NCBI GenBank assembly: GCA_905234865.1
Contig: CAJOJE010000006.1
Coordinates: 1-64,000 of the forward strand
Direction of reading: 5' to 3'
DNA: 64,000 nucleotides
Origin: Candidatus Gastranaerophilales bacterium
GTDB taxonomy: Bacteria; Cyanobacteriota; Vampirovibrionia; Gastranaerophilales; Gastranaerophilaceae
Shown: positions 1 to 64,000 of the stretch, one piece after another
How the letters are laid out: each line of letters starts with the position of its first letter
How positions within the stretch are numbered: the stretch's first letter is position 1
Translations under genes and position numbers: made by a program
The notes under the pieces: generated by a model
Seen by the model: only the letters and a program-made list of their open reading frames with translations
What the model was told of the DNA's origin: nothing
Databases searched by the model: none

Positions 1-1
1 A

Positions 2-154
2 GTGATATACAGCCAAGAACAAGAAATTGATAAAATCCCTGCGGAATTAAAAGAACAATTTTATCCGCAAAACATAGATTCAACTGCTCCAATGGCAAAC
101 AGGGATTACCATACGGTTTACTATGGTGAAATAGTGCAGGCTTATATATTATAA
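2..154 (+). CDS. C-terminal end of an unidentified protein (5' truncated by the window edge)
   Basis: An open frame enters from the window edge and ends at TAA 152-154, giving the last 50 residues of a protein. The visible part is acidic in its first half and aromatic-rich near the end (for example NRDYHTVYYGE, finishing VQAYIL). I do not recognise the family. A strong rho-independent terminator follows about 90 bases downstream, which fits a real gene end. The reading frame is uninterrupted, but with so little sequence the call rests mainly on the open frame and the terminator. Confidence 0.5.
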   Translation: MIYSQEQEIDKIPAELKEQFYPQNIDSTAPMANRDYHTVYYGEIVQAYIL

Positions 155-239
155 ATAATTATCAGAGAGTTTGCATTATTATGACGGACAACAAATCTTG
201 TGTCTATTAGACGAAAGATAACATTATTCAATATATAAC

Positions 240-280
240 AAAAGCCGAAAGTTTAATTAAAAGCTTTCGGCTTTTATTTT
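240..280 (+). terminator. Rho-independent terminator of the upstream partial gene
   Basis: A perfect 12-bp stem, AAAAGCCGAAAG at 240-251 and CTTTCGGCTTTT at 264-275, is followed by a T-rich run. It separates the partial gene from the next gene at 323. Confidence 0.85.
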
Positions 281-322
281 TGTTATTATTATCTTGCAAT
301 TTATAATAAAGGTGGTTAGATT

Positions 323-739
323 ATGGATTTAATTGAACGTAATAAAGAATTGATGAAAAAATTTGAAACAATGATAAATAATGCTGATGAAAAATTAGCA
401 GAAGAATTGGTCGATAGTAATGCACCTTTTTACACTCCTGCAAGTCCTGAACCTTTATATGGCGGAAAAGGATATTTATCTGTTGTTCATTGGATGAGAA
501 AAGGTTTTTCTGATGTTCAATGGCATATAACGGATATTGTTGCCGATAATGATAAAGTTGCAGTTAAATGGAATTTATCAGGAACGCATGACGGCGAATT
601 TATGGGAATAAAACCAACAAATAAGAAAATATCTGTTTGTGTTATGAATTTTTATTATTTCAACGAAGAAGGCAAAGTTGCAAATGATATAGCAGCAGAA
701 GGGATGATAGGAATCTTGCGTGGAATCGGCGAAATATAA
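323..739 (+). CDS. SnoaL-like ester cyclase family protein (NTF2 fold)
   Basis: This 138-residue protein matches the SnoaL-like or ester cyclase group of NTF2-fold proteins. Visible family features are an N-terminal helix, a HWMRKGFSDVQWHITDIVAD segment, then VAVKWNLSGTHDGEFMGI leading into the long strand that closes the cone. Members are small pocket proteins, some cyclising polyketides and many of unknown substrate, so no specific reaction is claimed. The ATG follows an AAGGTGG ribosome-binding site 8-9 bases upstream. The gene stands alone between two terminators, so it is probably monocistronic. There is no signal peptide and it should be cytosolic. Confidence 0.8.
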   Translation: MDLIERNKELMKKFETMINNADEKLAEELVDSNAPFYTPASPEPLYGGKGYLSVVHWMRKGFSDVQWHITDIVADNDKVAVKWNLSGTHDGEFMGIKPTNKKISVCVMNFYYFNEEGKVANDIAAEGMIGILRGIGEI

Positions 740-753
740 AATATAAGAATACA

Positions 754-790
754 AAAGCCGAAAGGTTGAACTTAGCTCTCGGCTTTGTTT
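754..790 (+). terminator. Terminator of the SnoaL-like gene
   Basis: AAAGCCGAAAG at 754-764 pairs with CTCTCGGCTTT at 776-786 (one mismatch) and is followed by a T-rich tract. Its core resembles the terminator at 240. The remaining bases up to 930 hold no gene that I can support. Confidence 0.8.
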
Positions 791-932
791 GTTTAATCTC
801 TTTAATAATGATAATCCTTAATTCCTAAATACAACAATGTTAAAAGAATGCAAACTGCTTTTTGCTCATGCCAAGAAAACCCGGTAAAGAAAGGATATCA
901 GAAGTAAATAAAAATAAATTTAAATTGTTGTA

Positions 933-960
933 AACAAAAAGCCGAGTTATTATCCCGGCA
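933..960 (-). terminator. Terminator of the Na/Pi cotransporter operon
   Basis: Read on the minus strand, GCCGGG (959-954) pairs with CTCGGC (946-941) and is followed by TTTTTGTTT. It lies about 40 bases beyond the stop codon of the cotransporter gene. Confidence 0.7.
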
Positions 961-997
961 TAATCTTTGGAATTTAAGAATAAGAGTATATAGACAT

Positions 998-2770
998 TCA
1001 ATCTGTTAATTCTTTGTTTTTCTTTACTCTATATTTATATTTATAATCTCTATATTTCATATTAAATTCTAAATCCTCCTCTTTGTTTCTATGGCTATAT
1101 TGATGTTTATTAAATTTAATGTCATAGAGTTGAACTACGCTTATTGCGATATTGGATGAATGTGCCGCAATTCTTCTTAAATCATTCAGTAAATCTGAAA
1201 ATAGGAAGCTTGTTTCAGCTGAACATTTACCCTCTTTTAATCTTAATATGTGATTATTTTTTGCCCTGCGAACACCTTTTTTAATAACAGCTTCCAATGG
1301 TTCAACTTTTTTAGCTAATTTTAAATCATCATTAGCATAGGCATTAAATGATATTAAATATATTTCACAAACCGCATTAACAATTACTTTTAGTTCTTCA
1401 ACAGCATCATCGGAAAGTTTCTGATTAGAATTATTAAATTTTTCAGCTATTTTTAAAATATTTGTGGTGTGGTCTGCGATTCTTTCATAATCACTTATAA
1501 CAAGTAATAATTGTGATATTTTATTGTTGTTTTCTTCTGTCAGTTCCTTTCCTGATAATTTAAGCAAAAATGAATTAATTTTATATTCATAACTATCGAT
1601 TTGTGTTTCATTTTCATTTATTTCTTGAGCTATCCTTTCCCTGTATATTTTCAACATTTTAGTTGAATTAACCAAATTAAACTCTGCCATTTTTGCCATA
1701 TCTAATGTCTTTCTATATGCTTCAGATATTGCAAATGTCGGATTTAATAACAATCTTTCATCAAGAAGGACAACTTTATCATTTTCTGATTGATTTTCAG
1801 GAATGAATTTAATTGTCAAATTTTCAATGACTTTTGAAAAAGGTAATAAAATAAATGCGGCTGATATATTAAATATTGTATGAAAAATTGCTATTCCAAA
1901 AGGATTTATATTAGTATTCAAAATTTTTAAATGCAAAACCATTTGAATAAATAACAAAATAGGTATATATATGCAAACACCCATAATATTAAATATAATA
2001 TGAACCCCTGCAACTCTTTTAGCGTTTGTATTAACACCAATACTTGCTAAAATTGCCGAAATACAGGTTCCTATATTTTGACCTAAAATAATCGGTATTG
2101 CCGCAGCCCAAGTAATACTTCCGCTTAATGACAATGCTTGCAGAATACCTACTGAAGCCGATGAACTTTGAATTAACATTGTAATTACGATACCTGCTAT
2201 TAGTCCTAAAATTGGATTTGAAAAAGCTATCATTAAATTTTTAAATTCGGGAATATCTGCCAATGGTGACATAGATTCTGACATAAACACCATACCTGTC
2301 ATAAGAATAGCAAAACCAATTAAGACAGAACCTGCACTTTTTCTTCCGTTACTTTTAAATGCCATCATCATAATAACACCTATAAGTGCTAATACCGGAG
2401 AAAAGGTTTCAGGTTTTAATAATTTAAAAACCCACCCCGCACTTTCTTGAATTGCCGTTAAACTTAATATCCAAGCAGTTATTGTTGTTCCAACATTAGC
2501 ACCAATAATTACACTTACGGTTTGAGATAAATTCATAATTCCTGAATTTACAAGACCCACAAGCATAACCGTAACGGCTGATGATGATTGGATAATTGCC
2601 GTTATGAATGCACCCAAAGCAAAACTTTTAATTGGATTTGAGGTCATTTTTTTCAAAAGTTGCCCTAATTTACCGCCTGCTATTTTTTCTAATCCTGATG
2701 ACATTAAAGATATTCCATAAAGGAAAAATGCAAGTCCGCCGATTAATTTTAATATTGAATATATATCCAT
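998..2770 (-). CDS. Na+/phosphate cotransporter (NptA/PNaS family) with C-terminal PhoU-like domain
   Basis: This 590-residue inner-membrane protein belongs to the Na/Pi-cotransporter II family, which imports phosphate with sodium. The N-terminal ~320 residues carry the two inverted repeats typical of the family. Each has a QSSSA motif (QSSSAVTVMLVG in the first, QSSSASVGILQALS in the second) within hydrophobic segments. Residues after about 340 form a helical PhoU-like domain rich in charged heptads (LSDYERIADHTTNILKIAEK). The gene lies 15 bases downstream of the small membrane-protein gene at 2786 and probably shares its promoter. A two-component system lies about 2 kb away. A CTAACA repeat lies upstream of the operon, suggesting phosphate-responsive expression; that part is inference. 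Confidence 0.93.
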   Translation of the reverse strand: MDIYSILKLIGGLAFFLYGISLMSSGLEKIAGGKLGQLLKKMTSNPIKSFALGAFITAIIQSSSAVTVMLVGLVNSGIMNLSQTVSVIIGANVGTTITAWILSLTAIQESAGWVFKLLKPETFSPVLALIGVIMMMAFKSNGRKSAGSVLIGFAILMTGMVFMSESMSPLADIPEFKNLMIAFSNPILGLIAGIVITMLIQSSSASVGILQALSLSGSITWAAAIPIILGQNIGTCISAILASIGVNTNAKRVAGVHIIFNIMGVCIYIPILLFIQMVLHLKILNTNINPFGIAIFHTIFNISAAFILLPFSKVIENLTIKFIPENQSENDKVVLLDERLLLNPTFAISEAYRKTLDMAKMAEFNLVNSTKMLKIYRERIAQEINENETQIDSYEYKINSFLLKLSGKELTEENNNKISQLLLVISDYERIADHTTNILKIAEKFNNSNQKLSDDAVEELKVIVNAVCEIYLISFNAYANDDLKLAKKVEPLEAVIKKGVRRAKNNHILRLKEGKCSAETSFLFSDLLNDLRRIAAHSSNIAISVVQLYDIKFNKHQYSHRNKEEDLEFNMKYRDYKYKYRVKKNKELTD

Positions 2771-2785
2771 AAACTTTTTTGTTCC

Positions 2786-3430
2786 TTACTCTGCATTTCC
2801 TGCTCTATATCCGCAATAACCAAATGCCAAAGGAAGTGCTTTATCTATATGTAAAGTCTGAATTATTGGAAATTTTCCCAATGCTAAAGCTCCAACAGCA
2901 TCGTCAGCACTTGTAATAAAATCTTTTGGTCCTAATTTTCTATCAGGATATTTATCGTGCGGATCAAATATTTTATTTACGGATTTAATTGCAGCAAACA
3001 TTCCAATTGCAATTCCTCCTGCAGCGGCAAGGATTTTACCGGGAGCGCAATCTAATCTTTTTTGTTTTTCACAGAGTTTCAACATTCCGGCTACACTTAT
3101 TGCCGGTAAAACTGCGTTCAAAAGCCGGAATACGCCTTCTTTAAATTTATTTTTTTTGACTTCATTATTTTCTTTATACATTCCGCCAAGCATACCGCCT
3201 GTAATTGATGAAGTTGATAAAACAAGAATATCTTTTAATTTGTAATCAAGTTTAAGCGGATTTTTTGTTTTTTGATTTTTCATCATTATTGCTAACGGTA
3301 AGATTGTCCCTACTGTTGCTCCGATTAGTGCTTTTGCTTTTGTGTTGCTTTTTTTTGAATTTGGCTGTTCATATTTCTTTTGAAATTGTTGAAAATTATT
3401 AAATGCAGGGCTGTATGTAGTATTTATCAT
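2786..3430 (-). CDS. Hypothetical membrane protein, first gene of the Na/Pi transporter operon
   Basis: This 214-residue protein has no function that I recognise. The N-terminus is polar and lysine/asparagine-rich (about residues 1-32). It is followed by roughly four short Gly/Ala-rich hydrophobic segments (around 33-50, 68-86, 103-118 and 132-150) and a soluble-looking tail ending GYCGYRAGNAE. Similar small multi-helix proteins with polar N-termini are common in gut Vampirovibrionia, but I cannot name a family. The ATG at 3430 follows an AAAGGAACC-type ribosome-binding region. It is followed 15 bases later by the Na/Pi cotransporter, so the two probably form an operon; a role in phosphate uptake is only suggested by position. 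Confidence 0.75.
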   Translation of the reverse strand: MINTTYSPAFNNFQQFQKKYEQPNSKKSNTKAKALIGATVGTILPLAIMMKNQKTKNPLKLDYKLKDILVLSTSSITGGMLGGMYKENNEVKKNKFKEGVFRLLNAVLPAISVAGMLKLCEKQKRLDCAPGKILAAAGGIAIGMFAAIKSVNKIFDPHDKYPDRKLGPKDFITSADDAVGALALGKFPIIQTLHIDKALPLAFGYCGYRAGNAE

Positions 3431-3490
3431 TTTTCTTTATCCATTTCCAAAGGTTCCTTTCTTTATAATCAAACCCAAAGTCTAATCTAC

Positions 3491-3528
3491 ATTATAAGAA
3501 TACATAAAGATTGTTAGTATTTTGTTAG
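3491..3528 (-). promoter_or_regulatory. Candidate Pho-type operator and promoter of the Na/Pi operon
   Basis: On the minus strand, CTAACA occurs at 3528-3523 and again at 3517-3512, an exact 11-bp period (6 bp plus 5). A TATAAT hexamer lies 15 bases downstream at 3496-3491. The arrangement matches the 11-bp direct repeats bound by PhoB/PhoP-type regulators; the assignment is inferred. Confidence 0.45.
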
Positions 3529-3548
3529 CCTAAATATTAAATTATACT

Positions 3549-3601
3549 CATACTTGTATTTTTATTATCGATAAAATCAGGTTGATAAAAATACAAGTAT
3601 G
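3549..3601. repeat. 17-bp perfect inverted repeat between divergent transcription units
   Basis: CATACTTGTATTTTTAT at 3549-3565 is the exact reverse complement of 3585-3601, with a 19-base spacer. It sits between the two divergently oriented CTAACA repeats. Because no T-run follows on either side in the usual place, a symmetric operator or bidirectional terminator is equally possible. Confidence 0.7.
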
Positions 3602-3611
3602 CTATTTTTGC

Positions 3612-3655
3612 CTAACATAAAACTAACAATTAAATTTTAGAATTTTTATTATAAT
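3612..3655 (+). promoter_or_regulatory. Candidate Pho-type operator and promoter of the lpxA locus
   Basis: CTAACA occurs at 3612-3617 and 3623-3628, again exactly 11 bp apart and in the orientation of the downstream gene. A TATAAT hexamer lies at 3650-3655, 20 bases before the lpxA ATG. Confidence 0.45.
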
Positions 3656-3674
3656 GAATTGGAATGGATGAAAA

Positions 3675-4456
3675 ATGATAGATAAAACAGCCAAAATACA
3701 CAAAAGTGCAAAAATTGCCAAAATGTTTCAATAGGCCCATACGTAATTATAGGCGAAGATGTAGAGATTGATGAAGGAACTGAAATTATTGCAAATTGTT
3801 ATATAGAACATACAAAAATCGGTAAAAATTGTACCATTTCACCTTTTTCTACAATAGGTACCGCTCCGCAAGATTTAAGTTATAATGGTGAAAGAACAAA
3901 AGTTATAATTGGTAATAATACTATAATAAAAGAAAATGTAACTATTCATAGAGCCTCAAGCAGCGGTGATTTAACAACTCGCATAGGAAATAAATGTCTT
4001 TTAATGGTAGGAACACATGTTGCACATGATTGTGTTTTGGAAGATGAAGTTATAATGGCAAATTTAGCTACGATAGGCGGACATGTGCATGTCGGATTCG
4101 GAGCATTTTTGGGCGGCATGACTGTTTTTCATCAAAATATAAAAATAGGAGATATGGTAATAGTTAGCGGTTTTGCAGCTTCAAGGCAAGACCTTTTGCC
4201 TTATGTAAAATATGACGGCAGACTTGCGCATCCTGTCGGAATTAATATCGTCGCTCTTAAAAGACGGGGAATAGAACAAAGTATCAGAACAGACATAAAT
4301 TCAGCTTATAAATTACTTGTATCAAGAAAATATAATACAAGTCAAGCAATAGAAGAAATTAAATCCAATATTAAAATGAATAAATATATAGAAAAAATGA
4401 TAGATTTTATTAAGAATTCAAAAAGAGGAGTCTGTTTAAGAACAGATAGAATTTAA
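3675..4456 (+). pseudogene. lpxA: UDP-N-acetylglucosamine acyltransferase LpxA, frameshifted at codon 16
   Basis: LpxA transfers a hydroxyacyl chain to UDP-GlcNAc, the first step of lipid A synthesis. Starting at ATG 3675 the frame reads MIDKTAKIHKSAKIAK and then hits TAG at 3732. One added A in the A-run 3720-3723 restores an uninterrupted 260-residue LpxA, the usual length (E. coli 262). The restored protein has left-handed beta-helix hexapeptides, the active-site region GTHVAHDC, and the C-terminal GVNIVALKRRG signature. The intact downstream frame begins at ATG 4004 and would encode only the last 150 residues. This may be a true pseudogene, a homopolymer sequencing error, or a gene rescued by slippage. 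It is not in the usual lpx cluster here and may be a second copy. Confidence 0.85.
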
Positions 4457-4490
4457 ACTCCTAATTACATTTTTATCTGCTGATGATAAT

Positions 4491-5870
4491 TTACATAATT
4501 ATTTTAAAACTTGTATATCGATTAACTTCACTTTTGACCTCAATTTTCCAATTATGAAGTTCAACAATATGTTTAACTATTGCAAGCCCCAAGCCCGTAC
4601 CGCCGTTTTGACGACTTCTTGTTTTATCAACTCTGTAAAATCTTTCAAAAATTCGTGGTAAGTGTTCTTCAGAAATTCCGATTCCATAGTCTTTAACTTC
4701 TAAAATAATATTTTTATCTTGAATTAAATTAACTTCAATGTTATTACACCCTGAATACCTTATTGCATTACTTAAAAGATTAGAAATTGCCGTTATGACA
4801 AGATTTTCAATTCCTAAAATTTCAATAGTATCATTTGAATTAAATTTAATATCATAACCGACTGCAACATTATTTATGGCTTCTTGAACAGCATTATTCA
4901 GATTAAAGACTTTAAAATTCTTATGTTCATTAGTTTTTTCAAGGTCAATTTCGGATAATGCCAGCATATCACCAACTAAATTATTTATTGTTGCAGTCTG
5001 AGTTTTAATTATATTAAAACATTCTTTTTGTAAATCATTTGTTTCTGAATTTTCTTCAACGAGCTCAACCGCAGAATTTATTGCGGTAATCGGAGTTTTA
5101 ATTTCGTGGGTTATATTTGATACAAATTCACTTCTGTATTTTTCAAGTTGAGTTAATCTTTCAATTTGATTTTTAAGTTTATTTGTCATTCTTATAATCG
5201 CAAGCGATAATTCATTTAACAGATTGTTTTTAGGCTGCTCAATAACGGTATCAAACTCACCTCCTGCGATTTTTATTGCACTATCTTCTAAAGTATTAAA
5301 AGAATTTCTTATCGAATAAAAAATATGAATTAAAGCTAAAATTAAGCATAAAATTCCAAAAATAAATAAAATTATAATATTTTCTTGAGCTTTAATGATT
5401 GAGCTTATAACGAATTCTTGCGAAATTGAAACTTCAAGATAATATTTTTTATTGTTAATTGTAAGTCCGGTTATTTTTTCAAGATTTTTATCTTCAAAAG
5501 AATGTTTATATAAATCCCAAATATCAAATTTATTTTTACCTATTCTTATGTCATTTGCTTTAATACTTTTTTTGTTGCCCGAAGTTGAAACTACAAGGTT
5601 TTTATTTTTGTCAAATAACCTAAATGAAAATTCTTTATCATCTTTAAAAAGAAAAACATATTTTTTTAACTGTTCGATATCATTATTATTAATTAGTGTA
5701 GAAACGGCAAATTCTACCTGTTTTCTATATATTTCAAGTTCGTTTTTTTCTTCTTGAATATATGTATTATTGAATTGAACAATATTAAATATTGAAATAC
5801 CGACAAAAATTAAACCTGTAAAAAGTATTATTAAAACTCTATTAAGCCAAAATAAATCACGTTTTTTCAT
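4491..5870 (-). CDS. Sensor histidine kinase, PhoR/SphS-like
   Basis: This 459-residue membrane sensor kinase has an N-terminal membrane helix (about 10-32) and an extracytoplasmic domain to about 160. A second helix (about 163-187) is followed by a HAMP-like linker. The HisKA phosphoacceptor is FVSNITHEIKTP, and the HATPase domain has N-box NLLSNAIRYSG, G1 DYGIGISEEHLPRIFERFYR and G2 GGTGLGLAIVKH. The FYRVDKTRSRQNGGTGLGLA block is typical of PhoR-like kinases. The start codon abuts the stop codon of the response regulator gene with no spacer, so the pair is co-transcribed and translationally coupled. Proximity to a Na/Pi transporter and shared upstream repeats suggest phosphate sensing; the ligand cannot be read from the sequence. 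Confidence 0.92.
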   Translation of the reverse strand: MKKRDLFWLNRVLIILFTGLIFVGISIFNIVQFNNTYIQEEKNELEIYRKQVEFAVSTLINNNDIEQLKKYVFLFKDDKEFSFRLFDKNKNLVVSTSGNKKSIKANDIRIGKNKFDIWDLYKHSFEDKNLEKITGLTINNKKYYLEVSISQEFVISSIIKAQENIIILFIFGILCLILALIHIFYSIRNSFNTLEDSAIKIAGGEFDTVIEQPKNNLLNELSLAIIRMTNKLKNQIERLTQLEKYRSEFVSNITHEIKTPITAINSAVELVEENSETNDLQKECFNIIKTQTATINNLVGDMLALSEIDLEKTNEHKNFKVFNLNNAVQEAINNVAVGYDIKFNSNDTIEILGIENLVITAISNLLSNAIRYSGCNNIEVNLIQDKNIILEVKDYGIGISEEHLPRIFERFYRVDKTRSRQNGGTGLGLAIVKHIVELHNWKIEVKSEVNRYTSFKIIM

Positions 5871-6557
5871 TTAATTCAGCTCCTTGAGCTTATAGCCGAC
5901 ACCTCTTATTGTTTCAATATTTGAACCAATACTGCCTAATTTTCTTCTTAAATTCAATATTTGAACGTCCATTGCCCTCTCCGACACATTAAACCCGTCA
6001 TCGCCACGCAAATAAGATAATAGTTGTGAACGTGAAAATACTACACCAACATTAGCAACCAATATTTTTAAAATTCTATATTCAAATCGGGTTAGTTCAA
6101 GTTCTTCTTCGTTAATAGTTACAACTTTTTTAATGTCGTCAATTTTAATATTTTGATAAACATGTGTTGAAAAATTGATATTACTTAAATGAGCTTTAAC
6201 TCTTGCCAAAAGAATTTTATTGCTGAATGGTTTTGAAATGTAATCAACAGCACCTGATTCAAAGCCTTCTAAAATATCTTCTTCCATTTTTTTTGCAGTC
6301 AACATAATAACCTGAATACTTTTTAAATATTCATCTTCCTTAATTTGTTTGCATAAACTAAATCCGTCAATAGAAGGTAACATTACATCAAGTAAAATCA
6401 AATCCGGTTTATCAGATTTAATTAATTCTAATGCTTCAACTCCGTCAAGAGATTTTTTAATATTATAAAATCCGTCAGATATTAAAACAAGCTCAATTAG
6501 CCGATTTATCTGCGGTTCATCTTCGACTATTAGAATTTTTGCACTTTTTATACTCAT
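5871..6557 (-). CDS. OmpR/PhoB-family response regulator
   Basis: This 228-residue regulator pairs with the kinase that follows immediately. The receiver domain (about 5-120) shows the acidic pocket VEDEPQ, the phosphoacceptor in LILLDVMLPSIDGF and the conserved lysine in YISKPFSNK. The C-terminal winged helix (about 135-227) ends with RRKLGSIGSNIETIRGVGYKL. This is the OmpR/PhoB type, which binds tandem direct repeats at 11-bp spacing. Its own promoter region has such a repeat (6581-6597) with TATAAT at 6570-6565. That places transcription initiation only a few bases before the ATG at 6557, so the message may be leaderless; no Shine-Dalgarno is visible. Confidence 0.92.
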   Translation of the reverse strand: MSIKSAKILIVEDEPQINRLIELVLISDGFYNIKKSLDGVEALELIKSDKPDLILLDVMLPSIDGFSLCKQIKEDEYLKSIQVIMLTAKKMEEDILEGFESGAVDYISKPFSNKILLARVKAHLSNINFSTHVYQNIKIDDIKKVVTINEEELELTRFEYRILKILVANVGVVFSRSQLLSYLRGDDGFNVSERAMDVQILNLRRKLGSIGSNIETIRGVGYKLKELN

Positions 6558-6564
6558 TAAAGTA

Positions 6565-6603
6565 ATTATACTAAAAAATATTTTAGTTTTTTGTTAGTTT
6601 TAG
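6565..6603 (-). promoter_or_regulatory. Candidate autoregulatory Pho-type operator and promoter of the two-component operon
   Basis: On the minus strand CTAACA (6597-6592) is followed 11 bp later by the variant CTAAAA (6586-6581), with a further CTAAAA directly upstream (6603-6598). TATAAT lies at 6570-6565. Orientation and spacing match the other two sites at 3512-3528 and 3612-3628. Confidence 0.45.
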
Positions 6604-6709
6604 ATAATTTTTCATAATACCCAAAAAACATAACCGTAAATTCTTTGCTATCATTTTCAAACCAGCCTTTAAGCTTTTTTAATCCGTACTTTTTACCGAT
6701 TTCAATCAT
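6566..6709 (-). CDS. Possible 47-residue basic protein
   Basis: A short frame starts at ATG 6709 with a good AAAGGAG ribosome-binding site 7-8 bases upstream and ends at 6566. The product is lysine-rich (IGKKYGLKKLKGWFEND near the start, KTNKKLKYFLV at the end) with aromatic residues but no recognised domain. Its 3' third overlaps the candidate promoter of the response-regulator operon, which argues for caution. The Shine-Dalgarno is the main support. Confidence 0.4.
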   Translation of the reverse strand: MIEIGKKYGLKKLKGWFENDSKEFTVMFFGYYEKLSKTNKKLKYFLV

Positions 6710-6834
6710 AATATGCTCCTTTCGGTCATTAACATTAATCGATTGCATTTAGGGAAATCTCAAGTATTTGTGTCTGAATGATAAGTAATTTTCAAATTGG
6801 TTTTTAATGCCGTTTTAATAGTGTTTTAATAAAT

Positions 6835-7197
6835 TCAATTTATAAAAGTGAATAAATCCGCATACAAACTTTTAAAATCCTTCCCCCTGCGCCAAAGTGT
6901 TCCGGCAATTTTATATTCCAAATTGTAAACATTTTTGTTATGAGTTAAATTTCTTGATAAATAGCAATAAATTGTTGTAAAATCTGCTTTATCCTTTGCG
7001 GTTAAAGGTTTATCGTTTTTGCTTTTTAGCAGATTTTTTGAGATAAAAACTTGCCCCTCGTAAAAATATAAATAAACTTCTTTATTGAAAAATCTTCTGT
7101 GTCTTGCATTTTGTGGATTGTTCAAATAATAATTATCCAAGAACTTTTTTTGCTTATCATAAATTAAGGTACGGAATATCGTATAAAATTTTTGCAC
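6835..7197 (-). CDS. Hypothetical protein of the decayed Mu-like element
   Basis: This 120-residue basic, aromatic-rich protein has no recognised domain. It probably starts at GTG 7197, preceded by GGAG 8 bases upstream. Its 5' end overlaps the MuB-like fragment by 41 bases in another frame, the tight packing usual in phage and transposon early operons. It has no membrane segment or signal peptide. By position it is likely an accessory gene of the Mu-type transposon. It could instead be a host gene captured at the deletion edge. Confidence 0.5.
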   Translation of the reverse strand: MQKFYTIFRTLIYDKQKKFLDNYYLNNPQNARHRRFFNKEVYLYFYEGQVFISKNLLKSKNDKPLTAKDKADFTTIYCYLSRNLTHNKNVYNLEYKIAGTLWRRGKDFKSLYADLFTFIN

Positions 7198-7615
7198 CTG
7201 CGGTTCTCCGATAGATAAAATATGCGAAACTTTTGTTGTTATAATTAATTCGCAAAAACACTTTATAATCGTATTTATTTATAAGTTTAACTATTTGCCG
7301 GAATTGATTATGACGTGTTGCAAGATATTCAAGTCCATTAGGTGTAATCGGGATTTCCGATAGCTCAGATATAATCTGCTTAATATCTTGTGAATCATAA
7401 CTTTTAAATTTATATGATTTATAAATCCTATCTTTCAGGTGAGGATACTTTGATAATTTTTTATCTATATTTGCCATACCGACAAGTACCACAGGACAAC
7501 CCGATCTATCGTGTAAATCCCTTAAAATCTCAATTACATTATTGTTTATTAAATAATCAACCTCATCAATGATTATGGTTTTTGACTGTTGCTTCAATTT
7601 ATTTAATTTCTTCAT
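7157..7615 (-). pseudogene. MuB-like AAA+ transposition ATPase, N-terminally truncated
   Basis: The frame encodes the C-terminal half of an AAA+ ATPase of the MuB/TniB/ExeA type, which delivers target DNA to the transposase. It begins just before Walker B (KTIIIDEVDYLIN). It then shows the sensor-1-like VVLVGMAN and a lid region ending FRQIVKLINKYDYK. Walker A and the N-terminal helix-turn-helix are absent: about 152 residues remain, against roughly 250-310 for the family. The frame overlaps the end of the MuA-like fragment by 17 bases. The chimeric junction implies an internal deletion that removed the transposase catalytic domain and the MuB N-terminus. ATG 7615 is the likeliest start if it is translated at all. 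Confidence 0.65.
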
Positions 7616-8009
7616 CTTCAAGTCTTTGTCTTAGGATTATTCGGGGTGTCGGCACTCTGCCGAACAAAAACATCCGGTGAATGTTTTTGTGAGAGGTAAA
7701 ACGTCCGACCGACACCTTACGGGCTTGCTCGCTATTGCTCGACATCGCCCTACCGAAAATCCGCTCTTGTATTTCAGGTTCTAATGATGAATATAATATT
7801 TCATAAGAAGTTTCGCCGTTAACTTTGACTTCTCTTGCAATATATTTACCCTTTTGAATAGCAATCCTTATTGAACGGGTACTTTTAAGTCCCTTTATTT
7901 CTGCTATTCGTTTGATAGGGACGAACGAGTTAAGAGTGGTGCTTGCACCGACTCTTTCAACGAGTGAGGAGCCGGAAGCTTTGCTTATATCAATATATGT
8001 TTCATTCAT
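7599..8009 (-). pseudogene. MuA-type transposase, N-terminal DNA-binding fragment only
   Basis: About 136 residues remain. Residues roughly 30-95 look like the N-terminal winged-helix domain of Mu-type transposases: SFVPIKRIAEIKGLKSTRS, then a basic stretch, then SYEILYSSLEPEIQERI. The catalytic DDE domain, normally about 400 residues, is missing. The last 40 residues (VSVGRFTSHKNIHRMFLFGR onward) do not look like transposase. They coincide with a GC-richer palindromic stretch at 7645-7716. The gene is followed out of frame by a MuB C-terminus, which marks a deletion junction. It cannot transpose on its own but could still bind transposon ends. Confidence 0.6.
7645..7716. repeat. Nested palindromic element inside the transposase remnant
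   Basis: GGTGTCGG at 7645-7652 is the reverse complement of 7709-7716. Inside it, ACAAAAACAT (7664-7673) is the exact complement of 7681-7690 around a 7-base loop. The nested symmetry looks like a small inserted palindromic repeat or a structured RNA. Its composition is more GC-rich than its flanks. Confidence 0.5.
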
Positions 8010-8090
8010 CGCACACACGGATTAACTCGTTTTAAATCACATTGGAACACCATTTCCGAGTATTATGTTGTTTTGTGTTTTTAAATTTAT

Positions 8091-8350
8091 TTCCGACCTT
8101 CAAGAAAAAATTACCGACCTTCTTACCATGAAATAAAAATCCCGACTTTTAGGCAAAATTTTTTGAAATGTCCTAAAAAGTCCATAAATGTCAAATAATC
8201 TTTTTACCCGTGCAATTTGGTAAAATCGGGGGAATGCAGACTATGACTACATAAAAAATTAAAAATTTGTGGAAAGTAATGGGAAAATAAGTGACAATAA
8301 AGTGACATTTCGTCCCATTTGGTAACGCATAAAAAGATTTTTTCCGACCG
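8091..8350. repeat. Repeated CCGAC(C/T) sites: candidate transposase-binding end of the Mu-like element
   Basis: TTCCGACCTT (8091-8100), TACCGACCTT (8112-8121), CCCGACTTT (8141-8149) and TTCCGACCG (8342-8350) lie upstream of the MuA-like fragment. Mu-type elements carry several transposase sites near each end, so these may mark the left end. The stretch 8010-8465 otherwise holds no gene that I can support. It also contains a 9-bp inverted repeat, CTTGCCGAA (8375-8383) with TTCGGCAAG (8432-8440). Confidence 0.4.
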
Positions 8351-8465
8351 CTAAAATTCAAACACACCCTAAACCTTGCCGAATAATCATTTTAATCGTT
8401 CAAATAAAATGTCCTGTTAAACTATACCCTTTTCGGCAAGCCTCTCGGGTTCTTATCCCTTAACA

Positions 8466-8485
8466 AAAAAGGGCATAAGCCCTTT
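8466..8485 (-). terminator. Terminator of tRNA-Ser
   Basis: On the minus strand AAAGGGC (8485-8479) pairs with GCCCTTT (8474-8468) and is followed by a T-run. It begins a few bases after the tRNA 3' end. Confidence 0.75.
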
Positions 8486-8491
8486 AAAATT

Positions 8492-8580
8492 CGGAGAAAG
8501 AGGGATTCGAACCCTCGAGGCAGATTACTCCACCTAACACCTTAGCAGGGTGCCGCCTTCAGCCACTCGGCCATTTCTCC
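8492..8580 (-). tRNA. tRNA-Ser (GCT anticodon)
   Basis: The minus strand folds as a class II tRNA: acceptor GGAGAAA/TTTCTCC with discriminator G, a D arm GGCCGAGTGGCTGAAGGC, an anticodon loop CTGCTAA (anticodon GCT, reading AGC/AGU), a long variable arm and a GGTTCGAATCC T arm. The CCA end is not encoded. The long variable arm and discriminator G fit tRNA-Ser. Confidence 0.95.
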
Positions 8581-8633
8581 GTATATTTTATTGTATAAAT
8601 CTATCTTATCATAAATTACGGCATAATCAATAA

Positions 8634-10043
8634 TTATTTATTTTCTATAATACAATTTTTTGGAAGTTTAGCATAATCAGGATACGGAATATACCCCGAG
8701 TATCCGTTCATTGTAGGTTTTTTCAGTTTGTTTGATAAAAACATTGCGTCTATATTTGAATTTACTTCCAAATAATTTTTTCCCTTAATATAAAATGCGG
8801 AACAATCATCGGGAATTGAATATTTGGAAATTCGCTCTTCCGTTTCTCCTTTTTTATATAAATAATCATAGCTTGAAGGAATTTGCTCCGCCACGATTAA
8901 AATTGATATAAGCAAAATCGTTGAAACTTTTTTATTGTCTAAAAATTGTCCGAGGACGACACAAAAAACGGGAAGCAAAATAAAAATAACTCTCCCCATG
9001 GCTCTAATTGCGGCACCACCGATAAAAAAAGCGTAAACGGGGTATGATAAAGGTGAAGAAGAAAACAAAAATATTAAAAATATTATAAACAGGTTTGTTT
9101 GAATTTTGAATTTCTTATTATGAATTAAAGCCAACACAAACAAAATCGTCGTAAAAATACCCGTTCCTATCGTATTTTCAATATTCAGTCCGCTTGTTTC
9201 GGGTGTGAAAAACGAATTTAAAAAACTGTTTGAAACAAAAAAACTCAAGGGTTTTATTGCCCAACGCCAAGTATATTCAAAAGAATGCTTCGGAACCAAA
9301 AAATAATGATAAATTAAGTTTGAAGATAATATTAAAAATGAACCCGAAAAAATCAAAATGCCCGAAATATTGATTTTAATAAAATCCAAAATTATTTTAT
9401 AGGTATTTTTATTTAAAAGAAAAATTGCACAAACAAGAAATACCCCGAATATAAAAAACCAAGTTAAATAATAACTTGTCCAAAATTGCAAAGATAAAAA
9501 AGCACCCGATATTAAAAAATCGAGTTTATTTTTATTTTTTACGCCTTTTACAAAAAAATAAAACGAAAAAACGGATAAAAATTGTGATGAAAGCTGAATA
9601 TGCCAAACAGACAAATGCCTTGAAAGCGAAAACGCAAATAAGAACGAAATTAACCCTGATGTTAAATTTGAAAATTTAAAAATTTTTTTTGATACGAGAA
9701 AAAAAGACAGATAATTTAAAATCGAAGCAATAATAACCGTTATTTGAAGCGAGGTTTCGGGGTTTATTCCAAAAAATCTGAAAGGATAATAAATTAAACT
9801 CAAGCCTAAAACAATATCGCTATAACTTAAAACGTTTAAATTCGGATAAAAAAAGGGCGGATTAAAAAAAGAATTATGAAAACTATCATTTGTTAAAAAT
9901 AAATATGTATGCTCAAAAATATAATTGACAAATCTCGAATCGCCCAAATCCCCAGGCAGAAGGGAAAAATCGAGTAATTGCGGACAAAAAAGAATAAAAA
10001 GCCCTACAAAAAGAAATAAAAATACGGGAAAAATTTTCAGCAT
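8634..10043 (-). CDS. Polytopic membrane protein, GT-C glycosyltransferase-like
   Basis: This 469-residue protein has about 10-12 predicted membrane helices starting with an N-terminal hydrophobic segment (MLKIFPVFLFLFVGLFILF). The first extracytoplasmic loop contains LPGDLGDSRFVNYIFEH, an acidic-residue arrangement common in GT-C glycosyltransferases that use lipid-linked sugars. A C-terminal soluble stretch from about 395 to the end contains ISKYSIPDDC and the closing YSGYIPYPDYAKLPKNC. The overall architecture resembles uncharacterised GT-C-like membrane proteins involved in surface polysaccharide or lipid modification. The donor and acceptor cannot be inferred. It is the only gene between tRNA-Ser and fabI and reads in the same direction as both. 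Confidence 0.65.
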   Translation of the reverse strand: MLKIFPVFLFLFVGLFILFCPQLLDFSLLPGDLGDSRFVNYIFEHTYLFLTNDSFHNSFFNPPFFYPNLNVLSYSDIVLGLSLIYYPFRFFGINPETSLQITVIIASILNYLSFFLVSKKIFKFSNLTSGLISFLFAFSLSRHLSVWHIQLSSQFLSVFSFYFFVKGVKNKNKLDFLISGAFLSLQFWTSYYLTWFFIFGVFLVCAIFLLNKNTYKIILDFIKINISGILIFSGSFLILSSNLIYHYFLVPKHSFEYTWRWAIKPLSFFVSNSFLNSFFTPETSGLNIENTIGTGIFTTILFVLALIHNKKFKIQTNLFIIFLIFLFSSSPLSYPVYAFFIGGAAIRAMGRVIFILLPVFCVVLGQFLDNKKVSTILLISILIVAEQIPSSYDYLYKKGETEERISKYSIPDDCSAFYIKGKNYLEVNSNIDAMFLSNKLKKPTMNGYSGYIPYPDYAKLPKNCIIENK

Positions 10044-10065
10044 AGTTTATAACCTTATAAAAATT

Positions 10066-10101
10066 AAAACAGGCAGAACATTGTTAAATCCTGCCTGTTT
10101 T
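10066..10101 (-). terminator. Terminator after fabI
   Basis: AAAACAGGCAG (10066-10076) and CTGCCTGTTTT (10091-10101) form a perfect 11-bp stem just beyond the fabI stop. The outer A:T pairs provide the T-run on the minus strand. Confidence 0.8.
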
Positions 10102-10127
10102 AGAAATATATGATTTTTTAAACGTTT

Positions 10128-10952
10128 TTAGACTGCAGCAGGTTCTTTATCAAAAGAAATTTGTGCCATTTCATCAACAGAAGCAAAAACGCTGTGCGCT
10201 CCGCAATCTACAAAATGTACTTCGCCCGTAACGCCCGAGGATAAATCGGAAACCAAATAAAGTCCGCCTTTTCCGACATCTTCAAGTGACGGAGTTCTTT
10301 TTAAAGGCGCTTTTAAAACGTTTGCTTTAAGCATTCTGTCAAATCCGCCTATACCTTTTGCCGCCATTGTTTTAACGGGTCCTGCGGATAAACAGTTACA
10401 TCTTATATTGTATTTACCGAGATCTGCCGCAATAAATCTCATCGAAGATTCCAAAGCCGCTTTTGCAACGCCCATAATATTATAATTTGCAACGGCTTTT
10501 GTGGAACCCAAATAAGTCAAAGCCAAAATCGAACCGCCGCCGTTTGCTTCCAATAAGGGTTTAGAATATTTTGTCAAAGTAAGAAGCGAATAAGCGCTCA
10601 CATGCATTGCAAGGTCCCACCCCTCACGACTTGTGGTATAAAAATCACCCGTTAAATCTTCTTTATTTGCAAAAGCAACCGCATGAATTACAAAATCAAG
10701 TTTTTCATATTTATTTTTGTATTCTTCAAAAACTTTTTTAACATCTTCATCTTTTGTAACATCACATTCCGTGCACATTCTTGTATCCATGGATTCTGCA
10801 ATGGGGCGAACTCTTTTTTCCATAGCTTCGTTTGCATAAGTAAAAGCTAATTCTCCGCCTTCTTTATGAATTTGCTCCGCAATAGCATTTGCAATACCGA
10901 ATTTATTGGAAACTCCAAAAATTATACCCTGTTTCCCGTCCATTATACCCAT
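10128..10952 (-). CDS. fabI: Enoyl-[acyl-carrier-protein] reductase [NADH] FabI
   Basis: This 274-residue short-chain dehydrogenase family enzyme catalyses the last reduction of each fatty acid elongation cycle in the cytosol. The N-terminal nucleotide-binding segment is GKQGIIFGVSNKFGIANAIA. The catalytic Tyr-X6-Lys is YNIMGVAK, and the substrate-binding stretch reads CLSAGPVKTMAAKGI. The C-terminal DLSSGVTGEVHFVDCGAHSV is characteristic of FabI rather than other SDRs. The length is close to E. coli FabI (262) with a short extra C-terminus. The ATG at 10952 follows an AAGGAGA ribosome-binding site. FabI is the target of triclosan-type inhibitors in other bacteria. Together with LpxA and the acyl-ACP thioesterase it shows a type II fatty acid system. 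Confidence 0.97.
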   Translation of the reverse strand: MGIMDGKQGIIFGVSNKFGIANAIAEQIHKEGGELAFTYANEAMEKRVRPIAESMDTRMCTECDVTKDEDVKKVFEEYKNKYEKLDFVIHAVAFANKEDLTGDFYTTSREGWDLAMHVSAYSLLTLTKYSKPLLEANGGGSILALTYLGSTKAVANYNIMGVAKAALESSMRFIAADLGKYNIRCNCLSAGPVKTMAAKGIGGFDRMLKANVLKAPLKRTPSLEDVGKGGLYLVSDLSSGVTGEVHFVDCGAHSVFASVDEMAQISFDKEPAAV

Positions 10953-11030
10953 AAGTAAATCTCCTTATATTTAATACGGAAAGTATAAAATAAAAACACC
11001 TTTTTGTAAAATGTAATAACTTAAAATAAA

Positions 11031-11351
11031 AAGCAGGCTATAAGCCGAATTCTGTTTAAGGTAATCATCTGTCTAATGCGTTTTGTCTTGCAATCTTAAA
11101 AAAGCGAAAAGTACAATTCTTCTTGCAAATTTAAACTTGCACCCGACCGGGGTTTACCATGACCCTCTAAATCACTTTAGAGGCGGTGGGCTTTTACTCC
11201 GCCGTTGCACCTGTACAAATTTCTTTGTAGTCTACTTTTCTGTGGCACTTTCCTCACGCTCACACGCACTCGGCTTTCCCGAGCGGTCTTGTACTTAGGG
11301 TGTCCGGACTTTCCTCACACTTTAAAAAGTGCGCAATTACCCGCCTGCTTT
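11031..11351 (-). ncRNA. rnpB: RNase P RNA (rnpB)
   Basis: The minus strand has the universal hallmarks of bacterial RNase P RNA. The 5' helix begins AAAGCAGGCGGGTAATTGCG and leads into the conserved GAGGAAAGTCCGGAC. The 3' end carries ACAGAATTCGGCTTATAG, whose GGCTTATAGCCTGCTT tail pairs with the 5' end. The RNA is about 320 nt and ends in a U-rich tract. A promoter with TATAAT ending 7 bases before the 5' end supports the boundary. It is the catalytic RNA that trims tRNA precursors. Confidence 0.95.
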
Positions 11352-11358
11352 ATGCGGA

Positions 11359-11387
11359 ATTATATTTAAAAAAGAACTTTTATGCAA
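11359..11387 (-). promoter_or_regulatory. Promoter of rnpB
   Basis: On the minus strand TTGCAT (11387-11382) and TATAAT (11364-11359) are separated by 17 bases. Initiation 7 bases downstream gives the expected 5' end of RNase P RNA. Confidence 0.7.
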
Positions 11388-11539
11388 ATTTTTTACAATT
11401 TTTTCTTAAAATTCAGTATTTTCAACACTTTTTGGGTATCGTTCAAAAATTCAATTGTAAAATCTTTTACTTGGTAAAATACATCAACCATTTTATTTAA
11501 TTGTTATGGTAAAACATGATTAAGCAAGGAGATAACACA

Positions 11540-11761
11540 ATGGAAAAAACAAAAACAAACGAAAACATAAATTTGACAAAAAGGGAAAAAGAAGTATTAT
11601 CGCTTCTTGTAGAGGGTTATGACAACATAAAGATTTCAAACGAGCTTAATTGTACCATTCATACGACAAAAGCACACATTCATTCAATTTTATACAAAAT
11701 GAACGCCAAAACAAGATTAATTGCAGCAATTAAAGCCGTAAAATCGAATATAATAAGTTGA
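11540..11761 (+). CDS. Solo LuxR-type helix-turn-helix protein
   Basis: This 73-residue protein consists almost entirely of a GerE/LuxR-type HTH domain: LTKREKEVLSLLVEGYDN, then a recognition helix NCTIHTTKAHIHSILYKMN, then KTRLIAAIKAV. There is no receiver or sensor domain. The start is taken at ATG 11540, preceded by AGGAGA; an earlier in-frame ATG at 11516 lacks a ribosome-binding site. It precedes the ATP-grasp/esterase block by 140 bases and could regulate it, though that is only positional. Stand-alone LuxR-type HTH proteins are known in Cyanobacteria and relatives. Confidence 0.85.
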   Translation: MEKTKTNENINLTKREKEVLSLLVEGYDNIKISNELNCTIHTTKAHIHSILYKMNAKTRLIAAIKAVKSNIIS

Positions 11762-11903
11762 CGTATTTTACCGTACCGGCATTTTAAAAATTGAAAAGTA
11801 AAAATAAATATTAATTTCTTCAAACATGATTTTATTTACACAGCTTAGAAAATATGGTATATTTTGCGCTAAAAGACTAACTTTTCAAGGAGGTAATTTA
11901 AAA

Positions 11904-13097
11904 ATGAATTTTGTATTTATTTCTCCTAATTTTCCATACACCTATTACCGATTTTGCGAAAGGTTAAAAAATAACGGCATAAACGTTATGGGGATTGGCG
12001 ACTGTCCTTATGAAGAACTTTTGGGCGAATTAAAAAATTCATTGACCGAATATTACAAAGTAAATTCCCTTGAAAATTATGGGGAAGTTTATAATGCCGT
12101 GAAATTTTTTACCGAAAAATACGGAAAAATCGACTGGCTTGAATCAAATAACGAATACTGGCTGGAACAGGATTCAAAACTAAGATATGATTTTCAAATA
12201 ACTTCGGGCATTCAATTTAATGATATAAAAAATTGGAAACAAAAATCTTTAATGAAAAAAATATACGAGGGAGCAAAAATTAAAACGGCTCGTCAGTATG
12301 AAGTTTCAACGTTTGAAAACGCTAAAACCGTTTTAAATAGCGAAACTCAATACCCCGTTATAATAAAGCCCGATATCGGAGTAGGCTCGAATAACACATG
12401 GAAAATCGAAAACGAAAACGAATTAAAAGAATTTTTTAATAAAAAATCCGATATTAAATATGTTATGGAAGATTTTATCGAAGGAGAAATTTATTCTTAC
12501 GATGCAATTATAAATTCAAAATCAATCCCGATTTTTGAATCAATGACAAATTGGGGTAAATCAATCGCCGATATTGTAAATAAAGGGTTTGATTTATCAT
12601 ATTATGTCGATAAAAGCATTGATGAAAAATTAAAAGAATCGGGAAGAAAAACGGTAAAGGCATTTAACGTAAAAAGTCGTTTTGTTCATCTTGAATTTTT
12701 TAAATTAACAAAACCTCACAAAAACGTGGGTAATACGGGAGATTTTGCCGCACTTGAAGTAAATATGCGCCCTGCGGGAGGCTATACCGCAGATATGATG
12801 AATTTTGCCCACGCAACCGATGTATACAAAATTTGGGCGGATATGATTTTAAAAGATGAAACCGACATAAAATGCAAAGAAGATAAATTTTGTATTTATG
12901 CAAGCAGGAAAGATGAGCATAATTATGTCTTTTCCCATGAAGAAATTTTGCAAAAATACGGAGAAAAAATAGTTATGATGGAGCGCATGCCGGAATTAAT
13001 GCATGAAACCATGGGATGTTTTATGTATACCGCTTGTTTCGATACAAAAGAAGAGGCGTTTGAATTTAGAGATTATGTTATTAAAAAAACATTTTAA
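11904..13097 (+). CDS. ATP-grasp domain ligase of unknown substrate
   Basis: This 397-residue protein has the ATP-grasp order: an N-terminal pre-ATP-grasp region (MNFVFISPNFPYTYYRFCE), a central lysine-containing strand YPVIIKPDIGVGSNNTW, a VMEDFIEGEIYSYDAI segment for ATP adenine and ribose, and a late metal-binding FAALEVNMRPAGGYTADMMN with the E-x-N pair. ATP-grasp enzymes join a carboxylate to an amine or thiol through an acyl phosphate. The start at ATG 11904 has a strong AAGGAGG. It is followed 9 bases later by an esterase gene, and the pair probably works together. The substrate is unknown. Confidence 0.85.
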   Translation: MNFVFISPNFPYTYYRFCERLKNNGINVMGIGDCPYEELLGELKNSLTEYYKVNSLENYGEVYNAVKFFTEKYGKIDWLESNNEYWLEQDSKLRYDFQITSGIQFNDIKNWKQKSLMKKIYEGAKIKTARQYEVSTFENAKTVLNSETQYPVIIKPDIGVGSNNTWKIENENELKEFFNKKSDIKYVMEDFIEGEIYSYDAIINSKSIPIFESMTNWGKSIADIVNKGFDLSYYVDKSIDEKLKESGRKTVKAFNVKSRFVHLEFFKLTKPHKNVGNTGDFAALEVNMRPAGGYTADMMNFAHATDVYKIWADMILKDETDIKCKEDKFCIYASRKDEHNYVFSHEEILQKYGEKIVMMERMPELMHETMGCFMYTACFDTKEEAFEFRDYVIKKTF

Positions 13098-13106
13098 AGG
13101 AAAAAT

Positions 13107-13835
13107 ATGAAAGAAGGTTACCATAAAAAATACAGTCCCGTTTTAAACAGAGATATGGAATACCTTGTATACGGGGAAGAAGGAAAGGTTTGCATTGCTT
13201 TTCCTCCTCAAAACGGACGTTTTTATGATTTTAAAGATTTCGGCATGATTGAAGCCGTAAAGCCATGGATTAATGCGGGTAAAATCAGGGTTATCTGCCC
13301 GGATTCGATTGACAAAGAAACATGGTCCGATGAAAACGGAGACCCGAAATACAGAATTAATCTCCATGAAAAATGGTTTCATTACATTATTGATGAACTT
13401 TTAAAAGAATATTTAAAAGAAAATGAAAAGGGAATAGTGACAGGCTGCAGCATGGGCGGAGTTCATGCCGGCAATTTCTTTTTCAGACGACCCGACTTAT
13501 TTGATACGATGATATCTTTAAGCGGATTGTTCAATGCGCAATATTTTTTCCGTGATTATACGGATGAACTCGTATATAATAATTCACCCGTACATTTTCT
13601 TTTAAATATGCCGCACTACCACCCTTGGATGAATTTATACAAACAAAGCAGAATAATTGCCTGCGTCGGACAAGGAGCATGGGAAGAAGATTTATTATAC
13701 GGAACAAGGGAACTTGATACGATTTTAGCCAAAAAAGGCATTCCGCATAAATTCGATTATTGGGGTTATGACGTAAGCCATGATTGGTATTGGTGGAAAA
13801 AACAAATAACATACTTTTTAGGACATATAATATAA
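13107..13835 (+). CDS. Putative esterase (alpha/beta hydrolase, PF00756-like)
   Basis: This 242-residue alpha/beta hydrolase resembles the putative esterase family. The nucleophile elbow is VTGCSMGGVHAGNF (G-C-S-M-G). The acid is probably in the region around GQGAWEEDLLY, and the catalytic histidine lies in YDVSHDWYWWKKQ near the C-terminus. It has no signal peptide and should act in the cytosol. It begins 9 bases after the ATP-grasp gene, with AAAGGAAAA upstream of ATG, so co-translation is likely. A hydrolase directly behind an ATP-grasp ligase suggests product release or editing in a small-molecule pathway; this is an inference. Confidence 0.82.
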   Translation: MKEGYHKKYSPVLNRDMEYLVYGEEGKVCIAFPPQNGRFYDFKDFGMIEAVKPWINAGKIRVICPDSIDKETWSDENGDPKYRINLHEKWFHYIIDELLKEYLKENEKGIVTGCSMGGVHAGNFFFRRPDLFDTMISLSGLFNAQYFFRDYTDELVYNNSPVHFLLNMPHYHPWMNLYKQSRIIACVGQGAWEEDLLYGTRELDTILAKKGIPHKFDYWGYDVSHDWYWWKKQITYFLGHII

Positions 13836-13882
13836 TTAAATCGAAAATTTCAGTTGTGATAAAATTTTCTTGAAAGGTAAAA

Positions 13883-14848
13883 ATGTCTAAAAAGAAAATA
13901 TTAATAGTAAGAATAAATGCAATAGGGGATGTTGTTATGACGACGATTATGGCGCAAGCCATTAAAGCAAAGCATCCCGATTATGAAATTCATTATTTAA
14001 CAAGCGGATACTGCACAGATATTTTAAACCCCTGTTCTTTTATCGATAAAGTTCATCTTTATATTGATGATTTTGAAAAAATGGCAAGTAATTTAAGAAA
14101 AGAAAAATTTGATATTTTGTATTCGCTCAACTATTCATTTAAAAATCTTCGACTGGCTCTTAAAATACATCCCGAAAAAATCATATTTAAGTCTTTGTCT
14201 TTATCGAACGTTTCATGGGTAGAAAATTATTTTTTAACCGCAAAAAAAGGAGTAGGCGACATTGAGCTTCCCGAAAGTTTAATTCTTGACAATAATCCGA
14301 AAGATGTTGAATTTATCGAACAAAAAATTAAAGATTATCCCCGTCCTTATGTTGTAATTTCTCCCGGGAAATTAGAAAATCAACCACGAGAGGGGAGAGT
14401 TTGGAATATTCAAAAATGGCTTATTTTAACTGAAAAATTAAAAGAATTGTACGGCGGAACGGTTTTTGTCGTCGGCGGAGAAGATGAAAAAAAATACCAT
14501 GAAATTTTAAAAACAAAAGGAGCGATAACTTATTCGGGCGATTTATTTATTAGCGAAAGCGCAACTTTAATATCAAAAGCAAATTTGGTTATATCGGGAG
14601 ATTCGGGCCCTATTCATATCGCTTCCGCAAAAAACGTCAACTCGCTTGTTCTTTTAGGGTCAACTTCCCCCGATAAAATTAAACCCTACGGCAAAAAAGG
14701 ATATTACATAGAACCTCTTACAAAATGTAAATATTGCTGGAAGAAAAAATGCAAAAAGTTAAAAGGTAAAAAGGGCTACGCCCCCTGCATGGAAAGCATT
14801 ACCGTTGATATGGTTCTTGATAAAATAAAACAAGAAAACTTAATTTAA
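13883..14848 (+). CDS. Glycosyltransferase family 9 (heptosyltransferase-like)
   Basis: This 321-residue GT-B enzyme is of the ADP-heptose:LPS heptosyltransferase family. The N-terminal ILIVRINAIGDVVMTTIMAQ is the acceptor-side signature. The donor side has VVISPGK, then VFVVGGEDEKK, and finally LVISGDSGPIHIASA followed by LLGSTSPDKIKPYG. A cysteine-rich insertion, KCKYCWKKKCKKL, near residue 285 is unusual and may bind metal; similar CxxC pairs occur in some GT9 proteins. It probably adds a core sugar to lipopolysaccharide at the inner face of the cytoplasmic membrane. The gene follows the esterase by 47 bases and precedes an efflux pump by 15. Confidence 0.9.
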   Translation: MSKKKILIVRINAIGDVVMTTIMAQAIKAKHPDYEIHYLTSGYCTDILNPCSFIDKVHLYIDDFEKMASNLRKEKFDILYSLNYSFKNLRLALKIHPEKIIFKSLSLSNVSWVENYFLTAKKGVGDIELPESLILDNNPKDVEFIEQKIKDYPRPYVVISPGKLENQPREGRVWNIQKWLILTEKLKELYGGTVFVVGGEDEKKYHEILKTKGAITYSGDLFISESATLISKANLVISGDSGPIHIASAKNVNSLVLLGSTSPDKIKPYGKKGYYIEPLTKCKYCWKKKCKKLKGKKGYAPCMESITVDMVLDKIKQENLI

Positions 14849-14863
14849 AAGGAGCAATTTAAA

Positions 14864-16414
14864 ATGAACGTCATTGAAGCAGACAACCAAAAACAAAACA
14901 AATGGCTTTTATTGGTTCCTACAATGCTTGCGGCATTTATGTTTGCTCTTGACGAAACTATTGCAAATATTGCCCTTCCTCATATTGCGGGAAGTTTTTC
15001 CGTCAGTAATCAGGAATCTATTTGGATTTTAACAAGCTATTTAATTGCAAGCTGTCTTACAATTCCCATGATTGATTGGCTTACAAGGCTTATGGGAAGA
15101 AAATCCATGTTTATTTTTATGGTTTTTTTATTTACCGCCTCATCTTTTTTGTGCGGAATATCAACTTCCATGGGAATAATGATTGTGGCAAGGTTTTTGC
15201 AAGGGCTTGGCGGAGGAATTTTAATTCCGATTGCACAGGCGATTGTTATGGAAGCCTTTAAGGGAAAAGAACTTGCCCTTGCAACAACGCTGTTCGGGCT
15301 TGTTGTTATTATTGCGCCGATTATAGGCCCTGTTTTAGGAGGGTGGATTACCGAAAATTATTCGTGGAATTGGATATTTTTTATTAACATTCCCGTTGGA
15401 ATTTTGATTTTAACAATGGCTAACAAAATGATTTACGACCCGCCTTATGCCAAAAAACAAAAAAATGTTAAAACGGATTGGGTCGGGCTTATTTTTCTTT
15501 TTATGTTCGCCGTTGCTTTTGAAATTATGATGGATAAAGGAAATGACCTTGATTGGTTCAATTCTTCTTTTATTTGTAAATTAACGATTGTTTGGGTAAT
15601 AGGACTTATAGGTTTTATTATTTCTCAAATAAAAGGAAAAGAAACATTAATAAGGCTTGATGTATTAAAAGATTGGAATTTATCAACGGGAACAATTGCC
15701 CTAACGGTTATGAACGCCATTTTGTTGGGTTCTCTTGCCATTTTACCTCAATTTATGCAAACCATGATGGGGTATGATTCTTTTACGAGCGGACTTTCAA
15801 TGATGCCGCGAGGCATAGGCTGCCTGTTCGGGCTTCTTGTCGCTAATGCCCTTCAGGGGAAAATTGATTCAAGAATATTATCTGCTGCGGGAATTGCGGT
15901 TTTATGCTACGGGAGCTGGATGTTAGGAGATATAAACCTTCAAATTTCACAAAGTGTGATTATGATTCCGAATATTATGTTCGGTTTTGGCATGGCGCTC
16001 GGCATGGTGCCTTTGATTACTCTTTCATGCAAAACAATAAAACCCGAGGATATGTCAAACGCTTCGGGACTTCAAAATTTTATTAAAACAATAGGCGGAG
16101 CCGTCGGAACAAGCCTTGTTGCGACATTTATTTCAAGATTTTCTCAAATTCATCAAAACATGATGACGCACACCCTGAGAGAAACAAACCCCGTATTTTT
16201 AGAAAGATTTCAGGCATATCTCGGTATGCTCTCGCAATATGTTGATTTAACAAGCGCAAATATTATGAGTCAAAAATTAATTTATAAAACTTTATTAATG
16301 CAATCAAGATTATGGGCTTATGTAGATTCGTTCAGAATTTATGCAATTGCGGGAATTTTTATCATAGCAATAATTTTTGTGATGAAATCCGATGTAAAAA
16401 AACGGGAAATTTGA
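14864..16414 (+). CDS. DHA2-family MFS multidrug efflux transporter (EmrB/QacA type)
   Basis: This 516-residue, 14-helix major facilitator protein matches the DHA2 drug:H+ antiporter family. The first helix carries MFALDETIANIALPHIA (the D1 motif of the 14-TMS group). Motif A is DWLTRLMGRKSMFI, and motif C is VVIIAPIIGPVLGGWITE. It exports toxic compounds using the proton gradient. It begins 15 bases after the GT9 gene with AAAGGAGCA upstream. No EmrA-type adaptor or TolC partner gene lies in the window, so whether it works as a tripartite pump is open. Confidence 0.92.
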   Translation: MNVIEADNQKQNKWLLLVPTMLAAFMFALDETIANIALPHIAGSFSVSNQESIWILTSYLIASCLTIPMIDWLTRLMGRKSMFIFMVFLFTASSFLCGISTSMGIMIVARFLQGLGGGILIPIAQAIVMEAFKGKELALATTLFGLVVIIAPIIGPVLGGWITENYSWNWIFFINIPVGILILTMANKMIYDPPYAKKQKNVKTDWVGLIFLFMFAVAFEIMMDKGNDLDWFNSSFICKLTIVWVIGLIGFIISQIKGKETLIRLDVLKDWNLSTGTIALTVMNAILLGSLAILPQFMQTMMGYDSFTSGLSMMPRGIGCLFGLLVANALQGKIDSRILSAAGIAVLCYGSWMLGDINLQISQSVIMIPNIMFGFGMALGMVPLITLSCKTIKPEDMSNASGLQNFIKTIGGAVGTSLVATFISRFSQIHQNMMTHTLRETNPVFLERFQAYLGMLSQYVDLTSANIMSQKLIYKTLLMQSRLWAYVDSFRIYAIAGIFIIAIIFVMKSDVKKREI

Positions 16415-16482
16415 CTTAAACCGAGCCATAAATTAAAATTTACGATATATAAAAAATCGGAAAAATTCTAAAAGCGAATGCT

Positions 16483-17358
16483 TTGCAATTTTATAAAAAT
16501 AAATTTTTAAATCGCATCGGTTTATTTTATATTTTAATAATTTTATTTATCGGACTGCTGATTTTAAAAATATTCGGATACTGCGATTATACGGCAAAGT
16601 ATGATATAGAGGAAATAAGCTGTAATCAAAAATTTTATAATTCGTCATTTGTTTTGGATAATGATTTAAAAACAATTTGGGGATTAACCGAAAAACACCA
16701 TAAAAATGAACCCTTTATTTTTAAATTTAGAAAAATAAAAGATATTTCTTCATTGCAAATTTTAACCGATGAAAAAAAGTATCCGTTTCCAAAAATTGAT
16801 ATATTATCTTCAAACGACAAGAAGAATTGGCATTTGTGCCAATATGATTTAAGTAAAATTAATAATGGAATTATTTACGAATTTAAAAATTCCTGCAAGG
16901 GCAAATATCTTTCTTTGGTTTATATGGAAGATACTCCCTCATATTGGGCAATTTCCGAGATTATGCTTTATGAAAAAAATAGGAATTTTTATGCGTTTAT
17001 AACCGTTTTTTCAATAATTCTTTATTTATTTGTATCTTTTTGCACCGAAGCAAATATCATAATTGCTGACGGCAGGGGGTATTACGAATATTTTACAAAA
17101 TTTTTCATAAACCACGATTTTAAAACCGCTGTACATTTCAAATATCCGATAGGAACAGCTCTTTTAGAACTGCCCTTTTTATTATTCGCTCAGTTAATTG
17201 CAAAAATTTTTAATCTTGATATTGAAAGCGGGTATTCGATATTATTTCAAAAGGCTGTTTTATTATCGGCAAATACATACTGCGTTTTAGGACTTGTTTT
17301 TTATATAAAGTTATTAAAAAGTCTTTTTGCAAAAAAACAGCCTGCTTTACCTGTTTAA
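16483..17358 (+). CDS. N-terminal part of a GT-C-like membrane protein with a discoidin-like domain (frame broken at an A7 run)
   Basis: The first 291 residues of a larger membrane protein. An N-terminal membrane helix (about 9-31) is followed by a beta-rich extracytoplasmic domain, about 38-165, that resembles a discoidin/F5-8C fold (DNDLKTIWGLTEKHH, ISSLQILTD, WAISEIMLYEK). A hydrophobic region follows, with the GT-C-like loop IIIADGRGYYEYFTKFF. The frame ends prematurely at TAA 17356-17358, just after AAAAAAA (17331-17337). A -1 shift there continues into the frame at 17376 with no loss. The start is TTG 16483, because no in-frame ATG exists upstream; this is uncertain. It probably modifies surface lipids or glycans. 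Confidence 0.65.
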   Translation: MQFYKNKFLNRIGLFYILIILFIGLLILKIFGYCDYTAKYDIEEISCNQKFYNSSFVLDNDLKTIWGLTEKHHKNEPFIFKFRKIKDISSLQILTDEKKYPFPKIDILSSNDKKNWHLCQYDLSKINNGIIYEFKNSCKGKYLSLVYMEDTPSYWAISEIMLYEKNRNFYAFITVFSIILYLFVSFCTEANIIIADGRGYYEYFTKFFINHDFKTAVHFKYPIGTALLELPFLLFAQLIAKIFNLDIESGYSILFQKAVLLSANTYCVLGLVFYIKLLKSLFAKKQPALPV

Positions 17359-17375
17359 CATTATTCTTTGGAACA

Positions 17376-18224
17376 ATGCTCATCGCATATTCCGCAAAAT
17401 TTGCTTCATATAGCCATATTTACGGCTTTTTTGCCTGTTCTTCGTTTATGTATTTTTTAATAAAATATGAAGAGAAATATCAAAGTTTAAATTCTTTGAA
17501 AAAAATCGGTTTTGATATCTTATCGGGCACAATTTTGGGGTTAATATGCCTTATAAGACTTTCAAACATTATGATTGTATTTTTGTATATTTTTTGGGGC
17601 GTAAATTCGCTTAAAACTTTAAGGTCGAGATTTAGGGAGATTTTTTCGGGCAAAATTTTTTATCAAATTTTTGCATTTTTAATTGTTTATTCCATACAAA
17701 TTGCTCTATACGGAATTTATAACGGACATTTTACCTTTCATGGATACAACAGCAACGAAGAGCAGTTTATTTATCTTTTTCATCCGCAAATATACAAGGT
17801 TTTATTCAGCGCAAATAAAGGTTTGTTTATATATTGTCCCGTATTATTTTTGGGGTTTTTAGGAATGTTTTTATTTGATTTTAAAAACAATAAATTTAAA
17901 ATTTCGCAACCGTTGATTTTTATGTGTTTAACCTTTGTAGTTTCTTCTTGGTGGTGCCGGTGGCTCGGTATGGGATATTCAGGAAGGATGTATTGTGATT
18001 TTTTGTGCATTTTTGCACTTCCCGTTGCAAACATTATCAATACGGCTTTTGAAGATATAAAAAACAAAAAAAACCTTTTTGCATACTTTTTACCCGTTAT
18101 AATTATTTCGTTTGTTTTAATTAATTTGATTTGGTATGCGGGTGTTTCATCAGAGAGCATAAATTCTAACCTTGCAACTTGGTATATGCTGAAAAATCAT
18201 CTTTTTTCCTGCCTTCATTTCTAA
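17376..18224 (+). CDS. C-terminal part of the same GT-C-like membrane protein
   Basis: These 282 residues form a string of membrane helices with short loops, such as FASYSHIYGFFACSSFMYF and SSWWCRWLGMGYSGRMYCDF. They continue the protein begun at 16483. The frame is open back to the A7 run, reading KKTACFTCLTLFFGTM just before the ATG, and that stretch looks like normal membrane protein. No ribosome-binding site precedes ATG 17376, so independent translation is unlikely. Adding one A (A7 to A8) or a -1 ribosomal slip on A-AAA-AAA fuses both parts into one protein of about 580 residues. Confidence 0.65.
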   Translation: MLIAYSAKFASYSHIYGFFACSSFMYFLIKYEEKYQSLNSLKKIGFDILSGTILGLICLIRLSNIMIVFLYIFWGVNSLKTLRSRFREIFSGKIFYQIFAFLIVYSIQIALYGIYNGHFTFHGYNSNEEQFIYLFHPQIYKVLFSANKGLFIYCPVLFLGFLGMFLFDFKNNKFKISQPLIFMCLTFVVSSWWCRWLGMGYSGRMYCDFLCIFALPVANIINTAFEDIKNKKNLFAYFLPVIIISFVLINLIWYAGVSSESINSNLATWYMLKNHLFSCLHF

Positions 18225-18310
18225 TTTTGTATTTTCTTAAATAACGATGTAAAAAGAAGTTAAAATAATAAAAATTTTTAAGCAGAATATTTTGGAGAGA
18301 GGATAGTATT

Positions 18311-18970
18311 ATGACAATGAAGCATGTGATAAACAAAAACGGTAAGTACGATTTAGCCGATATAACTCCCGTTTATGAAGAAAATTATAACAGGGGATAT
18401 ATCGGTTTTTGTTACGACCAGACATCTTTTGTATCGCAAGCCGTTGCGCAAACCACAAAATATTGCAATTATTCAAACATAAAAGTAAGTCATGCTTTAA
18501 TCGTCGTAAGCAAAGACACCTGCGTTGAAGCGGATGCCAACTCCAAAAAAGTAATCGAAGCTCCTCTTTCAAAATATTTTGACAACGAAAATAAAATTAT
18601 TTCCTTTAGAAAACCGAAAGAATCAGATGATGTTGTTGCAGGCGAAATCGTTGAACTTGCAAAATCAAAAATCGGGTGCGGATATGAATACGCAGAAATT
18701 TTGGGACATTTAGGAAAATCCCTGCCCGGAATAAATCAATTCAACAAATTTACTTATAATGTTTTTGTGGATATGATTTCCTGCTTAATTGACAATAAAG
18801 ATAAATTTATATGCAGCGAACTTACCGCATACTCCCTGAAATATGCTCAAAGCCGGAGTTATGGGAATAAAGGCATATTGTCAAGAATAACAACCCGAGT
18901 AAATCCGCAAGAACTCTTTGAAGACAGAACGATTTTCAAAGAATGGGAAATGGAAACGGTAAACGAGTAA
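18311..18970 (+). CDS. YiiX/YebB-like permuted papain-fold peptidase (NlpC/P60 superfamily)
   Basis: This 219-residue protein has the circularly permuted papain arrangement: the catalytic histidine comes first in KVSHALIVVSKDTCVEAD and the catalytic cysteine later in DKFICSELTAYSLKYA. The order His then Cys distinguishes YiiX-like proteins from classical NlpC/P60 peptidases. Members hydrolyse peptide, amide or lipid-thioester bonds; the target here is unknown. There is no signal peptide, so action in the cytosol is expected. The ATG at 18311 follows GGAGAGGA. The gene stands alone at the end of the envelope block. Confidence 0.72.
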   Translation: MTMKHVINKNGKYDLADITPVYEENYNRGYIGFCYDQTSFVSQAVAQTTKYCNYSNIKVSHALIVVSKDTCVEADANSKKVIEAPLSKYFDNENKIISFRKPKESDDVVAGEIVELAKSKIGCGYEYAEILGHLGKSLPGINQFNKFTYNVFVDMISCLIDNKDKFICSELTAYSLKYAQSRSYGNKGILSRITTRVNPQELFEDRTIFKEWEMETVNE

Positions 18971-19025
18971 AGCGGGTTGTTACTGCAAATTCAACATTTT
19001 CCGTTAATTTACAGTAAATCTAAAA

Positions 19026-19099
19026 CCCCAAACAAGTTCCGGGTGGCACAAGGTTGTGCTTTTGCTGCCTTGCGGTCAGTTTAGCATGACAAAAAGGGG
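19026..19099. ncRNA. Candidate structured RNA, strand and family unassigned
   Basis: A compact 74-base island is bounded by CCCC (19026-19029) and GGGG (19096-19099). It contains a GCACA/TGTGC hairpin (19046-19059) and two mutually exclusive pairings of GCTGCC (19064-19069): with GGTGGC (19042-19047, needing G-U pairs on the plus strand) or with the following GG-T-CAG (19074-19079). GC content is above the surroundings. On the minus strand it loosely recalls a small SRP RNA, but the SRP apical loop is absent and a clear SRP RNA exists at 59286-59543. The rest of 18971-19187 holds no gene that I can support. Confidence 0.4.
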
Positions 19100-19187
19100 A
19101 GGTATTGAACTTTTGAAAAATCCATAAAACGAAGTTTTTTCGCTTTATTATACCAAAATATTTAAAACAACTTAAATCAAAAATTTG

Positions 19188-19221
19188 AAAACCTGCCAAA
19201 ACTATTGATTTTGCAGGTTTT
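19188..19221 (-). terminator. Terminator of tRNA-Leu
   Basis: AAAACCTGC (19188-19196) pairs with GCAGGTTTT (19213-19221), and the inner AAAA/TTTT also pair. It lies about 30 bases beyond the tRNA 3' end on the minus strand and ends in a T-run. Confidence 0.7.
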
Positions 19222-19250
19222 TATAAATAAAATCAGATTTTAAAATAATC

Positions 19251-19333
19251 TGGGCAAGAAGGGAGTCGAACCCTCACAAGTTTTACCTCGCCGGCTCCTG
19301 AAACCGGTGCGTCTACCATTTCGCCACCTGCCC
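19251..19333 (-). tRNA. tRNA-Leu (CAG anticodon)
   Basis: The minus strand folds as a class II tRNA with acceptor GGGCAGG/CTTGCCC and discriminator A. The D arm contains GGCGAAATGGTAGACGC, the anticodon loop is TTCAGGA (anticodon CAG, reading CUG), the variable arm is long and the T arm is GGTTCGACTCC. The GGTAGACGC D-loop pattern is typical of tRNA-Leu. CCA is not encoded. Confidence 0.95.
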
Positions 19334-19441
19334 GAAACGATGTAATTTTATATAAATATATAATAAAAATTTCTATACATCAAGAAATACAAATATTTTA
19401 AAGTATGATAAAATATTTTTAAAATTTCAAGGAGCATAAAA

Positions 19442-19903
19442 ATGAGCGAAAAAGAACAAAAGGCAAAAGAGCTTTTTAAATCGGGATACAATTGCGCACA
19501 AGCCGTTATCGGGGTTTTTGCGGAAGAATCGGGACTTGATTTTGAAACGGCAATGAAAACGGCTCTTCCGTTTGGAGGCGGAATGGGAAGAATGAGAGAA
19601 GTTTGCGGAGCGGTAAGCGGAATGCTTATGGCGGCAGGGCTTAAATTTTCCGACGAAAAAGCGGCAAATAAAGCGGAAGTATATAAAATCACTCAAGAAC
19701 TTGCGGGAAAATTCAAAGAACAAAACGGAAGCATAATTTGCAGAGAGTTATTGGAAGGAATTGAAAATTCAAACACTCCTACTCCCTCAAAAAGAGATGA
19801 AGCGTATTACAAAAAGCGCCCATGTGTTGAACTTGTCGGCGATTGCGTTTTAATACTCGAAGAATATTTAAAAACAAAAGAACTTGCAAAAAAAGAAAAT
19901 TAA
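19442..19903 (+). CDS. C_GCAxxG_C_C family protein (putative redox or metal protein)
   Basis: This 153-residue protein shows the conserved cysteines that name the C_GCAxxG_C_C family. The first is in SGYNCAQAVIGVFAEE, the second in REVCGAVSGMLMAAG, the third in SIICRELL and the last in RPCVELVGDCVLILEE. Family members are widespread in anaerobes, often beside redox genes, and are thought to bind metal or act in redox reactions; no reaction is established. The ATG at 19442 follows AAGGAGC. Its last codons overlap the end of the convergent smpB gene by 4 bases. Confidence 0.88.
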   Translation: MSEKEQKAKELFKSGYNCAQAVIGVFAEESGLDFETAMKTALPFGGGMGRMREVCGAVSGMLMAAGLKFSDEKAANKAEVYKITQELAGKFKEQNGSIICRELLEGIENSNTPTPSKRDEAYYKKRPCVELVGDCVLILEEYLKTKELAKKEN

Positions 19904-20346
19904 AATTGTTTTATGTTTCTTGAAATTTCTTTTTTCTTCATCGCTTCTCTTTTATCATAAAGTTTTTTACCTTTACACAAAGCAATTTCAAGTTTTAAAT
20001 ATCCTTTTGAAAGAAACGCTTCCAAAGGTACTATCGTGTAATTTTCCTGTTTTTGTTTGTTTAAAATTTTTAAAATTTCTTTTTTGTGAAGCAACAATTT
20101 CCTAACCCTTAAAGGCTCATGGTTAAACCTGTTACCGAAGTCATAAGGGCTTATGTGACAATTGTATAAATATGCTTCCATATTTTCGATTTTAATAAAA
20201 GAATCTTTAAGATTCATAGCACCCCTTCTTACGGATTTTATCTCCGTTCCGGTTAGAACAATTCCCGATATATATTTTTCAAATATCGTAAAATCGAAAT
20301 ATGCCTTTTTATTTGATGATACTGTTTTTCTCGGTAAATTTGTCAT
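19900..20346 (-). CDS. smpB: SsrA-binding protein SmpB
   Basis: This 148-residue protein binds tmRNA (SsrA) and brings it to stalled ribosomes for trans-translation. Diagnostic features are NKKAYFDFTIFEKYISGIVL, the EIKSVRRGAMNLKDSF block, and IENMEAYLYNCHISPYDFGN. The C-terminal basic tail, KGKKLYDKREAMKKKE, enters the decoding centre. Length and order match the family. No tmRNA gene was recognised in the window. Confidence 0.97.
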   Translation of the reverse strand: MTNLPRKTVSSNKKAYFDFTIFEKYISGIVLTGTEIKSVRRGAMNLKDSFIKIENMEAYLYNCHISPYDFGNRFNHEPLRVRKLLLHKKEILKILNKQKQENYTIVPLEAFLSKGYLKLEIALCKGKKLYDKREAMKKKEISRNIKQF

Positions 20347-20451
20347 AATAAAACATTATACCATAAAATCACTTTTTAATAACAGAAAGAACTTTCATAA
20401 TAAAAATTAATTGTAAAGTAAACATTCATTAATCTATTAACCTAAAGATTG

Positions 20452-20480
20452 TTGACATCTTCATGATAAATAATTACATT
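20452..20480 (+). promoter_or_regulatory. Probable promoter of nrdD
   Basis: A consensus TTGACA at 20452-20457 and TACATT at 20475-20480 are 17 bases apart, about 80 bases before the nrdD ATG. No clear NrdR box was found in 20347-20561. Confidence 0.5.
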
Positions 20481-20561
20481 ATATATAATAACCCGTTTTA
20501 GTTTGGTGTTAGGGTTAGATAGTATTACAAAATTATCAGGTAGGGGAAAGAAGGCAAATAA

Positions 20562-22823
20562 ATGCAAAACTATTCGGAACAAACAGACGAGAAAATGTCC
20601 GAAATGAGCCACGGCGTAAACAGTATTTTTAAAAAAGAAGCTACATCACCGATTGAAGGAAGCATTCGGAATATAATTCAAATGCCGAAACAAAATCCGC
20701 TTTTAGAAACGTATATTATTAAAAAAGACGGAACAAAAGAAGAATATAACGTTAAAAAAGTCGTTGCAGCCGTTAAAAAATCAGCACAAAGAATGATGGT
20801 AAATTTCAGCGAAGAAGAAATCAATAAAATTTGTTCTCTTGTTGATACGAAAGTTCAGCAAATCGGCAAAGAAATCCAAATTTATGATATGCACAATATC
20901 GTTGAAAGTGTATTGGAAACGGTTAACCCGAAAGTTGCCCAAAGTTACAGAAATTACAGAAACTATAAACAAGACTTTGTTTCCATGCTTGATAAAGTTT
21001 ATCAAGAATCCCAAAAAATTATGTATATCGGGGATAAAGAAAATTCAAATTCCGATTCAACCTTGGTTTCAACAAAAAGGTCATTGGTTTTTAATCAGTT
21101 AAACAAAGAATTATACAAAAAATTCTTCCTGACGGTTGAGGACTTACAGGCAATAAGAGAAGGATATATCTATATCCATGATATGTCCGCAAGACGTGAC
21201 ACGATGAACTGCTGTCTTTTTGACGTTGCAAGCGTCTTAAAGGGCGGTTTTGAAATGGGAAACCTTTGGTATAACGAACCGAAAACTTTAGATGTAGCGT
21301 TTGATGTCATTGGCGATATCGTTATGGCTGCCGCAAGCCAACAATACGGCGGCTTTACGGTTCCGGAGGTTGATAAAATTTTAGCTCCTTACGCAGAAAA
21401 AACATATAAAAAAGAATATGAAAGATATGTTTCTTTAGGTTTGTCTTTTGAAAGAGCGGACGAGGAAGCGACAAAAGACGTTAAAAACAACTTTGAACAA
21501 GGTTTTCAGGGTTGGGAATATAAATTTAATACCGTTGCAAGCTCTCGTGGGGATTATCCCTTTATTACCGTTACAACAGGCTTAGGAACGGGCAAATACG
21601 AAAAAATGGCTTCTCTTGCAATGTTAAAAATAAGGCAAAACGGACAAGGCAAAAAAACCTGCAAAAAACCCGTTTTGTTCCCGAAAATCGTTTTCTTGTA
21701 CGATGAGGAACTTCATGGCGAAGGCAAAATTAACCACGATATCTTCCTTGCAGGTATAGAATGTTCAAAAAGAGCAATGTATCCGGATTGGCTCTCTTTA
21801 ACGGGCGAAGGGTATGTCGCTTCAATGTATAAAAAATACAAAAGAGTTGTTTCTCCCATGGGCTGCAGAGCTTTCTTATCTCCTTGGTACGAAAGAGGCG
21901 GAATGAACCCTGCGGATGAAAACGATAAACCGGTTTTTGTCGGAAGATTTAACATAGGCGCAATCAGTTTACATTTACCCATGATTTACGCTAAAGCAAA
22001 AAAAGAATCGAAGAATTTTTATGAAGTTCTTGATTATTATATGGAATTAATCAGAAAAATCCATGTAAGAACATACGAATATTTAGGAGAAATGAAAGCC
22101 TCGATTAATCCTCTTGCTTTTTGCGAGGGAGGTTTTTACGGCGGTCATTTAAACTATAACGAAAAAATTAAGCCAATCTTAAAATCCGCAACCGCATCGT
22201 TTGGAATAACCGCTCTAAATGAACTTCAAGAGCTTCATAACGGAAAATCCTTAGTTCAAGACGGTGAATTTGCACTTGAAGTTATGGAATATATCAACAA
22301 AAAAATTCAGGAATTTAAAGCGCAAGACGGTTGGCTCTACGCTATTTACGGAACTCCCGCAGAATCTCTTTGCGGACTTCAAATTGAACAATTCAGAAAA
22401 AAATACGGCATTGTGGAAAATGTATCGGATAGAGGATATATCTCAAATTCTTTCCATTGCCATGTAAGCGAAAAAATTACCCCGATTGAAAAACAAGACC
22501 TTGAAAAAAGATTTTGGGATTTATTAAACGGCGGTAAAATTCAATATGTAAAATATCCTATTTCATACAACACAAAAGCAATTGAAACTCTTGTTAAAAG
22601 AGCTATGAAAATGGGCTTTTACGAGGGTGTTAATTTGTCTTTGGCATATTGCGACGATTGCGGACATCAAGAACTTGCAATGGATGTATGCCCAAAATGC
22701 GGTTCAAGAAATTTAACCAAAATCGACAGAATGAACGGATATCTTTCATATTCAAGAGTAAAAGGCGATACAAGATTAAACGATGCCAAAATGGAAGAAA
22801 TTAAAGACAGAGTAAGTATGTAA
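20562..22823 (+). CDS. nrdD: Anaerobic ribonucleoside-triphosphate reductase (class III), NrdD
   Basis: This 753-residue enzyme reduces ribonucleotides to deoxyribonucleotides without oxygen, using a glycyl radical. An ATP-cone regulatory domain lies at about 45-145 (IIKKDGTKEEYNVKKVV onward). The barrel domain contains RRDTMNCCLFDVASVLKGG. The C-terminal zinc site is C697-x2-C700...C710-x2-C713. The radical glycine is most likely G726 in RMNGYLSYSR, 28 residues from the end, as in the family. The start is ATG 20562 after AGGGGAAAGAAGG. The activase gene nrdG follows 55 bases downstream with a hairpin between. Confidence 0.96.
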   Translation: MQNYSEQTDEKMSEMSHGVNSIFKKEATSPIEGSIRNIIQMPKQNPLLETYIIKKDGTKEEYNVKKVVAAVKKSAQRMMVNFSEEEINKICSLVDTKVQQIGKEIQIYDMHNIVESVLETVNPKVAQSYRNYRNYKQDFVSMLDKVYQESQKIMYIGDKENSNSDSTLVSTKRSLVFNQLNKELYKKFFLTVEDLQAIREGYIYIHDMSARRDTMNCCLFDVASVLKGGFEMGNLWYNEPKTLDVAFDVIGDIVMAAASQQYGGFTVPEVDKILAPYAEKTYKKEYERYVSLGLSFERADEEATKDVKNNFEQGFQGWEYKFNTVASSRGDYPFITVTTGLGTGKYEKMASLAMLKIRQNGQGKKTCKKPVLFPKIVFLYDEELHGEGKINHDIFLAGIECSKRAMYPDWLSLTGEGYVASMYKKYKRVVSPMGCRAFLSPWYERGGMNPADENDKPVFVGRFNIGAISLHLPMIYAKAKKESKNFYEVLDYYMELIRKIHVRTYEYLGEMKASINPLAFCEGGFYGGHLNYNEKIKPILKSATASFGITALNELQELHNGKSLVQDGEFALEVMEYINKKIQEFKAQDGWLYAIYGTPAESLCGLQIEQFRKKYGIVENVSDRGYISNSFHCHVSEKITPIEKQDLEKRFWDLLNGGKIQYVKYPISYNTKAIETLVKRAMKMGFYEGVNLSLAYCDDCGHQELAMDVCPKCGSRNLTKIDRMNGYLSYSRVKGDTRLNDAKMEEIKDRVSM

Positions 22824-22828
22824 ATTAA

Positions 22829-22858
22829 AAAATGCGCCGTTTAATAAAGGCGCATTTT
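22829..22858 (+). terminator. Hairpin terminator or attenuator between nrdD and nrdG
   Basis: AAAATGCGCC (22829-22838) pairs perfectly with GGCGCATTTT (22849-22858). It lies in the 55-base gap between nrdD and nrdG, so it probably reduces nrdG expression relative to nrdD rather than ending the operon. Confidence 0.75.
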
Positions 22859-22878
22859 ATTGTTCAAAAAAGGAAAAA

Positions 22879-23400
22879 ATGAGATACCATAACATTACAA
22901 AAGACGATATGTTAAACGGCGAAGGATTAAGGGTTGTCCTTTGGACTGCAGGTTGCACGCATCATTGCAAAAACTGCCATAATCCGATTACTTGGGATAT
23001 TATGGGCGGAATTGAATTTGACAAAAACGCCGAAGAAGAACTCTTTTTTGAACTCGATAAACCCCATATAGACGGTATCACATTTTCAGGCGGCGACCCT
23101 TTACACCCTTTTAACAGAGAAGAAATTACAAGACTTTTAAAAAAGACGAGAGAAAACTTCAAAGATAAAACCATTTGGCTTTATACGGGATATCTTTTTG
23201 AAGAAATTAAAGACTTTGAAGGTTTAAAATATATTGATATTTTGATTGACGGAGAATTTATAGATAAATTAAAAGATGAAAGGCTTCATTGGGTAGGTTC
23301 GTCCAATCAAAGAATTATTGATGTTCAAAAAACCTTATCGTCAAACGAAATTGTTATATATGACGATAATTCCCATATTCTGCAAAACGTAAGCGGATAA
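22879..23400 (+). CDS. nrdG: Anaerobic ribonucleotide reductase activating protein NrdG
   Basis: This 173-residue radical SAM enzyme installs the glycyl radical on NrdD. The [4Fe-4S]/SAM motif is TAGCTHHCKNCHNP (C-x3-C-x2-C with two histidines), followed by the SAM-binding FSGGDPLHP. The compact size matches NrdG rather than larger activases. The initiation region has AAAAAGGAAAAA before ATG. It is the functional partner of nrdD directly upstream. Confidence 0.96.
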   Translation: MRYHNITKDDMLNGEGLRVVLWTAGCTHHCKNCHNPITWDIMGGIEFDKNAEEELFFELDKPHIDGITFSGGDPLHPFNREEITRLLKKTRENFKDKTIWLYTGYLFEEIKDFEGLKYIDILIDGEFIDKLKDERLHWVGSSNQRIIDVQKTLSSNEIVIYDDNSHILQNVSG

Positions 23401-23427
23401 ATTTTACAATTTAAACTTTTTTTTAAT

Positions 23428-24603
23428 TTAAAACCATCTGTTTTGCATTTTTTTCACGATATTTTGTGCTTTTTCCAAACTTTCCTCATTAAGCTCGGAT
23501 ATCACGCTGTCTAAAACTTTTATTGCCGTCATAATTGCGGTTTTATTCACATTTTGAACAAATTTTTCCATTTGGGCGGATTGAATTTGGGCAATATTGT
23601 CGGCAGCGGTTTTAATTGCCGTTGCAACCGTTGAATTTTGAATACTTTCGGGAATGTTGTCTTTTATAAAATTTTCCGCTTTTAAAATTGCATGCTCTAT
23701 TTGCGTTGTATCAAAATTAAAATTGTTTACGCTCACAAATTCCGACAAATTTCTATACTCTCTGATAGGGTTATTTTTATCAAAATACCATAAAGAAAGG
23801 CCCTCTCTTTGAGAAAAGTTTTTCGGTTTTCTGAAAACTTTGCATTTTTCTTTTGCAAAATCAAAAATTCCTTCATGGGTTTTAAGTAAAATATTATTTA
23901 AAACTTCCGTTTTAGAAGCGTTTGGCGTATTTTCAATCACAATCGGCAAAAGTAAATATCTTTGCCCGACATGTTCTCCAAACATTCCGCACCAATCATT
24001 CATGACAGAATAATTTACTATAAAAGAATAGCTTAAATTCTCCGCACACCCGTACAAATCAAGAAGATTAAAGCACCCCGGAGCATTAAAAGTATACGTT
24101 TCAACTTTATTTCTGTTTACCGTATATTCTTTTGCGCTTATAATTTGCGCTAAAGCACCCCCCAAAGATTGCCCGATTATAACGATTTTTCTTTTCGGAT
24201 ATTGTTTTTTAACGGTTTTATAAAAATTATAAGCATCGATAAATTGTTTATCAAAACTTCCCGTCAATAAATTTGAATCGCATACAACATCTTTAACAAA
24301 AGCCGATATATCGGTTTCATTTTCGCCAAGCCCGAGCCTTTCGGTACCCCTGAATGCTATAACGAGAGTTTTAGTTTTTTTGTTTTCAAAAAGATTGGCG
24401 GTAAATCCCGTATTTTCGTTTTTGTATGAAAAATATTTATCAATTCCTTTTTGGGAAAGTTTTTTATCCACGACTTTTTTAATTTGTAAATCGGAACAAT
24501 CAATTTCTTTTAATTCGTAATTATTCAATTCAAAATAAAAATCGCCCCCGTAAACTATTTGCGCTAATTTTAAATATTCTTTTTCTATTCTTTTCTCAAA
24601 CAT
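23428..24603 (-). CDS. Class 3 lipase-like alpha/beta hydrolase
   Basis: This protein of about 391 residues resembles fungal-type (class 3) lipases. It shows KTLVIAFRGTERLG for the oxyanion region, the nucleophile elbow VIIGQSLGGALAQIIS and a following TYTFNAPGC. The C-terminal ~90 residues are helical and polar without a clear domain. There is no signal peptide, so it may act in the cytosol on lipids or be released by another route. The start is placed at ATG 24603 with GGGAAAAG upstream; an earlier TTG at 24630 is less likely. It is separated from nrdG by 27 bases and convergent with it. Confidence 0.8.
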   Translation of the reverse strand: MFEKRIEKEYLKLAQIVYGGDFYFELNNYELKEIDCSDLQIKKVVDKKLSQKGIDKYFSYKNENTGFTANLFENKKTKTLVIAFRGTERLGLGENETDISAFVKDVVCDSNLLTGSFDKQFIDAYNFYKTVKKQYPKRKIVIIGQSLGGALAQIISAKEYTVNRNKVETYTFNAPGCFNLLDLYGCAENLSYSFIVNYSVMNDWCGMFGEHVGQRYLLLPIVIENTPNASKTEVLNNILLKTHEGIFDFAKEKCKVFRKPKNFSQREGLSLWYFDKNNPIREYRNLSEFVSVNNFNFDTTQIEHAILKAENFIKDNIPESIQNSTVATAIKTAADNIAQIQSAQMEKFVQNVNKTAIMTAIKVLDSVISELNEESLEKAQNIVKKMQNRWF

Positions 24604-24745
24604 AAATTCTTTTCCCAAATATAAAATCAATTTTAAAATTTATTATACAAGATAATAAAAAACAAACAAATGTTAAGAAATAGCCCCCATATTAACGGGT
24701 ATGATATTATGTTTTAGACAGTTTAACTATTTTAGAGGAGGAAAT

Positions 24746-25186
24746 ATGTCTGAATATATATTGTTAGCGGAAACAATCGTATATAAAAACGGAAAATTAA
24801 CCTGCATTAACGTTCTCGACAGCTTTAAAACCGTTGCGATGCCTTCCGAATTTAATTTTGATATCGCAGTTTTATGCGGCCCGAAATGGACAAAAGGCGA
24901 ACATAAATTATCGGTAAAAGCCGTTGCAAGTAACGGTAAAGAAATCAGTTTGGGCGAAGCAACAATTAATGTTCCGAACGAAGATTTTGTCTACAATGCT
25001 TTCCTTAATAACGTAAAAATTACAATGGATTACAGCGTGTCCGATTTAACTTTTCTTGTTTATGACGGAGATAAAGAAATTATTTCAAGAAAATTCCCCG
25101 TTATTTCAATGTTAGTTCCGAAAAAAAACGATGAAACCAACAAAGAAGAAAATAAAGAAGAAAAGAAAGATAAGAAAAAGAAATAA
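24746..25186 (+). CDS. Hypothetical protein, DUF6941-like
   Basis: This 146-residue protein has a beta-rich core (LLAETIVYKNGKLTCINV, FDIAVLCGPKWTKGEHKLSV) resembling small proteins annotated DUF6941. That likeness is tentative. The last 25 residues are a low-complexity tail of lysine and glutamate (NKEENKEEKKDKKKK), probably disordered. A strong GAGGAGG ribosome-binding site precedes ATG 24746. The gene stands alone between the lipase promoter region and a bidirectional terminator. No function is claimed. Confidence 0.7.
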   Translation: MSEYILLAETIVYKNGKLTCINVLDSFKTVAMPSEFNFDIAVLCGPKWTKGEHKLSVKAVASNGKEISLGEATINVPNEDFVYNAFLNNVKITMDYSVSDLTFLVYDGDKEIISRKFPVISMLVPKKNDETNKEENKEEKKDKKKK

Positions 25187-25231
25187 TTTTTGTCAACTTT
25201 CCCAATCTGCCTTTAACATAAAAGGTATGCT

Positions 25232-25265
25232 AAAAGCTGCAAGTCCACCCGATTTTGCAGCTTTT
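25232..25265. terminator. Bidirectional terminator
   Basis: AAAAGCTGC (25232-25240) pairs with GCAGCTTTT (25257-25265) between the convergent genes ending at 25186 and 25283, with AT-rich flanks suited to both directions. Confidence 0.8.
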
Positions 25266-25282
25266 AAATTTATTTCATTATT

Positions 25283-26023
25283 TTATTTATCCCACATGCA
25301 TTGTATTTGACAAAGTTCTTCGTTTTGCTCGTTTTTAATTAAGTGAGATGTAGTGTTATTTTCTTTTAATTCAATTTCAACACTAACCGTTTCAGAGTAT
25401 TTTGCTTCTTTTTTATAAACTATATCAAGAGTTTTTAGTCTGTTATTTGTTTTAAAATCAAAATCCAAAGGTTCAAGCGCCCAAACAATATAATTTGCGT
25501 TATTTGCATGCTTGTTTATGTCTAAATCGGAATATCTTACTTTAAAACTTTCTTTTAAATCAATTCTTGTCAAAGGATTTAATTTTTCAAACGCCATATC
25601 ATCCTCATTTTTAACATAAGGAACAACAAGCGGATTATCGGGAATTGCAATTTGCGGACGAAGCATTGAACGTGTTTTTGTATCAATTATTGCCCAAAGA
25701 CTCGTTATTCTTGCAATATTTTTATTATCTTTCCAAAATTCAAAATCTCTGCGCATAAAAAGTTTTGAATACCCTCGTGGAGCGGTAATTAAAGTAATAT
25801 TTCCTATGTCTTTAGGATATTCAAAAAATTCCATACGGTATTTTAAAAGAAACCATAAATAATTATGTTTATTCATATATGTATAACCAAAATCGGTTTT
25901 TTCGGCATGAACACTTGCTATATCCTGCAAAAAATTTAAAATCGCATAAGGTTTTAAATTATAATTGTGTTCAATATCGGAATAAGTAATGTTTAATTCT
26001 TTTTTATACCCGTTTTCAATCAT
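25283..26023 (-). CDS. Acyl-ACP thioesterase (FatA/FatB-like)
   Basis: This 246-residue double-hotdog enzyme releases free fatty acids from acyl-ACP. The N-terminal hotdog has the YSDIEHNYNLKPYAILNF block. The C-terminal hotdog carries the catalytic motif RYSDLDINKHANNANYIVW, with the Asp, Asn and His seen in bacterial acyl-ACP thioesterases. An aromatic residue follows in LWAIIDTKTRSMLRP. It overlaps the end of the upstream symporter gene by 8 bases, so the two are coupled. Fatty acid release could supply phospholipid exchange or storage; the context does not decide. Confidence 0.93.
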   Translation of the reverse strand: MIENGYKKELNITYSDIEHNYNLKPYAILNFLQDIASVHAEKTDFGYTYMNKHNYLWFLLKYRMEFFEYPKDIGNITLITAPRGYSKLFMRRDFEFWKDNKNIARITSLWAIIDTKTRSMLRPQIAIPDNPLVVPYVKNEDDMAFEKLNPLTRIDLKESFKVRYSDLDINKHANNANYIVWALEPLDFDFKTNNRLKTLDIVYKKEAKYSETVSVEIELKENNTTSHLIKNEQNEELCQIQCMWDK

Positions 26024-27239
26024 TAATTTTTTCTTTCATATCTTTATTTACCATAGCGCAAACGGAAGAATCCGACCAAACGTTTTCAACCGTTTCAACC
26101 ATATCCATTATTGCGTATATAGGTAAAATTACCCCCATAATACCGATATTTGCGCCTGCCTGCGACATTAAAGAAAGAGTTAGAAAATAACACCCCATAG
26201 GAACTCCCGCATTTCCTATCGCTGCAAAAACGGATATAAAAAGCCAAATTACCATTTGAGGCATGGTAAGTTCAATACCCGAATTTTGCATGACAAATAA
26301 TGAGGTAATTAAAATAAATGCTGCACAGCCGTTCATATTGATTGTCGTACAAACAGGCAAGACAAAGCGTGAAATTTCTTCTTTTACGTTTAATTTCTTT
26401 TCGGCACATTCAAGCGTAAAAGGAAGCGTTCCTACGGAACTTTTCGTAAAAAAAGCAACGGTTAAGGCAGGAAGCATATTTTTAAAAATATAAAAAGGAT
26501 TTAACCCTTTGAATAATAAAATTAACGGAAGTATAACAAAAATTTGTAATAAATTTCCCGCAAAAACAATGAAAACATACTTTCCTAAAGCACTAACCGC
26601 ACTTCCTTGAATTAACTGCGTTGACAGTTGTGCGGAAAATGCCGTAATCCCGAGCGGTAAAATATATAAAAGAGCTTTAATCAACGTAAATAAAAGCTCT
26701 TGAAACCCGTACAAAATTTTTATTAAAGTTTCCTTGTTTTCCGTTTGCGGGGCAAAAGAAAGCCCTATACCGATACATGCTGCCGTAATTATTACGGATA
26801 AAACATTCCCTGAGGACAAAGGCTGTAAAATGTTACTTGGGATTATTGATAAAATATGGTCATAATAACTCATGACAGAAAGATTTTTTATTGTGTCCGA
26901 GCCGTTTAATACCGTATCAAAAGGAATATTTGAAGGCGTAAATACGTTATACAAAATAAATCCGACACATGCTGCCAAAAATGTCGTTAAAATAGTATAA
27001 AAAATTGTATGAGCAAAAATTTTTCCCGTATTTTTTTTAGAACTCAATTCGGATAATGTCGTTATAACGGCAAGCGCTATCGTCGGGATTGCAACGAGTT
27101 GAAAAAGTCTTGTAAATACGGTAGATATGAAATTAAAAAGTTCATTTAAAGCGTTAATTTTTAAACACCCTAAAATTGCGCCCAAAAAAAGCGCCGATAT
27201 CCAAATTAGAACTTTTTTTCCTTCATTACCCTTTTTCAT
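26016..27239 (-). CDS. Sodium:dicarboxylate (DAACS) symporter family protein
   Basis: This membrane protein of about 407 residues belongs to the DAACS family of sodium-coupled amino acid or dicarboxylate importers. It has eight predicted helices and two hairpins. The serine-rich hairpin is TKSSVGTLPFTLECAEK, and the substrate/sodium motif is TINMNGCAAFILITSLF. It is one of two tandem paralogues; the neighbour is SstT-like, and this copy is more divergent, so its substrate is uncertain. The preferred start is ATG 27239 with GGTG nearby; an upstream GTG at 27248 is possible. The downstream thioesterase overlaps its end. Confidence 0.9.
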   Translation of the reverse strand: MKKGNEGKKVLIWISALFLGAILGCLKINALNELFNFISTVFTRLFQLVAIPTIALAVITTLSELSSKKNTGKIFAHTIFYTILTTFLAACVGFILYNVFTPSNIPFDTVLNGSDTIKNLSVMSYYDHILSIIPSNILQPLSSGNVLSVIITAACIGIGLSFAPQTENKETLIKILYGFQELLFTLIKALLYILPLGITAFSAQLSTQLIQGSAVSALGKYVFIVFAGNLLQIFVILPLILLFKGLNPFYIFKNMLPALTVAFFTKSSVGTLPFTLECAEKKLNVKEEISRFVLPVCTTINMNGCAAFILITSLFVMQNSGIELTMPQMVIWLFISVFAAIGNAGVPMGCYFLTLSLMSQAGANIGIMGVILPIYAIMDMVETVENVWSDSSVCAMVNKDMKEKIND

Positions 27240-27261
27240 TATATTCACCGTATTTTAGTAA

Positions 27262-28512
27262 TTATTTTTTATCGGAACATAAAAAATCAGGCAGTTTTTT
27301 CCCGATTTTTTTCCAATTTTTATACTCTGCCGTTGCCGCAAATAAAACATCTCCCGAAGAATTAAGGGCAGTTTCAAAAGAATCTTGAATAACCCCGATT
27401 ACAAACCCTACCGCAACAACCTGCATGGCAATATCTTGCGAAATACCGAACAATGAACATGTCATAGGTATTAAAAGCAAAGAGCCTCCTGCAATTCCCG
27501 ATGCTCCGCATGCAGCTATTGCACCTAAAAGGGATAAAAGAAACGCAGAAATTAAATCGACCGAAACTCCTACCGTATGAACCGCAGCCAACGTCATAAC
27601 CGCAACCGTAACGGCAGCGCCGTTCATATTAATTGTTGCCCCCAGAGGAATTGAAACGGCATACATTTTTTTATCAAGTTCCAATTCTTCGCAAAGCGCC
27701 ATATTAACGGGGATATTTGCAGCCGAACTTCTTACGAAAAATGCCGTCGTACCCGATTTTATAATACATTTTAAAACCAAAGGATAAGGATTTATTCTTA
27801 GTGCCAAAAAAACTATAAAAGGGTTAATTACAAGAGCGGATACAAGCATACAGGAAACAAGAAGCAAAACAAGCTTCCCGTACGTCGTAAAAATTGATAA
27901 TCCGCTTGTCGAAACACTTGTATACACAAGTCCCATAATCCCGAACGGAGCAAGATTTATAATTGAAGCAACAATATTTGAAACGGCATTTTGTACATCG
28001 GATATTAACTTTTTCGTAGACTCGCATGCGACATTTTTTAAACCTATGCCGAAAATTATCGACCAGAACAATATTCCCGTATATTGCCCCTTTTGAATGG
28101 CTTCAAGCGGGTTTTCAACCATTGTATATAAAAGATTTGTTATAACGTCAAAAATTCCGGTCGGAATTATACCGTCATTTGATACCGTTCCGTCCAAAAC
28201 AAGAGTTTGCGGAAAAATAAAACTTCCTATAATTGCCGTAAAAGAAGCACAAAACGTACTTATAAGATATAAAAAAATTACATAAGAAAACTTTTTATCG
28301 AGCTTTTCTTTTTCCTTTGCAAGAGCTGCGACAATTAAAACGAAAACCAAAATCGGAGCAATTCCTTTAAGTGCTCCCACGAAAAGTTTTCCCAAAACTT
28401 CCATAAAATTCATGTAAGGAAAAAAACATCCCAATAATATACCTGAAATAAGCCCGATTATTATTCTTAAAATCAAACTCGTTTCGTTATAAATGTCGAT
28501 TAATCTTTTCAA
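27262..28512 (-). CDS. sstT: Serine/threonine:sodium symporter SstT
   Basis: This 416-residue DAACS transporter matches SstT, which imports serine and threonine with sodium. The N-terminal MEVLGKLFVGALKGIAPILVF is characteristic of SstT. Later features are the hairpin FVRSSAANIPVNMALCEEL, the sodium-binding GATINMNGAAVTVAVM and a final helix region FVIGVIQDSFETALNSSGD. It starts at ATG 28512 and is followed 22 bases after its stop by the second DAACS gene, forming an amino-acid uptake operon that ends with the thioesterase. Confidence 0.93.
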   Translation of the reverse strand: MKRLIDIYNETSLILRIIIGLISGILLGCFFPYMNFMEVLGKLFVGALKGIAPILVFVLIVAALAKEKEKLDKKFSYVIFLYLISTFCASFTAIIGSFIFPQTLVLDGTVSNDGIIPTGIFDVITNLLYTMVENPLEAIQKGQYTGILFWSIIFGIGLKNVACESTKKLISDVQNAVSNIVASIINLAPFGIMGLVYTSVSTSGLSIFTTYGKLVLLLVSCMLVSALVINPFIVFLALRINPYPLVLKCIIKSGTTAFFVRSSAANIPVNMALCEELELDKKMYAVSIPLGATINMNGAAVTVAVMTLAAVHTVGVSVDLISAFLLSLLGAIAACGASGIAGGSLLLIPMTCSLFGISQDIAMQVVAVGFVIGVIQDSFETALNSSGDVLFAATAEYKNWKKIGKKLPDFLCSDKK

Positions 28513-28613
28513 TAAACTTCCCTTAAAAAATTACAAGGTTTATTATATCATCAAAAAAGCCCCGTTAAAAGATATTTTGTTATACGGCAAGAAGGCTTTT
28601 ATGTTTACTATTT

Positions 28614-28641
28614 TTGTCATATAAAATTAATATGTTATAAT
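28614..28641 (+). promoter_or_regulatory. Promoter of the Lrp-aminotransferase operon
   Basis: TTGTCA (28614-28619) and TATAAT (28636-28641) are 16 bases apart and lie 23 bases before the ATG of the Lrp-family gene. Confidence 0.65.
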
Positions 28642-28664
28642 TATCCTTGATTTTAGGGGGAAAT

Positions 28665-29147
28665 ATGAGAGAAGAATTACTTCAAATAATTGAAAAAAAT
28701 TCAAAAATAGCGCCGAATGAGCTTGCCGTTATTTTAGGCGTCAGAGAAGAAGATATTTTAAACGAACTTGCGGCGCTTGAAAAAGAAGGAATAATTTGCG
28801 GATATCATACGCTTATTGATTGGGAAAAAACTTCTCTTGAAAAAGTAAACGCTTTAATTGAAGTAAGGGTTACTCCCCAAAGAGGACAAGGTTTTGACAG
28901 AATAGCCGAGAGAATTTACAATTATCCCGAAGTCCGAGCGGTATATCTAATTTCGGGAGGGTACGACCTCCTTGTTACTTTAGAAGAAAAATCCTTAAAG
29001 GAAATTTCAAACTTTGTTACCGATAAATTATCAACTTTGGAGTCCGTTTTAAGTACCGCAACCCATTTTATTTTAAAAAAATACAAAGACCATGGCACCA
29101 TTCTTGATAAAAAACACAACGACGAAAGAGAGATTATAACTCCATGA
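28665..29147 (+). CDS. Lrp/AsnC-family transcriptional regulator
   Basis: This 160-residue regulator has an N-terminal winged HTH (about 5-55, IAPNELAVILGVREEDILNE) and a C-terminal RAM/AsnC ligand-binding domain (about 68-145). The latter has NALIEVRVTPQRG and the VYLISGGYDLLVTLEEKS core. Such proteins sense amino acids. The start is ATG 28665 behind AGGGGGAAA. It overlaps the following aminotransferase by 4 bases (ATGA), so the two are translated together, and it probably controls its own operon in response to the aminotransferase substrate. Confidence 0.93.
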   Translation: MREELLQIIEKNSKIAPNELAVILGVREEDILNELAALEKEGIICGYHTLIDWEKTSLEKVNALIEVRVTPQRGQGFDRIAERIYNYPEVRAVYLISGGYDLLVTLEEKSLKEISNFVTDKLSTLESVLSTATHFILKKYKDHGTILDKKHNDEREIITP

Positions 29148-30322
29148 CAAAACCTTTAAACAAAAATGTATTAAATATAAAACCGTCAGGAATAAGAAAA
29201 TTTTTTGATATAGTATCGGAAATCAAAGGCGCAATTTCTTTGGGTGTCGGAGAGCCTGATTTTGACACTCCATGGCACATTAGAGATGAAGGAATTTACG
29301 CTCTTGAAAAAGGAAGAACTTTTTATACTTCGAATTCGGGATTAAAAACTTTAAGAGAAGAGATTTCAAAAAAAGTAAATCGTATGAGAAGGGTTGAATA
29401 TAACCCTCAAAATGAAATTCTTGTAACCGTCGGGGGGTCCGAAGCAATTGATATCGGTTTAAGAGCTTTGGTATCAAACGGGGATGAGGTTATAATTCCC
29501 GAACCGTCTTATGTTTCATATTATCCCTGCACCGTTTTGGCGGGGGCAAAACCCGTTATTATAAATTTAAAAGGCGAAAACGAATTCAGATTAAAACCCG
29601 ATGAATTGTTAAATGCAGTTACCGACAAAACAAAAGTTCTTATTCTTCCTTTCCCGAATAACCCGACAGGGGCAATTATGGAAAGAGAAGATTTGGAAGC
29701 AATAAGAAAAATCATTATTGATAACGATTTATACGTTATTTCGGATGAAATTTATTCAGAATTAACATATAAAGAAAAACATGTTTCCATTGTAAGTTTA
29801 GAAGGTATGAAAGAAAGAACCGTATTAATTGACGGTTTTTCTAAAGCCTATGCTATGACAGGCTGGCGTTTAGGGTATGCTTGCGCTCCCAAAGAAATTA
29901 TTTCTCAAATGACTAAAATTCATCAATTTGCGATTATGTGCGCTCCGACAACAAGTCAATATGCGGCAATTTCAGCGCTCAGAAACGGGGATAGCGATAT
30001 ATTGGAAATGAAAAAATCATATAACATGAGAAGGCGCTTTTTAATAAATGCTTTTAAAAAGATGAATTTAGAATGTTTTGAACCATACGGAGCTTTTTAT
30101 GTATTCCCTTCCATTAAAGAATTTAATATGACAAGCGAAGAGTTTGCAACAAGATTTCTTGAAGAAGAAAAAGTTGCGGCAATTCCGGGGAATGCTTTCG
30201 GAGAATCAGGGGAAGGATATTTAAGAATTTCCTATGCTTATTCGATTGAGAATTTAAAAATTGCGATTGAAAGACTTGAAAGATTTATTACAAAATTAAG
30301 AAAAGAGCAAAATAAATCATAA
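29144..30322 (+). CDS. Class I/II PLP-dependent aminotransferase (PatA/aspartate aminotransferase type)
   Basis: This 392-residue fold-type I aminotransferase has the expected order of motifs: SLGVGEPDFDTPWHI near the N-terminus, LPFPNNPTGAIM in the middle, SDEIYSELTY around the cofactor, the PLP lysine in LIDGFSKAYAMTGWRLGY, and the substrate-binding arginine in YLRISYAYSIEN near the C-terminus. The subgroup resembles aromatic or alanine/aspartate aminotransferases linked to Lrp regulators in Firmicutes and Archaea. The exact amino donor is not determined by the sequence. It is translationally coupled to the Lrp gene. Confidence 0.93.
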   Translation: MTKPLNKNVLNIKPSGIRKFFDIVSEIKGAISLGVGEPDFDTPWHIRDEGIYALEKGRTFYTSNSGLKTLREEISKKVNRMRRVEYNPQNEILVTVGGSEAIDIGLRALVSNGDEVIIPEPSYVSYYPCTVLAGAKPVIINLKGENEFRLKPDELLNAVTDKTKVLILPFPNNPTGAIMEREDLEAIRKIIIDNDLYVISDEIYSELTYKEKHVSIVSLEGMKERTVLIDGFSKAYAMTGWRLGYACAPKEIISQMTKIHQFAIMCAPTTSQYAAISALRNGDSDILEMKKSYNMRRRFLINAFKKMNLECFEPYGAFYVFPSIKEFNMTSEEFATRFLEEEKVAAIPGNAFGESGEGYLRISYAYSIENLKIAIERLERFITKLRKEQNKS

Positions 30323-30332
30323 AGGCATAATT

Positions 30333-30947
30333 TTAAATCTTACCGCCCGTTTTTTCCAAAAGTTTTTTCCTTAATTGCAAAATAGGAAAATACTCGGGCG
30401 CAAAAGCGGTGCAAAAATCAATATTTGATTTTGCCTTATCGTAATTTTCTTCATCAATGTATAAAGAAGCGTCTATATAATAAATTTCGGCATCAAGACG
30501 GCAAATTTCTTTTGCGTAATCGGCAAAAGAATGAACGACTTTTGTATACCCCGAAGCATATAAAATTCTTGCGATAAACTTTGGGGTTTCAAGGTTAAAC
30601 TTTGAAAAATAATCGTATTTATTAATTATTTCCTGCGCCCAATCAAGTTTAGAATTTTCAATCAATAAATTCAAAAACACTTCAAGAAACGACCTTACTT
30701 GAAAATACCCTATATCTCTTAAAGGTTTTTTTTCGATTATATCAAGTATAATAAGACCGAAATCGGAGGCGGGACAAATTTTCGATTTAACTTGAAAGTA
30801 TTTTTTTGCTTTTTTTATATCACCAACAAGCAAAGAGCACATTCCCGCTTCATAGGTCAAATTATTTCTTGCAAAAATAACCTCTGCATCTAAAAATTGA
30901 CTTTTATAAAATAAATCGTAAGCAATTTTTATTTCATTATAAATCAT
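30333..30947 (-). CDS. Hypothetical TPR-like helical protein
   Basis: This 204-residue protein is all-helical in character with degenerate TPR-like repeats (YEAGMCSLLVGDIKKAKKYF, YYIDASLYIDEENYDKAKSN). It has no signal peptide. Its start overlaps the end of the upstream secreted TPR gene by 11 bases, so the two are an operon and probably act together, one in the cytosol and one exported. No known family was identified. Confidence 0.7.
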   Translation of the reverse strand: MIYNEIKIAYDLFYKSQFLDAEVIFARNNLTYEAGMCSLLVGDIKKAKKYFQVKSKICPASDFGLIILDIIEKKPLRDIGYFQVRSFLEVFLNLLIENSKLDWAQEIINKYDYFSKFNLETPKFIARILYASGYTKVVHSFADYAKEICRLDAEIYYIDASLYIDEENYDKAKSNIDFCTAFAPEYFPILQLRKKLLEKTGGKI

Positions 30948-31773
30948 TAGAACTGAAATTTAGGTTAGGAAGCATTTGGTTATAGAGCATGGCTTGAACC
31001 ATTTCTTTACCCATACCGCTTGAATTTTGACCTTGTTTTTGCATACTTACCAAAAGCGGAATTAAATTCATTAAATTATTATCGTTATTATTATTGCGGT
31101 TTAAAAAAGCGTTCATTTGAATTAAATTAGAATCGGCATTTTGAGAAAGCGCTAAATTTGAATAACCGCCCGAAAAGGGGTTTATTCCTAATTTTTGGAA
31201 AGTTCTTACCGCATCTGCAATTTCTTTATCCGTAGGCTGAAGAGGGTTTTGATTTAAGTCATTCATATTCAAATATTTTAAATCTTGCTCATCTAATTTA
31301 TTGCCACTGTTGATTTCCGCTTTAACTCTTTCGGATGCTTGTTTTTGGAGAGCTTCTTCAACTTCGGGGTGTAAGAATTTTCCCGATTTTATAAAAACGG
31401 AAATATCTTTTTCATCCAACCCCGAATCATCACATGAAGAAGGATTATTAATACATTGTAAACCTTGGTTTGCGTAATTGATTATTGCTTTATTTTTGCT
31501 TACTTCAGCCGCCTTTGTATACGCTTCTTTTGCTTCATTTGCCATACCGAGTCTTGCGTATGAAATAGCTTGATAATAATAAGCTAAATCACTCGGTTTA
31601 CCGTTATCTATCATACGTTTTGTATCTTGAACACATCCGACATAATTTTTTTGTCTATATTTATTCATTGCTTCATACATAGAACTTGAAACATTTTTCT
31701 CGCTTGCGGCATAAGAAGCACACATTGAAGCTGCTAAAGTAAATATTAAAAATATTCCGGTGATTTTCTTCAT
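30937..31773 (-). CDS. Exported TPR-containing protein
   Basis: This 278-residue protein starts with a Sec signal peptide (KKITGIFLIFTLAASMC, cleavage likely near ASYAA). Two TPR-like units follow at about 30-100 (YEAMNKYRQKNYVGCVQD, YYYQAISYARLGMANEAKE). The C-terminal half is low in predicted structure, rich in Asn, Gln and Met, and contains a run of asparagines (RNNNNDNNLMNL). It probably resides in the periplasm or outer membrane as a scaffold. It is coupled to the helical protein gene that overlaps its 3' end. Confidence 0.75.
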   Translation of the reverse strand: MKKITGIFLIFTLAASMCASYAASEKNVSSSMYEAMNKYRQKNYVGCVQDTKRMIDNGKPSDLAYYYQAISYARLGMANEAKEAYTKAAEVSKNKAIINYANQGLQCINNPSSCDDSGLDEKDISVFIKSGKFLHPEVEEALQKQASERVKAEINSGNKLDEQDLKYLNMNDLNQNPLQPTDKEIADAVRTFQKLGINPFSGGYSNLALSQNADSNLIQMNAFLNRNNNNDNNLMNLIPLLVSMQKQGQNSSGMGKEMVQAMLYNQMLPNLNFSSNDL

Positions 31774-31946
31774 AATATAACCTTTTTGTGTTCAGTATCA
31801 TTTTATAATGCTTTGTATTAAAAAAGCAATCGAATAATTAAATTATACTGAGTATGATTTAATTATCACTAATACAAATGTATGATTTGTTGTATTTTTA
31901 TATTAAAATGTACAATAATATATTATATAAAGTTGTAGGAATTGCC

Positions 31947-32165
31947 ATGAAAATAAAAATTAAAGAAGCAGCAAAAAAATTTAAGGGATATTCGATATAC
32001 AGACTTGCAATCGTTTTAAACATGCCGCAACAAACAATTTATTCTTGGGCTAACGGAAGAACTCAACCTAACTACGAAAATATGGACAGACTTTGTGAAG
32101 TTCTTGAATGTACAATGGGGGATTTATTTGAAGCAGAGCCCGTTCAAAGAAAACTTGATATTTAA
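31947..32165 (+). CDS. XRE/Cro-like helix-turn-helix regulator
   Basis: This 72-residue protein is a single Cro/CI-type HTH: SIYRLAIVLNMPQQTIYSW forms helices 2 and 3, and YENMDRLCEVLECTMGDLFE the closing helices. The ending LECTMGDLFE is typical of the YozG-type small XRE group. The start is placed at ATG 31947 with GTAGGAA upstream; earlier in-frame ATGs at 31878 and 31908 lack a ribosome-binding site. No partner toxin gene is adjacent, so it is probably a simple regulator. Confidence 0.88.
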   Translation: MKIKIKEAAKKFKGYSIYRLAIVLNMPQQTIYSWANGRTQPNYENMDRLCEVLECTMGDLFEAEPVQRKLDI

Positions 32166-32169
32166 AAAT

Positions 32170-32194
32170 TAAAAAAGGGGGAATTAACCCCCCT
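32170..32194 (-). terminator. Terminator of hpf
   Basis: On the minus strand GGGGG (32192-32188) pairs with CCCCC (32181-32177) and a T-run follows. It lies about 30 bases past the hpf stop and may also serve the convergent XRE gene. Confidence 0.75.
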
Positions 32195-32219
32195 CTTAGT
32201 TTAAGGCTTTTTTGCCTTT

Positions 32220-32576
32220 TCATTCTTCTTTTTCGTCAACAACCGCCTGTGTCCTAATAGACTCTAAATTACTTTTTGATTTTAAGTTCTTTTCTTTGAA
32301 TTTCCTGACTTGTCTTTCCAATTTATCGGAAATTAAGTCAATACTCGCATACATTGATTCAGCTTTTTCTTCAACTCTGATAATATCGCCTTGAAGTTTA
32401 CAATTAACTTCGGCAACATGAGAGTCTGCAACGGACGGATTTTTAATCACCGTCAAGATAATGTCAATGGCTTGAATTTGATCGTAGTGCGCAGCGACTT
32501 TGCCTAATTTTTCCTTTGCATAAGCCTTGATTGCATCGGTAACTTCAACGTTTCGTCCGTTTACATGAATGTGCAT
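32220..32576 (-). CDS. hpf: Ribosome hibernation-promoting factor, short form (HPF/RaiA)
   Basis: This 118-residue protein has the HPF fold: MHIHVNGRNVEVTDAIKAYA opens strand 1 and helix 1, KLGKVAAHYDQI follows, and the basic helix 2 ends KLERQVRKFKEKN. It lacks the C-terminal dimerisation domain of long HPF (about 180 residues), so it is the short form, with an extra acidic 20-residue tail. HPF binds the decoding site of the 30S subunit in slow growth and silences ribosomes. It is monocistronic. Confidence 0.93.
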   Translation of the reverse strand: MHIHVNGRNVEVTDAIKAYAKEKLGKVAAHYDQIQAIDIILTVIKNPSVADSHVAEVNCKLQGDIIRVEEKAESMYASIDLISDKLERQVRKFKEKNLKSKSNLESIRTQAVVDEKEE

Positions 32577-32680
32577 AACAATTTTTCTCCGTTTCTACTA
32601 GACAGTACTCTTGAAATATTCAAGTACCCTTCCATTATACACAATTTATTTTTGTTTTTAAAGTCTTGACTTTTTTAAAA

Positions 32681-33523
32681 CTACAAAATAAATGCAAGAA
32701 TCATCAAAAGTATACTCGCTGCCTGAAGCCCCGTTGAGGCATACTTTTGAACTTTATTATTATCATAGTATCTGTTATTTCTCTCGGCCTGCGTTGTTGC
32801 TTGGATACGCATAATTCTCGTATTAACGTCATCTTCATTAAAGTTTCTTTGGAAAATTTTATTTTCTAAACGTGTTAATCTCGGTGAAATATCTTCCGTT
32901 GAATAATCCGTTCCCAACAAAAAATTTTCGAGAGCAGAAAGCTGTAATTTTATATCGCTTGCACCTTCGTATGTATAATTAGGGGTTTTTAATTCCGTTA
33001 AATAAGTATCTTTTTGGGTATTTTTAAATGCTGAAATTTTACTTGAAGCGTGATTTTTAAGAGTTTCAACCCTTTGAGATAATTCGCCCTTTTGTTTTAT
33101 TCCAAAAGCTTTTTGTTCTAACCTTTCAAGCCTTGAATAAATATCATCCGTTTTATAAACACTCCCTAAAAGTATGGACTCTAATTCATCAATTTGAGGA
33201 TATTCAACTCCTTCGCCGGCTTTTTGGTCGGCATACAATTCATTAGCAGTAGAATTAATTTCTTCTTGGTTTTCAATTCCTAAAGTTTCCGTTAATTTTT
33301 CAATTCTGTCATCGAGAGAATTTTGGGGATTTTTTATTCCAAAAACTTCTAATTCAAGTCTTTCTAACCTTTTTTCATCGGTTTCGTTCGGATACGAAGT
33401 ATTGAAAATCGTTTTTTCTATAACGGAAAGTTGAGAATTATTGTTTGTTTCCGAATTTGCACTCAAGGGCATGGATATTAAAAATGCCGTTATTATTATA
33501 GTTTTTAAGATTTGCTTTTTCAT
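32681..33523 (-). CDS. Exported protein with three RLxRLE repeats and a C-terminal membrane anchor
   Basis: After an N-terminal signal peptide (KKQILKTIIITAFLISMPL), this protein of about 280 residues carries three copies of a roughly 50-residue unit. Each unit reads (I/L)E...(F/L)...Y...D...RL-x-RLE-x(3)-FG, seen as RLERLELEVFGIK, RLERLEQKAFGIK and RLTRLENKIFQRN. Each is followed by a basic/acidic helix ending R(I/V)-x2-(L/I). A hydrophobic segment closes the C-terminus (STGLQAASILLMILAFIL). Similar RLE-repeat proteins occur in Cyanobacteria and relatives without known function. The start is taken at ATG 33523; GTG 33529 is an alternative. Confidence 0.75.
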   Translation of the reverse strand: MKKQILKTIIITAFLISMPLSANSETNNNSQLSVIEKTIFNTSYPNETDEKRLERLELEVFGIKNPQNSLDDRIEKLTETLGIENQEEINSTANELYADQKAGEGVEYPQIDELESILLGSVYKTDDIYSRLERLEQKAFGIKQKGELSQRVETLKNHASSKISAFKNTQKDTYLTELKTPNYTYEGASDIKLQLSALENFLLGTDYSTEDISPRLTRLENKIFQRNFNEDDVNTRIMRIQATTQAERNNRYYDNNKVQKYASTGLQAASILLMILAFIL

Positions 33524-33634
33524 AATCACATTATATCCTGCCGCAAAAATTTGTTTATAGAGTTTCTATTGATTTTATAAGTTATCTTTTAGTATTAAAA
33601 TATGAAAAATTTTATACTTGCGCATAAAGCATTT

Positions 33635-34027
33635 TTAAAACTTAAAATCAGGATTTTTTTTACAAAAATTGTTAAATTCCGCTATTCTTTTTTGAACGTT
33701 TGACGAAATCACATGTTCTATTTTACAGGCATTTTCTTCCGCTTCTTCTTTTTCAATCCCCATATTTAAGAAAAATTCAGTTAATTCATGATGTAATTCA
33801 ACTATTTGTTTTGCTTTTTCCATACCTAAATTTGTAATTGATAAATGCCCGTACCGCCGGTAGTTAATATACCCTTTTTCATTCAAACGGTTCAGAGCAT
33901 CTGTCACGGACGCCCTTGAAACATTCAGCGCTCTTGAAATATCAATTGCTCTTACGGTATCATTTTCAACAAATTTATTGTAGATGATTTCTAAATAATC
34001 TTCCAAACTTTGAGAAAGTGTATCCAT
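33635..34027 (-). CDS. DtxR/MntR-family metal-dependent repressor
   Basis: This 130-residue regulator has the DtxR architecture without the SH3-like third domain. A winged HTH (RAIDISRALNVSRASVTDAL, then a wing YINYRRYGHLSITNLG) is followed by a dimerisation and metal-binding helix set (IVELHHELTEFFLNMGI, ENACKIEHVISSNVQKRI). The His/Glu positions fit MntR-like proteins, which sense Mn(II) or Fe(II). It is divergent from hydG, and its promoter contains a TTAGGTACATAATA sequence that recurs at 36111-36124. Targets outside this region cannot be inferred. Confidence 0.9.
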   Translation of the reverse strand: MDTLSQSLEDYLEIIYNKFVENDTVRAIDISRALNVSRASVTDALNRLNEKGYINYRRYGHLSITNLGMEKAKQIVELHHELTEFFLNMGIEKEEAEENACKIEHVISSNVQKRIAEFNNFCKKNPDFKF

Positions 34028-34052
34028 AGGATTTATTATATCATATTTATGT

Positions 34053-34082
34053 TATTATGTACCTAAAAATACCGTAAGTGAA
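34053..34082 (-). promoter_or_regulatory. Promoter of the DtxR-family gene with a TTAGGTA operator-like sequence
   Basis: On the minus strand TTCACT (34082-34077) and CATAAT (34059-34054) are 17 bases apart. The overlapping 14-mer TTAGGTACATAATA (34066-34053) is repeated exactly at 36124-36111. Confidence 0.45.
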
Positions 34083-34144
34083 AACAATTTAATTGCTTAA
34101 ATTTATTATATTATTTTTTGTATAAAAAAGTTAGAGGTAATAAA

Positions 34145-35563
34145 ATGTACAATCCGAAATCAAATAACGCCGATGAATTTATTTCTCATGAAGAAATTTT
34201 GGCTTCACTAAAATATGCCGATGAAAATAAAAATAACGAAGAATTAATTGATACAATTTTAAAAAAAGCAAAAGAAAAAAAGGGTTTATCCCACAGAGAA
34301 GCTCTTATTCTTTTAGATTGTACGATTGAGAATAAAAATAAAGAAATTTTTCAGCTTGCAGAACAAATTAAAAAAGATTTTTACGGAAACAGGATTGTTT
34401 TGTTTGCTCCTTTATATCTTTCGAATTATTGCGTAAACGGGTGCGTTTATTGCCCTTATCACAGAGAAAATACAAACATAAGAAGAAAAAAACTTTCTCA
34501 AGATGAAATAAGAAAAGAAGTTACCGCCCTTCAGGATTTAGGGCATAAGCGCCTTGCGATTGAAGCGGGTGAGGACCCTTTAAATAATCCTATTGAATAT
34601 ATTTTAGAATCAATTAAAACCATTTACAATACAAAACACAAAAACGGTTCGATAAGACGTGTAAACGTTAATATTGCGGCAACTACGATTGAAAATTATA
34701 AAAAATTAAAAGAAGCGGGAATTGGAACATATATTTTATTTCAAGAAACTTATCATAAAGAAAATTACGAAAACCTTCACCCGAAAGGTCCGAAACATAA
34801 CTATGCTTACCATACCGAAGCTATGGACAGAGCCATGGAAGCAGGAATTGACGATGTCGGCTTAGGAGTTTTATACGGGCTTAGCCTTTACAGATATGAA
34901 CTTGTAGGAATTTTAATGCATTCTGAACATTTGGAAGCAAAATTCGGCGTCGGTCCCCATACAATTTCCGTTCCAAGAATAAAAAAAGCGGATGATATTA
35001 ACCCTGACGTTTTTGATAACGGCATTGACGATGAAACTTTTCTTAAAATTATTGCCGTTTTAAGAATTGCCGTTCCGTATACGGGAATGATAATTTCAAC
35101 AAGAGAAAACAAATCGGTTCGAGAAAGAGCACTTCATTTAGGCATAACCCAAATTTCAGGCGGCTCAAAAACAAGTGTGGGCGGATATTGGGAAGAAGAA
35201 AAGCCTGAAAATAATTCAAGTCAGTTTGATGTATCGGATACAAGAAGTTTGGATGAAGTTACAAATTGGCTTTTAAAAATGGGATACATACCGAGTTTTT
35301 GTACGGCATGTTACCGCTCGGGCAGAGTAGGCGCAGATTTTATGGAAGTTTGCAAAAAAGAAGAAATACATAATTTTTGCGGACCAAACGCAATTTTAAC
35401 CTTAAAAGAATATCTTGAAGATTACGCATCAACTGACACCAAAAAAATCGGAAACGAAATAATCGAAAAAGAATTAAACTTAATTAAAAACAAAAAATTA
35501 AAAGATAAATTGATTGAAAATTTGAACCATATTAAAGAAGGTTCAAGAGATTATAAGATTTAA
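34145..35563 (+). CDS. hydG: [FeFe]-hydrogenase maturase HydG (tyrosine lyase, radical SAM)
   Basis: HydG splits tyrosine into the CO and CN ligands of the [FeFe] hydrogenase active site. This 472-residue protein has the radical SAM cluster C-x3-C-x2-C in LSNYCVNGCVYCPYHREN. The second, C-terminal cluster has CTACYRSGRVGADFMEVC, and a BATS-like region ends with FCGPNAILTLKEYLEDY. The start is ATG 34145 after AGAGGTAA. The client hydrogenase genes are at 55106-59201, 20 kb away; HydE and HydF are not in the window. The gene is divergent from the DtxR regulator and ends at a strong terminator. Confidence 0.96.
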   Translation: MYNPKSNNADEFISHEEILASLKYADENKNNEELIDTILKKAKEKKGLSHREALILLDCTIENKNKEIFQLAEQIKKDFYGNRIVLFAPLYLSNYCVNGCVYCPYHRENTNIRRKKLSQDEIRKEVTALQDLGHKRLAIEAGEDPLNNPIEYILESIKTIYNTKHKNGSIRRVNVNIAATTIENYKKLKEAGIGTYILFQETYHKENYENLHPKGPKHNYAYHTEAMDRAMEAGIDDVGLGVLYGLSLYRYELVGILMHSEHLEAKFGVGPHTISVPRIKKADDINPDVFDNGIDDETFLKIIAVLRIAVPYTGMIISTRENKSVRERALHLGITQISGGSKTSVGGYWEEEKPENNSSQFDVSDTRSLDEVTNWLLKMGYIPSFCTACYRSGRVGADFMEVCKKEEIHNFCGPNAILTLKEYLEDYASTDTKKIGNEIIEKELNLIKNKKLKDKLIENLNHIKEGSRDYKI

Positions 35564-35580
35564 TCAATTTTAAAGCAGTC

Positions 35581-35619
35581 AAAAAAATGTCTTGAATTTT
35601 AAGTCCAAGACATTTTTTT
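35581..35619 (+). terminator. Terminator of hydG
   Basis: AAAAAAATGTCTTG (35581-35594) pairs perfectly with CAAGACATTTTTTT (35606-35619), directly downstream of the hydG stop. Confidence 0.85.
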
Positions 35620-35699
35620 AAAATAAAAGTTACATAAGTTAATATTTGTTAAGATATTTTGTTATTTTTTATTGTGTGTATTATAATTACATATTAAAA

Positions 35700-35719
35700 G
35701 ACACCGTCTAAGCGGTGTC
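35700..35719 (-). terminator. Terminator of the small INFGKG gene
   Basis: GACACCG (35700-35706) and CGGTGTC (35713-35719) form a 7-bp stem followed by TTTT on the minus strand. The 86 bases between it and the gene's stop contain two copies of TTGTTAG 20 bases apart and no gene. Confidence 0.6.
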
Positions 35720-35805
35720 AGCTATTGTTGTTAGCTTCGGGATTGTGTTGTTAGGTGTCGATAAATAATGTGTGTGTTATATGTGTTGTTAATTGCTTCT
35801 TAATA

Positions 35806-36036
35806 TTATGCGATATAGTTTAATTTTGATTGATTCAATCCTTTTTCAATACTGTAAGCTCTTGATTGAACTTGATAAAGAGAAGGAGCGACCGTTCCTA
35901 CGAACCCTGTTAATAAATTTCCTTCAACCATATTGTTTTTAACGGAAGGAGCTTGATAACCGTAATTGGTTTGAACTCCCTTACCGAAGTTTATTTTATT
36001 TGGTGTAATTTGTACATTTGCTACGGGATTTATCAT
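35806..36036 (-). CDS. Small hypothetical protein with an INFGKG motif
   Basis: This 76-residue protein begins MINPVANVQITPNKINFGKG. Short proteins with an early I-x-F-G-(K/A) motif recur in gut Vampirovibrionia, and the 214-residue protein at 2786 also starts MIN. The middle has a short hydrophobic stretch (NLLTGFVGTVAPSLYQV), and the tail is polar. No domain or function is known to me. It has its own promoter with TTGACA-N17-CATAAT and a terminator, so it appears genuine and independently expressed. Confidence 0.75.
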   Translation of the reverse strand: MINPVANVQITPNKINFGKGVQTNYGYQAPSVKNNMVEGNLLTGFVGTVAPSLYQVQSRAYSIEKGLNQSKLNYIA

Positions 36037-36110
36037 TTTTCTATTTTTTATTCTCTTACTTGTTTTTCTCTCTACAAAAGTGTTTATAAAACACTTAATC
36101 TTTATACTTG

Positions 36111-36140
36111 TATTATGTACCTAATAAATTTATTTGTCAA
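36111..36140 (-). promoter_or_regulatory. Promoter of the INFGKG gene, sharing a 14-mer with the DtxR promoter
   Basis: On the minus strand TTGACA (36140-36135) and CATAAT (36117-36112) are 17 bases apart. The -10 region lies within TTAGGTACATAATA, identical to 34066-34053. The remaining gap to 36325 is AT-rich and holds the copA leader without a recognised operator. Confidence 0.55.
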
Positions 36141-36325
36141 GTGCTTTTTATATTTTTTTTATAATTAGGTTATTATTGAGTTTTAGCCGTTATAACATTT
36201 AATTTTTAAAAAGTTTTATATATTTAGTGTAATTTTAACAATAAAATTTATATACGGCATGCTTTAAATAACAAACAACTCTTCATGGTAAAATTTATAT
36301 AAAATTTATTTTAAGCAAGGTAATT

Positions 36326-38731
36326 ATGATAGAAAAATTCGATATAGAAGGTATGAATTGCGCCGCATGCGCTCTTAGAATAGAAAAAACCGTATCAAAA
36401 CTTGATTTTGTAAAAGCCGTAAGCGTGAGTCTTATAAATAATTCAATGACGGCAGAATTTGACGGTAACGTTGAAGATATAATAAATGCCGTAAACAATG
36501 CAGGTTATAGAGCTTATATAAAAAATTCACCTTTAAAAAATAAAAATGACGATTTTCAAAATTTAAAAAGGAAAACCGCACTAAATTTTGTTTTTTCAAT
36601 TCCTCTTTTATACCTGTCTATGGGATGTATGTTAAAGTTGCCTTTTTATAAATTATTTGAAGAACATATTTTAATGTCTTCTTTTATACAACTTATTTTG
36701 TTATTAATAATTATATATATTAATTTAAACGTTATCAAAAGCGGAATAAAAAGTTTATTCAAATTAACTCCCGATATGAATTCGCTTATTTCTTCGGGGG
36801 TAATTTCTTCCTTAATTTACGGAATTTATGTTTTATTAAAATCATTTTTTTACAAATTATACGGAATGCCTTATTTTGAAATTTTAAACTCAAATACGTT
36901 TTTTGAAAGCGGCGGAATGATTTTAACTTTTGTTTCTTTGGGAAAAACTATGGAAGCCAAGGCAAAATTTAAAACATCGAATTTAATTTTAGAATTAAAT
37001 AACTTAACGCCAAAAAACGCAAATATTTTATTAAACGGAAACGAAGAAAAAATTCCCGTAGAAAAAATAAAAGCAAAAGATATTTTGATTGTAAAAGAAG
37101 GAGATTACATCCCGACAGACGGAGTAATTATCGAAGGAAACGCTTTAATCGACGAATCATATTTAACGGGCGAGAGTATTCCCGTATATAAAAAAGAAAA
37201 AGATGAAGTTTTATCCGGTACAATAAATACAAGCGGATATTTCAAAATGAAAGCAAACAAAATTATACAAGATACGGTTTTATCAAAAATTATAAAATTA
37301 ACCGAATCTACTCTTGAAAATAAACCCCCTATTCAAAAAATCGCCGATAAAATTATTTTTATTTTTGTACCCGTCGTAATTTTATTATCTTTTATGACAT
37401 TTTTGTTTTGGATAATTTTTACGAAAAATTTTGAACTCGGATTGAGTTACGGAATATGTACTCTTGTAATTTCCTGTCCATGCGCTTTAGGGCTTGCAAT
37501 TCCCGTTTCAATCACCGTTGGTATGGGAGTTGGCGCAAAATCGGGTATTTTATTTAAAAATTCCGATATTCTTGAAAAGTCGGAAAAAATTGATACCGTT
37601 GTTTTTGATAAAACGGGAACTTTAACAAAAGGAAAAATTACGATAGATAAAATTTATGAGGATAAATTAAATAAAAATGAAATATTAAAATTATCCGCTT
37701 CAATAGAACAATTTTCAAACCACCCTTACGCTCTTGCAATTAAAAACAAGTATAGCGGAGAAATTTACCCCGTTTATGATTTTTTACAAACTCAAGGGCT
37801 TGGAATAGAGGGTATTATAAATGATAAAAAATATTTTATCGGGAACAAAAATTATGTTCAAAAACAAAATATCACAATTTTGGATGATAATTTTGAGGGT
37901 ATTTATTTAACGGATGAAGAAAATATCTTAGGGAGAATTTCTTTTTCGGATGAAATAAAAGAAGAAGCAAAAGATGTTATTCAAAAGTTATTAAGTATGA
38001 ATAAAGAAGTTATTATGCTGACAGGCGACAATGACAATTCCGCAAATAAAACGGCTCTGAAAATCGGAATTAAAAATGTTATCTCAAATGTTTTACCCGA
38101 TATGAAAAATTATGAAATCAAAAAATTAAAAGAAGAAAATAAAAAAGTTTTAATGATAGGAGATGGCATAAACGACGCTCCCGCACTTGCCAAAGCGGAT
38201 ATTTCCGTTTCTTTTAATACGGGAAGTGACATTGCAATTTGTACATCAGATATTATTTTAATCAAAAATGATTTATATAACATTATAAATGCTATTAATT
38301 TAAGCGGGCTTATATATAAAAACATTAAACAAAATCTTTTTTGGGCACTTTTTTACAATATAATTTTTATTCCCGTTGCAATGGGAGTATTTACGCCGTT
38401 TAACATAAAGTTGACATCCGATATATCAGCACTTTTAATGAGTTTAAGTTCATTGTTTGTCGTACTTAACGCACTTAGAATAAACAATTTTAAACCGATT
38501 AAAAAGGAGGAAAATATGAAAAAGGAAATTCTTATTGAAGGAATGATGTGCAATCATTGCGTGTCTTTTATAAAAGAAAACCTTTTAAAAGAAAGTTATA
38601 CAAAAAATGTTGAAATTAGTCTTGAAAATAAAAAAGTCATAATTGAATTAAATCAAGAAGTTGATGATAGTATAATAAAAAATCTTATTGAAAAAATCGG
38701 ATATAAGGTTATTGAAATTAAGAAAATATAA
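36326..38731 (+). CDS. copA: Copper-translocating P1B-type ATPase with an extra C-terminal HMA domain
   Basis: This 801-residue P-type ATPase exports monovalent copper. The N-terminal metal-binding domain has GMNCAACALR (C12, C15). The membrane CPC is C384-P385-C386 in ISCPCALGLAIP. The phosphorylated aspartate is D428 in DKTGTLTKG. The HP locus is SNHPYAL, and the hinge is GDGINDAPALAKAD. Unusually, residues 731-801 are a second HMA domain (EGMMCNHCVSF) that looks like a complete CopZ chaperone fused behind the last helix. Bacterial CopA proteins normally carry HMA domains only at the N-terminus. The junction contains a ribosome-binding site and ATG, described separately. The start ATG has AAGGTAA upstream. 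Confidence 0.95.
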   Translation: MIEKFDIEGMNCAACALRIEKTVSKLDFVKAVSVSLINNSMTAEFDGNVEDIINAVNNAGYRAYIKNSPLKNKNDDFQNLKRKTALNFVFSIPLLYLSMGCMLKLPFYKLFEEHILMSSFIQLILLLIIIYINLNVIKSGIKSLFKLTPDMNSLISSGVISSLIYGIYVLLKSFFYKLYGMPYFEILNSNTFFESGGMILTFVSLGKTMEAKAKFKTSNLILELNNLTPKNANILLNGNEEKIPVEKIKAKDILIVKEGDYIPTDGVIIEGNALIDESYLTGESIPVYKKEKDEVLSGTINTSGYFKMKANKIIQDTVLSKIIKLTESTLENKPPIQKIADKIIFIFVPVVILLSFMTFLFWIIFTKNFELGLSYGICTLVISCPCALGLAIPVSITVGMGVGAKSGILFKNSDILEKSEKIDTVVFDKTGTLTKGKITIDKIYEDKLNKNEILKLSASIEQFSNHPYALAIKNKYSGEIYPVYDFLQTQGLGIEGIINDKKYFIGNKNYVQKQNITILDDNFEGIYLTDEENILGRISFSDEIKEEAKDVIQKLLSMNKEVIMLTGDNDNSANKTALKIGIKNVISNVLPDMKNYEIKKLKEENKKVLMIGDGINDAPALAKADISVSFNTGSDIAICTSDIILIKNDLYNIINAINLSGLIYKNIKQNLFWALFYNIIFIPVAMGVFTPFNIKLTSDISALLMSLSSLFVVLNALRINNFKPIKKEENMKKEILIEGMMCNHCVSFIKENLLKESYTKNVEISLENKKVIIELNQEVDDSIIKNLIEKIGYKVIEIKKI
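38516..38731 (+). CDS. CopZ-like copper chaperone nested in frame at the 3' end of copA
   Basis: Inside the ATPase frame, AAGGAGG at 38503-38510 sits 6 bases before an in-frame ATG at 38516. Translation from there gives a 71-residue protein with GMMCNHCVSFIKENLL and the beta-alpha-beta pattern of Atx1/CopZ. Its size is that of free CopZ (about 69-72). No stop codon separates it from copA, so two products are possible: the fused 801-residue ATPase and a separate chaperone. It may be the relic of a normal copA-copZ pair whose stop codon was lost. Confidence 0.55.
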   Translation: MKKEILIEGMMCNHCVSFIKENLLKESYTKNVEISLENKKVIIELNQEVDDSIIKNLIEKIGYKVIEIKKI

Positions 38732-38842
38732 ATATCGCTTTTTTTCATTAACATAAGTTTAAAAAGCGTTTAATTTATTTGCAAACGGGGATTTTTTTTA
38801 TTAAACTTTATTGATATACGGATATTTAGGGGAGGTTATAAG

Positions 38843-40234
38843 ATGATTGCTTTAGAAAAAACTATTACCGACGAAAAAATTCAATTAACGGATAATGAAT
38901 ACTCTTCTTGGGGGGATACCGTTCATTATTCAAACAATCCGAAAGTTTTCAGAGGCTGCGACGGTTCGTATATGTTTGATTCTAAAGACACACCTTACCT
39001 TGATTTGCAAATGATGTATTCGGCTTGTAATTTCGGATACAAAAACAGAAGAATAACGGAAGCCGTTATCAACCAATTAAACACCTTACCTCAATTAACA
39101 CCTAAATTTTTACACCAATATAAAGCCTTGCTCTCTGAAAAAATGTCTAAAATCATTGAAAAAAGATTTCATGAAAAAGGAAGAATGCACTATAATGTAG
39201 GCGGTGCGCAAGTTAATGAAGATGCTATAAAAATCGTCAGAAACTATACAAAAAGACAAGGTTTCTTTGCTTTTGAAGGCGGATACCATGGAAGAACAAT
39301 CGCTACAACCTGCCTCACATCAAGTTTCAGATACAGAGAAAGATACGGTCATTTCGGCGACAGAGCATATTTTGTTCCGTTCCCGTATTGTTTCAGATGT
39401 CCTTACGGCATGAATTGCGAAACTTGCAACCATTTCTGTGTCAAACAATTTGCAAGACAATTTGAATCGGAATACAAAACAATTTATGACCCGAAAACAG
39501 GCGAATGTGAATATAAAGCATTCTACGCAGAACCGATTTTGGGAACAGGCGGATATATTAACCCTCCCGAATGGTATTTCAAAGAATTAAAACAAATTTT
39601 GGATGAACATGGAATTATGCTCGTTATTGACGAGGTTCAGATGGGTATGTTCAGAACGGGTAAACTCTGGGCAATCGAAAACTACGACGTTGTTCCCGAT
39701 GTTATGACGTTTGCAAAATCAATCACAAACGGAATGAATCCCTTAGGCGGTTTGTGGGCAAAAGAAAAATATATTGCGCCTGATGTATTTGTTCCGGGCA
39801 GCGCACATTCAACTTATTGTTCTAACCCAATCGGTATCAGAGCGGCTCATGAAGTTATGAGTATCGTTGAAGAAGACGAAACAATGCTTGAAAGAGAAAT
39901 ACCGAGAAAATCGGCAAGGTTTACCGAAGGCTTAAATTACTTAAAATCAAAATATGATGAAGTGGGTGATGTAGGCGGTATTGGTTTTGCTTTAAGAATT
40001 GAATTAACCGAAAAAGACGGATTTACCCCGAATAAAGCTCTTTGCGACGCTATGCAGGAAGAAGGCTTAAAAGGAGATTTGTCATACAGAGGCAAAAAGT
40101 GCGGTCTTGTGCTTAATAACGGAGGGTTCTACAAAAATATCATTACTCTTGTTCCGCAGCTTTATATTACGGATGAAGAAATTGATATGGCAATTGAACT
40201 TATGGATCAGCTTCTTACAAGGTTGACAAAATAG
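38843..40234 (+). CDS. Class III PLP-dependent aminotransferase with a cysteine-rich insertion
   Basis: This 463-residue fold-type I, class III aminotransferase resembles the 4-aminobutyrate/ornithine group. Features are the N-terminal YSACNFGYKNRRITEAV, the cofactor phosphate loop YNVGGAQVNEDAIK, the HGRT of YHGRTIATT, the DEVQMGMFRTG motif with the PLP-ring aspartate, and the PLP lysine in TFAKSITNGMNPLGG. The stretch FRCPYGMNCETCNHFC carries four closely spaced cysteines in a loop. Comparable insertions occur in some archaeal-type enzymes and may bind zinc. The following hydrolase start overlaps its stop by one base, so the two are coupled. The substrate is unknown. Confidence 0.88.
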   Translation: MIALEKTITDEKIQLTDNEYSSWGDTVHYSNNPKVFRGCDGSYMFDSKDTPYLDLQMMYSACNFGYKNRRITEAVINQLNTLPQLTPKFLHQYKALLSEKMSKIIEKRFHEKGRMHYNVGGAQVNEDAIKIVRNYTKRQGFFAFEGGYHGRTIATTCLTSSFRYRERYGHFGDRAYFVPFPYCFRCPYGMNCETCNHFCVKQFARQFESEYKTIYDPKTGECEYKAFYAEPILGTGGYINPPEWYFKELKQILDEHGIMLVIDEVQMGMFRTGKLWAIENYDVVPDVMTFAKSITNGMNPLGGLWAKEKYIAPDVFVPGSAHSTYCSNPIGIRAAHEVMSIVEEDETMLEREIPRKSARFTEGLNYLKSKYDEVGDVGGIGFALRIELTEKDGFTPNKALCDAMQEEGLKGDLSYRGKKCGLVLNNGGFYKNIITLVPQLYITDEEIDMAIELMDQLLTRLTK

Positions 40235-41061
40235 TGGCACTTGATTTTAAATTAATACACAAAAATTCCGATACAAAATGTGCGGTTTTACTTTTTCATG
40301 GATTAACGGGAAGTCCTTTTGAATTGAAAAAGTACGGTACGTTTTTGTACAATAACGGTTATGACGTTTACGCAGATTGTCTGCCCGGGCATGGAGATAA
40401 ATTTGATGAAATTTATACCGTAAAATATCAAGACTGGCTTAAATTTGCTTACAAAAAATTTGAGTTTTTAAAAGAAAAATACGACGATGTTTTTGTGTCG
40501 GGGTTATGTTTAGGGGCGGTTATTGCTCTTGGCGTGGGTATTAAATATAAAAACGAAGTAGCAGGCGTCATTTCTCTTTCGACAACATTGTTTTTGGACG
40601 GCTGGAGGCTTCCTTGGTATAGTTTTTTAATGCCCGTCGCATTATCTACTTTAATAAGATTTTATTACAGTTACCCCGAATGCGAACCGCATGGCATTAA
40701 AAACGAAAAAGTAAGAAGTATAATTAAAAAATTATTGGAAAAAGGCGATGTCGGAATGAACGATTTTCCGATGACGGGAATTTACGAATTGGTAAAATTA
40801 TCAAGCAAAGTAAGAAAATATTTATCCGAGTTTACTTGCCCTATTTTATTAATACATTCCAAAGAAGATGACCTCACAAGTACAAAATCGGCAGAAACGG
40901 TATATTCTAAAATAAAGTCGCAAGATAAAGAAAAAGTAATCTTAAATAACAGTTATCATATGGTTTTATACGATAACGAAAAAGATTTTGTATATGAAAA
41001 ATCGGCAGAATTTATCAAGCAACATACAAGCATTCAATACGAGGTGCCCGTATGTTGTTAA
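40234..41061 (+). CDS. Alpha/beta hydrolase (carboxylesterase/monoacylglycerol lipase-like) with a cysteine elbow
   Basis: This 275-residue alpha/beta hydrolase resembles Est30/EstD-type carboxylesterases: HGLTGSPFELKKYG forms the oxyanion loop, CLPGHGDKFDEI the following turn, LIHSKEDDLTS the acid and NNSYHMVLYDNE the histidine. The nucleophile elbow reads SGLCLGAVIALG, so the usual serine is replaced by cysteine, as in dienelactone hydrolases. The start is GTG 40234, overlapping the aminotransferase stop by one base. It is probably cytosolic. The cysteine may alter specificity toward activated esters or thioesters; this is inference. Confidence 0.85.
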   Translation: MALDFKLIHKNSDTKCAVLLFHGLTGSPFELKKYGTFLYNNGYDVYADCLPGHGDKFDEIYTVKYQDWLKFAYKKFEFLKEKYDDVFVSGLCLGAVIALGVGIKYKNEVAGVISLSTTLFLDGWRLPWYSFLMPVALSTLIRFYYSYPECEPHGIKNEKVRSIIKKLLEKGDVGMNDFPMTGIYELVKLSSKVRKYLSEFTCPILLIHSKEDDLTSTKSAETVYSKIKSQDKEKVILNNSYHMVLYDNEKDFVYEKSAEFIKQHTSIQYEVPVCC

Positions 41062-41366
41062 AAATCTTTATATCGCTTGGTATTTTATTTTCAATCTCTC
41101 TTGTTTTGTACAGATTTTTTATGAAAAAAATTAAAAATTATACAACTAAAACAAGAATGGTTGCTTTAATTTGTTTGATGTTGTTTTTATATGTTTTATC
41201 GGGAATTTTAATTTTTATTATTCATCCCGATAAATTCTTATTCTTGTTATTTGCACTTTCTCCTTTCATAATAGGAAAAACAGCCGTTTATAAATACGAA
41301 AAATATTATACTTTTATTCAGATTTTAATTATTGTAATAAGTGCATTTTATGCATCGGGAATTTAA
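41052..41366 (+). CDS. Small membrane protein of unknown function
   Basis: This 104-residue protein has three to four predicted membrane helices (LLKIFISLGILFSISLVLY, ALICLMLFLYVLSGILIFII, FLFLLFALSPFIIG, and a final FIQILIIVISAFYASG). It overlaps the upstream hydrolase by 10 bases and precedes the next gene by 4 bases. GAGGTG precedes its ATG. No family was recognised. Confidence 0.7.
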   Translation: MLLKIFISLGILFSISLVLYRFFMKKIKNYTTKTRMVALICLMLFLYVLSGILIFIIHPDKFLFLLFALSPFIIGKTAVYKYEKYYTFIQILIIVISAFYASGI

Positions 41367-41370
41367 TTGT

Positions 41371-42312
41371 ATGAAAAAATTAATTATATTAATTTTACTG
41401 TTCGCTAATATTTTTTCTCTCCCCGTTTGTGCAAAAAACGCTAAAACTTATACCGATAAAATTAATATAATCGACAATTTTAATACGGAAATTATTCAAC
41501 CCGAAACGATAGGTTTTAAAACAAGACACAGTATGATTTTAAATAACACCGCAATACCGAAAAATTCAACGGTAAACCTTGAAGTTATAAGGTTTCAAAA
41601 AGAAAAAAGGTGGCACAGGGCAGGTTTTATTTTATGTAAATTAAAAAGTTATCAAAAACAAAATTCTCGTATTGTTGATGTTTCCGATAAAAATATATAT
41701 TTAGAAATAAGAAAATACGAAAAAATAAACCCGATTAAAGCGGCTTGGACGGGAATAGAAATAGCAGGCGGTTCGGTTGCTTCCGTTTTTCTTCCCGGGT
41801 GTGACGTTGCGTATTTTTTCTTAAAAGGGCTTATTTTTAGAGATAAAACAAAAAATGTTTTCTTGTCAGGGGTATCTTCCGCATACGATAATTCAATATT
41901 TTGGTTTCCGCAAAAAGGAAAACCGATTGATTTAAAAATAAATGAACCTATCCGATTAAAAGTAATAAATTCCTACAAAGCAGCGTATATTAAAAATAAG
42001 ATTGATACGGAAAATAATAAAATTTGTTTTAAAAAAGATTTAAAAGCAGTTAAAAAAGTAATTAAAAACGAAGAAAAAATCGCAGAAAATATCGAAAAAG
42101 AATTTAATGAATTAAAAGATAAAGAATTAGAACTTGCAAAACTTTCTCTTGAAAAAGAAATTAATACCGTAAATAAAATAAAAGAAGATAACCATAAATT
42201 ACAAAAACAAATAAAAGAAGCGGAATTGTCGGCAATTAAAACAATGATAAAATATGAAAAACTTGCAAAAAAAGCAAGAGAAACGGAATTTGCGGCAGCG
42301 GCAAAAATTTAA
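41371..42312 (+). CDS. Exported protein with a C-terminal coiled coil
   Basis: This protein of about 313 residues starts with a signal peptide (KKLIILILLFANIFSLPVCA, cleavage near CAKNA). The middle domain is beta-rich with no recognised family and includes a hydrophobic patch around IAGGSVASVFLPGCDVAYFF that may contact the membrane. From about 215 to the end it is a highly charged coiled coil rich in lysine and glutamate (EKIAENIEKEFNELKD). It probably acts in the periplasm. It is the last gene of the operon started by the aminotransferase. The start is ATG 41371; the upstream ATGs lack ribosome-binding sites. Confidence 0.7.
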   Translation: MKKLIILILLFANIFSLPVCAKNAKTYTDKINIIDNFNTEIIQPETIGFKTRHSMILNNTAIPKNSTVNLEVIRFQKEKRWHRAGFILCKLKSYQKQNSRIVDVSDKNIYLEIRKYEKINPIKAAWTGIEIAGGSVASVFLPGCDVAYFFLKGLIFRDKTKNVFLSGVSSAYDNSIFWFPQKGKPIDLKINEPIRLKVINSYKAAYIKNKIDTENNKICFKKDLKAVKKVIKNEEKIAENIEKEFNELKDKELELAKLSLEKEINTVNKIKEDNHKLQKQIKEAELSAIKTMIKYEKLAKKARETEFAAAAKI

Positions 42313-42511
42313 AATTTTTACAATTTAATTACGACTTGTTTTTTTAAATAATTATATTGCTATATTAAGCTAAAATTACTTTATATTCGGTTACAATGTC
42401 ATATCAGATTTTTTTAATTCGGATTTTTAAAACACAAAAAAGATTTCAAACCCCAATTTTAACGACTTTGACCGTAATTAACGTATTTGTCGGTTTTTAT
42501 AAATACAAATA
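42313..42511. other. Intergenic region between convergent genes, no gene seen
   Basis: An AT-rich stretch of about 200 bases. Neither strand has a credible frame and no strong hairpin terminator was found, which is unusual between convergent genes. Confidence 0.4.
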
Positions 42512-44407
42512 TTAACCTCTTTTAATTAATACGCTTAAAACGGAAATATCGGCAGGTTTTACTCCGCCTATTCTGAGCGCTTGTCCTAAAGTTTTCGGTC
42601 TTATTTTATTTAAAAGTTCTTTTGTTTCGGTTGAAATTTGTTTAATTTCCATATAGTTAATATTATCGGGGATAATTATTTTTTCCAATTTATCTTGAGA
42701 ATTAACCTGATTTTCTTGCTTTTCAATATACCCTTGATATTTAATCAAAATTTCAGCCTGTTCTAAAATTTCTTTTTTTAAATAAATATCTTCTATGTCA
42801 GAAACAACATACCCTAATTCTTCAAGAGTATAAAAATCGACATCAGGTCTTTTAATTAATTGGTAAGCACTTTGCATACAATCAAAATTTTGATTGTATT
42901 TTCCCATTATTTCTTTATTTTTTTCTGTCGGGGCAATTTTTACACGTTTTAAATTTTCAATTTCTTCTTTAATTCGATTTTTTTTGTATAAAAATCTTTG
43001 ATAATCTTCTTCTTGAACAAGTCCTATTTTATACCCTTCATCCGTTAATCTTAAATCAGCATTATCAAACCTGAGTAAAAGTCTGTATTCGCTTCTTGAA
43101 GTAAGCATTCTGTACGGTTCGGTTAAATCTTTTGTTACAAGGTCATCAATTAAAGTTCCGATATAAGAAGATTTTCTTTCAGGTTCAAAAAATTCCTGTT
43201 TTGATAAATATTTAACTGCGTTAATCCCCGCAATAAGCCCTTGAGCCGCAGCTTCCTCGTATCCTGAGGTTCCGTTTATCTGCCCTGCTAAAAATAACCC
43301 TTTTATTTTTTTTGTCATAAGAGAATGAGTAAGTTCAACCGCAGGAACACTGTCATATTCAACCGCATAAGCAGGTTTTATGACGGAAACGTTTTCTAAC
43401 CCCGGAAGCGACTTCAACATTTTAAATTGAACATCAACGGGTAAACTTGTTGAAAAGCCCTGAACATAAGTTTCGTAAGTTTTTTCTCCCTCAGGCTCTA
43501 TAAAAATATGATGCGAAGGGTTATCTTTAAACCTTACCACTTTATCTTCTATCGAAGGACAATATCTCGGTCCTATCCCTGAAATAAGCCCCGAATAAAG
43601 AGGTGATTTATCCAAATTTTCTTTAATTATTTTATGGGTTAATTCCGTTGTTCTTGTTAAATAACAAGGAACCTGAGGTCTTATTTTCTTTTCTTTTCTG
43701 TATGAAAAAAAGTTATAACATCCTGATTTATCCGGTTCATCGGGCGGTTGAACGGATAATTTCGAAAAATCAATTGTCCTTGCATCAACTCTTGCGGGAG
43801 TTCCCGTTTTTAATCTCTTTAGCGGTAAACCTGCCCTTAATAGAGATTCGCTTAGTCCTATTGCGGCTCTTTCGCCCATTCTTCCCGCCGAAAAAGATTG
43901 AAGCCCTATAAAAATTTTACCGCCAAGGCTTGTTCCCGTCGTTAAAATAACGGAGGGTGCATAATATTTAACTCCGAGTTCATCAACCACGCCTTTTATT
44001 TCATTATTTTCGACAATAATTTCCGTTATATGAGTTTGAACAAGAGTGATATTTTTTTCGCTTTCTATTACTTCCCTCATTTTAAATTTATATTGAATTT
44101 TATCGGATTGCGCTCTTAAAGCTCTTACGGCAGGACCTCTTGAAGAATTTAACATTTTTAACTGCAAATAAGTATCGTCCGTTACTTTCCCCATAACTCC
44201 GCCCAGAGCGTCAATTTCTCTTACTAAATTTGATTTTGCGGGTCCTCCTATTGCGGGATTACATGGCATAAGAGCAATATTTTCAATATTTAACGTAAAA
44301 AGTCCCACTTTAGCACCGAGCCTTGAAGCGCTTACTGCCGCTTCAACGCCTGCATGTCCCGAGCCTGTTACTATTACGTCAAATTTAAACATATTTTTAC
44401 TTTGCAC
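42512..44407 (-). CDS. mnmG: tRNA uridine-5-carboxymethylaminomethyl modification enzyme MnmG (GidA)
   Basis: This 631-residue FAD enzyme works with MnmE to modify U34 in the anticodon of several tRNAs. The N-terminal dinucleotide fold is VIVTGSGHAGVEAAVSASR. MPCNPAIGGPAKSNLVREID is the family signature. GLFLAGQINGTSGYEEAAAQG is the second conserved FAD-binding block. The C-terminal domain ends with LRIGGVKPADISVLSVLI. The length is typical (about 620-630). In many bacteria gidA lies near the replication origin, and here dnaN is three genes upstream. It follows the skp-like gene with an 11-base overlap, in an operon order skp-mnmG. Confidence 0.97.
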   Translation of the reverse strand: MQSKNMFKFDVIVTGSGHAGVEAAVSASRLGAKVGLFTLNIENIALMPCNPAIGGPAKSNLVREIDALGGVMGKVTDDTYLQLKMLNSSRGPAVRALRAQSDKIQYKFKMREVIESEKNITLVQTHITEIIVENNEIKGVVDELGVKYYAPSVILTTGTSLGGKIFIGLQSFSAGRMGERAAIGLSESLLRAGLPLKRLKTGTPARVDARTIDFSKLSVQPPDEPDKSGCYNFFSYRKEKKIRPQVPCYLTRTTELTHKIIKENLDKSPLYSGLISGIGPRYCPSIEDKVVRFKDNPSHHIFIEPEGEKTYETYVQGFSTSLPVDVQFKMLKSLPGLENVSVIKPAYAVEYDSVPAVELTHSLMTKKIKGLFLAGQINGTSGYEEAAAQGLIAGINAVKYLSKQEFFEPERKSSYIGTLIDDLVTKDLTEPYRMLTSRSEYRLLLRFDNADLRLTDEGYKIGLVQEEDYQRFLYKKNRIKEEIENLKRVKIAPTEKNKEIMGKYNQNFDCMQSAYQLIKRPDVDFYTLEELGYVVSDIEDIYLKKEILEQAEILIKYQGYIEKQENQVNSQDKLEKIIIPDNINYMEIKQISTETKELLNKIRPKTLGQALRIGGVKPADISVLSVLIKRG

Positions 44408-44843
44408 CCTGTTGATTTTTTAATATATTTAAAACTTCATTCGTACAATCGACTCCGCCCGTTACTCTTAAATCGGCTTTAATTATAATATCCAAACCCT
44501 TTTGAACACGAACGGTTTCGCTTGCTTTTTTAATTTTTAAATCAATTTCGTTTTCATATTGTCTTTTTAACTTTTTCAATTCGTTGCCTTTTTCTTCAAC
44601 CTGTTTTAAGCCTTCCTGTATGGCATTTTTTCTTTCATCGGCATTTTGAATTGTCTTTGCTTGTGCGTCTTTTTGTTGAGCAAAATTAATTATTTGATTT
44701 TGCTTATTTTTGATTGTCGTACCGTATTGTCTTGCAAGTGGGTAATTTCCGTAAATATATCCGTAATCGACATATCCCGTTTGTGCAAATGCAAACGAAC
44801 AAGACACGATTAACGCCAATAAAGTTAAATAAATTTTTCTCAT
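44397..44843 (-). CDS. OmpH/Skp-like periplasmic chaperone
   Basis: This protein of about 148 residues has a signal peptide (RKIYLTLLALIVSCSFAFAQ), then GYVDYGYIYGNYPLARQY at the start of the mature domain. Residues about 40-105 are a long charged coiled coil (VEEKGNELKKLKRQYENEID), and a short beta domain follows at the end. This is the OmpH/Skp jellyfish plan for outer-membrane protein chaperones. The start is ATG 44843 with AAGGAG upstream, immediately after the thrB stop. It supports a diderm envelope. Confidence 0.8.
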   Translation of the reverse strand: MRKIYLTLLALIVSCSFAFAQTGYVDYGYIYGNYPLARQYGTTIKNKQNQIINFAQQKDAQAKTIQNADERKNAIQEGLKQVEEKGNELKKLKRQYENEIDLKIKKASETVRVQKGLDIIIKADLRVTGGVDCTNEVLNILKNQQGAK

Positions 44844-44844
44844 T

Positions 44845-45759
44845 TTATATTTTTTTCGCTCCTTGATTTTCAACAGAATATGTATGAATTTTTGATGTAA
44901 CGTTTATATTATTCCAAGTATCACTTACGATGTTTTTAATGTTATCCGTATCGGAACCGTTCGATACAATCGCAATTGAAGGTCCCGCACCCGCTAAAAC
45001 ACATCCTAAAACATTTTCTTCATGTTTTAGATTTTCCATAATCGAATTTAACCCCGGAACAAGTTTCATTCTGTAAGGTTGATGAAGTTTATCCGACATC
45101 GCAAGTTTCATAAGTTCGCAGTCTTTATTATAAACGGCATCAACAAACAATCCTACACGTCTTAAATTATAAGCTGCGTCTTTAATAGGAACGCATTCAG
45201 GCAAAACGGACCTCGAAATTTGAGTAGATAATTCAAAATCGGGAACACAAACAGTCACTTTCCATTCTTTCGGCCAAGGAAGGTTTCTATACGTTACAAC
45301 CCCCGTTTCGTCAAAAGAAGATATTGTCATACCACCCACAAAAGCGGGAGTTACATTATCGGGGTGTCCTTCTATTTCACTTGCAATTGATAATAAAACA
45401 TCTAAATCGGCAGGATGTCCCAAAAGTTCATTTGCGGCAATTAATCCGCCGACGACGACGGAAGCGGATGAACCCATTCCTCTTGCAACGGGAATGCCTG
45501 TTTTAATATTAATTTTTAATTCGGCGGGAACCTGCCCCACATAATTATATAAAAGCTCAATTGCTTTATAAACTATATTATTTTTATCCGTCGGAATGTT
45601 ATCCGAATCATTATCCAGAATATTAATTTCTATGCCTGACCCCGGCATTATCGTTTCTTCTATCGTAATTACGTTATAAACAGGGAGCGCAAGCCCGAAA
45701 CAATCGAAGCCGCACCCTAAATTTGCAATAGTTGCAGGAACTTGTACGCTGACTTTCAT
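44845..45759 (-). CDS. thrB: Homoserine kinase ThrB
   Basis: This 304-residue GHMP kinase phosphorylates homoserine in threonine synthesis. The N-terminal VPATIANLGCGFDCFGLALP is the ThrB signature. The ATP-binding motif 2 is PVARGMGSSASVVVGGL. Motif 3 is LGCVLAGAGPSIAIV. The neighbouring genes in this operon are unrelated to threonine synthesis, and thrA and thrC are not in the window. It sits between dnaN, with 3 bases between them, and the skp-like gene. Confidence 0.95.
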   Translation of the reverse strand: MKVSVQVPATIANLGCGFDCFGLALPVYNVITIEETIMPGSGIEINILDNDSDNIPTDKNNIVYKAIELLYNYVGQVPAELKINIKTGIPVARGMGSSASVVVGGLIAANELLGHPADLDVLLSIASEIEGHPDNVTPAFVGGMTISSFDETGVVTYRNLPWPKEWKVTVCVPDFELSTQISRSVLPECVPIKDAAYNLRRVGLFVDAVYNKDCELMKLAMSDKLHQPYRMKLVPGLNSIMENLKHEENVLGCVLAGAGPSIAIVSNGSDTDNIKNIVSDTWNNINVTSKIHTYSVENQGAKKI

Positions 45760-45762
45760 ATA

Positions 45763-46908
45763 TTACCTCACCTGTACAGGCATTATAAGACAAAGATAAT
45801 CGTCGCACTCTTCATTTTCGTTTGCGGAAGGTTTTATAACAGCCGCCGAAAGTTTTGTCGACATTTCAATTTTAACGTTAGTATCGGTCATATTTCTTAA
45901 ACATTCAAGAACATACTTATAATTAAATGCAATTAAAAGTTCTTCCGATGTATAATCAATATCCAATCTTTCCTTTGCGGAACCTGCTTCGGGAGTGTCC
46001 GTCGATATTTCAAGAGAATTTTCTTCAAAATTAAATTTGACGATATTTGTTCTCGTATTTACCATAACGGAAATCCTGTCGATTGAAGAAATAAATTTAT
46101 CTCTGTTTAAAATTGCCGTTTTTTCGTTTGTTGTAGGGATTAATTGCTGATATTTCGGATACGTTCCGTCTATCAGACTTGATTGGAATAAGATATCCTT
46201 AAATTCAAAAATTATTTTTACACCCTTTATCGTAAATTTAATTTCTTTATCTTGTGCAAGAGAAATTAATTTTGAAATTTCGACAAGAGTTCTGTATGCG
46301 CAAATAAAAGTTTTATTTATTCCTTTTGAATTAATCGGAATACGGCTTCTTGTAAGCCTGTTGCCGTCCGTTGCAACCATTTCCATGATATTTTCGTTAA
46401 TCGTAAAGCATATACCCGATAAAACCCCGCCCACATCGTTTTGAACGGCGGAAAATGCGGTTTGTTTAATTGCTTTATTTAAATCTTTTGTACTTATTTC
46501 AAAACTTACGTTTTCTTCTTCATCACTCCCTTTTGTATTGAATACCGAAGGAAATTCGCTTGAGTCCATACTTATTATTTCATATTTTGTTTTTTCGCTT
46601 TGGATTTTAACGGTATTTGAATCTTCTTCTAAAAGTTCAATTGTTATGTCTTTTCCGTCAGGGAGTTTTGTGATGATTTCTTCCAAAAGTTTTGCGCTTA
46701 TTGCAAGTTTTCCGCTTTTTTCGATTTTTGCTTCCGTTGTATAAGAAATTGCCAAATTTAAGTCTGTTGCAATTAATTTAATTTTATCTTCTTCTCCCGT
46801 TTCAATTAATATTGCGGATAATATTTGCTGAACACCTCTTGAAGATACAATTCCCTTTACCGCTTTTATAGCGTTTAAGATTTTTTCTTTTTGAAGTATT
46901 ATCTTCAT
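45763..46908 (-). CDS. dnaN: DNA polymerase III subunit beta (sliding clamp) DnaN
   Basis: This 381-residue clamp subunit forms a ring that tethers replicative polymerase to DNA. The three repeated domains are visible: MKIILQKEKILNAIKAV with SRGVQQILSAILIE for domain I, KTAFSAVQNDVGGVLSGICF-type sequence for domain II, and the C-terminal domain III ending YLCLIMPVQVR with the family-typical PMPVR-like close. It heads an operon of dnaN-thrB-skp-mnmG. A cluster of ACATGT palindromes and DnaA-box-like 9-mers lies upstream, in and beyond the 164-base gap to comF. Confidence 0.96.
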   Translation of the reverse strand: MKIILQKEKILNAIKAVKGIVSSRGVQQILSAILIETGEEDKIKLIATDLNLAISYTTEAKIEKSGKLAISAKLLEEIITKLPDGKDITIELLEEDSNTVKIQSEKTKYEIISMDSSEFPSVFNTKGSDEEENVSFEISTKDLNKAIKQTAFSAVQNDVGGVLSGICFTINENIMEMVATDGNRLTRSRIPINSKGINKTFICAYRTLVEISKLISLAQDKEIKFTIKGVKIIFEFKDILFQSSLIDGTYPKYQQLIPTTNEKTAILNRDKFISSIDRISVMVNTRTNIVKFNFEENSLEISTDTPEAGSAKERLDIDYTSEELLIAFNYKYVLECLRNMTDTNVKIEMSTKLSAAVIKPSANENEECDDYLCLIMPVQVR

Positions 46909-47021
46909 TTTTAAATTCCCTTATTTTATTTATATTAATTATAATATAAATAATTAATAATAGTAATAAAGGGAAAAAAAATGTTCAAAACTATCTAAAA
47001 CCCACATATAGTAAGAAATTT

Positions 47022-47062
47022 ACATGTTTAAAAACATGTGCAAAACCTGTTGAAACATGTTT
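47022..47062. repeat. ACATGT palindromes between dnaN and comF
   Basis: ACATGTTT (47022-47029) and AAACATGT (47032-47039) are exact inverted copies 2 bases apart. A third site, the palindrome AAACATGTTT, follows at 47053-47062. TGTGCAAAA (47037-47045) overlaps the second. The flanking 46919-46980 is almost pure A+T. The site lies 114-154 bases upstream of dnaN. Confidence 0.6.
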
Positions 47063-47072
47063 AAAACTATTT

Positions 47073-47756
47073 TTAAAGTTTAGTTTTTGCAAAAGTTAAA
47101 CAAATTAAATTTTTAAACCCTCTTTTTTTAAATAATTCCGTCGCTGTTTCAAGTGTAGCGCCTGTTGTAGATATATCATCAAGTAAAATGATTAACCCTT
47201 CATGATTAAAATTTTTATCCAATGAAAAAGAATTTCTTACGTTTTTTCTTCTTTGATTACGCTTTAATTTATACTGAGGTACCGTATTTTTTATTTTTGA
47301 TAATGCGGTTGAATTAAGCTTGTAGCCTGAAATTTCCGATAATTTTTTTGCGATTTCCAAAACATTATCATACCCTCTTGAATAAAAATTCTTTTTACTT
47401 GTCGGAATCGGCATTATTATTGGGTTTTCAAGATTTTCATTTTTTAATGTTTTTAAGTAATCGTATAAATATAAAGCTATATAAAAGGCTAAATTCTTAC
47501 TATGTTTGAATTTCAGATTGATAATCATTTTCTTTATAATATTTTCGTATTTAAAAGAAGAATATAATTTGTAACCGTTAATATAACCCTGTGGAAAAGC
47601 GGGTAAGTTTTGCACATCTTTTGCACAGGTTTTGCACAGAATTCCTTTAGAAATTACACAGGCACAATTTATACATTTTCTTTTATAAATTAAATCAAGC
47701 GTTTCATTAAATAAATTTTTCAGACAGCTTAAAATCATATTAAAATTGAAATTCAT
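47073..47756 (-). CDS. ComF family protein (phosphoribosyltransferase-like)
   Basis: This protein of about 227 residues resembles ComF/GntX. An N-terminal zinc-finger-like part has RKCINCACVI and GILCKTCAKDVQ (two CxxC pairs), and a phosphoribosyltransferase-type domain follows. The latter contains PIPTSKKNFYSRGYDNVLEI and the PRPP-loop-like LIILLDDISTTGATLETA. ComF assists DNA uptake in competent bacteria, but many homologues have unknown roles. The start is uncertain: ATG 47756 is preferred, with alternatives at 47795 and 47738 and no clear ribosome-binding site. Its 5' coding part contains a DnaA-box-like cluster. Confidence 0.88.
   Translation of the reverse strand: MNFNFNMILSCLKNLFNETLDLIYKRKCINCACVISKGILCKTCAKDVQNLPAFPQGYINGYKLYSSFKYENIIKKMIINLKFKHSKNLAFYIALYLYDYLKTLKNENLENPIIMPIPTSKKNFYSRGYDNVLEIAKKLSEISGYKLNSTALSKIKNTVPQYKLKRNQRRKNVRNSFSLDKNFNHEGLIILLDDISTTGATLETATELFKKRGFKNLICLTFAKTKL
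47590..47638. repeat. DnaA-box-like 9-mer cluster within comF
   Basis: TTTTGCACA occurs three times at exact 11-base intervals (47608-47616, 47619-47627, 47630-47638). The inverse TGTGGAAAA, the complement of TTTTCCACA, lies at 47590-47598. TTTTCCACA is the DnaA box described in cyanobacteria; TTTTGCACA differs by one base. The overlap with comF coding means chance or codon constraint is possible. Confidence 0.5.
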
Positions 47757-47784
47757 GGTTTCTATTATATAATTATTCTTGAAA

Positions 47785-48828
47785 ATGGAAAACAAACTTA
47801 AATTATCGGATTTTGACTATCAACTTCCCGAAGAATTAATCGCTAAATACCCTGAAGAAAAAAGGGATAATTCAAAAATGCTCGTTTTGGATAAAAAAAC
47901 AGGCAAAATTGAGCATAAACATTTTTATGATTTTATTGACTATCTTAAAAAAGATGACGTTTTAATTTTAAATAATACAAAAGTTATTCCCGCAAGATTA
48001 ATCGGAAAAAAGGAAACGGGTGCAAAAATCGAAGTTTTTCTCGTCCGTCCTCTAAAAGAAAATTTATGGTCCGCTTTAATTAAAAATTCAAAAAGACTTA
48101 AAACGGGTGATATAATAATAATTTCGGATGAACTAAAAGTTCTTTTGAAAGAAAAAAAAGAAACGGATAAAGATAATATCCCCGAGCATATCGTAGAATT
48201 AATTTATAAAGGAAATGAAGAAGAAGTTTTAAACAAATTCGGTTCAATCCCTTTACCGCCTTATATACAAAGAGAAGCCGAAGAAAAAGATAAAGAAACT
48301 TACCAAACGGTTTATGCAAAAATAACGGGTTCCGTTGCGGCGCCTACGGCAGGGTTACATTTTACGAAAGAAATTCTTGAAAAATTGGAAGAAAAAGGCG
48401 TAAAAATAGGATATATTACTTTAAATGTAGGCTTAGGAACGTTTTTGCCCGTTAAGGTTGATGAAATCACAAACCATAAAATGCACAAAGAAGCTTACAC
48501 GATTTCAAAAGAAACGGCAGATTTAATTAATAATAAAAAAGGTAAATTATTTGCAATAGGAACAACGACAACAAGGTGTCTTGAAGCAGCGTATCAAAAA
48601 TTCGGCAAAATTCAAGAAACAAAAGATGAAACGGATATTTTTATTTACCCTCCTTTTAAATTCAATGTTATAGACTGTCTTTTAACAAATTTTCACCTCC
48701 CGAAATCTACGCTGTTGATGTTAATTTCCGCATTTTCTTCAAGAGAGATGATTTTAGAAACGTATAAAATCGCAATAGCTGAAAAATACAGATTTTTTAG
48801 CTATGGGGATTGTATGTTAATAAAATGA
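47785..48828 (+). CDS. queA: S-adenosylmethionine:tRNA ribosyltransferase-isomerase QueA
   Basis: This 347-residue enzyme transfers the ribose of SAM to preQ1-tRNA in queuosine synthesis. The N-terminal LSDFDYQLPEELIAKYPEEK is highly typical. SVAAPTAGLHFT and TLNVGLGTFLPVK are core signatures, and DCLLTNFHLPKSTLLMLISAF closes the fold. Length matches the family. The start is ATG 47785 (a TTG at 47779 lies in the same frame); no Shine-Dalgarno is evident. It is divergent from comF with a very short gap, and its stop overlaps the start of the chromate transporter gene by 4 bases. Confidence 0.96.
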   Translation: MENKLKLSDFDYQLPEELIAKYPEEKRDNSKMLVLDKKTGKIEHKHFYDFIDYLKKDDVLILNNTKVIPARLIGKKETGAKIEVFLVRPLKENLWSALIKNSKRLKTGDIIIISDELKVLLKEKKETDKDNIPEHIVELIYKGNEEEVLNKFGSIPLPPYIQREAEEKDKETYQTVYAKITGSVAAPTAGLHFTKEILEKLEEKGVKIGYITLNVGLGTFLPVKVDEITNHKMHKEAYTISKETADLINNKKGKLFAIGTTTTRCLEAAYQKFGKIQETKDETDIFIYPPFKFNVIDCLLTNFHLPKSTLLMLISAFSSREMILETYKIAIAEKYRFFSYGDCMLIK

Positions 48829-49355
48829 AACTTTTTGATATTTTTAAAATTTATTTTTTAATAGGATGTCAGCTGATAGGGGGAGGATATGTAATTTTGC
48901 CTCTTTTAAGAAAATATTTAATTGAAAAAAGAAATTGGCTGAAAGAAGAAGAATTAATCGAATACGTTGCTTTGAGTCAATGTTTGCCCGGGATTATCGC
49001 TCTTAATATTTCAATTTTTTCGGGCTGGAGGCTTAATAAATTAAAAGGTTCTTTAATTGCCGTTTTTGGACTTATTTTACCTTCTTTTATAATAGTTTCT
49101 TTAATTTCGCTTATTTTATATAAAATTTCCGATATGAAAATTGTTGAAAATTTATTTTTCGGAATAAGACTTTCAATGTTAATTCTTTTGTTTAATATGA
49201 TTTATGATATTTTTAAAACATCAATGAAATCTTATTTTTCATATTTTCTTTTCTTTTTTATTTTATTTATGATAATATATACTTCCTTTTCGCCCGTTAT
49301 ATTAATAATCCTTGCAATTTTAATTTCAATTTTAAAAGGAGGACATAAAAATTGA
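48825..49355 (+). CDS. Chromate transporter family protein, first half-size subunit
   Basis: This protein of about 176 residues is a single CHR domain with six predicted helices. The conserved N-terminal FKIYFLIGCQLIGGGYVILP and LSQCLPGIIALNISIFSGWR match ChrA halves. It overlaps the queA stop by 4 bases and its partner gene by 4, so all three are translationally coupled. Half-size CHR proteins usually occur in pairs that together equal one long ChrA. The transported anion may be chromate or another oxyanion; the family name does not prove the substrate. Confidence 0.9.
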   Translation: MKLFDIFKIYFLIGCQLIGGGYVILPLLRKYLIEKRNWLKEEELIEYVALSQCLPGIIALNISIFSGWRLNKLKGSLIAVFGLILPSFIIVSLISLILYKISDMKIVENLFFGIRLSMLILLFNMIYDIFKTSMKSYFSYFLFFFILFMIIYTSFSPVILIILAILISILKGGHKN

Positions 49356-49882
49356 TACAACTTCTTCTTTTTTATGAATTTTTAAAGACGGGAATTTTTG
49401 CAATCGGGGGCGGATATGCCACAATTCCTTTTTTGTATCATATATGCGAAAAATATAATTGGTTTACCGTTGATGAATTAACCGATATGATTGCAATTTC
49501 AAACATTACCCCGGGTGCCGTCGGAATTAATATGGCAACTTATACGGGTATAAAAACATGCGGTATTTTAGGCGGAATGATTTCAATAACGGGATTAATA
49601 ACGGGACCTTTTATAATAACGATTTTTGCGATTTATTTTTTAAATAAATATAAAAATACAAAATTGTTGAAAAACTTTTTTCAAGGTTTAATTCCTGCAA
49701 GCTGTGCTTTATTAACTTATACGTTCATACAACTTTCGATTAAAAATATTTTTGTGGAAAATAATCTAAAAGCGTTAATTATAACCTTAATTCTTTTCTT
49801 TATTTATCCTTTTGTCAGAAAAAATCCGAGTTTAATAATTTTTATAGGCGGATTTTTCGGCATTTTGTTCAATGTTTTCTAA
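49352..49882 (+). CDS. Chromate transporter family protein, second half-size subunit
   Basis: This 176-residue CHR-domain protein is the partner of the preceding one. It has the typical FLKTGIFAIGGGYATIPFLYH and ISNITPGAVGINMATYTGIK, and several helices to the C-terminus. It starts at TTG 49352, behind GGAGG, overlapping the partner's stop. Its 3' end runs 51 bases into the convergent glutamate-cysteine ligase gene, an antisense overlap that may couple their expression. Confidence 0.9.
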   Translation: MIQLLLFYEFLKTGIFAIGGGYATIPFLYHICEKYNWFTVDELTDMIAISNITPGAVGINMATYTGIKTCGILGGMISITGLITGPFIITIFAIYFLNKYKNTKLLKNFFQGLIPASCALLTYTFIQLSIKNIFVENNLKALIITLILFFIYPFVRKNPSLIIFIGGFFGILFNVF

Positions 49883-51139
49883 AACCAAATCCGCAATACA
49901 TTTTCTTGATTTAATTAAGTCAATCAAAAAATTCAGATATTTCTTTTCATCTTGATTTAATCCGTCTTTTGCAATCGATAAAATATCTTCCACGATTTCA
50001 AAACAGTATTTGTTTAATTTTTCTATTTTAAAATTAACTCCGAATTTTGCGGCTAAAAAGCCTGCTTTTTCAATATCGAAAGAATTAAGCGAAGATAAAA
50101 GCCTTAAAACTTTTTCCGTATTTTTTTTATTGTATAAAATTCCTTTATAAATTGCGGCAATTCCAATTGCAACTTCAAGATTTTGACTGTCATGGTTTCT
50201 TATTTCTATGCAATTTTTTAATCTTACATCCGGAAAACAAAGGCTTTGATGCAGAATATAATCTTTTATAATGGCATTATGTCCTTCAAAACCGTTTTTC
50301 ATAAAATCCCTGAAAGTGATTTTGCCGTTAATTAAAACCGGATTATTGTTTCTTTCAATGTAAATCATGGGAACATCCAAAATTGAATTTGCATAATTTG
50401 AATATAAATTTCCCTTTAAATCTAAAACATCCCCGTAAAAAAGGTTACATCTGTCGTATCCCGTAAATTTCCAAGCAAGCGCCCTTATGCTCTTATATTT
50501 TGTAAGTTTATTACCTCGAAAAGGGCTGTTTGCAAAAAATCCCGTTAAAAAAGGGCTCATTAAAAGTGAAGTTTTTATTTTTAATTCCGCATCGAGTTCA
50601 TCTTTGTAATCAATATTAATCTGAACTCCTGCCGTTTCTCTCATCATGACGGGCGCAAATTTCCCTTTTTTTATAAGGTAATCCGCCATAATTTTATATC
50701 TTGTCTTGTTTAAAATTTTCATTTCATGATAACAATTATTGGGGTTTGAACCGATTGCAAAAAACTTTGTATTAAACATATCGCCCAAGTTATCAATTTG
50801 GTTTAAATATTTTTGCATTAAAAATTGAATTTCATACAATGAACTTTTCGGAGCAAGGCTTATTTCAAACTGCCCCCCGGGTTCAAGAGAAACCGAGGTT
50901 CCTTTTTTATCAAAAGCTCCTATTACGGTTGAATTATCATATAAAAGTTCAAAATTATTTTCTTTGGAAAAAATTTTAATAATGTCTGTAAGATTATTAA
51001 AATCAGCCTGTTTAAAATTTGTACCGTCGAGCGAAATTCTTTCATATTCAAGACCTACGGTTTCTTTTAAAGATTCGCCTTCCGAATAATAATTAATAAT
51101 TTCATTGAATAATAATTCTTTTTCTAAAAGGTTTTGCAT
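49832..51139 (-). CDS. Glutamate-cysteine ligase, GCS2 (plant/EgtA-like) family
   Basis: This 435-residue enzyme joins glutamate and cysteine through ATP to make gamma-glutamylcysteine. VGLEYERISLD and SVSLEPGGQFEISLAP are the metal- and substrate-binding signatures of the GCS2 family. MMRETAGVQINIDYKD and FFANSPFRGNKLTKYKSIRA follow. SRKCIADLVLENIEQ closes the protein. The family is found in Cyanobacteria, plants and actinobacteria, which agrees with the proposed lineage. No glutathione synthetase is adjacent. A cytosolic thiol protects against oxygen in anaerobes. Confidence 0.88.
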   Translation of the reverse strand: MQNLLEKELLFNEIINYYSEGESLKETVGLEYERISLDGTNFKQADFNNLTDIIKIFSKENNFELLYDNSTVIGAFDKKGTSVSLEPGGQFEISLAPKSSLYEIQFLMQKYLNQIDNLGDMFNTKFFAIGSNPNNCYHEMKILNKTRYKIMADYLIKKGKFAPVMMRETAGVQINIDYKDELDAELKIKTSLLMSPFLTGFFANSPFRGNKLTKYKSIRALAWKFTGYDRCNLFYGDVLDLKGNLYSNYANSILDVPMIYIERNNNPVLINGKITFRDFMKNGFEGHNAIIKDYILHQSLCFPDVRLKNCIEIRNHDSQNLEVAIGIAAIYKGILYNKKNTEKVLRLLSSLNSFDIEKAGFLAAKFGVNFKIEKLNKYCFEIVEDILSIAKDGLNQDEKKYLNFLIDLIKSRKCIADLVLENIEQNAEKSAYKNY

Positions 51140-51271
51140 AGTCTTATCTTAGCACAATCAAAGTTTTTGCAATTATCCTTTTTTATGAATAAAAGGACAA
51201 TTTAAAATGATTACTCTTGATAACGGTTAAAAAAAATAGTAGAATTAGAAAAAGGAAAGGAATTTTGTATT

Positions 51272-51820
51272 ATGGTGTTAGATCCTGACAGATTAACCGT
51301 AATCTTTAGGTATTGTGCTATTATCGGAACGGCAATATTTTTTATCAAAATATTTCTTCCGATTGATTCGGGTTCTGAAGTCGGCGGCGATTTTAACAGC
51401 GCCGATTATTCGGATTCTTCCTTTAACTTTTTTACGGTTGAAGGAGTAAGTGCATTTTTTATGACAATGGGCTGGATTGGCTGGTATTCGATTGTAAAAA
51501 TGCACTACGATATTGCTTTTTGTACGATAATTTCTCTTTTATCGGGTGTTATCAGTATGGGTTTATTTACATATTTAATCACTCAATTCAGAAAACTTGA
51601 GCATAACCCGAAAGTTACCCTAAAAGAACTTGAAGGCAAAAAAGGGCGTTCATATATGAACTTTACTCCGAAAGGTATCGGAAAAATACAAATAGAATTT
51701 AATTCAAAACTTGATATTTTGGATGCTAAAAATAATTCGGACGAATTTATAAAAGCCTTTGAGCCGATAAAAGTCGTAAAAATTGAAGACAATGAAATAT
51801 ATATAGAAAAAGACGTTTAA
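51272..51820 (+). CDS. NfeD/YuaF-like OB-fold membrane protein
   Basis: This 182-residue protein has an N-terminal membrane helix (about 9-29), a short extracytoplasmic loop, a second membrane region (about 57-110) and a C-terminal soluble OB-fold-like domain from about 115 (LEGKKGRSYMNFTPKGIGKI, IKVVKIEDNEIYIE). NfeD-like YuaF proteins partner with flotillins, and the flotillin gene follows here by 10 bases. The two are therefore an operon controlling membrane fluidity or microdomains. An AAAGGAAAGGAA ribosome-binding region precedes ATG 51272. Confidence 0.85.
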   Translation: MVLDPDRLTVIFRYCAIIGTAIFFIKIFLPIDSGSEVGGDFNSADYSDSSFNFFTVEGVSAFFMTMGWIGWYSIVKMHYDIAFCTIISLLSGVISMGLFTYLITQFRKLEHNPKVTLKELEGKKGRSYMNFTPKGIGKIQIEFNSKLDILDAKNNSDEFIKAFEPIKVVKIEDNEIYIEKDV

Positions 51821-51830
51821 GGAGTAAAAA

Positions 51831-53432
51831 ATGGAAATTCTTACTTTAATGGGTATGCTTTTTATAGTTGTCGTTTTGGGCGCAATAACTTTTGCCGCAA
51901 GCCGATATAAAAGGTGTCCTTCAAACAAAGTTATCGTTGTTTACGGTAAAATTGCAGGCTCTGCAACCGCAAGATGTGTTCATGGGGGCGGCGTTTTTGT
52001 TTGGCCTTTAATTCAAGATTACAGTATATTATCTCTTGAACCGATGACAACCGATATTGATCTTCGAGGAGCGCTTTCAAAAGGGAATATCAGGGTTGCG
52101 GTTCCTGCCACGTTCACTTTTGCGGTTTCAACAAACCCGAGATTGCTTCAAAATGCTGCCGAAAGACTTCTAAACAGTGATAAAAGAACAATAATTTCAA
52201 TGGTAAGCGATATTATTTTAGGGCAATTAAGGCTTGTAATCGCAACTTTATCAATCGAAGAAATTAACCAAGACAGGGAAAAATTCTTAGAACAAATTAA
52301 CCTAAACGTTGATGCCGAGTTGAACAAGTTAGGTTTATCCGTTATTAACGTTAATATAAGAGATATAACCGATGAATCCGGATATATTGACGCAATAGGT
52401 AAAAGAGCGGCTGCAGAAGCCATAAATAAAGCTAAAGTCGAAGTTGCGCAACAGGAAAAAATGGGTGCAATAGGTGAAGCCGATCAAAACAGAGAAAAAG
52501 AAGTTCAAGTTGCAAATCAAAAAGCACAAACCACAATCGGTCAGGCTAATGCAGAAAAAGAAAAAAGAATTAAAACGGCAAACCTTGAAGCACAGGCAGT
52601 TGAAGGAGAAAACGTTTCAAAAGCAAATATAGCGGAATATAACGCAACTCTTGCCGTAAAACAGGCGGAAGCTCTTAAACTCGGCGAAGTAGCAAAAGCA
52701 AATGCCGAACGTGATATTTTAATTGCTCAAAAAGAGCAGGAAGAAGCAAGACTTAAAAAAGAAGAACTTGCAGAACGTGAAGTCGAAAAATTAAAAATTC
52801 AAGTTGAAGCAGACGCTGAAGCAGAAAGATTAAGAAGAATAGCAAACGGTGAGGCAGATGCGATAAGAGCAAAATATTTTGCGGAAGCGGAAGGCGTAAA
52901 AGCCGTACTTGAAGCAAAAGCGGAAGGGTACAATAAACTTGTATCAATATCAAATAATAAGCCCGAAGTTGCAACGAGTTTCCTTATGATAGAAAAAATC
53001 GAAGAAATCGTAGGAAAACAGGTTGAAGCAATTAAAAATATTAAATTTGATAAAATTACCGTTTGGGACGGGGGCGCAGGCTCGAAAGACGGTTCGGCAA
53101 CGGCAAATTTTATGAGAGATTTAATTAAATCTCTCCCTGCAATGCACGATCTTGCAAGTCAAGCAGGTATTCAACTTCCCGATATTTTAGGTAAAGTTGA
53201 CGATACACAAAAAATAACCGAAGTAAGAGAAGTTCAAAAAGGCAAAATAGTAACCAATAACGATAATACGGAAAGCGTTTTATGTCCTTGTTGTCAAGCA
53301 AAATATAAAATCGCAAAAAACCAAAACGGCGAAAATGAAATAAAAGGCTTTAACGATATTAATCCAGAACTTGACGGGCAACAAATCCACTGTGTTAAAT
53401 GCGGAGTTGAATTTACCGTACCCAAAAATTAA
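51831..53432 (+). CDS. Flotillin-like protein with a C-terminal zinc ribbon
   Basis: This 533-residue protein forms membrane microdomain scaffolds. A short N-terminal hydrophobic segment (EILTLMGMLFIVVVLGAITF) anchors it. An SPFH/PHB domain follows at about 30-190 (KVIVVYGKIAG, VNVNIRDITDESGYIDAIGK). A flotillin coiled coil spans about 200-370, with many EAE/AEA repeats. Unlike usual flotillins, the last 55 residues carry C-P-C-C (SVLCPCCQAKYKI) and C-x2-C (HCVKCGVEFTVP), a zinc-ribbon-like module. It shares an operon with the NfeD-like gene upstream and ends at a terminator. Confidence 0.93.
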   Translation: MEILTLMGMLFIVVVLGAITFAASRYKRCPSNKVIVVYGKIAGSATARCVHGGGVFVWPLIQDYSILSLEPMTTDIDLRGALSKGNIRVAVPATFTFAVSTNPRLLQNAAERLLNSDKRTIISMVSDIILGQLRLVIATLSIEEINQDREKFLEQINLNVDAELNKLGLSVINVNIRDITDESGYIDAIGKRAAAEAINKAKVEVAQQEKMGAIGEADQNREKEVQVANQKAQTTIGQANAEKEKRIKTANLEAQAVEGENVSKANIAEYNATLAVKQAEALKLGEVAKANAERDILIAQKEQEEARLKKEELAEREVEKLKIQVEADAEAERLRRIANGEADAIRAKYFAEAEGVKAVLEAKAEGYNKLVSISNNKPEVATSFLMIEKIEEIVGKQVEAIKNIKFDKITVWDGGAGSKDGSATANFMRDLIKSLPAMHDLASQAGIQLPDILGKVDDTQKITEVREVQKGKIVTNNDNTESVLCPCCQAKYKIAKNQNGENEIKGFNDINPELDGQQIHCVKCGVEFTVPKN

Positions 53433-53454
53433 TTTAAAAGTAAAACCAAACCAT

Positions 53455-53483
53455 AAAAAGCGGGAAGTAAATTTCCGCTTTTT
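53455..53483 (+). terminator. Terminator of the nfeD-flotillin operon
   Basis: AAAAAGCGG (53455-53463) pairs with CCGCTTTTT (53475-53483), with extra inner AA/TT pairing, about 25 bases after the flotillin stop and followed by ATTTT. Confidence 0.85.
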
Positions 53484-53548
53484 ATTTTAAAATTTATAAT
53501 TTGAGCGGAAAAAATCGATAATACATTATAGAATAATTTTATCGCAAT

Positions 53549-54943
53549 TTATATTTGAATATTTTCAAGCTCCGATAAAATACCATGTTTAATTTCAAGA
53601 ATATCGGTTCCCAAATTTTCTAAAATCTGCATCCCTAAACACCCTCTTATTTTTGTAAAAGCGTATAAAAGATGTTCGGACATGATTTTTTCTTTCCCAT
53701 GTTTTTTTGCGATTTCATAAGCAAATTCAAGAAGCTTTTTGGCTCTTTCCGTATATTTAATCGGGCTGTTTTCCGTATCTTCCATTTCATCCCCTATGAG
53801 TTTTGAGGCTTCAATTCTTGCATCTTTTAAAGTTATTCCGAGTTTTTTTAAAACGGCATTTGCGACCCCGTTTTTATATGCTAAAGTCCCGAGTAAAATC
53901 ATCTCCGTACCTATCGTACATTTATTCAGATTAATTGCTTCGGCTTTAGCAAGCTGTAAAATTGCAAGAGTTTCAGGCATTGTTTTTGCGCCCGTATTTA
54001 ATTCTTTTATTAATTTTTCGACAAGGTCTGTTTTATATCCTGTTAATTCTTTTAAAATTTTATAAGCAATACCCGTTTGAGCTTTTAAAACGCCCAATAT
54101 AACATGTTCCTGTTTGATATTGACCGAGCCTAATTCTTTTGCGGTTTCAAAAGTATTAAGCATAACCCTGAAAGCATTCGGAGTAAAAATAATTTGTCTT
54201 TCGCCGTATTCTTCCTGTCTGTTTGAAAAAGTTTTTAATTTTTCTTCGTATTTTTCTTTTGTAATGCCGTATTTATTTAAAATTTTTGTAATTTCCGAAT
54301 TTTCATCATCTAAAACCGATTGAACAATTTGTTCCGTTCCTAAGATTTCATAACCGTAAGTAGATAATTTTGCTTTTGCGGAAGATAAAATTTCAGAAAG
54401 CGAATTTTCGGTAAAAATATTGTCGACTCTTTTAAAATAATTGTTTTGGATATCTTGAATATCGATAATATCTTCTTCGGGGTGTTTGTAATGTTTTTGC
54501 TTTGTTTTTTTCTCTAAAAGACCTTTTATGTTTGAAATTGCTTTTTCTTCTTCAAAATTAAACTCTTTTAAAATCGTGTACGCTCCCGAATTTTTTGATG
54601 TAAAAATTGCAAGAGCGATATGATACGGTACGATTAAAGAATTATTATAGGATTTTGCAATTTCCATCGTTTTTTCCAAAATTTCTTTTGAACTGTCGGA
54701 AAACGGGATAAATTTTCCCTTATGGGGTTCTTTTTTTAATTCGATTTTATTTTTAATTTCGTTTTTTAATTCTTCGATATTTATGTTTTGAACGCAGATT
54801 AATCTTGACTGAACACCCTTTAAAGACATAACAAGCCCAAGCAGGATATGTTCCGAGTAAACTTTATCCGCATTAAGATTTCCTGCTTCAACCTGAGCAT
54901 TAATTACAATGTCAATCGCTTTTTGGGTAAATTTTTCAAACAT
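53549..54943 (-). CDS. Stand-alone protein of six Clp-N half-repeats, no AAA+ domain
   Basis: This 464-residue protein consists of Clp_N-type helical repeats. Half-repeats are visible at about 1-60 (FTQKAIDIVINAQVEAG, then EHILLGLVM), 80-145 (KEILEKTMEIAKSYNNS), 180-230 (LSEILSSAKAKLSTYGYEI), 252-302 (FRVMLNTFETAKELGSVN, EHVILGVL), 320-370 (TLAILQLAKAEAINLNK, GTEMILLGTL) and 395-450 (RAKKLLEFAYEIAKKHGKE, SEHLLYAF). That equals three full N-domains of ClpC/ClpA. No Walker motifs or Hsp100 AAA+ core are present. It could deliver substrates to, or compete with, a ClpC elsewhere; the role is inferred. Confidence 0.85.
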   Translation of the reverse strand: MFEKFTQKAIDIVINAQVEAGNLNADKVYSEHILLGLVMSLKGVQSRLICVQNINIEELKNEIKNKIELKKEPHKGKFIPFSDSSKEILEKTMEIAKSYNNSLIVPYHIALAIFTSKNSGAYTILKEFNFEEEKAISNIKGLLEKKTKQKHYKHPEEDIIDIQDIQNNYFKRVDNIFTENSLSEILSSAKAKLSTYGYEILGTEQIVQSVLDDENSEITKILNKYGITKEKYEEKLKTFSNRQEEYGERQIIFTPNAFRVMLNTFETAKELGSVNIKQEHVILGVLKAQTGIAYKILKELTGYKTDLVEKLIKELNTGAKTMPETLAILQLAKAEAINLNKCTIGTEMILLGTLAYKNGVANAVLKKLGITLKDARIEASKLIGDEMEDTENSPIKYTERAKKLLEFAYEIAKKHGKEKIMSEHLLYAFTKIRGCLGMQILENLGTDILEIKHGILSELENIQI

Positions 54944-55105
54944 TCCAAAATTTTACATTAAAAAGATAAATAATGCAAAATTTTTAAATCATAAAGAAAA
55001 AATTAATCGTGCATATTTTCTCAATTACTTGTCACGCCTTTTTGTTTATGATAATTTTTTATTAAATTTATATTTAAACAGATTGTTATTGTAAGGAGAA
55101 AATCA

Positions 55106-55600
55106 ATGAGTGAAGCAAGTGTTGTCAAATTAGACCGCAAAAAGCTCGATGAAATTTTAGAAACGTTTCATTACAGTAAGTCTTATTTGATTGCAATGTT
55201 ACAAAAAATTCAGGAAATATATAAATATCTTCCCGAAGAAGCCATGACCTATATCGGTGAAAAAATTGACGGCTTATCACCTGCTACGGTGTACGGTGTT
55301 GCTACTTTTTATGCACAATTCAGTTTAGAACCGAAAGGAAAATATGAAATTAAAGTTTGTGACGGTACCGCATGCCATGTCAGAGGTTCAATGCCCGTTT
55401 TAAACGCAATTAAAAGCAAACTTAAATTACAAGAAGGTAAATTTACTACCGAAAACGGATTATTTTCGCTTGAAACCGTAAGTTGTCTGGGTGCTTGCGG
55501 ACTTGCGCCGGTTGTTATGATAAATGAAAAAGTTTATCCTCAAATGACCTCAGATGCAATCAGTATTGTAATAGATACCCTTATGAAAGAGGAAGTATAA
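55106..55600 (+). CDS. NuoE/HndA-like thioredoxin-fold [2Fe-2S] subunit of the bifurcating hydrogenase
   Basis: This 164-residue subunit has the NuoE architecture: N-terminal helices with LIAMLQKIQEIYKYLP, then the [2Fe-2S] ligands C-x4-C in KVCDGTACHVRG and C-x3-C in VSCLGACGLAPVVMINE. It passes electrons between the flavin of the next subunit and the hydrogenase, as in HndA/HydC of NAD(P)-reducing hydrogenases. The gene starts at ATG 55106 with AAGGAGA and is 1 base from the flavoprotein gene. It heads the three-gene hydrogenase operon. Confidence 0.94.
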   Translation: MSEASVVKLDRKKLDEILETFHYSKSYLIAMLQKIQEIYKYLPEEAMTYIGEKIDGLSPATVYGVATFYAQFSLEPKGKYEIKVCDGTACHVRGSMPVLNAIKSKLKLQEGKFTTENGLFSLETVSCLGACGLAPVVMINEKVYPQMTSDAISIVIDTLMKEEV

Positions 55601-55601
55601 T

Positions 55602-57461
55602 ATGATAACAAAATTAAAAACCGATATTAAAGAAGAACAAAAACTTGCCCAAGAACATATTAAAAAACAAGGCTTGAGAGTTCTGGTATGCGCAGGAACG
55701 GGATGTGTTGCAAACGGCTCATTGAAAGTTATTGAAAAATTTAAAGAACTTGGAGCAGACGTATCGACTTTAACCGATTACGATAAAATGACAATTGTTC
55801 CGACAGGCTGCCATGGCTTTTGCGAACAAGGCGTTTTGGTTATTATCCCCGAAAAGCATGTAACTTATGTAAAAGTTAAAGAAGCCGATGTTGAAGAAAT
55901 TTATAACAGCCATATAAAAAATAATAAACCCGTTGAAAGATTGCTTTATACAGACCCCAAATCGGGCGAACGCATTCTTAAAAACGAAGAAATTAATTTT
56001 TATGCAAAACAAACAAGAACGGCTCTTGCAAATTGCGGTAAAATTAACGCAGAATCAATTGAAGAAGCAATTTCCGTCAGAGGATACGAAGCTCTTTCAA
56101 ATATTTTAATTGAAAACAATCCCGAAAGCGTTATTGAACAAATTGAAAAATCGGGACTTAGAGGCAGAGGCGGCGGCGGATTTCCGACAGGAAGAAAATG
56201 GAGATTTACCGCAGCAAACAGAGGCGGAAAATCTTACGTCGTATGTAACGGCGATGAGGGTGACCCCGGTGCTTTTATGGATAGAAGCGTTATGGAAGGC
56301 GACCCTCATAAACTTTTAGAGGGTATGGCAATCGCAGCTTTTGCGGTTGGTGCGGATGAAGGATATATCTATGTTCGTGCCGAATATCCTCTTGCAATTA
56401 AACGTTTAAGAAAAGCTATTAAAGATGCGGAAGAAAAGAATTTCCTCGGTAAAAACATAATGGGAAGCGATTTTTCTTTTACAATTCATATTAAAGAAGG
56501 AGCAGGCGCATTTGTTTGCGGTGAAGAAACAGCTCTTATCGCTTCTATTGAAGGCGAAAGAGGCATGCCTCGTCCGAAACCGCCGTTCCCTGCAAATAAA
56601 GGTTTATTCGGAAGACCGACTCTTATCAATAACGTTGAAACTCTTGCCAATGTTCCCGTTATTATGTTAAAAGGCGCTGATTGGTTCAGCAAAATGGGAA
56701 CGGAAACTTCAAAAGGCACAAAAACTTTTGCACTAACCGGCGAAGTTAATAATACGGGTCTTATCGAAGTTCCTATGGGTACAACTTTAAGAGAAATCAT
56801 TTTTGATATAGGCGGCGGAATAAGAGGCGGTAAAAAATTCAAAGCCGTTCAAATCGGCGGACCTTCGGGCGGTTGTTTAACCGAAGAACACCTTGATTTA
56901 CCCATGGATTACGACAGTCTTTTAAAAGCAGGCGCAATGGTAGGCTCGGGCGGTCTTGTCGTTATGGCGGAAGACACTTGCATGATTGAAGTTGCAAGAT
57001 TTTTTATGAACTTTACAAAAAATGAATCTTGCGGAAAATGTGTACCTTGTCGTGAAGGTACGAAAAATATGCTTGCAATCTTAGAAAAAATCGTTGCAGG
57101 CAAAGGCGAAATGCAAGACCTTGAATTGCTCGAAGAACTTGCAAAAATCGTTAAAGACGGTTCATTGTGCGGACTTGGTAAAACCGCTCCAAATCCTGTT
57201 TTATCAACTTTAAAATATTTTAAAGATGAATATATTGCGCACATTAAGGATAAAAAATGCCCCGCAGGTGTTTGTACGGCTATGAAAACCGTTATGATTG
57301 ACGAAAATAAATGTAAAGGCTGCACAAAATGTGCAAGAACTTGCCCTGTCGGCGCAATTGACGGAGTTGTTAAACAACCTCACAAAATTAATCAAGATAA
57401 ATGTATTAAATGTGAAGCATGCTTGAACAGCTGTCCTTTCAAGGCAATAGGATTGAAATAA
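55602..57461 (+). CDS. NuoF/HndC-like flavoprotein (NADH-binding) subunit of the hydrogenase
   Basis: This 619-residue subunit oxidises or reduces NAD(P)H. Its domains in order are an N-terminal thioredoxin-like [2Fe-2S] domain (VCAGTGCVANGSLKV with CHGFCEQGVLVII), then an FMN/NADH domain (SGLRGRGGGGFPTGRKW, VVCNGDEGDPGAFMDR), an SLBB region, and the [4Fe-4S] N3 site ESCGKCVPCREGT. Last come two C-terminal ferredoxin clusters, CKGCTKCARTCPVG and CIKCEACLNSCPF. These are typical of the bifurcating HydB/HndC type, which couples NADH and ferredoxin to H2. Confidence 0.95.
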   Translation: MITKLKTDIKEEQKLAQEHIKKQGLRVLVCAGTGCVANGSLKVIEKFKELGADVSTLTDYDKMTIVPTGCHGFCEQGVLVIIPEKHVTYVKVKEADVEEIYNSHIKNNKPVERLLYTDPKSGERILKNEEINFYAKQTRTALANCGKINAESIEEAISVRGYEALSNILIENNPESVIEQIEKSGLRGRGGGGFPTGRKWRFTAANRGGKSYVVCNGDEGDPGAFMDRSVMEGDPHKLLEGMAIAAFAVGADEGYIYVRAEYPLAIKRLRKAIKDAEEKNFLGKNIMGSDFSFTIHIKEGAGAFVCGEETALIASIEGERGMPRPKPPFPANKGLFGRPTLINNVETLANVPVIMLKGADWFSKMGTETSKGTKTFALTGEVNNTGLIEVPMGTTLREIIFDIGGGIRGGKKFKAVQIGGPSGGCLTEEHLDLPMDYDSLLKAGAMVGSGGLVVMAEDTCMIEVARFFMNFTKNESCGKCVPCREGTKNMLAILEKIVAGKGEMQDLELLEELAKIVKDGSLCGLGKTAPNPVLSTLKYFKDEYIAHIKDKKCPAGVCTAMKTVMIDENKCKGCTKCARTCPVGAIDGVVKQPHKINQDKCIKCEACLNSCPFKAIGLK

Positions 57462-57473
57462 AGGAAAATAATT

Positions 57474-59201
57474 ATGACAGATATAAAAACATTATTTGTA
57501 GACGGCAAGGAAGTTGAATTTACCGACGAGCCCAATTTACTTGAAGTAATTAAAAAAGCGGGAATAACCATTCCTACGTTTTGTTACCGCCCCGACCTTA
57601 CAACGTTCGGCGCTTGCAGAATGTGCGTTGTAGAAATCGACGGCAGAGGCATTCAATCATCTTGTACAATGCCTCCCGAAGCAGGATTAAAAATCCATAC
57701 AAATACTCAAAGAGTAAGAAGAATAAGAAAAACCGTTCTTGAACTTCTTCTTGCAAACCACGACAGAAATTGTTTAACCTGCGACAAATCAGGCAATTGC
57801 GAACTTCAAAAATATTCCGAAGAATACGGAATTACGAAAATTCGCTATAAAAATAAGGAAGAATTACTCCCCGTTGATGAATCAAGCCCCTCAATCGTCA
57901 GAGATTCCAATAAATGTATTTTATGCGGTGCTTGCGTTAGGGCATGCGCCGAGTATCAACATTCCGTTTTAGGTTTTGCAAACAGAGGCTCAAAAACTCT
58001 CGTACAACCTATGAAAGGAAAACCCTTAGCTGACGTTGAATGCGTAAATTGCGGTCAATGCGCTGCAGTTTGCCCCACAGGCGCTCTTACGATTAAATCC
58101 GACATTGAAAGAGTTTATGATGTTGTATTAAACCCTGAATATAAAACGGTTCTCCAAATTGCGCCGTCGGTCAGAGTTGCTTTGGGTGAAGTTTTCGGAC
58201 TTGATGCGGGCGAAAATTCAATCAAGAAAATTTATGCAGCTGCAAGAAAAATCGGTTTTGACTTAGTTTTTGATACAAATTTCTCCGCTGATTTAACGAT
58301 TATGGAAGAAGCGAATGAATTTGTCGAAAGATTAACTAAAGGCGAAAACTTACCGATATTCACTTCTTGCTGCCCTGCTTGGGTTAAATATTTGGAAATG
58401 ACGCACCCTGATATGTTAAACCACTTATCAAGCGCTAAATCTCCTCAAGGCATGTTATCGCCTGTTATTAAAGAATTTGCGCCGAAATATTATGAAGGTT
58501 TCACGAAAGAAAACATTAAAGTTATTTCAATAATGCCTTGTACTGCTAAAAAATATGAAATCACAAGAGAACAATTAAAAGGCGAAACCGATTTTGTTTT
58601 AACGACATCGGAATTTGCAAAAATGATTAAATCTTCAGGTATTGATTTCTCCGTTTTAAAAGAAGAAGAAGCAAATTCACCTTTTGGCGGATATACAGGC
58701 GGCGGAACAATCTTCGGAGCATCGGGCGGTGTTGCGGAAGCTGCTGTCAGAACGGCATATAATATGGTAACGGGCGAAGATTTAAAAGATGTCAACATTA
58801 CTCCTTTAAGAGGCGTTGACGCTTCTTCACGTTCAAAAGAAGCCGTTATTGATATTAAAGGCACAAAAGTTAAAATCAGAGTAGTTTCAACTTTAATTGA
58901 AGCTGAAAAAGCGGTGAGAGAAGTAAAAGAAGGTAAAGCCGATTTTCAAATGCTCGAAGTTATGGCATGCCCCGGCGGATGTATCAACGGCGGCGGTCAG
59001 CCCATAAGCTGCTATGATTCTAAAATTAAAGAAGAAAGGGCGCAAGGCTTATATAAAGAAGATGAAGAACTTCCGATAAGACTTTGCCATAAAAACCCCG
59101 ATATCATAAGAATTTATAAAGACCATTTGGAAAAACCGGGCTCACACTTGGCTCATAAACTTCTTCATACGACTTATTCAAGCAAGAAGAAAAGTTTATA
59201 A
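57474..59201 (+). CDS. [FeFe] hydrogenase catalytic subunit (HndD/HydA type)
   Basis: This 575-residue enzyme makes or oxidises H2. N-terminal clusters are a plant-ferredoxin-type [2Fe-2S] (CYRPDLTTFGACRMC), the His-Cys cluster (NHDRNCLTCDKSGNC) and two [4Fe-4S] sites (CILCGACVRACAEY, CVNCGQCAAVCPTG). H-cluster ligands are C299 in TSCCPAWVKYLE, C356 in MPCTAKKYE, and C499 and C503 in MACPGGCINGGGQ. This composition matches the M3 type found in trimeric electron-bifurcating enzymes. Maturation needs HydE, HydF and HydG; only HydG is in the window. A terminator follows at 59219. Confidence 0.96.
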   Translation: MTDIKTLFVDGKEVEFTDEPNLLEVIKKAGITIPTFCYRPDLTTFGACRMCVVEIDGRGIQSSCTMPPEAGLKIHTNTQRVRRIRKTVLELLLANHDRNCLTCDKSGNCELQKYSEEYGITKIRYKNKEELLPVDESSPSIVRDSNKCILCGACVRACAEYQHSVLGFANRGSKTLVQPMKGKPLADVECVNCGQCAAVCPTGALTIKSDIERVYDVVLNPEYKTVLQIAPSVRVALGEVFGLDAGENSIKKIYAAARKIGFDLVFDTNFSADLTIMEEANEFVERLTKGENLPIFTSCCPAWVKYLEMTHPDMLNHLSSAKSPQGMLSPVIKEFAPKYYEGFTKENIKVISIMPCTAKKYEITREQLKGETDFVLTTSEFAKMIKSSGIDFSVLKEEEANSPFGGYTGGGTIFGASGGVAEAAVRTAYNMVTGEDLKDVNITPLRGVDASSRSKEAVIDIKGTKVKIRVVSTLIEAEKAVREVKEGKADFQMLEVMACPGGCINGGGQPISCYDSKIKEERAQGLYKEDEELPIRLCHKNPDIIRIYKDHLEKPGSHLAHKLLHTTYSSKKKSL

Positions 59202-59218
59202 TGCGGTTTTGAATTTTG

Positions 59219-59249
59219 AAAAGCGGAAGGTAGTTTATCTTCCGCTTTT
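59219..59249 (+). terminator. Terminator of the hydrogenase operon
   Basis: AAGCGGAAG (59221-59229) pairs with CTTCCGCTT (59239-59247), with flanking AA/TT pairs and a T-rich tail, 20 bases after the hydrogenase stop. Confidence 0.85.
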
Positions 59250-59285
59250 AATTTTATAAAATTTAAACATTTTTTAAAAATAAAA

Positions 59286-59543
59286 ACCACGCTGCTATCT
59301 ATCGAAAATACAAGACAAAATTCTTTCTTATCATATCTCCCCTTTCTTATTTCATACCCGTTAACATCGCTCTAGTGCTGCTATGTTTCCATCCTGACAC
59401 GGTTCAAGCGCATAATCGCCATAAAATAAAAAATAATCAACAATATTCAAAGTTCAAATTCTACCCCGCACTTCCTCATAATAGCCTCTACACCCTGCAT
59501 TGGCTTCAGGTCAAGAACTCGCAAAGCCCCGTGGAAGCGTGGT
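59286..59543 (-). ncRNA. ffs: Signal recognition particle RNA, long form with Alu-like domain
   Basis: On the minus strand the sequence at 59400-59375 reads GTGTCAGG-ATG-GAAA-CAT-AGCAGCAC: the SRP helix 8 with the symmetric loop CAGG/AGCA and a GNRA tetraloop. The outer ends, CCACGC at the 5' side and GCGTGG at the 3' side, pair. The 5' domain (CCACGGGGCTTTGCGAG onward) forms an Alu-like region. The length of about 258 nt is the long bacterial type, as in Bacillus, rather than the ~110 nt type. A T-run ends it on the minus strand. Confidence 0.85.
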
Positions 59544-59594
59544 TAAAAATATTTTACCATAAAATTCGATTTATTTACAACGAAAATAAGGTTT

Positions 59595-60404
59595 TTATAT
59601 TCCATATCCCGTTTCTTGTTGGATTTCGTTTAAATATTCAATGCTTTCAAATAATTCTTCCCTGTTAAAAATTTCAAACGTAATTTGAGGGTAAATTTGC
59701 ATTTCTTTTAATGTTTCAATTACCCCTTTAACGTCCAATGACCCTCTTTTTAAAGATTGATGAGAATCTTCGTCTTTGTAATTATTGTGAAAGTGCATAT
59801 GATGAAGCATAATGCCGTAATTTTTAATCCAATCCTGATACGGAACGTTTGAATGTAAATTAAGATGACCAATGTCGATTGTCGCTTTTAAATTCGGAGA
59901 ATTAACGGCGGCAATAATGTTTCTTATCATATCGCAATTCGGTTCATGAACGTTTTCAACAGTTGCGACAATTCCGCTTTCTTCAAATTCTTGAATTAAT
60001 TCGTTATAAAATTCAACGGAAGAATGAAAAAAATTATCTCTGTAAACCTGTTGTTTTAATAAATTATTAAAACAGGTATGAAAAACAACCGTTTTAGCGC
60101 CGAGCCTTGAAGCGATTTCTAAACTTTGATAATATCTTTTAATTGAAACCTGTCTTATGCCTTCATCTTTTGAAACGGGTGAAAGAGTCGAAAAAAACCC
60201 ATGGAGCGTTAAACCGTTTTTTAAATCTTTGATTGCATCTTCATACATATCAAGCGTTTCATAAAAATGTTCGTCCAATTCTTTAAGTTTTCCAAACCTT
60301 GAAATTTCTAAACCTAAATCAAGCTCATTTGCAAGTTCTACCGCTTTATAAATGTTATGGTATTCAACAGTCGAAGATATAAATTTTTCGATTTTATTTT
60401 TCAT
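59595..60404 (-). CDS. Xylose isomerase-like TIM-barrel protein (sugar phosphate isomerase/epimerase family)
   Basis: This protein of about 269 residues has the AP-endonuclease-2/xylose isomerase-like barrel with its metal-ligand motifs: VVFHTCFNNLLKQQV (His), VATVENVHEPNCDMI (Glu), TIDIGHLNLHSN (Asp/His), HHMHFHNNYKDED (His) and ITFEIFNREEL (Glu). It binds a divalent metal and acts on a sugar or a related polyol; no specific substrate is indicated. The start is placed at ATG 60404; the frame extends upstream to 60548, but that part overlaps a small plus-strand gene and looks non-coding. Confidence 0.82.
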   Translation of the reverse strand: MKNKIEKFISSTVEYHNIYKAVELANELDLGLEISRFGKLKELDEHFYETLDMYEDAIKDLKNGLTLHGFFSTLSPVSKDEGIRQVSIKRYYQSLEIASRLGAKTVVFHTCFNNLLKQQVYRDNFFHSSVEFYNELIQEFEESGIVATVENVHEPNCDMIRNIIAAVNSPNLKATIDIGHLNLHSNVPYQDWIKNYGIMLHHMHFHNNYKDEDSHQSLKRGSLDVKGVIETLKEMQIYPQITFEIFNREELFESIEYLNEIQQETGYGI

Positions 60405-60427
60405 CACGATTTTATTATAATTGAAAT

Positions 60428-60595
60428 ATGTATATTTTTGAATTGATTTACAGTTTAATACAAAAAAAACGAGAAAAAAAACCCGTTTCAAAATTTGATG
60501 ATGAAGAAGAAACATGCAATCATATTTTTGTTCCCGTTGATTCGACAAAGAAAGTTCTTGCCTGTACGAAATGCGGAGTTATAAAGAAGATATAA
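60428..60595 (+). CDS. Small 55-residue zinc-ribbon-like protein
   Basis: A short frame, ATG 60428 to TAA 60593, encodes a 55-residue protein: an aromatic/hydrophobic start (MYIFELIYSLIQKKR), then a basic linker, an acidic patch DDEEETCNHIFVPV, and VLACTKCGVIKKI. The C-x2-H and C-x2-C pairs suggest a single small zinc site of the type seen in tiny ribosomal or regulatory proteins. No ribosome-binding site is clear. The arrangement of conserved cysteine/histidine pairs in a frame this short argues for a real gene. Nothing is known of its function. Confidence 0.6.
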   Translation: MYIFELIYSLIQKKREKKPVSKFDDEEETCNHIFVPVDSTKKVLACTKCGVIKKI

Positions 60596-60611
60596 AAATT
60601 TCGGAACTTTC

Positions 60612-60640
60612 TTGACAATCAACTACTATGATTGTAGAGT
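60612..60640 (+). promoter_or_regulatory. Promoter of the glutamate synthase operon with an inverted repeat
   Basis: TTGACA (60612-60617) and TAGAGT (60635-60640) are 17 bases apart, 30 bases before the ATG at 60671. ACAATCA (60615-60621) and TGATTGT (60629-60635) form an inverted repeat in the spacer that could be an operator. No NtcA-type GTA-N8-TAC was found. Confidence 0.5.
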
Positions 60641-60670
60641 TAGACTTGTAAGTATTAGAGGTAAGCGCTA

Positions 60671-61780
60671 ATGTGCCGTATTGGGGCAATTAAGTCAAAT
60701 GAATATTTTCATCCGAGCAAAACTTTGGAATTAATGAGGTCGCAGCAAAAAGGACATGATAATTCGGGATTTGCTTTTGTTATGCAGGATTTAGGGGGGA
60801 TTTTTGAACCGTATAAAGATTTACCCTTGTTATCAATGGCATGTACGGATAAAGGAATGAGAACAGCCGAGGATATTCTTCATTCAATAGGTTTTACAAG
60901 GTTATATCAATGGACGCCCGATATAAACAAAACAAAAGAAGGCTTGCAGATTTCTCCCATGCCTAATTATGTTTTTGAAGTTTTTAATTATCCGAAATTG
61001 TATAAATACGCTACAAAAGAGGAAAAAGAAGAACTTTTGGTCGATACGAGGCTGAAATTAAGAAAAGCTCTTGAAGAAGAAGATGAAGGATATATTTATT
61101 CCTTTTGGCATGATGTTTTGATGTTAAAAGAAATAGGAAATCCGAAAGATATAGGAACTTATTTCGGGCTTCATACTCCGAATAAAGATTTTGTTTCAAA
61201 AATAATTACCGTTCAATGTCGCCAAAATACAAATTACGATATTGTGCGTTATGCGGCGCACCCGTTTTTCTTACAAGGGTATACCGTTTTAGCAAACGGC
61301 GAAAATACGTTTTATGAAAAAAACAAAAATTTTCAAAAAAATCTTCATAAAGGATATATAGGGTTTGAATCGGATTCACAATGTTTCTTATATACGCTTC
61401 ATTACGTGAATAAAATTTTAAAATGGCCCTTAAAATATTATAAACACGTTATTACCCCTCTTGAATACGAAGAAATGATAACAAGAGAAGACAAAGAAGT
61501 TTTATTGAGAATTAAGGCTTCCCTTTCTCACCTTGAAATCAACGGCCCGAACACCATTATAGGAGTTACTCCCGACGGTACTTTGTTTGTAACTTGCGAC
61601 AGCAAAAAACTAAGACCCGTTGTTGTCGGAAGGGACAATAAAACGGTCGTTATTACAAGTGAAGTTACGGGTATAAACGAAGTCCTACCCAAAAGAAACA
61701 CAGAAACCGACATTTACCCGAATGAAAGGGAAATGGTAGTCGTTGACAATAATTTAGGAATACAAAGATGGCAGCAGTAG
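60671..61780 (+). CDS. Class II glutamine amidotransferase subunit of split glutamate synthase
   Basis: This 369-residue protein is a class II glutamine amidotransferase like the N-terminal part of GltB. The catalytic cysteine is Cys2 (MCRIGAIKS), exposed when the initiator Met is removed. Further features are QQKGHDNSGFAFVMQDL and NTIIGVTPDGTLFVT. It releases ammonia from glutamine for transfer to 2-oxoglutarate. The separate-gene form occurs in archaea, Thermotogae and some anaerobes. It is followed by the synthase/ferredoxin subunit with a 13-base overlap, then the GXGXG subunit, giving translational coupling of all three. Confidence 0.92.
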   Translation: MCRIGAIKSNEYFHPSKTLELMRSQQKGHDNSGFAFVMQDLGGIFEPYKDLPLLSMACTDKGMRTAEDILHSIGFTRLYQWTPDINKTKEGLQISPMPNYVFEVFNYPKLYKYATKEEKEELLVDTRLKLRKALEEEDEGYIYSFWHDVLMLKEIGNPKDIGTYFGLHTPNKDFVSKIITVQCRQNTNYDIVRYAAHPFFLQGYTVLANGENTFYEKNKNFQKNLHKGYIGFESDSQCFLYTLHYVNKILKWPLKYYKHVITPLEYEEMITREDKEVLLRIKASLSHLEINGPNTIIGVTPDGTLFVTCDSKKLRPVVVGRDNKTVVITSEVTGINEVLPKRNTETDIYPNEREMVVVDNNLGIQRWQQ

Positions 61781-63411
61781 ATACAACAAAAATTGATAAA
61801 CAAGATTTAGTCTGGCAAATTGAACATAAGTCGGAAAATTGTGCATTGTGCGGAAAATGTGTTGCTGCATGTACGTTTGGAGCAATTAAAGCAGATGTTA
61901 TAAGAAAACGTGAAATAATTTCGACAGATTTAACCCCGAACCCAAAATCCGTTGAAAAAGCAATTCCCGTTATAAAACAAGTTGTCACGAAGTCAAAAAA
62001 TTGCGTAGGGTGCGGAATGTGCGCAAAAGTTTGCGAAAACGGCGCAATTAAACCCGTTTATAACGAAAGACACAGAATGAACGTTAAATACAGGGCAAAT
62101 AACGCAGAATCTCCGAAAAGAGGCGGAAGAACAAATCTTCATACGGAAGGAAGAACTTTAGACAAAATCAAAGTCGGCAGAATTTCTCAAATGACAGACC
62201 CCTCGCTTGATGCAATGCGCCATACTTTTGAACTTTTGGCGCCGTTCGGAAGAGTTATGCCCCCTGAAAATCTTCCTTTAGAAGTTGATTCAACGGGTAA
62301 TTTACAGCTTAATAAAAAAATTCCCACAACTCGTTGGATATATCCGATTATAATAGGCGATATGTCAATTGGCGCACTATCTCCGAGGCTTTGGGAAGCA
62401 GTTTCGATTGCGGTTGCTTATTTAAACGAAGTTTATCATATTCCGATAAGAATGTGTTCGGGCGAAGGCGGAGTTCCCGAAAAATTAATCCGCTCAAAAT
62501 ATATCAAATATTTAATCATACAAATTGCTTCAGGGCACTTCGGCTGGAACAGAATTATAAATTCAATGCCATATATGGTGGATGATCCTGCGGGGATTAT
62601 GATTAAAATAGGGCAAGGCGCAAAACCCGGGGATGGCGGACTTTTGTTATCCAAAAAAGTTGCGCCTCATATTCAAGAAATAAGAGGCGTGCCGAAATCC
62701 GACCTTTTATCTCCTCCAAATCATCAAGGGCTTTATTCGATTGAAGAAAGCGTTCAAAAAATGTTTTTATCAATGAATGCGGCATTTAAATTCAGAGTTC
62801 CCGTTTCAATTAAAGTCGCTGCTTCTACAACGAGCGTTTCCGTTTATAATAATTTATTGCGTGACCCTTATGATATCGTGGGCGGATTTTTCTTAGACGG
62901 TATAGCAGGCGGTACGGGCGCAGCGCATGAAATATCTTTAGATCATACGGGTCATCCGATTGTATCAAGGCTTAGAGATTGTTATTTGGCAGCCGTTCAT
63001 CAAGGAAAACAGGGTCAAATTCCTCTTTGGGCTGCAGGAGGTTTAGGCATGAAAGGTACTCTTGCCGCAGATGCCTTCAAAATGATTTGTCTTGGCGCAA
63101 ACGGCGTATTTACGGGTCGTTTGATTTTACAAATTGCAGGATGTCTGGGCGATGATTACGGAAGATGTAATGCTTGTAATACAGGGCTTTGTCCTGCAGG
63201 GCTTACTACTCAAAACCCGATTTTAATGAAAAGGCTTGATATAGATAAAGCGGCGCAAAATATCGTTAATTATTTCCTTGCAACCGATATTGAGCTTAAA
63301 AAATTAATGGCGCCTATCGGTAACTCAAGTTTACCCGTCGGACGTTCAGACGCTCTTGTTACGGTTGATAAGAATGTTGCCGAAAGACTCGGCATTCAGC
63401 ATGTTTGTTAA
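61768..63411 (+). CDS. Glutamate synthase FMN/Fe-S subunit with N-terminal ferredoxin domain
   Basis: This 547-residue protein is the central GltB domain. An N-terminal pair of 4Fe-4S motifs (CALCGKCVAAC and CVGCGMCAKVC) receives electrons, probably from ferredoxin or a partner. The FMN barrel has DLLSPPNHQGLYSIEES and FFLDGIAGGTGAAHEIS, and its Fe-S site is GRCNACNTGLCPAGLTTQNP. It converts 2-oxoglutarate plus ammonia to glutamate. ATG 61768 overlaps the upstream amidotransferase gene. This architecture is the archaeal or anaerobic type. Confidence 0.94.
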   Translation: MAAVDTTKIDKQDLVWQIEHKSENCALCGKCVAACTFGAIKADVIRKREIISTDLTPNPKSVEKAIPVIKQVVTKSKNCVGCGMCAKVCENGAIKPVYNERHRMNVKYRANNAESPKRGGRTNLHTEGRTLDKIKVGRISQMTDPSLDAMRHTFELLAPFGRVMPPENLPLEVDSTGNLQLNKKIPTTRWIYPIIIGDMSIGALSPRLWEAVSIAVAYLNEVYHIPIRMCSGEGGVPEKLIRSKYIKYLIIQIASGHFGWNRIINSMPYMVDDPAGIMIKIGQGAKPGDGGLLLSKKVAPHIQEIRGVPKSDLLSPPNHQGLYSIEESVQKMFLSMNAAFKFRVPVSIKVAASTTSVSVYNNLLRDPYDIVGGFFLDGIAGGTGAAHEISLDHTGHPIVSRLRDCYLAAVHQGKQGQIPLWAAGGLGMKGTLAADAFKMICLGANGVFTGRLILQIAGCLGDDYGRCNACNTGLCPAGLTTQNPILMKRLDIDKAAQNIVNYFLATDIELKKLMAPIGNSSLPVGRSDALVTVDKNVAERLGIQHVC

Positions 63412-63426
63412 TATTGAAGGTTAAAA

Positions 63427-64000
63427 ATGAATACTACTATAATTGACAGTTTACAAGACAATAAAAGACTATCCACAAAAGAACTCCTTGATTTGATTTA
63501 TGCAAAAATCGAAATGGGATTTAACGAGTTTAAAATTTTAGCATCGGGTCAGCATGATATAGGCGGTCCTCTTTGGGCAAAAGACGGCAGACCTCTTGTT
63601 TTCCACATAACAAACCCCGGTCAAAGAGTGGGTTCTATGGGAATGAAGGGAACAAAAATTATAGTAAAAGGTTCTGCCCCTGCTGATGTAGGTTGGCTTA
63701 ATTCGGGAGCGGAAATTGTTGTTCTGGGTGATGCGGGTGATACTGCGGCGCATTGTCAGGCTTCGGGGAAAATTTATATAGGCGGCAGAGTAGGAACTCG
63801 TTCGGGCGCTTTAATGAAACATGACCCCAAATTTGAAGAACCCGAATTTTGGGTTTTAAAAAATACGGGCTCATTTTCTTTTGAATTTATGGGCGGCGGA
63901 AAAGCCGTTGTTTGTGGCTGGGGCTGCGAGGATACGGAGTCTGTTCTCTCAAATCGCTCCTGCTGCGGTATGGTGGGCGGTGTCGTATATGTCAGAGGTA
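63427..64000 (+). CDS. GXGXG subunit of split glutamate synthase (3' end outside the window)
   Basis: The frame starts at ATG 63427 and remains open to the window edge, giving the first ~191 residues. The beta-helix GXGXG repeats are visible: GSMGMKGTKIIVKGSAPADV, then EIVVLGDAGDTAAHCQASG, KIYIGGRVGTRSGALMKHDP and GMVGGVVYVRG. This is the third domain of GltB encoded as a separate gene, which helps hold the FMN domain in place. It follows the synthase subunit by 15 bases in the operon. Confidence 0.9.
   Translation, partial: MNTTIIDSLQDNKRLSTKELLDLIYAKIEMGFNEFKILASGQHDIGGPLWAKDGRPLVFHITNPGQRVGSMGMKGTKIIVKGSAPADVGWLNSGAEIVVLGDAGDTAAHCQASGKIYIGGRVGTRSGALMKHDPKFEEPEFWVLKNTGSFSFEFMGGGKAVVCGWGCEDTESVLSNRSCCGMVGGVVYVRG

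Follow-up and report, generated by a model that had tools for sequence, protein, structure and literature searches.

How could a single gene supply a cell with both a copper pump that carries its own chaperone and the same chaperone set free? In other words, once a chaperone domain has been joined to the end of a pump, is there still a way to make that domain alone? The question is raised by one locus in a stretch of 64,000 nucleotides from a Candidatus Gastranaerophilales bacterium (the whole stretch that was analyzed, which we call the window). There, copA runs without a stop into a copZ-like sequence, and the junction carries what looks like a second place for ribosomes to begin. We argue that copA and copZ were very probably fused by loss of a stop codon and that selection keeps internal initiation in place, so that the locus would yield both a CopA-CopZ protein and free CopZ. 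The features on which the argument turns, all of them on the + strand, are these.

36326 to 38731, +: copA-copZ fusion open reading frame (ORF), 801 aa, predicted Cu(I) P1B-type ATPase with an HMA domain at both ends
36338 to 36508, +: N-terminal HMA (metal-binding) domain with GMNCAAC, PF00403, residues 5-61
37475 to 37483, +: CPC motif of TM4, typical of Cu(I) P1B ATPases, read from the translation
37607 to 37621, +: DKTGT phosphorylation motif, read from the translation
38486 to 38515, +: linker from TM8 to the C-terminal domain (NNFKPIKKEEN region), seen in the alignment of relatives and carrying the putative internal ribosome-binding site
38504 to 38510, +: internal Shine-Dalgarno (SD) sequence AAGGAGG, -11.8 kcal/mol
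38516 to 38518, +: internal ATG (Met731), conserved in relatives, proposed start codon of free CopZ
38516 to 38731, +: CopZ-like cistron, 71 aa, calculated 8.3 kDa, from CopZ models and predicted fold
38540 to 38560, +: metal site of the CopZ-like domain, GMMCNHC

The Pump and Its C-Terminal Domain

The fusion ORF is intact from ATG to TAA and matches HMA twice, E1-E2 ATPase and Hydrolase in Pfam. It scores 526.5 bits against TIGR01511 (cut-off 397), and the nearest solved structure is 3j09, a CopA (E 1.5e-134). Its translation reads CPC in TM4, DKTGT, TGES, GDGIND, YN in TM7 and MSLSS in TM8. Subfamily model and motifs alike thus place the predicted product among the Cu(I)-exporting P1B-type ATPases (CopA).

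The earlier note on this DNA had seen a complete CopZ-like domain at the C terminus of the ATPase, and that domain is indeed whole. When the final 71 amino acids were searched alone, CopZ models covered residues 2-65, with nearly the full length of the models aligned, the best of them at 43 bits against a curated cut-off of 91, which it does not reach. The predicted structure (mean pLDDT 94) runs beta-alpha-beta-beta-alpha-beta from residue 2, that is, a modeled CopZ/HMA chaperone fold with its CxxC loop, complete from the first residue. The domain is CopZ-like by fold and motif, and it lies outside curated equivalog/exception membership.

A Probable Start Codon Inside the Gene

At the boundary, the DNA reads AAA AAG GAG GAA AAT ATG, with a spacer of 5 nt (AAAAT) between the SD sequence and an ATG that is in frame; the sequence bears out the earlier reading of both elements exactly at the domain boundary. 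How unusual is such a site? Among ORFs of at least 180 aa in the window, which together hold 357 internal ATGs and 45 first ATGs, its SD:anti-SD energy of -11.8 kcal/mol is the lowest of all the internal ATGs and lower than that of 44 of the 45 first ones. Of 3936 in-frame ATGs inside the genes of relatives, only 0.05% have so low a value, and when the amino acids of the window gene were held fixed and synonymous codons drawn at random, the mean was -2.8 and 0.7% of draws came as low. The predicted RNA fold around the internal SD of the window gene is no more stable than that of shuffles. By comparison, the SD at copA's own start in the window gene is worth only -3.5, and the difference between the two sites suggests that free CopZ would be made in excess of the pump.

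These energies assume the host's anti-SD, as the 16S rRNA is absent from the assembly: a search of the whole genome (G000, 99.6% complete) for a 16S rRNA gene found none. The gene was probably lost during binning or assembly.

How Common Is the Fusion?

One objection to a fused gene is that sequencing or assembly joined two genes that are separate in the cell, and the window is known from assembled sequence. The gene is rare close to home, being present in the window's genome only among 9 of the host genus and in 7 of 288 genomes of the host family. On the tree, the window gene clusters on a long branch with the family's other fused genes (SH-aLRT 79-88, which is weak).

Farther away, the picture is one of abundance. 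Within the family of a Lachnospiraceae MAG, 136 of 200 genomes match a profile of the fused gene at E ≤ 1e-60, and within its class 111 of 245 do so at the same threshold; the profile (membrane helices, linker and C-terminal HMA) was built from fused genes and both counts take in split genes and a few without the C-terminal domain, so the fused share is to be read with caution. We retrieved and parsed 204 different fused genes, the window gene counted. Named examples come from complete plasmids, of Roseburia sp. 831b, Ruminococcus albus 7 and Butyrivibrio fibrisolvens, where each fused gene sits behind a "metal-sensing transcriptional repressor" (which, from its description, we take to be CsoR-like), has at its boundary both an ATG and an SD-like stretch and is annotated as a single pump with no CopZ.

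About 200 other genomes have this in-frame fusion, including six from the host family and those complete plasmids. This leaves an error in the present assembly with a negligible chance of explaining it, and we regard a one-off or an artifact as ruled out by the relatives that share the arrangement. The more specific worry raised at the outset, that a missed base hides a stop codon between the domains, is very unlikely for the same reason. As judged from these sequences, it is confirmed that the fused form is common across much of Clostridia and found in the host's order, and that it is neither a local oddity nor a sequencing error. Such wide conservation is beyond what a single sequence could have revealed.

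What the Relatives Conserve

If the boundary ATG were a start codon, one would look for it in the relatives. It is there in 194 of the 204 fused genes, as a Met 6-10 residues ahead of GMxCxxC (exactly 8 in 166 of them), in a linker where Met is rare upstream of that position. The 10 exceptions are instructive. In two (L062 and L145), an ATG with a strong SD lies at a greater distance ahead of the motif; one (L236) has GTG in place of ATG, with an SD of -11.9; and two (L157 in G382 and L235 in G713) end in tandem HMA domains and have SD and ATG at the second HMA only, the last HMA domain being their predicted free product. With these 5 displaced or alternative starts, each with a strong SD, the start is kept in about 97% of fused genes. 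The other 5 (L042, L105, L134, L243 and L246) have no convincing boundary start, from which it would follow that free CopZ from the fused gene is dispensable in some lineages.

The SD is conserved no less plainly, and this conservation of start and SD in about 200 relatives is what decides against chance. Its median energy is -8.9 in 188 nonredundant linkers, against -2.8 at the 3936 other internal in-frame ATGs and -3.1 where the ATG is out of frame, and energies of -6 or lower are found in 88% of the linkers against 12% of the other in-frame sites. These are values of the kind seen at genuine starts, such as those of separate copZ genes in split relatives (-9.3) and of copA itself (-7.8). 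In a scan along the region, the main SD peak stands at the boundary, and a lesser rise some 35 nt downstream covers the conserved Gly-Met-Met-Cys (GGMxC) codons. Around the boundary start, RNA structure is much weaker than inside genes (-2.05 vs. -12.54), an effect owed partly to A-rich linkers. As a control, second N-terminal HMA domains have no Met at the equivalent place in any of 11 cases, with a median SD of -4.1 (a small sample).

Might the protein alone account for this? One could suppose that selection acts on the linker residues (Lys-Glu-Glu or Lys-Gly-Glu, then Met) for the sake of the protein and that the SD is a by-product, and it is true that charged linkers, with their K, E and G codons, push the SD score up unaided, such that synonymous shuffles of the 188 linkers still average -6.0 ± 0.18. 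The real mean is -8.97, which none of 1000 shuffles reached. Moreover, the GGA of the SD lies in codon phase 1 in 129 genes, in phase 0 in 46 and in phase 2 in 4, encoding different residues, and its phase changed at least 35 times on a tree built without the linker; a constraint at the protein level would have held it to one phase. GGAG also varies less in its distance from the ATG (sd 1.25 nt) than in its distance from the protein motif (sd 1.86 nt). We find the by-product explanation barely credible, and protein-level constraint by itself is ruled out by the synonymous shuffles and the phase changes. Because the sequences are kin to one another, p-values are not to be taken at face value; the shuffles and the phase changes carry the argument.

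A second alternative leaves the SD its interaction with the ribosome and denies it a start. SD-like codons within genes have been proposed to pause ribosomes, and a site just past the last membrane segment would be well placed to slow elongation while the pump or its C-terminal domain folds, with no initiation at all. Pausing has no need, however, of an ATG at a fixed spacing or of a GTG to replace it, nor need the SD travel with the ATG when the ATG sits at a Met farther upstream or at the second of a pair of HMA domains. We think pausing highly improbable. The comparison of sequences indicates that SD and start are conserved beyond the demands of the protein, as functional internal initiation would have it.

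Where the Fusion Probably Came From

How did a probable start codon come to lie inside a gene? The earlier note had advised looking for relatives with a stop codon between the domains, and there are 16 of them. In these split relatives, copA ends in a stop, a gap of 2-159 nt follows, and the SD and start of a separate copZ stand at the same place; Listeria has the same gene order, with 12 nt between copA and copZ and AGGAGG ahead of copZ. One genome (G447) has split and fused copies together. Profile matches with one TAA had been candidates for split genes and were rejected, as many turned out to be fused genes whose stop coincides with the domain's end or lies beyond it; the genuine split genes were identified from sequence instead. 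On the tree, the fused label needs five changes, and the tree does not tell gain from loss.

The natural reading is that, in an adjacent copA-copZ pair, the intergenic stop codon was lost in frame, and copZ's ribosome-binding site and start codon were retained. Retained for use, or merely left over? The SD and ATG could be relics of the fusion without a present role, the fused pump being the sole product, and the split relatives, together with the genome that has both forms, do make fusion of adjacent genes the likely origin. A relic would not be expected to last, however: the start is kept in nearly all fused genes and a strong SD in most, despite linkers that have diverged across Clostridia and the host's order, and through all those phase changes, drift would have erased the SD. 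We consider a relic improbable.

The reading that we prefer, in which the start is still used, can be stated simply. A single mRNA would have two in-frame starts. From the first would come the 801-aa Cu(I) exporter with its tethered C-terminal CopZ-like domain; from the second, at 38516, would come CopZ by itself, 71 aa long. In its free form, the chaperone would pick up Cu(I) in the cytosol and hand it to the pump, and the tethered copy may load or regulate the pump.

Is There Another Source of CopZ?

In the host's genome, an HMA profile (E ≤ 1e-6) finds no match outside the two domains of the fusion gene, and six relatives in the family likewise have two HMA matches each. If the cell has a free CopZ, then, it most likely comes from the fusion gene. 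Among the genomes sampled, a separate CopZ-like ORF is found in 3 of 5 genomes without the internal start and in 4 of 44 others (Fisher p 0.017), among matches listed to E of about 1e-11, in groups counted by hand and with ORFs of 115-180 aa left out; that a separate CopZ is commoner where the fused gene has no internal start is only suggestive.

The proposal of the earlier note, that one locus gives a pump with a tethered chaperone and a free chaperone as well, thus gains support as a prediction from SD and ATG kept despite divergence of the linker, from the shuffles, from an SD that tracks the start, from the split relatives and from the failure to detect a second copZ. For the wider group, we think it likely that a large family of pumps of Clostridia and of the host's order is bifunctional; a large share of the species would make the chaperone, a protein overlooked in annotation, only or mainly from inside copA, with the ratio of tethered to free forms set by the internal ribosome-binding site.

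Precedents and Meaning

Meydan et al. 2017 and Drees et al. 2017 are said to have dealt with frameshifting in E. coli copA and with CopA(Z), and McBride et al. 2020 reportedly described Cas11 from internal in-frame initiation. Programmed -1 frameshifting lets E. coli copA give both CopA and CopA(Z) (PMC5009743). In both cases, a single gene would supply an ATPase that exports Cu(I) together with a free chaperone, CopZ-like and about 70 aa long, the small product being a prediction here. In E. coli, that chaperone is the N-terminal domain, cut short by the frameshift, whereas the one proposed here is the C-terminal domain, begun by internal in-frame initiation with no frameshift needed. The likeness to CopA(Z) drawn in the earlier note accordingly holds for the outcome and fails for the mechanism and the domain.

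For the mechanism, the better likeness is Cas11, the small subunit for which translation starts internally and in frame within cas8b, cas8c and cas10d (PMC11899642). There too, a large gene ends in a small domain with an in-frame start and an SD of its own, and that domain is made as a separate protein. The proteins and their function are unrelated, and the small Cas11 product has been shown and forms complexes with the large one, whereas ours is a prediction. By analogy, then, Cas11 (PMC11899642) would be the precedent for mechanism and E. coli copA (PMC5009743) the precedent for outcome. Separate copA-copZ operons (Listeria, Staphylococcus and many Clostridia) share with the fused gene the gene order, the CopZ family and the position of SD and ATG past the last membrane helix; they differ in having a stop codon between the genes and no tethered C-terminal chaperone. 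We found no report of a fused copA-copZ with an internal start in the open-access literature, which does not prove that there is none.

What would it mean if all of this is true? Many Clostridia, including species of the gut and rumen, would be annotated without a standard component of copper defense, since gene callers list the pump and nothing else. There would be a second, independent route by which one gene becomes pump and chaperone, using another mechanism and the opposite end of the protein from E. coli. There would also be a clear test case for asking why one chaperone exists in both a tethered and a free form, and a large body of comparative data on conserved in-frame internal initiation in bacteria.

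Other Observations

HMA domains turn up in other settings as well. One ORF directly upstream of copA (L127:1-180, in G319) has an HMA domain at its C-terminal end, and other Lachnospiraceae genomes have separate ORFs of 120-180 aa with an HMA domain. Within the window, two more internal ATGs of long ORFs have a strong SD, at 63048 (+, -11.5) and at about 1060 (-, -9.8); these could be chance or misplaced starts. Upstream of copA, a short ORF of 76 aa, beginning MINPVANVQITPNKINFGKG, lies on the - strand at 35806-36036, and near it, at 35700-35719, is a terminator-like hairpin with an 8-bp stem.
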